Below, one piece after another: positions 1 to 35,195 of a stretch of 35,195 bases of DNA; position 1 is the first letter of the stretch, and every line of letters starts with the position of its first letter. The position numbers and the translations under genes are program-made. The stretch is taken from positions 13,457 to 48,651 of the IMG/VR virus record IMGVR_UViG_3300030060_003833, one strand, 5' to 3'. The notes under the pieces are model-generated. The model ran no database searches, was not told the origin of the DNA, and saw nothing but the letters and a program-made list of their open reading frames with translations. This DNA comes from a virus.

Positions 1-1554
1 CCGATATCGGTTAATTATCCTTTCTTTTTTAAACCGATACAAGACGGTATGGACAGGCCTAAGTCTGAACTTGCTTATCGTGTTCCTGCGAGTAAGTTTA
101 CGCGTAAAAAAATTGTTGCAAACGAAAAGCAGGAAGACCTGGTTGGACTTGATACTACTATTGATTGGAAAAACACAGGTGACAATAGCTATGACGGTGA
201 AAAGCTTAACTTATTAGTTCACGATGAAAGCGGTAAGTGGGAAAGACCAGATAATATATTAAACAACTGGCGAGTTACAAAAACTTGTTTAAGGTTAGGT
301 GCTAGAGTTGTAGGCAAGTGTATGATGGGTAGTACATCTAACTCTTTAGATAAAGGTGGTGGTAATTTTAAAAAGCTATACTATGATTCAGACGTTACAA
401 AAAGAAATCGTAATGGACAAACAAAGTCTGGTTTATATTCTTTTTTTATACCAATGGAATGGAACTATGAAGGATTTATTGATCAACACGGACAACCAGT
501 ATTTAATAACCCAGATAATGATGTATACGGACCCGATGGTGAACTAATAGATTACGGTATAATTGATCACTGGAATAACGAGGCTGAAGGTTTAAAAAAT
601 GATCAAGATGCATTAAACGAGTTTTACAGACAGTTTCCAAGAACTGAAGAGCATGCATTTAGAGATGAAGCTAAAAACAGTATATTTAACTTAGTTAAAA
701 TATATGAACAAGTAGATTACAACGATGGTGTTGGTGCTCAAGGAAATATTAACGTTGGTAACTTTCAATGGTTAAATGGCGTAAAAGATACACAGGTAAT
801 ATTTTATCCAGATCCAAAAGGTAGATTTAACATTAGTTGGTTTCCACCTACACATTTGCAAAATAGAGTTGTAATTAAAAACGGTATAAAATATCCTGGT
901 AACGAGCACATGGGTGCTTTTGGTTGTGATAGTTACGATATATCAGGAACTGTAGATGGGAGAGGTTCTAACGGTTCTTTACACGGACTAACAAAGTTTA
1001 GTATGGAAGACGCGCCACCTAACCACATGTTTTTAGAATATATATCTAGACCACAAACAGCAGAGATATTTTTTGAAGATGTGTTAATGGCATTAATATT
1101 TTATGGTATGCCGTTGCTTGCAGAAAATAACAAACCTAGATTATTATACCATTTAAGACGTAGAGGCTACAGAGGTTACAGCATGAATAGGCCAGATAAA
1201 ATTTGGAATAAACTTTCTGTAACAGAAAAAGAAATAGGTGGTATACCAAACTCTAGTGAAGATATAAAACAAGCCCATGCCGCTGCTATAGAAATGTATA
1301 TTCAACAGCATGTTGGTCATTTAGAAGATGGCGTTTATGGTAATATATATTTTAATAGAACTTTAAACGACTGGGCTAAGTTTGATATAACTAAAAGAAC
1401 AAAGTTTGATGCTACTATAAGTAGTGGGCTTGCTATTATGGCTTGCAATAGACACTTGTATAGACCAAACGTAAAAATAGAAAAACCTAAATTAAACATA
1501 AATATCGCTAAGTATAATAATTCAGGCGGTGTTTCAAGAATAATAAAGAATTAA
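1..1554 (+). CDS. terL: Terminase large subunit, 5' truncated by window edge
   Basis: The large terminase is the ATP-driven motor that packages phage DNA and cuts the concatemer. The frame is open from base 1, so the first in-frame ATG at 49 is internal and the true start lies outside. A Walker B-like LLVHDE lies at residues 55-60 (counted from Met49), followed by a GSTSN segment that fits the ATPase coupling motif; Walker A must lie upstream. The C-terminal half looks like an RNase H-fold nuclease: GCDSYD (first Asp at 294), a central ED-rich stretch followed by GMPLLAENNKPR, and KRTKFDATISSG near the end as the third acidic site. The portal gene starts one base after its stop, the usual terminase-portal order. 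The sequence style recalls crAss-like terminases (inference). Confidence 0.9.
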   Translation, partial: PISVNYPFFFKPIQDGMDRPKSELAYRVPASKFTRKKIVANEKQEDLVGLDTTIDWKNTGDNSYDGEKLNLLVHDESGKWERPDNILNNWRVTKTCLRLGARVVGKCMMGSTSNSLDKGGGNFKKLYYDSDVTKRNRNGQTKSGLYSFFIPMEWNYEGFIDQHGQPVFNNPDNDVYGPDGELIDYGIIDHWNNEAEGLKNDQDALNEFYRQFPRTEEHAFRDEAKNSIFNLVKIYEQVDYNDGVGAQGNINVGNFQWLNGVKDTQVIFYPDPKGRFNISWFPPTHLQNRVVIKNGIKYPGNEHMGAFGCDSYDISGTVDGRGSNGSLHGLTKFSMEDAPPNHMFLEYISRPQTAEIFFEDVLMALIFYGMPLLAENNKPRLLYHLRRRGYRGYSMNRPDKIWNKLSVTEKEIGGIPNSSEDIKQAHAAAIEMYIQQHVGHLEDGVYGNIYFNRTLNDWAKFDITKRTKFDATISSGLAIMACNRHLYRPNVKIEKPKLNINIAKYNNSGGVSRIIKN

Positions 1555-1555
1555 T

Positions 1556-3961
1556 ATGAGGCAATTTCCAAGTCAAGTAGTTAGTGATGCAGAAAAATTA
1601 AGCTATGAGTATGGGCTTAAGATAGCTAAGGCTATAGAGGGCGAGTGGTTTGATAAAGACAACTACTCAAATAGATATATTTATAATAGAAATAATTTTA
1701 GAAATTTAAGATTATATGCTAGAGGAGAACAACCAATAGAAAAATATAAAAATGAATTATCTATAAACGGTGACTTAAGTTACTTGAACTTAGACTGGAA
1801 ACCTGTACCTATAATACCAAAGTTTGTAGATATAGTTGTTAATGGTATATCTGAAAGAGTTTATGATGTTAAAGTTTATTCCCAAGATCCTTTTGGTGTA
1901 AGTAAAAGAACTCAATACATGAATAAAATCATGGAAGACATGAGGACTAGAGATTTAAAACTTTTTGTTAAAGATAATTTTGGTATGGATTTATTTAATA
2001 AAAGTCCAGATTTATTACCTGATTCTCAAGAAGAGTTAGATCTTCACATGCAGTTAAATTATAAACAGTCTGTAGAAATAGCTGAAGAACAAGCTATAAA
2101 AACTTTAATGGAAGGTAATAGATATGATCTTGTTTCAAAAAGATTTTATTATGACTTAGCTGTTTTAGGTATTGGAGCTGTTAAAACAACTTTTAACACT
2201 TCAGAAGGTGTTAAGATAGAATATGTAGATCCAGAAAATCTAGTGTATTCACACACTGAATCACCTTATTTTGAAGATATATACTATTGTGGTGAAGTAA
2301 AAACTATACCTGTTAATGAGCTTGTAAAACAATTTCCACATTTAGAGGAAAAAGATTTAAAAGAAATAACAGAGTATAATAATAAAAATTACGGTAAGTA
2401 TAACGAAAAACAATATAGAGAAGAAAGAGACGATAATAATAAAGTAAAAATATTATACTTTAATTACAAGTCTTACATGGGTGAAGTTTATAAAATAAAA
2501 CAAACAGCTACTGGTGCTGACAAGGCTATAGCTAAAGACGATACATTTAATCCTGGTAAAAGTGAAAACTTTACTATGGAAACTAGAAAAATAGAAGTTT
2601 TATACGAAGGCGCTTTAGTTTTAGGCACTAAAAAACTATTAAGCTGGGGCATGGCCAAAAACATGATGAGGCCAAAAAGCGATTATAGTAAAGTTAAAAT
2701 GAATTACGCTATATGTGCTCCTCGTATGTATGAAGGACGTATTGAATCACTTGTAAGTAGAATTACTGGTTTTGCTGATATGATACAGTTGACACATTTA
2801 AAACTACAACAAGTAATGTCGCGTATGGTGCCAGATGGTGTTTATTTAGACGCAGATGGTTTAGCTGAAGTAGATTTAGGTAATGGTACTAGCTATAATC
2901 CACAAGAAGCTTTAAATATGTTTTTCCAAACTGGTAGTGTTATAGGTAGAAGTTTTACTAGTGAAGGTGATATGAATCCTGGTAAAGTGCCTATACAAGA
3001 AATAACAAGCGGTAGTGGTGGTAATAAAATACAAGCTCTTGTAAATAACTATAATTATTATTTACAAATGATTAGAGATACTACAGGTTTAAACGAGGCT
3101 AGAGACGCTGCTAACCCAGATCCAAAAGCTTTGGTTGGTGTGCAAAAAATGGCCGCAGCTAATTCTAACACAGCTACTAGACATATATTAAAAGGTGGTT
3201 TATTTTTAACTCAAGAAACAGCAGAGCAATTATCATTAAGAATATCTGACATTATAGAGTACTCACCTACTAAAGAGGCTTTTATACAAAAAATAGGTAG
3301 CCACAGTGTTGCTACTTTATTTGAAATGACACAACTACATTTATACGACTTTGGAATATTTATAGAATTAAGTCCAGATGATGAAGAAAAAGCAATATTA
3401 GAAAGCAATATACAAGCTTCGTTATCACAAGGCGCTATTGATTTAGAAGATGCTATTGATTTAAGAGATATTAAAAATATAAAACTTGCAAATCAATTGT
3501 TAAAAATAAAAAGAAGAAAGAAAATAGCTCGTGATCAAAAAATACAACAAGAAAACATGCAGGCTCAAGCTCAGGCAAATGCACAAGCTCAACAAGTAGC
3601 GGCTCAGGCAGAAGTACAAAAACAACAAGCGTTATTACAAACACAAGTTCAACTAGAACAAGCTAAAAATAATCTTGAAATAAAGAAACTTTACGAAGAA
3701 GCTCAAATAAAGAAAATGTTAATGGAACAAGAGTTTCAGTATAACATGCAAATACAAGGTATTGAAAAAGAAAAGAAGTCTAAGTCAATACAGCAAAAGG
3801 AAGATCGTAAAGATAAAAGAACTAAAATACAGGCAACTCAACAAAGCGAGTTAATAGACCAAAGAAAAAACAATAAACCACCTAAAAACTTTGAGTCTGC
3901 AGGTAATGATATACTAGGTGGTGAGGCTATCGGTGATATGTCACAGTTTGGCCCAAGATAA
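1556..3961 (+). CDS. Portal protein
   Basis: This 801-residue protein sits directly after the terminase and before the scaffold and capsid genes, where portals are found. A portal dodecamer forms the DNA channel at one capsid vertex and docks the terminase and the first tail ring. The N-terminal half (1-330) is mixed alpha/beta with FVDIVVNGISERV and a YVDPENLVYSH segment typical of large podovirus-type portals. Residues 380-640 are largely helical, matching the wing, stem and crown. From about residue 660 to 775 the chain is a Gln/Ala/Lys-rich coiled coil, consistent with a long barrel or crown extension. The length is at the upper end for portals and fits crAss-like and marine podoviruses. 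No catalytic motif is expected. The call rests on position, size and overall pattern. Confidence 0.85.
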   Translation: MRQFPSQVVSDAEKLSYEYGLKIAKAIEGEWFDKDNYSNRYIYNRNNFRNLRLYARGEQPIEKYKNELSINGDLSYLNLDWKPVPIIPKFVDIVVNGISERVYDVKVYSQDPFGVSKRTQYMNKIMEDMRTRDLKLFVKDNFGMDLFNKSPDLLPDSQEELDLHMQLNYKQSVEIAEEQAIKTLMEGNRYDLVSKRFYYDLAVLGIGAVKTTFNTSEGVKIEYVDPENLVYSHTESPYFEDIYYCGEVKTIPVNELVKQFPHLEEKDLKEITEYNNKNYGKYNEKQYREERDDNNKVKILYFNYKSYMGEVYKIKQTATGADKAIAKDDTFNPGKSENFTMETRKIEVLYEGALVLGTKKLLSWGMAKNMMRPKSDYSKVKMNYAICAPRMYEGRIESLVSRITGFADMIQLTHLKLQQVMSRMVPDGVYLDADGLAEVDLGNGTSYNPQEALNMFFQTGSVIGRSFTSEGDMNPGKVPIQEITSGSGGNKIQALVNNYNYYLQMIRDTTGLNEARDAANPDPKALVGVQKMAAANSNTATRHILKGGLFLTQETAEQLSLRISDIIEYSPTKEAFIQKIGSHSVATLFEMTQLHLYDFGIFIELSPDDEEKAILESNIQASLSQGAIDLEDAIDLRDIKNIKLANQLLKIKRRKKIARDQKIQQENMQAQAQANAQAQQVAAQAEVQKQQALLQTQVQLEQAKNNLEIKKLYEEAQIKKMLMEQEFQYNMQIQGIEKEKKSKSIQQKEDRKDKRTKIQATQQSELIDQRKNNKPPKNFESAGNDILGGEAIGDMSQFGPR

Positions 3962-3988
3962 AATTATTAACTATTATTATATTATATT
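3962..3988 (+). promoter_or_regulatory. A/T-only translation leader of the scaffold gene, duplicated at 6776-6800
   Basis: This 27-base gap between portal and scaffold is nearly pure A/T and has no GGAGG-like site. Its last eight bases and the first 18 coding bases (attatatt, then ATGGCAAAAAAGAAAAAA) are identical to those before and inside the gene at 6801. SD-less A-rich leaders are normal in Bacteroidota. The exact repeat suggests either a duplicated initiation signal for strongly expressed head genes or a remnant of gene duplication. I see no promoter of the Bacteroidota TTTG...TAnnTTTG type. Confidence 0.4.
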
Positions 3989-5212
3989 ATGGCAAAAAAG
4001 AAAAAACAAGAAGTAGCTGAAAAAGCTACTGAAGAAACTAAAGTAAAAGAACCTAAAAATCAAGAAACAAAAGGTGACGTTACTAAGGTTCAAGAAAAAA
4101 TGAAAGAACCAGCTGAAGTTATAGATGACAACGTAGCTAAAGTTGATTTAAGACAAAAACCAGAAAATGAAACCAAAGAAGAAGTTACAAGTAATAACAC
4201 TGACGACACAGGAGTTGTTGAAGTCACTGAAGATGCCGGGCCCGTACAAAAACAAGAAGAAGTACAACAGGAAGTCGAAGCACAAGAAACACCTGTTGTA
4301 GAAGAAGTAACAAAAGAAGAAGTAAAGCAAGAAGTTGAAAAAGTAGAAGAAGCCGTTGTTGAAGCTATTGAAGAAGCAGAGGCTACTGGTCAAGATTTAC
4401 CTGAAAATATTCAAAAGCTTGTAAACTTTATAGAAGAAACTGGTGGTGATATTAACGACTATGTAAAATTAAACCAAGATTATTCTAGTATGGATAATCA
4501 AACTTTATTGCAAGAGTATTACAAACAAACTAAACCACATCTTTCAAATGATGAAATAGATTTTATTATGGAAGATACTTTTGCTTATGATGAAGAAGAA
4601 AATACAGAAAAAGAAATAAAAAGAAAAAAATTAGCTATGAAGGAGCAAGTTGCTTCTGCAAAGCAACACTTGGAAAGTGTAAAATCCAAATATTATGAAG
4701 ACATCAAGGCTGGAAGTAAACTAACTGAAGAACAACAGAAGGCTGTAGATTTTTTCAACAGATACAACGAACAATCAGAGTCAAGCAAGAAAATGCAACA
4801 AATTTTTCAACAAAAAACTGATAGTGTTTTAAACGACAAGTTCAAAGGTTTTGAATATAATGTTGGTGAAAAAACTTTTAGATTTAATGTTAAAGATGTT
4901 GACAAAGTTAAAACAACGCAAAGTGATATTAATAACTTTATTGGAAAGTTTCTTAATGAAGATAATAGTATGAACGATGCCGCGGGCTACCACAAAGGGC
5001 TTTTTACTGCTATGAACCCAGATCAAGTTGCTAGTCATTTTTATGAGCAAGGTAAGGCTGACGCTATTAAAGAAAGCATTGCTAAATCAAAAAATGTTAG
5101 TATGGATCCAAGACAGTCTCACGAACCAAACGTGAACACTAGTGGGTTTAAAGTAAGGGCACTTAGTGATGACACTCGTGATTTTAAGTTCAAAATTAAA
5201 ACTAAAAATTAA
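3989..5212 (+). CDS. Scaffold-like head assembly protein
   Basis: This 407-residue protein is extremely charged and lies between portal and major capsid, the usual place for scaffolds. Residues 1-135 are a low-complexity Glu/Lys/Val/Gln tract after a MAKKKK start. Residues 140-260 are predicted helical with a conserved-looking core (LVNFIEETGGDINDYVKLN, then LLQEYYKQTKPHLSNDEID). Residues 260-407 are less charged and end in a basic tail (FKFKIKTKN), where scaffolds often touch the coat. A scaffold would fill the procapsid and be lost or cleaved before packaging. No protease motif is visible in it, and no separate prohead protease gene is seen in the window. The start is fixed by the A/T leader and by the same MAKKKK start at 6801. 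Confidence 0.7.
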   Translation: MAKKKKQEVAEKATEETKVKEPKNQETKGDVTKVQEKMKEPAEVIDDNVAKVDLRQKPENETKEEVTSNNTDDTGVVEVTEDAGPVQKQEEVQQEVEAQETPVVEEVTKEEVKQEVEKVEEAVVEAIEEAEATGQDLPENIQKLVNFIEETGGDINDYVKLNQDYSSMDNQTLLQEYYKQTKPHLSNDEIDFIMEDTFAYDEEENTEKEIKRKKLAMKEQVASAKQHLESVKSKYYEDIKAGSKLTEEQQKAVDFFNRYNEQSESSKKMQQIFQQKTDSVLNDKFKGFEYNVGEKTFRFNVKDVDKVKTTQSDINNFIGKFLNEDNSMNDAAGYHKGLFTAMNPDQVASHFYEQGKADAIKESIAKSKNVSMDPRQSHEPNVNTSGFKVRALSDDTRDFKFKIKTKN

Positions 5213-5234
5213 CAACAATTAAAAATTAAAAATT

Positions 5235-6731
5235 ATGGCAATTACAAATGGTCCTTTGTTGAATAGTGTTCCAAGCTCACAGCAGCAAGCACTTTCTTCA
5301 AACTATTTCGACTTTACGTCTACAGCTGGACAAGGCTGGGCGCAACAATACCTGCCTGACTTAATGGAAAAAGAAGCTGAGGTTTTCGGACCTAGAACTA
5401 TCTCTGGTTTCTTATCTCAAGTTGGAGCAGAAGAAGCGATGTCTGCTGATCAAGTTATTTGGTCTGAGCAAGGTCGTTTACATTTATCTTATGTAGGTAA
5501 AACTACATCAGGTACACAAGTTTTATTACAAGGTGATATTGACGAAGCTAAATTTAACGCGTCTGGTATTTCTACTAGTTTAACTGGTACTCACCATGGT
5601 GTTAGAGTTAATGATACTGTTATTATAGCAAACTCTGTTGAGGTTGTTAAAGCTATAGTTGTAAGTATTTCTGGTGATACACTTACTATCGCTCCTTATG
5701 GTGGTACTTCTATTACTAACGCTACTGGAACAGACGCAGATAAAGACTGTAGAATATTAGTTTATGGTTCTGAGTTTGGTAAAGGTAAAACTTACGGTAA
5801 CCCTACTGCTGGTGAAACTGATTCAAGAGGTGCTAACGAGCCAGACTTTAAGTCTTTCAGTAACAAACCAATTATATTAAAAGATTACTACGAAGTATCA
5901 GGTTCTGATGCTGCTAGAATTGGTTGGGTTGAAGTTACTTCTGAAATGGGTGCTGCAGGTTACTTATGGTACTTAAAAGCAGAAGCTGACACAAGAGCAC
6001 GTTTTACTGATTACTTAGAAATGTCAATGATTGAAGGTGTTACTGGTTTAGATGGTACAGCTGCTACTAATGCTGATGCTTTAGTTAACGGTAATGGTGA
6101 GTCTTTCGGTACTGAAGGTTTATTCGCTGCTATTGAATCAAGAGGTAATATTACTTCTGGTGTTACTGGTGTTAACGCTGCTACTGACTTAGCTGAGTTT
6201 GATGCAATTCTTGCTGAGTTTGACAAGCAAGGTGCTATTGAAGAAAATATGTTATTTGTGAATAGAGCTACGTCTCTAGCAATGGATGATATGTTAGCTT
6301 CAATGAACTCTTACGGAGCTGGTGGTACTTCTTACGGAGTGTTTAACAACTCTGAGGATATGGCACTTAACTTAGGTTTCTCTGGTTTCAGAAGAGGTTC
6401 TTATGACTTCTACAAGTCTGACTTCAGATATTTAAACGACAAAGCTACTAGAGGTGGTATTAATGATGTTGCTGGTGCTAACGCAATCAGAGGTGTCGTA
6501 ATTCCTGCTGGTACTTCAACTGTTTATGACCAAATGTTAGGTATGAACCTTAAGCGTCCTTTCTTACATGTAAGATTTAGAGCTTCACAAACTGATGATC
6601 GAAGAATGAAAACTTGGGTTACTGGTTCTGTAGGCGCTGCTACATCTTCTTTAGATGCGATGCAAATACACATGTTATCAGAAAGATGTTTAGTAGTACA
6701 AGGTGCTAACAACTTTATGTTAATGAAGTAA
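5235..6731 (+). CDS. Major capsid protein (HK97-fold type)
   Basis: At 498 residues this is the expected size for a crAss-like or marine podovirus coat protein. The N-terminal 75 residues (QYLPDLMEKEAEVFGPRT, then SADQVIWSEQGRLHLSY) have the pattern of an N-arm and early E-loop region. Residues 90-180 look like a small beta-rich inserted domain, and the end (SERCLVVQGANNFMLMK) fits the closing beta strands. Codon use differs from its neighbours: by my count about half of the Phe codons are TTC, while nearby genes use almost only TTT, as expected for the most abundant protein. It follows the scaffold by 22 A/T bases with no SD and is followed by a strong hairpin terminator. Its sequence suggests no cleavage site. 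Confidence 0.85.
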   Translation: MAITNGPLLNSVPSSQQQALSSNYFDFTSTAGQGWAQQYLPDLMEKEAEVFGPRTISGFLSQVGAEEAMSADQVIWSEQGRLHLSYVGKTTSGTQVLLQGDIDEAKFNASGISTSLTGTHHGVRVNDTVIIANSVEVVKAIVVSISGDTLTIAPYGGTSITNATGTDADKDCRILVYGSEFGKGKTYGNPTAGETDSRGANEPDFKSFSNKPIILKDYYEVSGSDAARIGWVEVTSEMGAAGYLWYLKAEADTRARFTDYLEMSMIEGVTGLDGTAATNADALVNGNGESFGTEGLFAAIESRGNITSGVTGVNAATDLAEFDAILAEFDKQGAIEENMLFVNRATSLAMDDMLASMNSYGAGGTSYGVFNNSEDMALNLGFSGFRRGSYDFYKSDFRYLNDKATRGGINDVAGANAIRGVVIPAGTSTVYDQMLGMNLKRPFLHVRFRASQTDDRRMKTWVTGSVGAATSSLDAMQIHMLSERCLVVQGANNFMLMK

Positions 6732-6741
6732 ACTATTTATT

Positions 6742-6775
6742 AAAAGACCGGGGCTTCGGCCTCGGCCTTTTATTT
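6742..6775 (+). terminator. Intrinsic terminator after the capsid gene
   Basis: A 13-pair stem (6742-6754 with 6759-6771, one A-C mismatch and one G-T pair) closes a TTCG tetraloop. The stem bottom is A4/T4 and continues into TTTTATTTTATT. This is a textbook rho-independent terminator or attenuator located 10 bases after the capsid stop. It could end a head-gene transcript or give partial termination that keeps capsid mRNA above downstream tail genes. It may also protect the mRNA 3' end. Confidence 0.85.
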
Positions 6776-6800
6776 TATTAATTTTATTATATATTATATT
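6776..6800 (+). promoter_or_regulatory. A/T-only leader copy before the 286-aa gene
   Basis: This leader between the terminator and the start at 6801 ends in the same attatatt and runs into the same first 18 coding bases as the leader at 3962-3988. There is no Shine-Dalgarno sequence. Because it lies after a terminator it could also hold a promoter, but I cannot recognise -33/-7 elements. Confidence 0.35.
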
Positions 6801-7661
6801 ATGGCAAAAAAGAAAAAAGTAGAGGTTGAAGAACCTCGAGTAGAAGAAACTGTTATTACAGAAGAAAACTACAAAGATTATGTAAAAGATGTTTTAGTTG
6901 AAGATCAACCTAGTGTTGAAAGACTAAAACCTAAAAATGAGTGGGAAATAAAAGATAGAGTTTATTATTTGAAAGGCAATAAAAAACCTGTTTCAAGATC
7001 AATAAAAGCAGCAGATATTTATTATTTTGACAAAGATAAAGGTTATGAAAGAGAATTAAAGTATTGTCAAAATCAAAAAACACCTTTTGTAGACGAAATG
7101 ATTGGTGATCAAAGATTATCACACATTATATTTAGAAACGGAGCGTTATTTGTTGCAAAAGAAAAAACTGTTTTACAAAAGCTTTTATCATTATATCACC
7201 CACATAAAGATACTTTATATTACGAGTATAAACCAGCTAAACTAGCAGAAGAAGAAATAGATGTATTAAACATGCAGGTAGACGCATTAACAGCTGCTAG
7301 AAATGTTGATATTGATATGGCAGAAGCTATTATGCGTGTAGAGGTTGGTTCTGAAGTATCTAAGCTGAGTTCTAAAGAGCTTAGAAGAGATTTATTAGTA
7401 TTTGCTCGTAATAACCCTAAACTGTTCTTAGAGTTAGCGGATGATGAAAATGTAGCATTAAGAAACTTTGGTATAAAAGCTGTTGAAGCTGGTTATCTTA
7501 GATTATCTTCTGACCAAAGAAACTTTTTATGGGGTAGTAATGGTAGAAAGTTAATGACTATACCATTTGATGAACATCCATATACAGCTTTAGCTCATTG
7601 GTTTAAAACTGATGAAGGTATGGAAGTATATAGAAATATAGAAAAAAGATTTAACAACTAA
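6801..7661 (+). CDS. Conserved head-region structural protein, function unknown
   Basis: This 286-residue protein lies between the capsid and the first ring protein. Residues 1-45 are charged and begin MAKKKK, like the scaffold at 3989. Residues 45-135 hold aromatic and basic strands (DRVYYLKGNKKPVSRSIKA). Residues 150-286 are mostly helical, including AEAIMRVEVGSEVSKLSSK, RRDLLVFARNNPKLFLELA, LRNFGIKAVEAG and FDEHPYTALAHWFKTDEG. I recall this helical half as widely conserved in marine phage genomes, without a known role. The position suggests a minor head or head-completion protein; a capsid auxiliary role is possible. No enzymatic motif is visible. Confidence 0.6.
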   Translation: MAKKKKVEVEEPRVEETVITEENYKDYVKDVLVEDQPSVERLKPKNEWEIKDRVYYLKGNKKPVSRSIKAADIYYFDKDKGYERELKYCQNQKTPFVDEMIGDQRLSHIIFRNGALFVAKEKTVLQKLLSLYHPHKDTLYYEYKPAKLAEEEIDVLNMQVDALTAARNVDIDMAEAIMRVEVGSEVSKLSSKELRRDLLVFARNNPKLFLELADDENVALRNFGIKAVEAGYLRLSSDQRNFLWGSNGRKLMTIPFDEHPYTALAHWFKTDEGMEVYRNIEKRFNN

Positions 7662-7667
7662 TCAAAC

Positions 7668-7704
7668 TGTAGAGCGGTCGCCCTACGGGGCGATCGTAAC
7701 TACA
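7668..7704 (+). other. Stable RNA hairpin between the head-region and ring genes
   Basis: A 9-pair GC-rich stem (cggtcgccc, 7675-7683, with gggcgatcg, 7688-7696, one G-T pair) closes a TACG tetraloop. An outer 5-pair stem (tgtag/ctaca) is set off by a small internal loop. It occupies most of the 54-base gap and stands out in very AT-rich DNA. No T-tract follows, so it is not a standard terminator. It could be an mRNA processing or stability element, a weak terminator, or a translation-coupling structure for the gene at 7716. Confidence 0.6.
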
Positions 7705-7715
7705 ATAAAAATATT

Positions 7716-8417
7716 ATGATAAACGTAGATAGAATATATCAAAGAGTATTAACTCTTGCAAATAAAGAACAAAGAGGATATATAACGCCTCAAGAATTTA
7801 ACTTGCTTGCTAATCACGCACAAATGGATATATTTGAACAGTATTTCTACGATTTAAATCAATTTAGAAGAACTAGTGGTAATGATACTGTTCACGCTGA
7901 TATGGTAGATATACTAGAAGAAAAAATAAGTATTTTTGAACAAACAGTACCCGCTATAGTCTCTGTGACTGATAATACTATTTTATTAAGCGCTCTTCCA
8001 AATTTTTATAGATTAACTACTATTGCTTTTGAAAATATAATATACGAGCGCGTAACTAAAAAAGAATTTAGATTATTTCAACTTAGCCCTTTAACAGAAC
8101 CTACACAAACGCGACCTATATATATAGTAGATAGGTTTGACGGTGTTGTTAGTTTTGCTGGTAGACAAGACCCTGTTGTAGCAGCAGAGTATATAAGAAC
8201 ACCAGCTTTAGTTAACTGGCCTTACGTTGTAGTTGGTGGCAAAGCACTTTTTAACGCTAATGCTAACGACAGACAAGATTTTGAGTTACATCCCTCAGAA
8301 GAGACAGAGTTAGTTATGAAAATATTATCACTAGCAGGATTTACATTAAAAGATCCAGGCTTATATCAAGCAGCGGCAACCGAAGACGCAAAGAGTGTTC
8401 AACAAGAAAAACAATAA
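7716..8417 (+). CDS. Head-tail connector / ring protein 1-like
   Basis: This 233-residue protein starts with a helical segment (IYQRVLTLANKEQRGYITP, then EFNLLANHAQMDIFEQYF), continues with a beta-rich middle (60-180: IVSVTDNTILLSALPNFYRL, RPIYIVDRF) and ends in helices (HPSEETELVMKILSLAGFTL). The pattern and position, between head genes and a tail tubular-like gene, fit an adaptor or ring that sits under the portal in podoviruses. It belongs to a type I recognise from marine phages as an unnamed structural protein. GYITPQEFNLLA resembles a helix start and is not a real EF-hand, because the Asp/Glu loop is missing. It ends in tandem stops (TAATAA) right before the next ATG. Confidence 0.55.
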   Translation: MINVDRIYQRVLTLANKEQRGYITPQEFNLLANHAQMDIFEQYFYDLNQFRRTSGNDTVHADMVDILEEKISIFEQTVPAIVSVTDNTILLSALPNFYRLTTIAFENIIYERVTKKEFRLFQLSPLTEPTQTRPIYIVDRFDGVVSFAGRQDPVVAAEYIRTPALVNWPYVVVGGKALFNANANDRQDFELHPSEETELVMKILSLAGFTLKDPGLYQAAATEDAKSVQQEKQ

Positions 8418-8420
8418 TAA

Positions 8421-9785
8421 ATGGCATTACTAAATCAAACGCAACAAGATTATTACGATGGCAATGATTTTGGTGGTTATCAATTTATATCACTAAACGA
8501 TATTATAACTAACTTTACAATAGCTTATGTTGGTGAACATAAAATAATATCAAAGGCAAAAAGAACTGATATAGCTTTTCATGCTCAAAGAGCAATACAA
8601 GAATTATCATTTGATACTTTTAAATGTATCAAGTCACAAGAAATTACATTACCACCATCAAACACTATGGTGCTTCCTCAAGATTATGTAAATTACACAA
8701 AGATATGTTGGGTAGACGACAACGGTATTGAGCGTCCCTTATATCCAACTAAATACACTTCAAATCCATTACCTATATTACAAAACACAGACGGAGAATA
8801 TAAGTTTGAAATAACAGCAACTTTAACCGGTGGTAGTGACGATATTGTTTTAAATGGTTTACATCCAAACGTAGCTAGAAGAATGAGAGTTACTGGTCTT
8901 GGTATACCGGATGATATGTTTGTAATTAGCCATGAAGATGTTAGTGGTAACAGCGTTATAAAAATACAAAATTTAGCAGGTATTACATTTACAGCAATAA
9001 CTAACACTACTGGTTTATTAACGTTTTCTAGAGAAAATGGTGTTTTGCTTAATGAGCTAGAAGATGGTGTGACTATATTAGGTGGTACTGCCACAACTGG
9101 TTTTGATGTAACAGCTAATACAAATATATTAACACTAGAGCCTAACAGCACGCAAGATATATCAGGTATAAAAGAAGGTATGCTAGCTTTTAGTGAAGAC
9201 GACACAATAGTTCCACAAAACACAATTGTAACTCAAATAGACACGACAAACAACATTATATTTTTAAGTAATGTTATTACGCAAAACCTTGCAAACGCTG
9301 GTTTTTCTTTTGTAGGTCTTGACAAAGACTCTTCAACTTGGCTTAGCTATACTAACGATACTAAAAGTAGTACAGGCGATGCTAATGGATATAACCACGA
9401 TACTGATATATATGATTTAAACATCGGTAGAAGATATGGTGTTCACCCAGAAACAGCTCAAGGTAACGGTAGTTATTATATAGATGAGTTAAAAGGAAAA
9501 ATACATTTTAGCTCTAATGTTGGAGGTAAAAATGTAATATTAAAATATATAAGCGACGGGCTTGGTACTAATGCTGAAATGATAGTACATAAATTTGCAG
9601 AAGAAGCTATGTATAAATCTATAGCTTATGCAATACTGTCTACTAGAATAGACGGACAGGCTTTAGTGCCTAGATTTAAAAGAGAAAAATTTGCAGCTAT
9701 AAGAACTGCTAAAATAAGATTATCAAATATTAAAACACACGAACTAATTCAAGTATTAAGAGGTAAGTCTAAATGGATAAAATAA
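8421..9785 (+). CDS. Tail tubular / ring protein 2-like with inserted beta modules
   Basis: This 454-residue protein starts after the tandem TAATAA of the previous gene. The N-terminal 110 residues (AKRTDIAFHAQRAIQELSFD, LPPSNTMVLPQDYVNYTKI) and the C-terminal 100 (MIVHKFAEEAMYKSIAYAIL to the end) look like the helical parts of tail tubular A/gatekeeper proteins, which form a ring between portal and nozzle. In between are two related beta modules, about residues 130-204 and 228-300. Each has an opening strand, a GxxxxGxGIP-like turn, a V/I-rich strand and a closing LxFS/FxFV strand. Such modules recur in many phage structural proteins and probably decorate the ring surface. A similar module occurs in the protein at 16312. 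The function is inferred from position and the flanking helices. Confidence 0.6.
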   Translation: MALLNQTQQDYYDGNDFGGYQFISLNDIITNFTIAYVGEHKIISKAKRTDIAFHAQRAIQELSFDTFKCIKSQEITLPPSNTMVLPQDYVNYTKICWVDDNGIERPLYPTKYTSNPLPILQNTDGEYKFEITATLTGGSDDIVLNGLHPNVARRMRVTGLGIPDDMFVISHEDVSGNSVIKIQNLAGITFTAITNTTGLLTFSRENGVLLNELEDGVTILGGTATTGFDVTANTNILTLEPNSTQDISGIKEGMLAFSEDDTIVPQNTIVTQIDTTNNIIFLSNVITQNLANAGFSFVGLDKDSSTWLSYTNDTKSSTGDANGYNHDTDIYDLNIGRRYGVHPETAQGNGSYYIDELKGKIHFSSNVGGKNVILKYISDGLGTNAEMIVHKFAEEAMYKSIAYAILSTRIDGQALVPRFKREKFAAIRTAKIRLSNIKTHELIQVLRGKSKWIK

Positions 9786-9791
9786 AATAAT

Positions 9792-12700
9792 ATGCCAGAG
9801 ATTAAAAACAGTTTTCGTCAAGGTATAATGAACAAAGATGACGATGAGAGATTAATACCTAACGGACAATATAGAGACGCATTAAATATACAGATCGCTA
9901 CTTCTGATGATTCAGATGTTGGAACTGTTCAAAATATATTAGGTAATACTTTGGTTGGTGAAGACAAAAACGATAGTACAACTTTATATGGTGTTTACGG
10001 TGATGATTTAAAATGCGTTGGTAGTGTTGCTGATGAAAAAAATGATACTTTGTATTATTTTTTATGGGCGCAAAAAGAAGAACCAGGACTTATGCCTGGA
10101 GATGATCCTATAACAAAAATTATAAACTATATAATAGAATATAATAATGATGGTGAAGAAACTTTAGTTTTTGTTGATAGACAAAACGTTTTAAAGTTTG
10201 ACCCTAACAATATAATTACTGGTATAAATATAATAGATAATTTAATATTTTGGACAGATAATAATTCTGAGCCTAAAAAAATAAATATAGACACTTGTAA
10301 AGAAGGTACTGTAAATATAGGTACACACACAAGGTTGTACGTAAATGGTATTGATGAAGGAGATATAAAAGAAGAGCATATAACGGTAATTCGTAAAAAA
10401 CCAGAAATAGCACCTACGGTAAAATTTGTTGAAACAGCTTTACAAACAGTTTATGTATTGCCAGATATAGATATGTTTCAAAAAATAGTAGGTGATATTA
10501 TTAAAAATAACAATAATACATTACCTGAATTAATATTAGGATCTGGAATACCTTCACCTTTTCAGGTTGGAGACAAAGTGTTTTTAGCATCAGAGGGTAC
10601 TGGCGGGGCTTTGCCTTCTAACGCTCAAGTTGAAGGCGAAGTACTTAATGTTCTGCCTGTTGCTAACGGCTTTAGATATAGAATAGAAATAAAAGATATT
10701 GTTGTTGGAGCTACTTTGCTTTTTGGTGATGGTGTAATTAGAGATTATAATATAATTAAAGATACAGATTACAAAGCTATATTTGAAACAGATTTTATAA
10801 GATTTGCTCTTAGATACAAATATCAAGATGGTGAATATTCTGCGTTTTCACCTTTTACGCAACCAGTATTTTTAGCTGGTCCATTTGGTTTTCATCCGAC
10901 TAAAAATCCTTTTAACCTTGGTATGGAAAATAAAATTACAAACGTAAGGTTAGAAGATTTAGTGCCATCAAGCACACCAAAAGACGTTATTCAAATAGAT
11001 ATACTTTTTAAAAAAGAAAGATCAACAACTATATATTCTATAGATAGTATAAAACCTAATGATCCTAGCAGCCCTGGAAATCAAAATTATTGGAACGATA
11101 ACAGCTATATTTCTCAAACAATATTAAACAATGGATATGGTTACGATGCTAGTGGTAATTTACCTTCAGACACGTCTAACCATGTTAACCATACTTATGA
11201 TAAAAAAGGAGCTTACGAAATAACAACAGAAAACATATACGCGGCACTACCTAGTAATCAAATACTAAGACCTTATGACAATGTACCAAGAAAAGCATTA
11301 GCTCAAGAAATAACTGGTAATAGGCTTGTTTACGCTAATTATTTACAAAATTATAATTTTTTAAGCGAAGAAGGTGATATAATAAAACCTGATATTGTTG
11401 TAACTAAAGAAAACCGTAGCTTTGAAAATACTATCCCTGATTTTATAAATTCTAGAGGTCTTCCATCTATAAAGTCTGTTAGAAAATATTATTTAGGAGT
11501 TGTGTTTGGTGATAAATACGGTAGAGAAACACCTGTTTTCACTAGTAAAAATGCTTCTATAAACATACCTTATGACAATGACGAAGGTGCTGGGTTTGAC
11601 AACAATGCTGATAAGTCTTTAAGGTTAGCTGCTAAAATGAACTTTTTACCAGATAATACAACACCTCCAAGCTGGGCTTTGTATTTTAAATATTACATAA
11701 AACAAACTACTGGTGAGTATTACAACTTAGTTTTAGATAGAGTTTATAGCTCAGACATAGACGAAACGTTTTGGATTTCTTTTCCTTCTTCAGACCGTAA
11801 TAAAATAGAAAAAGGAGACTACTTTACAATAAAAAAACAAGTAGATATAGAAGAGATGGTGCGTGAGGAAAATAAAATTAAAATTATAGATATAAAAAAT
11901 GAAGCGCCAGAAACTATAAAATTAAATTTTAGTTTGATTGGTGCTGTTGATTCTGGTCAAGATGCTCTTGGGGCAAATGCTCAAGGAACTATTGGTTTTG
12001 GTTTATTTCCAGATAGCTCTAATATAGGGCCAAAACCTGGAAGTAAAAAGTTTTTACTACGAAAAGTACAATGGACAGCTGATAATCACCCAGATTTAAT
12101 AGAATCTTTAACGCCTTCTGATAGATTAGCTGTTAGATTTTTTATTACAGAGTCTGGTGTAAAAATATACTCACAAAAATATTTAGTTGTATCTTATGAA
12201 CATGCAGATCACAATAGTATAACCGATGGGGTGTATAAGTTTGCATTAAAAACGCCTATAAAAAATAAAGATGGTTGGATTATAAATCAGTCAAGCCAAG
12301 CTATAAACGTAGCTAATAATTTAGGTATAGAAATATTTAAAGTAGAGCAAAAACAGCCTCAAGAGTTTGAAGGTAGATTTTTTGTTAAAGTAATTGCTGA
12401 TGAATTAACGCGTAAATATTTAATAACTTCTGTGCAAGATTTGTACGCTTATGAGGTTTTAGCAATAGCGCCAACATTTGCGTTGTTTGATCAAGTTGGA
12501 CAACACTCTTTACAAAGCTCTCCAAGCGAAGGAATTTATTTAACCGATGAACTTACAGGTGTTACTAATACAACTGGAAATAATTTAACAGACACAGAAA
12601 CAGAGTGGGATGCTGCGACTACTTTTGCTACTAGTGGTGCTGGTTCTACAAGAGGTTGGTTTGTAGACTCGTCACACTGGGTGGCCTTAGCGCCAGGCCA

Positions 12701-15700
12701 ACAAACAGTTCCAGATGCTTATGACTCTGGAATATTAACGCTTGGTACTCCGTGGAGACTTATCGCGAACACTAATAATACATTTGAACAGTACCCTATA
12801 AATGGCTGGGAAGCTTTTTTTGGAGATGGTTCGCAAGCAAGTGGTTTTTACGAAGAAGGCCCAATAGTAAACACACAAGGTTATATTCAATATGATCCTG
12901 TTACAGGGCAAATGACTGGTCAAATTCCTACTTACCTTGGGCCTAAAGGTTCTAGACAAATGGTTACGCCTTTAAGCGTTAGGCACTTTGAAGATGGCCG
13001 TTTAGTAAATATAGCTCTTCCATCCGGTGTTAGCACTTTAGAACCATCTACTGAAACAGAAATGTATCTTCAAACTCCAGGACAAACTTTAGCAGATAAT
13101 TATGTTTACCAAAAGAAACAAAATGGCGGTTATTGGATGCACTATTCTTTTGCTTGTCCAGGCGTAGATTTACATAATGGTAATTTTGATGACTTTGAAA
13201 ACTGGTTAACTGCCAATTGTAATCAACCTAATAGTGGTAAAAGTAAACAAGACCTTGTTCAAGCTTTATTTGATTTTGGCTTAGATAGAATACCAGCTAG
13301 CGCTATGTATTTAGAGCATAACACAGACACACAAACTTTTCCAGGTGTTGCGGGCCCTGTAAATATTGGTATACCAGATCAATGGGAAAAAATATATGCA
13401 AGTAATAGTGTTTTACCATCAATAGCACAAGCGGAATCTTTAGCGGCTTTTGATGTAGGTTATTTAGAATCTGCTAATCAAGCTATAGAAAACAACTTAA
13501 TTAATAAAACTAAGTTTCAGTTTGCGGGCGATGATCAAAACATATATGAAATTATAGATGTTCATAAAGTGCATGTTTACAATCACACTTCTTGGAACCC
13601 AAGTTTAGAGCATGATTTTGCAGATGGTGCATCAAACTTTAGTGCTGGCACAGGGCCAAACTTAAGTGGTAATTCTTCTTTTATAGGTATAGCCAATGCA
13701 CTTGGTAATAACGTTAAGTTTCCAAAAAGTGTAGCTGGTGCATTTGATTTTCTTGTACAAAAATTAAAAACAGAAGGTTTTGCCAATATACTTGCTAATG
13801 ATGATTTTCCTTGGGAAAATTTTAAAGATACCATTGTTAATTTTGGTAAAGCAAATAATAGAAGAGTTACATACATATTACAGTTAGACAAAGATCCTAG
13901 AGATGGTATTGTTAATCCATTAGATTTTACAGCTACAGCTTCTACTGATTTAAGATTTGTAGACAATAAGCTTGATTTAGAAAACAATATACCTACTTCA
14001 CCTGCTATTTTTGAAACAGAAGCAAAGGAAGATGTAGATTTAAACATTTATTACGAAGCTAGCAACGCGGTACCAGTAGAATTAAAAGACGCTGGAACTG
14101 ACTCTATAGAGGGTCATTTGTTAGCGCCTATAGGTAGTAAAGTTTTTTGCGAACCAAATTCTTATAACGTTTTAGAAGTTCAAAACTCAACATATCCTAG
14201 TTTTGATTTTTATCCTAGAGTAGCTGGTTGGGACGGTGATGTGTTAATTATAAACAATCCTGGTCTTAGAGATTGGACTGAACCCCCTACGTTAGCGGTT
14301 CAAAATGCTGTTTTTAAAGATAAACTGATAAAATTTTATAAAGAAGATAATAGTTACACTTCTGCTATTATTGATGAAGTTTTAGAAATAGCAGATGTAC
14401 CTGTTACAATTGGTGGTGGTACTCCAACGCCAGGTAAATATGTAACTAAAGTTAGATTAAAAAAACAAATATTTGAAAGAAAAGTTGGTTTACCTTGGTA
14501 TAATTGTTTTAGTTTTGGTAATGGTGTAGAGTCTAATAGAATAAGAGATGATTTTAATGAAACTTTTATATTAAATGGTGTAAAAGCTTCTACTGTTTTA
14601 GAAGAACAATATGAAGAAGATAGAAGAAAATATGGATTAATTTATTCTGGTTTATATAATTCTACAAGTGGTATTAATAATTTAAATCAATTTATACAAG
14701 CTGAAAAAATTACTAAAGATGTTAATCCAACATTTGGTAGTATTCAAAAACTTTACTCAAGAACTAGAGATTTAGTTACTCTTTGTGAAGATAAAATATT
14801 ACAAATATTTGTTGACAGAGATTTGTTATTTAACGCAGATGGCAATACGAACCTGTTGTCAAGTAATAGGTTTTTAGGAACCGTGCAACCATTTAGAGGT
14901 AAGTTTGGTATATCTAAAAACCCAGAGTCTTTTGCTGCTGAATCATTTAGAGCTTATTTTACTGACAGACAAAGAGGTGCTGTTTTAAGACTTTCTTTAG
15001 ATGGTTTAACGCCAATATCTGACGCTGGCATGAGAGATTGGTTCAGAGATAATTTAGTTAACTACTCTGTATTGTACGGTAGTTATGATTCTTACAACGG
15101 TGATTATAATTTAACTTTAAGAGGAGATCACGACATAGACATAGTTACACCAAGTGATAATGGTAGTGGTTATGGTGGTGGTAGTACAGGTGGTGGTACT
15201 AGTGGTGCAAGAACTATTAATCCTGGTGATGAAATAACAGTTACTTATAGTGAAAAATCAAAAGGTTGGGTTAGTTTTAAATCATTTATACCTGAAATAT
15301 CTATTAGTGCTGTAAATCAATATTATACTTTTAAAAATGGTCAAATATGGAAACATCACACTAACGAAACTAGAAATAGTTTTTATGGAGAAGATGGTTA
15401 TCTTTCGACAATAACACCTGTTTTAAACGCAAGCCCAGAAGTAGTTAAAAATTTTAACACTTTGAACTACGAAGGTACACAGTCTAAAGTAGATACTTTT
15501 GCCACTAAAGCTTTTGCCGCGGATGATTTTCAACCAGGTTCTATTATTACTTTAGGTAATGATTTAGCCTTAGATGTTACTAGTTCTAATTTTACTAATG
15601 CATCTATTAACACTACACCTAGCGCCCCTGGCCAACCTGGTGTTATTATAAACTCAAACATAAGCGCAAATGGTGTTAACAGCGGTCTTGCTAGTTCGTT

Positions 15701-16310
15701 TTTTGTAACTCCAGTACCTACTGGTACTGTTGGAGCGTATCAAATACAAGTAAGTTACGAACAGCTAGATATAAACTCGTATCCAGCTGGTATGTATTTA
15801 CTAATTTACGCACAAACGACTGGCTCTCCTTTTATTGCTGGTACTATTTTAGATCAATCAGCACCGGGCCAACCAGCTGTATATACTGAAAATTTAGATA
15901 TTCCACCTGGCACTACTAGTATAGGTTTAATTTTTGTTCCTGTAGGCGCAACTATGAGTTCTTACCAAGCCGCTGCAAATAACTTTTTTACAATAGTTCC
16001 TTTTTCTGATGTTCAAAACATGAATAATTTTAATGCTGGAGCACAATTTGGTTTTAATATTAAAGATGTAGTTTTACAAGAGCAAAATTTTGAACTTGTT
16101 TTTACTGATGGTGAATATTATAATCTTACGGGTAAAAATGGTTGGTACGTGCAAGATATATTTACAAACAAGCAACAAGGTACTATAGGTGAGTTTATTG
16201 AAAAAGAAGGTAAGTGGTTTAATTATATAAAAGGAACGCAAGAAAATGTAGATACAGCTGCTTTTAATTTTCAAGGTTTAGGTATAGTTGATAACATAGA
16301 ACAATTATAA
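9792..16310 (+). CDS. Giant tail stabilisation/muzzle-like protein
   Basis: At 2172 residues this is one of two giant genes here. It opens with EIKNSFRQGIMNKDDDERLI followed by NGQYRDALNI, a start I recognise from marine and crAss-like phage proteins called 'stabilisation protein' or muzzle. These plug the distal tail and carry repeated beta domains. The body alternates beta-rich stretches and Asn/Asp-rich loops. Residues 1560-1785 hold a conserved-looking core (FNETFILNGVKASTVLEEQY, RTRDLVTLCEDKILQIFVDR, FRAYFTDRQRGAVLRLSLDG). A Gly/Ser linker (about 1794-1807) precedes KGWVSFKSFIPE and YYTFKNGQIWKHH. Residues 1900-2100 form a lectin- or CBM-like beta sandwich (inference), and the end is NGWYVQDIF, then EKEGKWFNYIKG. 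No hydrolase site was recognised. It is expressed with its neighbours, starting 6 bases after the previous stop. Confidence 0.7.
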   Translation: MPEIKNSFRQGIMNKDDDERLIPNGQYRDALNIQIATSDDSDVGTVQNILGNTLVGEDKNDSTTLYGVYGDDLKCVGSVADEKNDTLYYFLWAQKEEPGLMPGDDPITKIINYIIEYNNDGEETLVFVDRQNVLKFDPNNIITGINIIDNLIFWTDNNSEPKKINIDTCKEGTVNIGTHTRLYVNGIDEGDIKEEHITVIRKKPEIAPTVKFVETALQTVYVLPDIDMFQKIVGDIIKNNNNTLPELILGSGIPSPFQVGDKVFLASEGTGGALPSNAQVEGEVLNVLPVANGFRYRIEIKDIVVGATLLFGDGVIRDYNIIKDTDYKAIFETDFIRFALRYKYQDGEYSAFSPFTQPVFLAGPFGFHPTKNPFNLGMENKITNVRLEDLVPSSTPKDVIQIDILFKKERSTTIYSIDSIKPNDPSSPGNQNYWNDNSYISQTILNNGYGYDASGNLPSDTSNHVNHTYDKKGAYEITTENIYAALPSNQILRPYDNVPRKALAQEITGNRLVYANYLQNYNFLSEEGDIIKPDIVVTKENRSFENTIPDFINSRGLPSIKSVRKYYLGVVFGDKYGRETPVFTSKNASINIPYDNDEGAGFDNNADKSLRLAAKMNFLPDNTTPPSWALYFKYYIKQTTGEYYNLVLDRVYSSDIDETFWISFPSSDRNKIEKGDYFTIKKQVDIEEMVREENKIKIIDIKNEAPETIKLNFSLIGAVDSGQDALGANAQGTIGFGLFPDSSNIGPKPGSKKFLLRKVQWTADNHPDLIESLTPSDRLAVRFFITESGVKIYSQKYLVVSYEHADHNSITDGVYKFALKTPIKNKDGWIINQSSQAINVANNLGIEIFKVEQKQPQEFEGRFFVKVIADELTRKYLITSVQDLYAYEVLAIAPTFALFDQVGQHSLQSSPSEGIYLTDELTGVTNTTGNNLTDTETEWDAATTFATSGAGSTRGWFVDSSHWVALAPGQQTVPDAYDSGILTLGTPWRLIANTNNTFEQYPINGWEAFFGDGSQASGFYEEGPIVNTQGYIQYDPVTGQMTGQIPTYLGPKGSRQMVTPLSVRHFEDGRLVNIALPSGVSTLEPSTETEMYLQTPGQTLADNYVYQKKQNGGYWMHYSFACPGVDLHNGNFDDFENWLTANCNQPNSGKSKQDLVQALFDFGLDRIPASAMYLEHNTDTQTFPGVAGPVNIGIPDQWEKIYASNSVLPSIAQAESLAAFDVGYLESANQAIENNLINKTKFQFAGDDQNIYEIIDVHKVHVYNHTSWNPSLEHDFADGASNFSAGTGPNLSGNSSFIGIANALGNNVKFPKSVAGAFDFLVQKLKTEGFANILANDDFPWENFKDTIVNFGKANNRRVTYILQLDKDPRDGIVNPLDFTATASTDLRFVDNKLDLENNIPTSPAIFETEAKEDVDLNIYYEASNAVPVELKDAGTDSIEGHLLAPIGSKVFCEPNSYNVLEVQNSTYPSFDFYPRVAGWDGDVLIINNPGLRDWTEPPTLAVQNAVFKDKLIKFYKEDNSYTSAIIDEVLEIADVPVTIGGGTPTPGKYVTKVRLKKQIFERKVGLPWYNCFSFGNGVESNRIRDDFNETFILNGVKASTVLEEQYEEDRRKYGLIYSGLYNSTSGINNLNQFIQAEKITKDVNPTFGSIQKLYSRTRDLVTLCEDKILQIFVDRDLLFNADGNTNLLSSNRFLGTVQPFRGKFGISKNPESFAAESFRAYFTDRQRGAVLRLSLDGLTPISDAGMRDWFRDNLVNYSVLYGSYDSYNGDYNLTLRGDHDIDIVTPSDNGSGYGGGSTGGGTSGARTINPGDEITVTYSEKSKGWVSFKSFIPEISISAVNQYYTFKNGQIWKHHTNETRNSFYGEDGYLSTITPVLNASPEVVKNFNTLNYEGTQSKVDTFATKAFAADDFQPGSIITLGNDLALDVTSSNFTNASINTTPSAPGQPGVIINSNISANGVNSGLASSFFVTPVPTGTVGAYQIQVSYEQLDINSYPAGMYLLIYAQTTGSPFIAGTILDQSAPGQPAVYTENLDIPPGTTSIGLIFVPVGATMSSYQAAANNFFTIVPFSDVQNMNNFNAGAQFGFNIKDVVLQEQNFELVFTDGEYYNLTGKNGWYVQDIFTNKQQGTIGEFIEKEGKWFNYIKGTQENVDTAAFNFQGLGIVDNIEQL

Positions 16311-16311
16311 T

Positions 16312-17619
16312 ATGGCTTATAATGTAACACAAACATCTTCAGCTAGAATTTTAGCTAATAAAAATAAAAATTATATTAAAAGTATTTTTTTTAACAAAAC
16401 TACTATTAATGCTAATGCTAATAACGTTAAAATTACAATAGAAGGCTCTGTACAAGCTGTATTTAGTATGACAGTTGAAAGATCTTCTGATAACAGAAAA
16501 TATAACTTTGCAACTAATACTTTTGAGGCTACTGTAACCTCTAAAAGTAGATTAAAAAATGGAGTAATAGGAACTTACAACTTAGCTCTACCAGCTGCTG
16601 CTAGTGGAGATACATATACATTTGTAATTATACCTGACGCAAGTAAAAACACTGAATTAGCTTTTGGAAAAAACAGTTTGCATTACAGTGAAACTATACG
16701 GCAAATAGGTAATTCTCAAATAACTATTACTGCTACTGGAACTGGTTTTGCTGGAACTACAATTGGTAGCAATACACAAACATCTACGAAGTTGTTTTAT
16801 CAAAGAAACGCACCGGTTATTAGAGCTTTAGATTTACAATTAGACGTTTCAGCGGCTATAACAGATTTTGGTTATTTTATAAAAAACACATTGCCAAATA
16901 ACCCAAACTTAGGTGACTTTGATAACGATGTATTTTACTGGCAGACAACGGAAAACATAGTTACAAATCCAGCTGGTAATGGTGTTAGTGGTAATACTGT
17001 TACTGTTGCTGACTTAAGTAATTTAGTTGTTGGTATGGAATTAACATATCATAGAGGAACAACAGAGCCAGCTAGTACAACTACAATAACTAGTATAAAC
17101 ACCAATACTAAAACAATAGAGTTTTCAAGCAACTCACCTTTTGCACACGGTTCTACAATGACTTTTAGAGCGTATGGTTTTAGATTAATAGAAAGAGCCA
17201 TAGGTATTGTTTTAGAACTTGATTTAGTAAAAGTAAGACTTGGTCAGGTAACAACTAGTGTAAGAACTGCTATAACAGCAGGGCAAAGCACTATAGATGT
17301 AAACGGTATGATTGGTATTGGAAAAGGTTCTGAAATTAGAATGAGAGGATTAAATAAATCTACAAGCTCTAGTGCTACTACAGTGTCTCTTGTTAATAAT
17401 ACTAACGGTTTAACACAAGGTGTTTTAACAATTGCAAACGCAGAGACTTCAGCTACAGTTGCAAGACCTATACCTGTAAGAACTAAAATATACATAGACG
17501 GTTCTAGTAACGAGGTTTTTTTAACAGCAAATATATATTTACGTAAGTTTCCAAAAACTAATCAAACCGTAATTTTAGATTTAAATAGAGTATTAACACA
17601 AGGATTAAGCGGAGCATAA
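16312..17619 (+). CDS. Beta-rich tail-associated structural protein
   Basis: This 435-residue protein starts one base after the giant tail gene ends. Residues 1-150 form a strand-rich domain (SARILANKNKNYIKSIFF, KITIEGSVQAVFSMTVERSS). Residues 215-290 (VSGNTVTVADLSNLVVGMEL, TTITSINTNTKTIEFSS) match the beta-module pattern also seen in the ring protein at 8421. A second looser copy covers about 320-375 (STIDVNGMIGIGKGSEIRM). The C terminus ends in strands (KIYIDGSSNEVFLTANIYL). It has no signal peptide, coiled coil or enzymatic motif. A tail-tip, collar or fibre-adaptor role is plausible from position and fold, but I do not recognise a named family. Confidence 0.5.
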   Translation: MAYNVTQTSSARILANKNKNYIKSIFFNKTTINANANNVKITIEGSVQAVFSMTVERSSDNRKYNFATNTFEATVTSKSRLKNGVIGTYNLALPAAASGDTYTFVIIPDASKNTELAFGKNSLHYSETIRQIGNSQITITATGTGFAGTTIGSNTQTSTKLFYQRNAPVIRALDLQLDVSAAITDFGYFIKNTLPNNPNLGDFDNDVFYWQTTENIVTNPAGNGVSGNTVTVADLSNLVVGMELTYHRGTTEPASTTTITSINTNTKTIEFSSNSPFAHGSTMTFRAYGFRLIERAIGIVLELDLVKVRLGQVTTSVRTAITAGQSTIDVNGMIGIGKGSEIRMRGLNKSTSSSATTVSLVNNTNGLTQGVLTIANAETSATVARPIPVRTKIYIDGSSNEVFLTANIYLRKFPKTNQTVILDLNRVLTQGLSGA

Positions 17620-17620
17620 C

Positions 17621-17998
17621 ATGGCACAATATATAATAAATTTTACAGCAAATATAGATAATGATTCGTTACAAATAGGTGACTACGCTTATAGCATAAC
17701 ACCTTTTGAGTTAGGTGGTTTTAATCAATCAATAGACACTAATACTGGTGAAGAGCAAACGCCAGTACTTTTAGGCGTTGTTGCAGATATACAAAATAAC
17801 AATATAACTATAGATAATAGTATTGTTGGGAGTACTGCTGTGCCAGGTCCTAATGACTTTATAATGTTTGCTAAAAATACTTATATAAATCTGTCAGGTT
17901 TGGTTGGTTATTACGCTCAAGCTACTTTTGCTAATAATTCTAGTGAAAAAGCAGAGCTTTATTCAATTGGTTCAGAAATAACAGCTAGTAGTAAATAA
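17621..17998 (+). CDS. Small conserved phage structural protein
   Basis: This 125-residue protein starts one base after its neighbour, so the two are probably translationally coupled. It is strand-rich throughout. Its end (DFIMFAKNTYINLSGLVGYY, FANNSSEKAELYSIGSEITA) has a pattern I recall from many marine phage genomes, always near tail genes and with no assigned function. Length and composition fit a small virion component, perhaps part of the tail hub or a spacer between larger tail proteins. No cysteines, signal peptide or charged clusters are present. Confidence 0.5.
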   Translation: MAQYIINFTANIDNDSLQIGDYAYSITPFELGGFNQSIDTNTGEEQTPVLLGVVADIQNNNITIDNSIVGSTAVPGPNDFIMFAKNTYINLSGLVGYYAQATFANNSSEKAELYSIGSEITASSK

Positions 17999-18036
17999 TT
18001 ACTAAAAACTGTAATAATAAATAAAACAATATAATT

Positions 18037-18702
18037 ATGGCAAATCACAATAATTCACCGGCTAAGTTTATTACGGCTTTATTTGGCGCAAAACAACTTA
18101 GACATGAAAGGGCAGAGGCTAATAGAGATTTACAAGCTCAAATAGAACAATTTGAAGATAGAAAAATGACTAATCCGTACGCGGGTGTTAAAAATCCGTA
18201 CGAGAATATGGAAAACGTATATGAAGATCAAACTGTTAACTTAAAACAAGCTCAATTTGAAAAAGAACAATCTCAACAAGCTATGGCTAATATAATGCAA
18301 GGTATGCAAGGAGCGGCTGGTGGTAGTGGTATTGCTGGTTTAGCACAGGTGTTAGCTAACCAAGGTGTTAAGCAAGCACAGCAAGCTTCTGTTAGTATCG
18401 CCGCTCAAGAACAAGCTAATCAAACTAGGGCTTTAGCTGAACAATCTAGATTAGCTGACATGAAAGCTAAAGGCGAACAACAAAGAGACATGCTTGAAAG
18501 AGAAGGTAGAAAAATGGTTGAACAAGCCGAGTTTGCAAAACAAGATGAATTAAGAGCTTTAGCAATGGCAAGAGCTGACTCTGCTAACCAAGCTGTTGAC
18601 CAGCAAAATATGGCTATTGATGCTATGTTTACAGGTGCACTACAAGCTGGGCTTGGTATAGCTAGTGGTGGTCTTTCTTCTTTAGGTAACTTAACACAAT
18701 AA
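18037..18702 (+). CDS. Ala/Gln-rich internal virion or cargo protein with SPAK start
   Basis: This 221-residue protein begins MANHNNSPAKFITALFGAKQ, so it carries the SPxK motif at residues 7-10 that recurs in the small basic proteins at 29.8-32.9 kb. Residues 17-45 are helical and charged. Residues 80-195 form a long Ala/Gln/Met-rich coiled coil with a Gly-rich break (about 91-100), and the last 25 residues are hydrophobic and glycine-rich (FTGALQAGLGIASGGLSSLG). This resembles small internal virion proteins of podoviruses (T7 gp14-like in style), which are ejected and insert into the host envelope. It heads the cargo genes, ahead of the 332-aa and 2492-aa proteins. Confidence 0.55.
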   Translation: MANHNNSPAKFITALFGAKQLRHERAEANRDLQAQIEQFEDRKMTNPYAGVKNPYENMENVYEDQTVNLKQAQFEKEQSQQAMANIMQGMQGAAGGSGIAGLAQVLANQGVKQAQQASVSIAAQEQANQTRALAEQSRLADMKAKGEQQRDMLEREGRKMVEQAEFAKQDELRALAMARADSANQAVDQQNMAIDAMFTGALQAGLGIASGGLSSLGNLTQ

Positions 18703-18715
18703 TAAAATATAAATT

Positions 18716-19714
18716 ATGGAAGATAAAAGAGCCTTAAAATATTTTGAAAACATGCCTTATGGTGACGACGCAAAGTCATCAGAAATACATGGTCGTGCTA
18801 ATCAAAAAATAATAAACGACATGGTTGAAGGTTTAGTTAGTGAGTATGATCAAGCTATGATGTTAGGTGATAAAGCTGGCGCATCAAGATACAACAAAGC
18901 AATTAAAAAAATAGCTTTTGATTTAGATCAGCTAAAAGAGTTAAAAAAAGAATTTGCTACTTATTACGGCGGTGGTACTGGTGGTAAAAAATTATTTTCT
19001 AATTACACTAACTTAAAAGAGTTTGATATACCTTTTTGGTTAGAGGGTGGTTTAATAAGTTTTGACGAATCTTTAGAGATGCAATTATCAGTTCCAGATG
19101 CTAGTGATCCAAAAAAACAAATAGTAAAAAGAATACAAGATATTACAGAAGACTGGGTCGTAAAAGGAACTCAAGAAGCTGAGTATATGAGGTATCAGCA
19201 AGACGCTATAAAACAAAGAAATGAAGTTGGTAGGCCATTAGATTTTGATGTTGATTTTGTTGTTGATAATTTATTACAAAATGAGGCTGGTTGGAAAATA
19301 TTTGTGTCTGATAAAATAGGTGGTAGATATTTTTTACAAGATTATTTAATTGAAAATAAAGATAAAATAATGAATGGTGAAATACCTCAAAACATGTTAC
19401 ACCCAGACTCTTTTGATCCAAACACAGACACAAGACTACATAAGTATTTTGCTAATAGAATAAAAAAATCTTTTGATCCAAACTACAAGTCTATTGATGA
19501 GCTAACGCAAGACGAAGAATTAAAAGCTAGAAAACCTACTGTTAAAGAAAATATTGATCACGAAAACTTAGTTGCTAAAGCAAAGAAAAACAATGAGCCA
19601 ATAGAAGAGCTTAGCCAAGTTACTAGTGACGTTAAGCCACCTGTTAATAGAAATGCAAAACAAATAGTTGATGATTTAATACAAAACCAAGTAAACAAAA
19701 GCCAAAACGCTTAA
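18716..19714 (+). CDS. Predicted internal virion-associated protein, function unknown
   Basis: This 332-residue protein lies 13 bases after the SPAK protein and 3 bases before the 2492-aa gene. Residues 1-85 are helical and charged (RALKYFENMPYGDDAKSSEI, KIINDMVEGLVSEYDQAMM). A short glycine loop (YGGGTGGKK) precedes an aromatic segment (FDIPFWLEGGLISFDESLEM). Residues 140-250 are helical, and the end (260-332) is a charged, probably disordered tail. There is no signal peptide, membrane segment or catalytic motif. Its place between two likely cargo proteins suggests it is packed in the virion or forms a complex with them. I do not recognise a named family. Confidence 0.5.
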   Translation: MEDKRALKYFENMPYGDDAKSSEIHGRANQKIINDMVEGLVSEYDQAMMLGDKAGASRYNKAIKKIAFDLDQLKELKKEFATYYGGGTGGKKLFSNYTNLKEFDIPFWLEGGLISFDESLEMQLSVPDASDPKKQIVKRIQDITEDWVVKGTQEAEYMRYQQDAIKQRNEVGRPLDFDVDFVVDNLLQNEAGWKIFVSDKIGGRYFLQDYLIENKDKIMNGEIPQNMLHPDSFDPNTDTRLHKYFANRIKKSFDPNYKSIDELTQDEELKARKPTVKENIDHENLVAKAKKNNEPIEELSQVTSDVKPPVNRNAKQIVDDLIQNQVNKSQNA

Positions 19715-19717
19715 AAT

Positions 19718-22700
19718 ATGGAGGAAGAATTACTAGAAATAATGCGACCCTACATAGAGTCTGGCGAGTACGACAGAGATGAACTTGAAAATATTTTTCA
19801 AAAAGAATATCAAAAAGTACAACACAAGGCTAAGGTAGAGTATCAAGAAGAATATAATAAAATATACAAACAAGAGCTAGAAAAGCTTAATCCGCTAGAA
19901 AGGTTTGGTGTACAGTTAAGTAATGTTTTTGAAAAAAACGTTGAGATTGGTTTGCCAGTAGCATTTAAAAGTACACAAGTTTATTTAGGAGATTTAATAA
20001 ATAAAGTAGACCCTACCGGTGGTAAAGTAATGGACTTTATAGCTAGTGGAGGTGATGTTAATGAACTTGCTGATGATAATGATATTGGCGATGTTTACGA
20101 TGAGTTTTTGATAGAAAAACAAAATGAGTTATATAATTTAAGAGAAAAATCATCTAATTTATACACTGGTGAAGGTGTTATTGGTGGTTTTAAAGAAGGC
20201 GATGTTGTAGATATTGCTTCTGGTGTTGGTAACGCTGTAGTAAGCACTTTAACTACTGTTGTTCCAGCTTATTTTACTAGAGGGGCTAGTTTACCAGCTC
20301 AAATAATAGCGCCAATGTACACTGAGTTTAACGCAGAAAAAGCTAAATCGTTATATCCTGATGATGATTTTGAAACTCAAATGCGTAAGCTTTATGAAAA
20401 CGGTGAAGACAATATGACAATACCAACTGTTTTAGGTGTTGGTGCTACCGCTTTAGAATATGTAGGTGTTAAAGGTATAACTAATTCAATAATGAACCGA
20501 GCTCGTACCGCTGGTGCTAAAAGGTTTGTACAGTATTTAAGGACTGGTAATAGAGAGGGTGCTACAGAATTTTTTCAGTATGGTATAGAAAACTTAAATA
20601 AATCATTAGCACAAGGAAATGACTACCAAACCGCTGTAGAAGAAAGCGTAAAATCTATGTTTTCTCAAGAAGGATTTGAGAGTTTTGTACAAGGTTTTAT
20701 TGGTGGTACTATCGTATCAGGTGCTGGTAGAGAAACAAACCTAGCTTTTAGAGATGACAATGATAATATAAGAATAAATGAATATATAAACAATATAGGT
20801 GATTTACAGCAAGAAAAGTTAAAAGCGCACACTCCAGAAACTAAAAGTTTTATTGACGAAGAAATAAAAAAGCAAGAAAAAGAGTTTAAAGATTACGTTA
20901 AAAGTGTTAGGAAAAAATCTACATATATAACAGAACAAGAAGGTAATGACATAATTCAAGCTTATGAAAACAAAAAATCTTATGCGTCACAAATAGAAGG
21001 CTTGAAAAGCCAGTTAGATAAAAAAATAATAACTGAAAAACAATATAGCTACGCTACGCAACGTTTAAACGAAAATATAAAATTAGAAAACGAAAAAGTT
21101 AATTTTATTAAAAACGAAGCTAATAAAAAAATGCTTAACGATGATGTTAGAACTTTTGTTGAGCCACTTAGTAGAACTAACGGCTTAAATATAAATGTTG
21201 TTTCTCAAGAGTCAGATTTTTTAACACAAGTTAACCAAAGATTAGAAGCGTTAGGTAAAAAACAATACACAGCAGAGCAGTTGCAAAATGTTGACGGTTT
21301 AATATTAGGTAAAGATATTTTAATAAATGAAACTGTTGCTGCTAGAAACAATGCCGTAACAACTGGTTCACACGAGGTTTTACATGCTATTGTTAGATCT
21401 TCACTTAGAGGTGAGACTGTAAGAACTATTACAGACAAAATTACAGGCGCTACTGTTGAAACTACTTTAACAAAAGAAGGTGAGCAGATATTAAGAGATT
21501 TTAAAGATAGTTTAACTGACAAAGAATTAAGCGTTGTACAGGAAAGAATAGACAATAACTATAGATATAACGAAGATGGTAGTGAAAAAGCTTTTGTAGA
21601 ATATGCTGAAGAATATATAACTGCTTACGGTGACGCTCAGTTAAAAGGTAATTTGCAAGACGGTATTATTACTAAGCTTAAAAACTTTTTTCAAAGATTA
21701 ATAAACGGTAAAAACACTGGATATAAAAATTTAAATTTTAAAACTGGTGATGATGTTAGGAACTTTTTAAAAGAATATGTTTCTGATAGAAAAAAAGGTA
21801 AGCTTAGAAACCAGTTTGTTGATATGATAGATGTTGGTTTAGCTGAACCAGGTGAAGTACAATTATCTAAAACTAGAGATTTAAATGACGAACAAAAAGA
21901 AGATTTAGTAAATAAATATGGTAAAAAGTTTACTTCTAAAGAAAAAACAGGTGGTGACACTATAAACTTTGAAGACTTAGGTGGTAATGCTTATTGGCAG
22001 GTATATGGTAAAGACGTTGCTGAATTAATACAAAAACAAGGTTTGTTAGATGGTCTTATATTAGCAAAGCCACATAAAGGTATTAGTGATAAAGACTTTT
22101 TAAATACAACTTACGCAGAATTATTACCGCACATAAAAAACTATAAACCAGAAAGAAAAAATCCAAACGGTCTTTTTGGGTGGATAAATCCACAAATAGG
22201 TAATAAGGCTACACAAGCTTTTAATGATTTAACAAAAGGTGAAATACAAGCGCCTACGGTTCCAGTTGGACAAACGACTAAAGAAGGTGATATAAAAGTA
22301 CAAGTAGCTGCAGAAAAAGACACTGCTTTAGAAGACTTTGAAAAAATGGACATGTCTCTTGATGCTCAAAGAAAAAGAGAGGCTGATAAAAACAAAAAAC
22401 AAAAAGTAAGAAAAAGTAAACTTAGAAAATCACTAGGTATTAAAGATGATAGTGATCTTTATAATACGATAAAAAACTCAGCAAGACTAAGTTTAATATT
22501 AGCTTATCAAAAAACAAGAGGCATAAAAGATAAAAAGCAAAGAGCAGAAAAAATAGCTGATATGATAGCTAGTGAGTATGCTGGTGAAATAAAAGGAGTA
22601 AGATCAGGTAAATACACAGAGTTATTTAAAAAAGTAAAAGACGTTTTAGGCGTTGAAAAAAATTATTTTAAAACACTAAAAGAAAATAAAGACGCAATAT

Positions 22701-25700
22701 TAGAAACTGTTTTTACTTCTGATCTTGTTAAACTAGAAAGAAAGGTTCCTGACAGTGAAAAAGTTTTAATTGAAAAAGTAAAAAAAGTAACTTCACAAGA
22801 AGAAGGTTTAAGGCTAGTTAAACAAAACTTACTACCTAAAGAAGACTTGAAAAAGCTTCAAGAAGGAAAGAGCGTTTTTCAATACAACAGAAAACAAACT
22901 ACTCCAGATCAATGGATAGGTTTTTTTGATAAACCGTTAAAAATACAAAGAACAGACGAAAAAACAGGTGAAACTTTTGAAGTTAGATCTGGTTTAAAAG
23001 GCACAAGAAAAGATGGTATATCAAAGTACATATCAAAAGGTTTAGTGTTTGATGCTTTGTTAGAGGTTAGACAAGAGCCAGAAGTTAAAAAATTATTAAC
23101 CGAAGAGTTTGAAGCAGAACTTGATATAGTTGATTTAGCCGCTAAAATAGATAGAGATATTGATGTACAGCTTTCTAAAAGCTATTATAACTCTCAACTT
23201 CAATTAACAGAGTTACAATATCGTAAAAAACCTTTAGCCGCGTTACAAGGTAAAATACAAGAAATAGAAAAACGTATACAAAACAATGAAGACGTTGATG
23301 AGTCAGAGTTGTACATGTATAACAACGGTATACTACAGGATATGCAAGCTGCTTTTGAAAATGATTTGCCACCAAAAGTGGTTTATGATATTATAATACG
23401 AAAGCTACCGCCTACAAGAGAGTCGCTTACAGCGGATTTTAGTAGTTTAGAAAACTTTGTTAGATTTATTAAGAATACAACAATGCCTCAAGTTAGAAAA
23501 ATAGGTTTTGAAGTTTCTAAAAAATATTTACAACAGTTAACTGAAAACACAAATGACACTGAAAAAGTTAGAATAATAAATGAATACTTAAAAAATATAG
23601 GTAGATCAACTAGAAGTGGTATGATTGATGGTCTTACTACTAATAGAATATTTATAGAAAGAGTATTAAAACCTTTGTTTGGTGATGAGGTTGATGGTTT
23701 TGTTAACAAAAACTATCAATTACAAAAGGTTAAAGATGGTGAGATAATTGTTTATAATCAAGATGGTAACTTTGTACCAGTGCCTATGTATGAAAACATA
23801 GAGAATATTAAAAACAATGTTAGAGATAATCAAGATTTAGCCAATTTAGTAAACGAGCAAGCTGTTGATGCTAGAACATATTTACAAAATATATTAGACT
23901 CTAATTTAAGTACGGCTGAAAAATTAGCTATAGTAGATTTAATGTCTCTTGATCAAAGAGGTACTATAAGAAAAATGTATAAGTTAGGTGTAAAAATTAA
24001 CAAAGACTCTAATTTACCACCAGGTACACCAACCTTAACATCAAAAGACTTAGTATTAGAACATGAGATAACTGTGTCTGATATGGTTAATCAAATACAA
24101 AATACTATTAAAGGTAAATCAAGTCAAGCTGAATTAAATCAATATATTGAATCAGCTTATGTACATGTATTACCTAAAGAAATAGATGTTGTTTTAAATA
24201 AAGCTGGTTTAAAGTTTAAAGGTGGCCGTACAAGATATACTTACAACGCTGATGTTGTTAACTTTTTTGCTGAGCAATACGAGCGGGGAGTTATAGAGTC
24301 TTTACCTGAAAATTTATTTACTGCTTTTAATAATCAAAATTTAGAAGAAGCTCATTTATTTTCAAAGTCTGTTAATAATCCAAACAAAGGTATTACTATA
24401 CTAGACTTTGATGATACTTTAGCTACAACAAAATCTTTAGTCAGATATACAAAACCAGACGGTACTACTGGTACTTTAACACCAGAGCAATACGCTAGTA
24501 CTTACGAAAGTTTGTTAGGACTTGGTTACAAGTTTGATTTTTCTGAGTTTAATAAAGTTGTTGATGGTAAACCAGCTCCTTTATTAAACAAAGCTAAGAA
24601 GCTTGCTAGTAAGTTTGGTACTAAAGACATGTTTATATTAACAGCTAGACCTCAAGCATCTGCTCCTGCAATAAAAAGATTTTTAAAAGAAAATGGTTTA
24701 GATATACCATTAAAAAACATAACAGGTCTTGGTAACTCAACAGCTGATGCTAAAGCATCTTGGGTTTTAAACAAAGCCAAAGAAGGTTATAATGATTTTT
24801 ATTTTGCTGATGACGCAATACAAAATGTAGAAGCTGTACAAAATATGTTAAACCAGTTTGATGTTAAATCAAAAGTACAACAAGCTAGAGTTGATTTTAG
24901 TAAAAGTAAAATGAGTAATTATTTTAACGCTATATTAAGAGATGTTTCTGGTGTTGATCGTTTAAAAATATTTAGTGCTGCAGAAGCAGCCAAAAAAGGT
25001 GAGACTAAGGGTCAGTTTAGATTTTTTATACCGCCTAACCATGAAGATTTTAGAGGTTTATTATACAACTTTATGGGTAAAGGTGAAAGAGGTAATAGAC
25101 ACATGAGGTTTTTTGAAACAACATTATTAAAACCTTTAAATGAAGCTTATAGACGTTTAAATAATCATAGGCAGTCTATATCAGTTAATTATAAAGCACT
25201 AAGAAAAAGGATGCCTGATACGGTAAGTATATTAAATAAAAACTTACCTAATAGTAGTTTTACTTTTGAAGATGCCGTAAGGGTTTATTTGTTTAACAAA
25301 GCTGGTTTTAAAATACCTGGGTTAGACAGCAATCAACAAGTTGCACTTATAAACGTTGTAAATTCTCAAGCTAGTTTAAAACAGTACGCTGATATGATAA
25401 GTAAAATATCTACTGTTAAACAAGGTTATGTAAAACCTACAGAAAACTGGCAAGTTGGTAGTATAAGACTTGATTTATTAGATGCTACAAACAGAGTTGG
25501 TAGAAAAAAGTTTTTTAATGAGTTTATAGAAAACTCTAACATTATATTTTCAAGAGATAATTTAAACAAAATAGAAGCTATATACGGTAGAGATTTTAGG
25601 TTAGCATTAGAAGATGTATTAGAAGCTACCATAACAGGTAATAACAGGCCTATTAGTCAAAACAAAGCTGTTAATAGATGGTTAGACTGGGTTAATGGTT

Positions 25701-27196
25701 CTGTAGCCGCAACAATGTTCTTCAACGCAAGATCAGCTATACTACAGCAGTTATCTTTTGTTAACTTTTTAAACTTTGGTGATAACAATATATTTAAAGC
25801 TTCAGCTAGGTTTGCAGATCAAGGACAGTTTTGGAGTGATTTTTCTAAGTTGTTTAACTCTAACTTTTTAAAACAAAGACGTTCTGGTGCTGCTTTTGAT
25901 GTTAATGCTAACGAAATAGCTACAGAAGTCGCTAAACCTAAAACAATGTCTGGTAAAGTTAGAGCTGCATTAAAACATTTATTAGATTTAGGTTTTTTAC
26001 CTACGCAGCTTGGTGATAGTTTTGCTATAGCAATTGGTGGTGCTAGTTTTTATAGAAACAGAATTAATTCATACATAAAAGACGGTTTAAGTAAAAAAGA
26101 AGCAGAATCAAAAGCTTTTTTAGATTTTCAAACTGTAGCAGAAGAAACACAGCAGTCAGCTAGACCTGATATGGTTTCGCAGTTACAACGTTCTATACTT
26201 GGTAGATGGATATTTGCTTTTCAAAATGTAACATCACAATATGCTAGAATAGTTAAAAAATCTTATTCTGATTTAACAAATAGAAGAATATCAAAAGGTT
26301 ACAAAGATCAAGGAGCTAGTGACACCGCTAATATATCTAGAATAATATATTATGGTGCTGCTCAAAGTATTATATTCTATGGTTTGCAGCAAGCTATATT
26401 TGCTGCTATGTTTGAAGACGACGAAGAAGAAGACAAGAAAAATGAAAAATTCTTTAAAACAAAAAAAGATAGAATTTTATATGGCACTATAGACAGTTTG
26501 TTAAGAGGTTCTGGTTTACCTGGTGCTGTAATTTCTACATTAATGAATTACACTAGAAAACGTGTTGAAAATGCTAAAAGTGACTCTTGGTTTAAAACAC
26601 CTGCTTGGCCAGAGTTATTACAAATAGCTCCACCTATAGGTATAAAGGTTAGAAAACTAACTAGTAGTGAAAATACTGAAAAGTGGAATAAAGAAGTTAT
26701 GAAGTATATGAGCAAGTGGGACATAGATAATCCACTGTGGGACGCTGTAAGTAGTGGTGTTGAAGGTCTTACTAATGTACCTATTAACAGACTTTATAGA
26801 AAAGTACAAAACTTAAAAGCTGCTTTTGACAGTGAAAACGCTTGGTGGCAAAGAGTAGCTGTTGGTTTAGGTTGGAGCAGGTGGGATGTTGGTATTGAAA
26901 ATAAAGAAGTAGAAAAAATTAAACAAATAGTAAAATCACCTAAGTTCAAAAACAGTGACGAAATAAAAGAAAATATTAAACTACGTGAAGAAGATGGTAT
27001 TTGCGCAGCTATAAGTAGAAGTGGTAATAGGTGTAAAAACAAAGCTTTGCCAGGTAAAAACTTTTGCACAATACATGATGAAGTTGAACAAAGTGAATCT
27101 GGTGAGCAAAAACAATGTAAAGGTAGAAGAACTAATGGTCAAAGATGTAAAATGATGACTACTTCTAAAAGCGGTTATTGCTACTATCATGATTAA
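19718..27196 (+). CDS. Giant polyvalent internal virion protein (zincin-like, HAD-like, Cys3His knuckles)
   Basis: This 2492-residue protein is modular, like the polyvalent proteins that phages eject with their DNA. Residues 160-335 are Gly/Ala-rich and partly hydrophobic. HEVLH at 552-556, with FVEYAEE at 626-632, is a zincin-type metalloprotease signature. Residues 715-1150 are charged helices. Residues 1552-1724 are a complete HAD-type domain: DFDDTL 1563-1568, ILTAR with Thr1642, Lys1679, and FADD with Asp1698/1699. [LF]SK[ST] motifs at 716-719, 1152-1155, 1548-1551 and 1727-1730 fall at module edges. A hydrophobic segment spans about 2206-2232, then an acidic loop. The C terminus has two Cys-x9-Cys-x10-Cys-x2-His knuckles (2429-2453, 2467-2491). 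Likely work: cross the envelope at infection and deliver enzymes. Chemistry of each module is inferred. It starts 3 bases after the previous stop. Confidence 0.7.
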   Translation: MEEELLEIMRPYIESGEYDRDELENIFQKEYQKVQHKAKVEYQEEYNKIYKQELEKLNPLERFGVQLSNVFEKNVEIGLPVAFKSTQVYLGDLINKVDPTGGKVMDFIASGGDVNELADDNDIGDVYDEFLIEKQNELYNLREKSSNLYTGEGVIGGFKEGDVVDIASGVGNAVVSTLTTVVPAYFTRGASLPAQIIAPMYTEFNAEKAKSLYPDDDFETQMRKLYENGEDNMTIPTVLGVGATALEYVGVKGITNSIMNRARTAGAKRFVQYLRTGNREGATEFFQYGIENLNKSLAQGNDYQTAVEESVKSMFSQEGFESFVQGFIGGTIVSGAGRETNLAFRDDNDNIRINEYINNIGDLQQEKLKAHTPETKSFIDEEIKKQEKEFKDYVKSVRKKSTYITEQEGNDIIQAYENKKSYASQIEGLKSQLDKKIITEKQYSYATQRLNENIKLENEKVNFIKNEANKKMLNDDVRTFVEPLSRTNGLNINVVSQESDFLTQVNQRLEALGKKQYTAEQLQNVDGLILGKDILINETVAARNNAVTTGSHEVLHAIVRSSLRGETVRTITDKITGATVETTLTKEGEQILRDFKDSLTDKELSVVQERIDNNYRYNEDGSEKAFVEYAEEYITAYGDAQLKGNLQDGIITKLKNFFQRLINGKNTGYKNLNFKTGDDVRNFLKEYVSDRKKGKLRNQFVDMIDVGLAEPGEVQLSKTRDLNDEQKEDLVNKYGKKFTSKEKTGGDTINFEDLGGNAYWQVYGKDVAELIQKQGLLDGLILAKPHKGISDKDFLNTTYAELLPHIKNYKPERKNPNGLFGWINPQIGNKATQAFNDLTKGEIQAPTVPVGQTTKEGDIKVQVAAEKDTALEDFEKMDMSLDAQRKREADKNKKQKVRKSKLRKSLGIKDDSDLYNTIKNSARLSLILAYQKTRGIKDKKQRAEKIADMIASEYAGEIKGVRSGKYTELFKKVKDVLGVEKNYFKTLKENKDAILETVFTSDLVKLERKVPDSEKVLIEKVKKVTSQEEGLRLVKQNLLPKEDLKKLQEGKSVFQYNRKQTTPDQWIGFFDKPLKIQRTDEKTGETFEVRSGLKGTRKDGISKYISKGLVFDALLEVRQEPEVKKLLTEEFEAELDIVDLAAKIDRDIDVQLSKSYYNSQLQLTELQYRKKPLAALQGKIQEIEKRIQNNEDVDESELYMYNNGILQDMQAAFENDLPPKVVYDIIIRKLPPTRESLTADFSSLENFVRFIKNTTMPQVRKIGFEVSKKYLQQLTENTNDTEKVRIINEYLKNIGRSTRSGMIDGLTTNRIFIERVLKPLFGDEVDGFVNKNYQLQKVKDGEIIVYNQDGNFVPVPMYENIENIKNNVRDNQDLANLVNEQAVDARTYLQNILDSNLSTAEKLAIVDLMSLDQRGTIRKMYKLGVKINKDSNLPPGTPTLTSKDLVLEHEITVSDMVNQIQNTIKGKSSQAELNQYIESAYVHVLPKEIDVVLNKAGLKFKGGRTRYTYNADVVNFFAEQYERGVIESLPENLFTAFNNQNLEEAHLFSKSVNNPNKGITILDFDDTLATTKSLVRYTKPDGTTGTLTPEQYASTYESLLGLGYKFDFSEFNKVVDGKPAPLLNKAKKLASKFGTKDMFILTARPQASAPAIKRFLKENGLDIPLKNITGLGNSTADAKASWVLNKAKEGYNDFYFADDAIQNVEAVQNMLNQFDVKSKVQQARVDFSKSKMSNYFNAILRDVSGVDRLKIFSAAEAAKKGETKGQFRFFIPPNHEDFRGLLYNFMGKGERGNRHMRFFETTLLKPLNEAYRRLNNHRQSISVNYKALRKRMPDTVSILNKNLPNSSFTFEDAVRVYLFNKAGFKIPGLDSNQQVALINVVNSQASLKQYADMISKISTVKQGYVKPTENWQVGSIRLDLLDATNRVGRKKFFNEFIENSNIIFSRDNLNKIEAIYGRDFRLALEDVLEATITGNNRPISQNKAVNRWLDWVNGSVAATMFFNARSAILQQLSFVNFLNFGDNNIFKASARFADQGQFWSDFSKLFNSNFLKQRRSGAAFDVNANEIATEVAKPKTMSGKVRAALKHLLDLGFLPTQLGDSFAIAIGGASFYRNRINSYIKDGLSKKEAESKAFLDFQTVAEETQQSARPDMVSQLQRSILGRWIFAFQNVTSQYARIVKKSYSDLTNRRISKGYKDQGASDTANISRIIYYGAAQSIIFYGLQQAIFAAMFEDDEEEDKKNEKFFKTKKDRILYGTIDSLLRGSGLPGAVISTLMNYTRKRVENAKSDSWFKTPAWPELLQIAPPIGIKVRKLTSSENTEKWNKEVMKYMSKWDIDNPLWDAVSSGVEGLTNVPINRLYRKVQNLKAAFDSENAWWQRVAVGLGWSRWDVGIENKEVEKIKQIVKSPKFKNSDEIKENIKLREEDGICAAISRSGNRCKNKALPGKNFCTIHDEVEQSESGEQKQCKGRRTNGQRCKMMTTSKSGYCYYHD

Positions 27197-27243
27197 ATAA
27201 GTCAAAAAACAAGTGATTCTATATTAATATAAGTAAATAAAAA

Positions 27244-27522
27244 ATGGCCAAACAATTAAATGAAGATACTAGCTTTAAAATAAGCATAAAAACTTTAGGT
27301 GGTATAGCTGCTTTAATAGCTACTCTAGTAGGTATGTGGTTTACTTTGCAAGCCGATATTGCAGAAGCAAAAGAATTACCAGAACCATTACCACCAGATG
27401 TTACGCGTATGGAGTTTGATATGAAAGATCAAATGATAAGACAAACTATTATGACCACGCAAGAAGATGTTCAAGAAATTAAAAAGTCTATTGAAAAAAT
27501 AGAAGAAAAACTTTACGAATAA
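27244..27522 (+). CDS. Small membrane protein, candidate holin
   Basis: This 92-residue protein has a short charged N terminus, one strong transmembrane segment (about 17-36, GGIAALIATLVGMWFTLQ), a Pro-rich acidic hinge (LPEPLPPD) and a C-terminal coiled coil (about 58-90). Its size, single anchor and position after the structural genes suit a holin or an envelope-anchored spanin-like partner. An M15 peptidase gene lies 6 kb downstream. Holins vary too much for a firm call; a membrane anchor for the following thioredoxin-fold protein is an alternative. Its stop overlaps the next start (TAATG), so the two are co-translated. A 47-base A/T-rich gap with no recognisable promoter precedes it. Confidence 0.5.
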   Translation: MAKQLNEDTSFKISIKTLGGIAALIATLVGMWFTLQADIAEAKELPEPLPPDVTRMEFDMKDQMIRQTIMTTQEDVQEIKKSIEKIEEKLYE

Positions 27523-27893
27523 TGAAAGAACAAGATATTAAATGGCCTCAATATATTATCTATACATTAATAATAGTTTTTATGTTAACAGCTCAACTAG
27601 CGTCTTGTCAAAATATTTGTAAAACTGATATATGTGTAGTAGAATTTAACGCTGAATGGAACAAAGCTAATAGTATTGACTGGTTAAACAAACTTAATGA
27701 TTGTGGTGTAAAAAGAATAAATATAGATAAAGGTGACTGGGCTAAAAAATACAATATAGTTGTAGTACCTACAATTATAGTTTTTAATGGTGAAGAAGTA
27801 AAACGCTATCAAGCAGATCTTAGTTTTACCATGTCAGCCACAAGAAAAGAAGTGCAAAATACTATTGATGAAATTATAATGAGCGATTTTTAA
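27522..27893 (+). CDS. Thioredoxin-fold lipoprotein-like protein lacking the CxxC site
   Basis: This 123-residue protein has an N-terminal hydrophobic stretch (11-25) ending in a lipobox-like LASC (Cys29), so it is probably exported and lipid-anchored. The rest follows the thioredoxin pattern: VVEFNAEW strand, helix, INIDKGDWAKKYNIVVVPT with the cis-Pro at 83, then the IIVFNGEEVKRYQ hairpin and a C-terminal helix. Where thioredoxins have WCGPC, this protein has WNKAN (46-50), so both catalytic cysteines are Asn. Redox chemistry at that site is therefore impossible; Cys33, Cys38 and Cys61 remain. Non-catalytic thioredoxin folds usually act in binding or chaperoning. It overlaps the upstream membrane protein by one base and sits one base before the repeat protein. 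Confidence 0.65.
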   Translation: MKEQDIKWPQYIIYTLIIVFMLTAQLASCQNICKTDICVVEFNAEWNKANSIDWLNKLNDCGVKRINIDKGDWAKKYNIVVVPTIIVFNGEEVKRYQADLSFTMSATRKEVQNTIDEIIMSDF

Positions 27894-27894
27894 A

Positions 27895-29808
27895 ATGAAA
27901 AAACTACTTTACATATTTATATTTTTATTTTCAATTAACACAGTACACTCACAATGCCCACCTAGTACTTGGAGTTTAAACGTTACTATAAATCCAGATC
28001 AATATCCAGAAGAAACATCTTGGTACATAATGAATTTTTTTGGTGACACGCTTATGTACGGTGGACCTTATACTAACATAATAGATTATGAACCACAATA
28101 TGCTGGTGCTTGTGCACCTATAGATAGCTTTTACATTGTTATAAACGATTTATATGGAGATGGTGTAGCAGGTAGTTTGTGGGGTGGTAACGATGGTTCT
28201 GTATATATAGAACAGTGTGGTGACACTATATGGGAGTTGCCTGTTGCTGATTTTGGTTATCAAATATATGACACAATTTATACTTCTGGTTGTCCACCTC
28301 CACCACCTGTATTTGGCTGTATGGATATTAACTATGTAGAGTTTAATCCAGCAGCTACATTAGATACAGGTATGTGTTTAACACTTAAAATATATGGTTG
28401 TACTGACTCATTAGCTTATAACTACTTAGATAGCGCTAATACAGACATAGATATAGACAGTTGTTTACACGAGCTAGAGTTAACAGATTTAGCTGGTAAT
28501 GGTTGGGCTGGTTCTAGCTTAAAGTTATCACAAGCAACAAGTTTAGTACCACCTTTTAACTATCAAGATATAGGCACGTACACTTTGATAGATGGTTTTG
28601 ATACAACATTTTTTATAAATTTATTAGCAGGTTATCCTGTTAGAGCTATTTTTGAAATAACACAACAGTCTGATTTTACAGCTGTACAATGTGGATATAG
28701 CTTATATTCAGAAGATTATGTAGCTATAGATATTGAAGGTGGTTTTGTAAATCCTATACCGCCGTTTTTCCCTGTAACAGGCCAGCCTTATTGTGGTAAC
28801 ACTTGTATAGAAAAAATATTTGGTTGTACTGATAGTTTAGCTATTAATCACGACACATTAGCAAACACAGATGATAGTACTTGTTATTATAATCCTGGCT
28901 GTATGAATCCTATTTATTTAGAGTATGACACGCTTGCTGATTTTGATGATGGTAGCTGTGCCACGTTAGTAGTACTTGGCTGCATGGACTCAACAGCTTT
29001 TAATTATAATCCTGATGCTAATCTTGAAATACAGGGCTCTTGTATACCAGTTGTAACCGGATGCATGGAAAGTCTTGCGCTAAATTTTAACCCGCTTGCT
29101 AATACGCCCGACACGTGTATAGCATATATTTACGGATGTACTGATAGCACAATGTTTAACTATGATAGTTTAGCAAATACTGATGATGGTAGTTGTCAAC
29201 CTTTTGTTTATGGTTGTATGGACTCAACAATGTTTAATTTTAATCCACTTGCTAATGCTGAAGACAATAATAATCCTTGCGTTCCTTATATATATGGCTG
29301 TACTGATCCGAGTATGTTTAACTACCAAGTTAACGCTAACACAGAAGATTTCAGCTGCATACCATTTATTTATGGGTGCACTGATAGTACTGCTATTAAT
29401 TACGACTCACTTGCTAATACTGATAATAACTCTTGTGTTGAGGTTGTTATCGGGTGTATGGATCAAGACGCTTGGAATTATAATATTGCCGCTAACGTTT
29501 ACGATACCTTGGCATGCTTGTATGCGGCGGATTGTATAACAGGTCCTGGTAACCCATATTGGTTAAACGATCCTTGTTATGCTTGGGTGATAGAAGTAGA
29601 TGACTATTGCTGTGAAAATGAGTGGGATAATACATGTCAATTAACTTATGATTATTGCGAAGGCACTTGGGTTGGACCAATACCAAAGCGTATTGCTAAT
29701 TTAGTTTCTGTAACAGATTTATTAGGTAGGCCAAGTAAAATAATTAAGAATAAATTATTGTTGTTTATATATGACGATGGAAGTGTTAAAAAGAAATTTA
29801 TAAGATGA
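27895..29808 (+). CDS. Secreted GCTDS-repeat protein with T9SS-like C-terminal domain
   Basis: This 637-residue protein has a signal peptide (MKKLLYIFIFLFSINTVHS, cut before Gln20). Two domains with a D-GDG/GNGWAG turn follow (about 20-130 and 190-300), typical of flavobacterial secreted proteins. Eleven short Cys repeats begin with GC(T/M)(D/N/E) at residues 141, 168, 310, 335, 362, 389, 414, 440, 468, 494 and 520; the consensus is GCTDS-x-NYDSLANTDDGSC. These repeats are common in marine Flavobacteriia surface proteins and may bind Ca2+ through the Asp-rich ends (inference). The end (about 605-637: VTDLLGRPSKIIKN, FIYDDGSVKKKFIR) matches the type A T9SS sorting-domain style. It would be displayed on or released from the infected cell. 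ATGA overlap couples it to the next gene. Confidence 0.75.
   Translation: MKKLLYIFIFLFSINTVHSQCPPSTWSLNVTINPDQYPEETSWYIMNFFGDTLMYGGPYTNIIDYEPQYAGACAPIDSFYIVINDLYGDGVAGSLWGGNDGSVYIEQCGDTIWELPVADFGYQIYDTIYTSGCPPPPPVFGCMDINYVEFNPAATLDTGMCLTLKIYGCTDSLAYNYLDSANTDIDIDSCLHELELTDLAGNGWAGSSLKLSQATSLVPPFNYQDIGTYTLIDGFDTTFFINLLAGYPVRAIFEITQQSDFTAVQCGYSLYSEDYVAIDIEGGFVNPIPPFFPVTGQPYCGNTCIEKIFGCTDSLAINHDTLANTDDSTCYYNPGCMNPIYLEYDTLADFDDGSCATLVVLGCMDSTAFNYNPDANLEIQGSCIPVVTGCMESLALNFNPLANTPDTCIAYIYGCTDSTMFNYDSLANTDDGSCQPFVYGCMDSTMFNFNPLANAEDNNNPCVPYIYGCTDPSMFNYQVNANTEDFSCIPFIYGCTDSTAINYDSLANTDNNSCVEVVIGCMDQDAWNYNIAANVYDTLACLYAADCITGPGNPYWLNDPCYAWVIEVDDYCCENEWDNTCQLTYDYCEGTWVGPIPKRIANLVSVTDLLGRPSKIIKNKLLLFIYDDGSVKKKFIR
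28315..29529 (+). repeat. Eleven GC(T/M)D coding repeats inside the secreted protein
   Basis: Eleven in-frame units of roughly 75-85 bases start at 28315, 28396, 28822, 28897, 28978, 29059, 29134, 29212, 29296, 29374 and 29452. They are similar at the protein level (Gly-Cys-Thr/Met-Asp-Ser ... Asn-Tyr/Phe ... Ala-Asn-Thr-Asp-Asp ... Cys) but diverged in codons. A 426-base non-repeat domain separates units 2 and 3. Such arrays change copy number by recombination. Confidence 0.85.
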
Positions 29809-30053
29809 GTTTTAAAATGAATAGTTGGAGTGGATATCAAAATTCGCCTATAAAAAAAGATATAAAAGTGTACGAGGGCAGTGGTAAACAAATAATACTT
29901 GATGATAGTAATTTAGGTAAAGAATATTTTGACGAGTATGGTAATAAAGCTAGAGATCATAAAAAAACTAAAGACGTGTTTTATATAAAACCACCAAGAT
30001 TTAAAGGCCCAAGAGAACCAAAAATGCCTATTACAAAATATCCCGTAGCATGA
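29805..30053 (+). CDS. Small basic SPxK-tag protein
   Basis: This 82-residue protein overlaps the preceding stop (ATGA) and is overlapped at its own stop by the next start. It begins MSFKMNSWSGYQNSPIKK. The protein at 32292 begins MSFVMPGWSGFISSPAKA, with SPxK at exactly residues 14-17 in both. The remainder is Lys/Asp-rich and likely poorly ordered, with a few aromatic-basic patches (DVFYIKPPRFKGPREP). It is lysine-rich, has no signal peptide and no known domain. The shared N terminus suggests a targeting or packaging tag (inference). The start at 29805 is chosen because the MSF prefix matches the paralogue. Confidence 0.6.
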   Translation: MSFKMNSWSGYQNSPIKKDIKVYEGSGKQIILDDSNLGKEYFDEYGNKARDHKKTKDVFYIKPPRFKGPREPKMPITKYPVA

Positions 30054-31099
30054 AAAAAATATTATTAATAATAATAGTTATTTTATTTTCTTGCGCAGCG
30101 CCTAAAAAGTGTTGTGGACAAAATAATATAAAAGATATATTTAAGTTTTCTACATTTTACACAGCTGTTAACGGTGGAACATCTATATCAGATGTCGAAA
30201 CTTATAGTGTTACAGATGGTTTAAGTATAGAAACTGTAAAAACACCTTACGATTATAATTTAACTTTAGGTGTACGTAAAATAGCTAGATTTGGTTATGA
30301 AAACAGAGCTAATACATTTTATGATGGTACTGAGTCTAATTATAGTGATGGTGCCACTATAGGTAAAAGAGACGGTGTAGAATTTTTATTTCAAGTAGAT
30401 TACAGAAGACAAGAAGGTGTTGAGTATTTAGATCAACATCATTTTATAAGATATGTTGACAGCGCTTGGTTAGCTAAAGCCGAGTATTTAAAAGATGGTT
30501 TTGCCGATGTAGAGTATTTTGAAACTTCACAAAGGTATAGATATAGTATAGGTAAATTTAGTTTTAATATTGGCGCCGCTCAACGTTTGTCAGAACCATA
30601 CGGTTACGATCCGCTAGAACAATGGATCTTGGATAATGGTAATTTACATTACACTTACTTAGCAATACAAGAAGGTTACACTGTCGACGTTTATAATAGT
30701 GAGTATAAAGATCCAAGCGGGGCAACCGTAGCTAATAGCTCTGAAGTTTGGAAAGAAGTAGTTATACCACAAGTATTAGCTAACTACACTGATAAAAAAA
30801 GAAATGAACTAGACAGAATTATACAACACTCTTTAGTTTTAGGTTTTGATTATTACTACTATAATAAAAGTTTTTGGATTCATAGTTGGGCTAACTTAAT
30901 GCCTTATCATTATGATGATGGTGGTGAGTTTAACTATCATAACTACGTAGATGGTCAATGGTATGATTACTCCGGTGGTTTAATATTTGGACAAAAAATA
31001 AATAAACAGCTAGGTATATTTGTTGAGGGTAAATATAACAAATATTGGAACAGAGAGTGGTACGACTTTAAAACAGGTATTAATTATATAATAAGATAA
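30050..31099 (+). CDS. Exported outer-membrane beta-barrel-like protein
   Basis: This 349-residue protein has a strong N-terminal signal (MKKILLIIIVILFSCAAPKK). Cleavage could be at a lipobox Cys15 or by signal peptidase I before Gln24. The mature part is full of alternating aromatic/polar strands (YNLTLGVRKIARFGYENRAN, VEFLFQVDYRRQEGVEYL, SLVLGFDYYYYNKSFWIHSW, DYSGGLIFGQKINKQLGIFV) and ends in a strand (YDFKTGINYIIR), as in outer-membrane barrels. I recall close relatives in marine phage sequences, with no function assigned. It would sit in the infected cell's outer membrane, perhaps for receptor masking, superinfection exclusion or release. ATGA and TAATG overlaps tie it to both neighbours. 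Confidence 0.6.
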   Translation: MKKILLIIIVILFSCAAPKKCCGQNNIKDIFKFSTFYTAVNGGTSISDVETYSVTDGLSIETVKTPYDYNLTLGVRKIARFGYENRANTFYDGTESNYSDGATIGKRDGVEFLFQVDYRRQEGVEYLDQHHFIRYVDSAWLAKAEYLKDGFADVEYFETSQRYRYSIGKFSFNIGAAQRLSEPYGYDPLEQWILDNGNLHYTYLAIQEGYTVDVYNSEYKDPSGATVANSSEVWKEVVIPQVLANYTDKKRNELDRIIQHSLVLGFDYYYYNKSFWIHSWANLMPYHYDDGGEFNYHNYVDGQWYDYSGGLIFGQKINKQLGIFVEGKYNKYWNREWYDFKTGINYIIR

Positions 31100-31524
31100 T
31101 GGCTTACATACAACATAATAATCCTTTTGCTATTACTAGTTGCGGTAGGCGTAGGCAGTTTATGAACGATAACGCGCCTAAATATGTTAATTCACCTGGT
31201 AAAGATCGTACAGAAGAAAGTCCTTTTGATAAAAGAGTTGATAAAGATAGTATGCCTTGCAATAAACCTAAAAGATCTACTAAAGCTAATAAAAAAATGA
31301 TGGTCAAAGGTTGTGAGGGTGGTCAAGAACGTATTGTTCATTTTGGTGAAAAAGGATATGGTCACAATTATTCTGATGCTGCTAGAAAAAGTTTTAGAGC
31401 TAGACATAAATGTGGTGAAAAGAAAAGTAAACTAAAAGCACAGTATTGGGCGTGTAGAACTTTGTGGGCTGGTAAAGGTGGTTCTACTAAATCAAGTCCA
31501 AAAGGCGTAAAAGGAAAGTACTAA
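31099..31524 (+). CDS. Small basic Cys/His protein with SPxK motif
   Basis: This 141-residue protein starts in a TAATG overlap with the barrel gene. It is very rich in Lys/Arg. SPGK lies at 32-35 and SPFDK follows at 41-45. The centre holds KGCEGGQERIVHFGEKGYGH, then RKSFRARHKC and QYWACRTLWAGKG. The RKSFRARH...C...YWACR pattern recurs in small phage proteins of unknown role and may bind metal or nucleic acid. The tail ends SSPKGVKGKY. No signal peptide is present, so it acts inside the cell or virion. It probably belongs with the other small SPxK proteins of this cluster. Confidence 0.55.
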   Translation: MAYIQHNNPFAITSCGRRRQFMNDNAPKYVNSPGKDRTEESPFDKRVDKDSMPCNKPKRSTKANKKMMVKGCEGGQERIVHFGEKGYGHNYSDAARKSFRARHKCGEKKSKLKAQYWACRTLWAGKGGSTKSSPKGVKGKY

Positions 31525-31525
31525 T

Positions 31526-32047
31526 ATGTTTGATGATTTTAATATAAAAAAATATTTAAATAAAAAACCACCAAGCAATAATTCAAATACTACTAAACAA
31601 GAGATATTAGAATTAACTAAAATACCTATAAGAGAAAAGTTTGTTAAAGAAATGGACGACTCTAGAGTTGTGTTTGGTAAAATAGTTGATGAAAAAAAAT
31701 TAGTAAACAAATTAATTAAAGAGTCAGATAAACTTTTAATGAAAATAAAAAAACACCACAATAGACCAAGACCAAAAGTGTTAGCTAAAAAAATAGGTAT
31801 AAAAATGAAAGATATAGAGTTAAAAACTATGAAAACACCTTCATATCCTTCTGGTCATTCGTTACAAGCTTATTTAATAGCATTAACATTAAGCGATAAA
31901 CATCCACAAAAAAAAGATAAGTTAATGAAAGCTGCACGTGATATATCTTATAGTAGAAGAGTAGCTCGAGCACATTATAAATCTGACTCGTTGTTTGGAG
32001 AACAAATAGGTAAAGATATGTATAACCATATAAAAGATAAGATATGA
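31526..32047 (+). CDS. PAP2-family phosphatase
   Basis: This 173-residue protein carries the full signature of the PAP2 / class A acid phosphatase family. It has Lys73-x6-Arg80-Pro81, Pro108-Ser-Gly-His111 and Ser143-Arg144-x5-His150-x3-Asp154. His150 would be the phosphorylated nucleophile, with His111 the proton donor and Lys73, Arg80 and Arg144 holding the phosphate. There is no signal peptide and no transmembrane segment, unlike membrane PAP2 lipid phosphatases, so it is a soluble minimal version. Residues 1-60 are a charged helical extension. Likely substrates are phosphomonoesters or lipid head groups; the substrate cannot be read from sequence. It lies between two SPxK proteins and overlaps the next start (ATGA). 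Confidence 0.85.
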   Translation: MFDDFNIKKYLNKKPPSNNSNTTKQEILELTKIPIREKFVKEMDDSRVVFGKIVDEKKLVNKLIKESDKLLMKIKKHHNRPRPKVLAKKIGIKMKDIELKTMKTPSYPSGHSLQAYLIALTLSDKHPQKKDKLMKAARDISYSRRVARAHYKSDSLFGEQIGKDMYNHIKDKI

Positions 32048-32289
32048 GTAAAAAGAAAATATTAAATATAGTTGGAAAACTAGAAAAAGCTAGTAATGCA
32101 CACGCTGGTCAAGCTAAAGCACTAGAACAAATAGCAAGAGGTATGCCAATGAGAAACGCACCTTTAAAAGCTTTTGCTTCACCAATGAAAGGTGAGTTAA
32201 AACCTTGTCAAAAAGCAGCTGCTAAAAGAAAATTTGATGTATATCCATCTGCTTACGCTAATATGTGGGCTTCAAACCATAAGTGTTAA
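32044..32289 (+). CDS. Small basic SPxK protein with FDVYPSAYAN motif
   Basis: This 81-residue protein starts in an ATGA overlap with the phosphatase. Residues 1-34 form an amphipathic basic helix. APLK (39-42) and SPMK (46-49) form a doubled SPxK-like tag. The C-terminal half reads CQKAAAKRKFDVYPSAYANM and ends WASNHKC. The C...FDVYPSAYAN...C pattern appears in small proteins of marine phages and large viruses, where it is annotated as hypothetical. The two Cys and a His could bind a metal (inference). No signal peptide or membrane segment is seen. Confidence 0.6.
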   Translation: MSKKKILNIVGKLEKASNAHAGQAKALEQIARGMPMRNAPLKAFASPMKGELKPCQKAAAKRKFDVYPSAYANMWASNHKC

Positions 32290-32291
32290 TA

Positions 32292-32570
32292 ATGAGTTTT
32301 GTTATGCCAGGTTGGAGTGGATTTATTAGTTCACCTGCTAAAGCTACTCGTAAAGTTTGTTTACCAAAAGCTAAAATAGCACGTATGAGTGAGGCTGAAA
32401 AGCAAAAAGTAATAAATGCTAAAAAAGCTGCTGCAGATAAAGGTGAACAAGTTAGAAGTTCAAAAAGTTTTATTAGAGACGGTAGTACTAAAAGCAAAGG
32501 TTTGAGAGACTGGGTTAAACAAGACTGGAGGCAAGTAGCTAATCCAGAAAAAAAGTGTGGAGAAGAATAA
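32292..32570 (+). CDS. Small basic SPxK-tag protein, paralogous N terminus to the gene at 29805
   Basis: The ATG at 32292 is chosen over an upstream in-frame GTG at 32283. It gives MSFVMPGWSGFISSPAKA, which aligns with the 29805 gene so that WSG[YF] and SPxK fall at the same residues (8-11 and 14-17). It also sits 2 bases after the previous stop. The 92-residue product is Lys/Ala-rich, with CLPKAKIARMSEAEKQK, a helical basic middle and a tail LRDWVKQDWRQVANPEKKCG. That LRxWxxxxWx...CG tail also occurs in hypothetical phage and giant-virus proteins. Two Cys could bind metal. No export signal is present. A role in virion or nucleoid binding is inference. Confidence 0.6.
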   Translation: MSFVMPGWSGFISSPAKATRKVCLPKAKIARMSEAEKQKVINAKKAAADKGEQVRSSKSFIRDGSTKSKGLRDWVKQDWRQVANPEKKCGEE

Positions 32571-32857
32571 TGGGTATATATAATAATTTTACATCACCAA
32601 TAAAAAAGAAAAAGACTTCAAAGTCTATTGAGTGGAATGACTCTGATGCTCCTGATGCTAAAGGTAAATTTAAAAATTTAGCTCCGCCTGCATTAGCTAG
32701 TTGGTTAATTAAAACACGTAAAGGTAATTTATCAAAAATTATTAGTAGTTTAAACCAACAGTATGTATTTAACAGAGGTAAAAATCCTAGCTATGCTCGT
32801 AAAATGAAAACAGTAATGAATATAGTTAGAAAAAGATTAGGTAAAACAAAAAAATAA
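32570..32857 (+). CDS. Small basic SPIK-tag protein
   Basis: The start at 32570 overlaps the previous stop (TAATG) and gives MGIYNNFTSPIKKKKTSKS, with SPIK at residues 9-12. An upstream ATG at 32555 would add five residues inside the preceding gene and is less likely. The 95-residue product is strongly basic. Residues 20-45 are a short acidic-basic linker (EWNDSDAPDAKGKFKN). Residues 45-90 form two helices (LASWLIKTRKGNLSKIISSL, ARKMKTVMNIVRKRLGKTK) resembling a nucleic-acid-binding or histone-like surface (inference). No cysteines or export signal are seen. Confidence 0.6.
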   Translation: MGIYNNFTSPIKKKKTSKSIEWNDSDAPDAKGKFKNLAPPALASWLIKTRKGNLSKIISSLNQQYVFNRGKNPSYARKMKTVMNIVRKRLGKTKK

Positions 32858-32861
32858 AATT

Positions 32862-33353
32862 ATGCCGTGTACATTACAAGATTTTAATTTAGAGGCAAGA
32901 GGTTACAACCTTCCAAATACAGCAGGTTTATTTACAGGACCAGGCGTTGGTTTAAATCCAGTTTATAGTGCTGCTAACCAGGGTCCAGTGCCTTCTGGTG
33001 GTGTACCTTTGATATTTATAATGATAGATGTATTTGCCGCTCAACACGGGCATCCACTTGATACAAGTTTTAATAACTTTATAAGTAATATTTGGTCTCA
33101 GTATTCAACTTCTGCTAATCCTTGTAATTTTTTGTTAAATAGATATAACAATTTTAATAATCAATTAACTAACAACACGTACGGTTTAACTCAAACGTTA
33201 TTAAAAACAGCTAAAAGAGATTATTTTGCGCACATGTATAACTTTTGTGGTTGTGGTACTATACCACCAATAGCGCCTTTACCAGCACAAAACCCTTCTA
33301 ATCAAGGAACACCAATAATAGATATTGAACGAAGATACAATGAAGACCTATAA
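32862..33353 (+). CDS. Conserved phage protein of unknown function with Cys-rich end
   Basis: This 163-residue protein starts 4 bases after the SPIK gene behind an aaaatt leader. Residues 1-50 are Gly/Pro-rich (GLFTGPGVGLNPVYSAANQG, PVPSGGVPLIFIMIDVFAAQ). Residues 75-125 are helical with Asn-rich turns (CNFLLNRYNNFNNQL, TLLKTAKRDYFAHMYNF) and lead to CGCG at about 133. The K.AKRDYFAHMYNFCGC pattern resembles small marine phage proteins whose function is unknown. Four cysteines suggest a metal site or disulfides. There is no signal peptide. The proline-rich end (residues about 136-150) is flexible. Its 3' end overlaps alternative starts of the next gene. Confidence 0.5.
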   Translation: MPCTLQDFNLEARGYNLPNTAGLFTGPGVGLNPVYSAANQGPVPSGGVPLIFIMIDVFAAQHGHPLDTSFNNFISNIWSQYSTSANPCNFLLNRYNNFNNQLTNNTYGLTQTLLKTAKRDYFAHMYNFCGCGTIPPIAPLPAQNPSNQGTPIIDIERRYNEDL

Positions 33354-33363
33354 AAAAAAAGAC

Positions 33364-33858
33364 ATGAAAAAAATAAGTAAACACATAAGCTGGAAAGAAG
33401 GTACTTACAGCAGAACAGGTGAAAGATTAAATTTAGATAACACTCCTAATAAAGAACAAATAAAATGCATGAAAGAAGTTGCAGAAAATTTGTTTGAACC
33501 ATTGAGAGAGTGGGTTGGTGGACCAATAAAAATAAATAGCTTTTTTAGAGGTGAGCCTGTTAACACTGCTATAGGAGGTGAAAAACGTTCGCAGCACATG
33601 AAAGGCCAAGCTATAGATATGGACGATACTTTTGGACATAAGACGAACGCAGAGATGTATCATTACATAAAAGATAATTTAGACTTTGATCAAATGGTTT
33701 GGGAGTTTGGTACTGAATATCCTGATGGTAATCCTAACTGGGTACACATTAGTTGGGTGTCACATAGACCTAATAGAAAACAAGAAGTTATTGCTATTAA
33801 GAAAAATGGCAGAACTAGATATATAAAAGATATTGAAGAATATTTAAAAAACAAATAA
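33364..33858 (+). CDS. M15-family peptidoglycan peptidase (endolysin-like)
   Basis: This 164-residue protein fits the M15 D-Ala-D-Ala carboxypeptidase / L-Ala-D-Glu endopeptidase family, which cuts cell-wall peptides. SQHMKGQAIDMD supplies zinc ligands His78 and Asp85, WVHISW supplies His128, and Glu114 in the VWEFG segment is a likely catalytic acid. FRGEPVNTAIGG is the usual SxxR/N-rich loop before the metal site. The ATG at 33364 is preferred because family members start MKKISKHISW-like; a TTG at 33325 and an ATG at 33340 would run into the upstream gene. It has no signal peptide, so the candidate holin at 27244 or another route must let it out. It could also be a virion lysin. Confidence 0.85.
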   Translation: MKKISKHISWKEGTYSRTGERLNLDNTPNKEQIKCMKEVAENLFEPLREWVGGPIKINSFFRGEPVNTAIGGEKRSQHMKGQAIDMDDTFGHKTNAEMYHYIKDNLDFDQMVWEFGTEYPDGNPNWVHISWVSHRPNRKQEVIAIKKNGRTRYIKDIEEYLKNK

Positions 33859-33886
33859 CAATTAATTAATTAAAAAAAAACAAATT

Positions 33887-34261
33887 ATGGCAACACTAAC
33901 ACCTACGTTAACGCTTGCAAGCTCTGACTTAATTAATGGAGAAGATTTTAACCTTTCTGTTACTGATTCATTAGATGTTGTTGGACAAGCGTTTTCATTT
34001 CAAACAGTAGCTACAACATCAGGAGTTGTATTTGCGGCTGCTGCTAATTACACTAAATCATATGTGTACTTAAAAAACCTTAGCACAACGGCTAACGAAA
34101 TAATAACAATAGAAAAAGCAGATAGTGGAGATGAATACTTTACACTAGGAGCTGGAGAGTTTGCTTTCTTTCCTTGGGCATCAGAAGTTGATTTAGCAGT
34201 TGACGCTGCTACAGGATCACCTGTATTAGAAGTAAGAATATTCCAAGCAACTGCTGCTTAA
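33887..34261 (+). CDS. Small beta-sandwich-like structural protein, tandem copy 1
   Basis: This 124-residue protein begins MATLTPTLTLASSD and has the pattern SYVYLKNLST...EIITIEKADSG...FTLGAGEFAFFPW. The 148-aa neighbour at 34288 shares the first ten residues, the YVY(L/V)K strand and (G/D)EFAFFP, so the two are tandem duplicates. The fold is likely a single beta sandwich. I recall such proteins in marine phages beside other small virion genes, and a decoration or fibre-associated role is plausible (inference). Its leader is A/T-only (28 bases) with no SD. No signal peptide, cysteine or enzymatic motif is present. Confidence 0.6.
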   Translation: MATLTPTLTLASSDLINGEDFNLSVTDSLDVVGQAFSFQTVATTSGVVFAAAANYTKSYVYLKNLSTTANEIITIEKADSGDEYFTLGAGEFAFFPWASEVDLAVDAATGSPVLEVRIFQATAA

Positions 34262-34287
34262 TTATAAACAAATAAAAATATATAAAA

Positions 34288-34734
34288 ATGGCAACATTAA
34301 CACCTACATTAACTTTAAGCAGTACTGATGCTTTTGAAAATCAAACAATAAGTCTTTCAGTAACTGATACATTAACTATAGAAGCACCAATGTCTGACAT
34401 ATCTCGTATGGCAACAAACGATAATATTGGTAACGGGGCCGGAGTAATAGTGGCAGATGAATTAACTGATACATATTTTGTATATGTAAAACACACAGGT
34501 TTGTTAGCTAGTAACGGAACTTCTTCTTCTCATGCTAGTAATGACTTTATTACATTGTCTAACGCTGACGGTGAAGCTGGATCTGATATTATAAAATTAC
34601 AACCAGATGAGTTTGCTTTCTTTCCTTTAAAACCATCTGACGGTTCTGATGGTGGAACAGAGGCTGGTGGTTTAAAAGTAACAGCTGCATCTGCTGATGT
34701 AATAGTAGAATTTGGCTACTGGAAAAGATCTTAA
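34288..34734 (+). CDS. Small beta-sandwich-like structural protein, tandem copy 2
   Basis: This 148-residue protein begins MATLTPTLTLSSTD and is a diverged duplicate of the 124-aa gene just upstream. The shared elements are the N terminus, the YFVYVKHTG strand, a D(I)xKLQPDEFAFFPL segment and a closing strand (DVIVEFGYWKR). It is longer by an inserted loop with RMATNDNIGNGAGVIVADEL and another with SNADGEAGSDI. Copies of unequal length suggest different partners or positions in one assembly. The gap from copy 1 is 26 bases of A/T-only DNA, ending aaaa before the ATG. The function is unproven; a virion decoration role is an inference. Confidence 0.6.
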   Translation: MATLTPTLTLSSTDAFENQTISLSVTDTLTIEAPMSDISRMATNDNIGNGAGVIVADELTDTYFVYVKHTGLLASNGTSSSHASNDFITLSNADGEAGSDIIKLQPDEFAFFPLKPSDGSDGGTEAGGLKVTAASADVIVEFGYWKRS

Positions 34735-34737
34735 TAA

Positions 34738-35067
34738 ATGGCACTGACACCTTATCATAATATAGTAGGTGGCACAACTAGAGAAAATGAATTAATAGGA
34801 GTTGGAGATATTAGGAGTAACTTAAGAAGTATACATCTTAATAATCTTCATACTTCTTCTGCTGCTACTATAGACTTATATTTATATAAACCCTCTACAG
34901 ACACTTCTGTAGAAGAGACATATTATATGTTATATAATTATAGTTTAGCCGCTAAAACATTTTTAACTATAGATGATTTAGGTTTATTAAGTTTTGATAA
35001 TTCTACTTATGCGTTGTTTATATCTGTAGGTGGATCAGACACCGTAGACGTGTTTTTAAATAGATAA
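34738..35067 (+). CDS. Small beta-rich structural protein, third of the set
   Basis: This 109-residue protein begins 3 bases after the previous stop. It starts MALTPYHNIVGGTTRENE and continues with strand-rich segments (LRSIHLNNLHTSSAATIDLY, LAAKTFLTIDDLGLLSFDN, YALFISVGGSDTVDVFL). The strand order and the x-IHLNNL...IDLYLYK pattern resemble the FVYVK segments of the two tandem proteins upstream. It may be a distant third member of a small virion family, but similarity is weak by eye. It has no signal peptide or cysteines. It is the last + strand gene, followed directly by a strong hairpin terminator. Confidence 0.55.
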   Translation: MALTPYHNIVGGTTRENELIGVGDIRSNLRSIHLNNLHTSSAATIDLYLYKPSTDTSVEETYYMLYNYSLAAKTFLTIDDLGLLSFDNSTYALFISVGGSDTVDVFLNR

Positions 35068-35070
35068 AAA

Positions 35071-35095
35071 AAAAGGGGCTCACGCCCCTTTTATT
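35071..35095. terminator. Bidirectional terminator between convergent genes
   Basis: A perfect 9-pair stem (aaaaggggc with gccccttttt-side bases, 35071-35079 with 35084-35092) closes a TCAC loop. An A-run precedes it and a T-run follows, so it can terminate transcription from both strands. It lies 3 bases after the + strand stop and directly beside the stop of the - strand gene (35094-35096), marking the border between two opposed transcription units. Confidence 0.85.
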
Positions 35096-35195
35096 ATATA
35101 GTAACAGAATTTTTTTGGTTCTGAACTTCAACCCTGACTTCTTGAGCTATGTTTTTAATATTCTGCATAGCTTTTCTAAGTCTAGTTCCAGCTGA
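35094..35195 (-). CDS. Histone H1-like (Hc1-type) protein, C-terminal end only
   Basis: Read on the - strand, the frame is open from the window edge to a TAA at 35096-35094 and encodes 33 residues beginning SAGTRLRKAMQNIKNIAQEV and ending NSVTI. The AGTRxRK-x-(x)-I-x-x-(x)-A/L-x-E-(V/F)-R pattern matches the C-terminal half of Bacteroidota histone H1-like proteins (Hc1), which are short Lys-rich DNA-binding helices. Marine phages carry similar genes. Only this piece is visible, so the start and length are unknown. It is convergent with the + strand genes and shares the terminator hairpin. It could belong to an early or mid module, for instance host nucleoid takeover. Confidence 0.5.
   Translation of the reverse strand, partial: SAGTRLRKAMQNIKNIAQEVRVEVQNQKNSVTI

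Follow-up and report, generated by a model that had tools for sequence, protein, structure and literature searches.

The window (the whole 35,195-nucleotide stretch of viral DNA that was analysed) carries a phage gene that, judged from its sequence and its relatives, probably encodes a late, Sec-exported protein whose short C-terminal tail engages the type IX secretion system (T9SS) of the host, with an adhesive passenger being displayed or released and the cell surface changed as a result (Table 1). In the mechanism that we propose, the phage protein would be secreted and is probably produced late in infection. Its Sec signal peptide would carry it into the periplasm of a Bacteroidota host, a step for which the sequence argues strongly. 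The tail would act as a minimal T9SS signal, perhaps keeping only the equivalents of motifs D and E of the type A domain, and would engage the host T9SS (SprA/PorV) for crossing of the outer membrane, as predicted from the exchange of tails in phages and hosts and from the co-occurrence of SprA. The passenger, in which a Cys-repeat stalk bears an exchangeable adhesive head at the N-terminus (beta-sandwich or MAM), might then be displayed on the infected cell or released from it. An earlier note on this DNA had already named the protein as a T9SS substrate; tail exchange and tail distribution support that proposal well, but the model match suggested for it fails for the focal sequence.

Table 1. 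Positions of the focal gene, its parts and its neighbours in the window
Feature	Position	Strand	Basis or remark
Predicted phage-encoded T9SS substrate, 637 aa	27895..29808	+	ATG start; at least 75 relatives in viral contigs
Sec signal peptide, residues 1-19	27895..27951	+	Predicted cut before Gln20; sequence, relatives
N-terminal part, residues about 24-297	27964..28785	+	AlphaFold2; Pfam MAM in relatives
Nine consecutive Cys repeats, GCxDxxAxNYxxxANxDDxSC, residues 310-550	28822..29544	+	Sequence; low pLDDT
Conserved CYAWVIxVDxYCCxxxWDxxC segment, residues 561-592	29575..29670	+	Invariant columns in alignments A1 and A4
Putative short C-terminal sorting tail, about residues 602-637, VTDLLGRPxxxxKNKLLxFIYDDGxVxKKFIR	29698..29805	+	Sequence comparison; AlphaFold2
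Neighbour c4, 92-aa protein with one hydrophobic segment, conserved in module	27244..27522	+	PHROG matches weak only
Neighbour c2, predicted exported thioredoxin-like protein	27522..27893	+	TIGR01068 2e-4, below cut-off
82-aa ORF between focal gene and barrel gene	29805..30053	+	4-nt overlaps on both sides
Neighbour c3, 349-aa predicted exported outer-membrane beta-barrel	30050..31099	+	AlphaFold2 pLDDT 72.9, pTM 0.68

The signal peptide that the earlier note had reported is present, reading MKKLLYIFIFLFSINTVHS and followed by Q. Of the relatives, 67 have a complete 5' end, and all 67 likewise begin with a signal-peptide-like stretch that stops before Q, as judged with a corrected pattern in place of a strict one that missed short signal peptides and gave 26/67. 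The GC[MTI][DEN] repeats number exactly eleven, with a spacing of mostly 25-28 aa (about 26 residues in the nine consecutive ones), and the first two (141 and 168) lie between two predicted beta-sandwich domains, residues 25-130 and 190-297 (AlphaFold2, pLDDT mostly 70-87). The protein contains 35 Cys residues, and its acidic and basic residues number 80 and 16, respectively. The short tail, VSVTDLLGRPSKIIKNKLLLFIYDDGSVKKKFIR, is conserved in 54 short-tail relatives and is predicted to form three strands (AlphaFold2, pLDDT about 80). For the protein as a whole, the AlphaFold model is of low quality (pLDDT 51.5), and only the N-terminal domains and the tail reach useful confidence; a fold search with this model returned generic beta-sandwich matches only (Z < 7), and no model in Pfam, NCBIfam or PHROGs matched the focal protein.

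MAM is an extracellular adhesion domain, and 13/50 relatives of the focal gene match it in Pfam. Because of this domain in the relatives, the Cys-rich stalk and the secretion tail, the focal protein reads as a displayed or released adhesin, the role being assigned from domain type. Speculatively, the likeliest benefit would be a change to the outside of infected cells or of their debris, through a block to further adsorption or the binding of cells or particles, a possibility to which we give somewhat less than an even chance. Candidate roles of this kind include superinfection exclusion, cell aggregation, receptor masking and the binding of debris or virions. A narrower form of T9SS export, in which the protein serves superinfection exclusion specifically, by coating the receptor, is rather doubtful. 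In its favour, surface localisation is predicted and the adhesive heads vary (MAM or beta-sandwich), but expression seems to be late, when exclusion would be less useful.

The earlier note had also described a terminal domain of T9SS type A style and suggested that it be searched against TIGR04183-type sorting-domain models. This search was run, and the tail of the focal protein did not match the type A models TIGR04183 and PF18962, remaining below every threshold; nor did the focal protein give an NCBIfam match to type B or type C T9SS models (limit E 10). Formally, the type A description does not apply, because neither NCBIfam nor Pfam has a model that the tail matches. A canonical type A domain stands at the same place in 20 of at least 75 relatives, and 16 of the 50 members scanned match both TIGR04183 and PF18962 above the curated cut-off, which is the number of canonical-tail proteins among them. 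One relative, L003, is 77% identical overall to the focal protein, yet has a canonical tail past W592. The passenger is conserved up to this Trp592, and the tail changes immediately thereafter, past the conserved CYAWVIxVDxYCCxxxWDxxC segment (alignments A1 and A4).

Exactly one tail scored above threshold in 22/22 phage records (15 short, 7 canonical and never both); these records had been chosen for the focal gene or its barrel neighbour, so that the presence of a tail was expected, but mutual exclusivity was not built in. At least 10 changes of tail type were counted on the tree of the neighbouring barrel, where branches with strong support require at least 5 of them; the passenger tree has 13. 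All of the short-tail ORFs in the best viral loci (79/79) belong to the focal family. When the tails alone were compared as profiles (hhalign), short and canonical forms gave a probability of 5.6%, which lies within column-shuffled controls. A first comparison, with a 99% probability, was rejected, since its signal came from two misfiled rows and from GPxPxR, a segment before the tail that both forms share; the tails alone were not significant. A search of the tail sequence against solved structures likewise gave no credible match. The equivalence of the short and canonical tails is argued from exchange, position and distribution, homology not being demonstrable by profile comparison.

The short tail also occurs in bacteria. 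Scanning the genomes of bacteria and archaea with it yielded 528 confirmed stretches, and the best 80 of these (76 loci) all carry titles of Flavobacteriales or other Bacteroidota, sampling with the full model being limited to this phylum. At these best-match loci, the tail lies no more than 3 aa from the stop codon in 74/76 bacterial proteins, and 66 of the 72 complete bacterial short-tail ORFs have a signal peptide. Their passengers include M43 peptidase, GH18, GH16, CotH, Omp28, Kelch and lamin-tail proteins, among others. Within one order, 43 of 147 genomes carry the short tail, in up to 49 copies each. SprA was found in 42/43 tail-bearing and 79/104 tail-less genomes of this order (Fisher p = 8e-4), an association that is supportive rather than decisive, since many SprA-less genomes are small and probably belong to reduced symbionts that have neither. 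TIGR04183 proteins were present in 14/14 tail-bearing genomes tested. Among loci L079-L154, small Flavobacteriales genomes contain as many as 49 proteins with the short tail, which would escape recognition as T9SS cargo by current T9SS models.

Depending on the species, homologues of one CotH protein end in the short tail (69-82% identity) or in a canonical type A domain. The canonical-tail homologue L170 is 47% identical over residues 1-630, and the other canonical ones are more distant. Since CotH homologues carry either tail, exchange between the short and canonical tails occurs in hosts as well.

The type A domain (TIGR04183/PF18962), like the focal tail, stands at the C-terminus of Sec-exported proteins, and it fills the same slot in close relatives of the focal protein; both tails end in a Lys-rich strand. 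The short tail differs in having about 35 residues instead of about 70 and in lacking the PNP motif and most strands. The alternative T9SS C-terminal signals, type C (ChiA, NF033708) and type B (SprB), are unlike type A in sequence, and both of these known classes, unlike the short tail, require some 100 residues or more (review PMC10202324). A signal as short as this is biochemically plausible because GFP can be exported with just the last 22 residues of HBP35, which comprise motifs D and E, the lysines of motif E being important (review PMC10202324). The short tail might instead direct proteins, from their C-terminus, into some undescribed route of export or anchoring other than T9SS, as would fit the lack of detectable homology to the canonical domain and of any model match. 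We consider this improbable: the same passengers carry either tail in phages and in hosts, SprA co-occurs in all but one of the tail-bearing genomes, the enzyme classes with the short tail are known T9SS cargo classes, and terminal Lys residues are common to it and the known signal.

The focal gene is represented by at least 75 related loci in viral contigs. Three types of neighbour (c4, the thioredoxin-like c2 and a barrel of ~350 aa) are kept near it in most of 76 loci, and the focal gene, with a tail that can be recognised, is present in 15/15 barrel loci whose 10-kb flanks are complete. Its dN/dS against close relatives is 0.05-0.11, and by these comparisons the gene is under purifying selection. 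Given the conserved neighbours, the conserved signal peptide and this dN/dS, an assembly artefact or a decaying capture is not its origin. It looks, from its relatives, like a core gene of a large phage group rather than a recent host capture. The suggested origin by capture from a host agrees in a general way with the modular domains, but the gene is now a conserved core gene, part of a recurring cassette and subject to purifying selection. That the gene is a moron, taken recently from a host, of benefit to the host surface and without a part in phage growth, is as improbable as the undescribed export route. The host-like modular domains and the Cys-repeat homologues found in 14/14 host genomes tested would agree with such an origin, but the position near the same neighbours, the linkage to the phage barrel and the strength of selection do not, and no full-length host orthologue of the focal protein was found among 14 genomes. 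Two related genomes, MW202828 and one Flavobacterium elemo phage, carry neither tail type.

The late operon setting described in the earlier note was confirmed, with tightly coupled genes lying 3' of terminase, portal and virion genes. Overlaps or abutments of 1-4 nt join the genes around the focal ORF (27522, 27895, 29805, 30050 and 31099), and the terminase, portal and virion genes are upstream of its cluster. Promoter and terminator scans remained at chance level. Further upstream, a giant 2492-aa protein (ORF 19718-27196) has at its C-terminus (26970-27193) two Cys-His zinc-finger-like motifs, CxxxxxxGxxCxxxxxxxxxxCxxH. The portal shares 54% identity with that of MW202828 and about 42% with the portals of Flavobacterium elemo phages; Cellulophaga phages also match. 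On this comparison the phage is podovirus-like and related to Cellulophaga and Flavobacterium phages, and because the portal relatives are flavobacterial phages, its host is very probably a member of Bacteroidota. The single-cell virus record AG-345-P14, a Cys-repeat match considered as a hint to the host, was discarded when it proved to be a cyanophage-type virus.

In the neighbour c2, the active-site CXXC is replaced by WN..N, with CXXC in 0/64 relatives and WN in 64/64. The c3 barrel resembles porin-type and translocator barrels (Foldseek, VIA-align) and was assigned to no family; no PorV or SprF relatives were among its listed matches. It has no Pfam family and more than 500 relatives in viral contigs, and is linked to the focal gene. 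The annotated phage collection searched held no record with the focal protein or the c3 barrel. It might be imagined that these genes form a dedicated surface-display module, combining an adhesin with a minimal T9SS signal, the phage barrel as its cognate shuttle or anchor, and a cysteine-less exported thioredoxin-like protein, but we regard this as unlikely. PorV and PorP/SprF serve host substrates in the way proposed for the phage barrel; what is shown here is the linkage and the barrel fold, and no family relation to PorV or SprF was found among the matches listed.

The eleven Cys repeats had been called flavobacterial in the earlier note. Their number is right, but they are not specific to flavobacteria, since the same repeats occur in a virion structural protein of cyanophage S-CAM3, which has neither signal peptide nor tail. 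Other large upstream ORFs of the same phage group (in L234, L221, L233, L064 and L241) also bear Cys repeats without the tail, and without a signal peptide where the start is visible; these are probably virion proteins. The repeats are no evidence for secretion, because phage virion proteins use them too. Least probable of all is that the focal protein is a virion fibre or appendage, with a signal peptide and tail that are incidental or have a part in building the virion: its place in a late structural gene cluster and its Cys repeats are shared with such proteins, but these lack both signal peptide and tail, the focal tail swaps with a genuine T9SS domain, the related elemo phage and MW202828 have no such tail, and the retention of the signal peptide in all relatives with complete starts disfavours a fibre assembled in the cytoplasm.

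Phage-encoded T9SS cargo is already known; the literature searched yielded no description of the minimal tail or of repeated exchange of tails. Cryophage encodes T9SS type A cargo proteins that vary between phage variants (Bellas et al. 2020, PMC7468147). That cargo consists of enzymes or a PA14 protein in one phage, whereas the present case concerns one orthologous adhesin-like gene in a large group and, unlike the Cryophage cargo, exchangeable tails of two types. Similarly, in gut phages, crAss-BACON ORFs near structural genes carry a T9SS sorting domain (PMC6949934), but their passenger, made of BACON domains, differs from that of the focal protein. The motif strings of the short tail were absent from the literature searched, a weak negative as subscription papers were mostly outside the search.

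The natural exchange of two tails on one passenger provides a ready-made test of the residues that the T9SS needs. If the proposed reading is true, the short tail would add a small class of T9SS signal that is not yet listed, and for some Flavobacteriales dozens of secreted proteins in each genome would go unrecognised in current annotation. A large phage group would then use the host T9SS as a core part of its life cycle, a use previously mentioned only in passing and for few phages.
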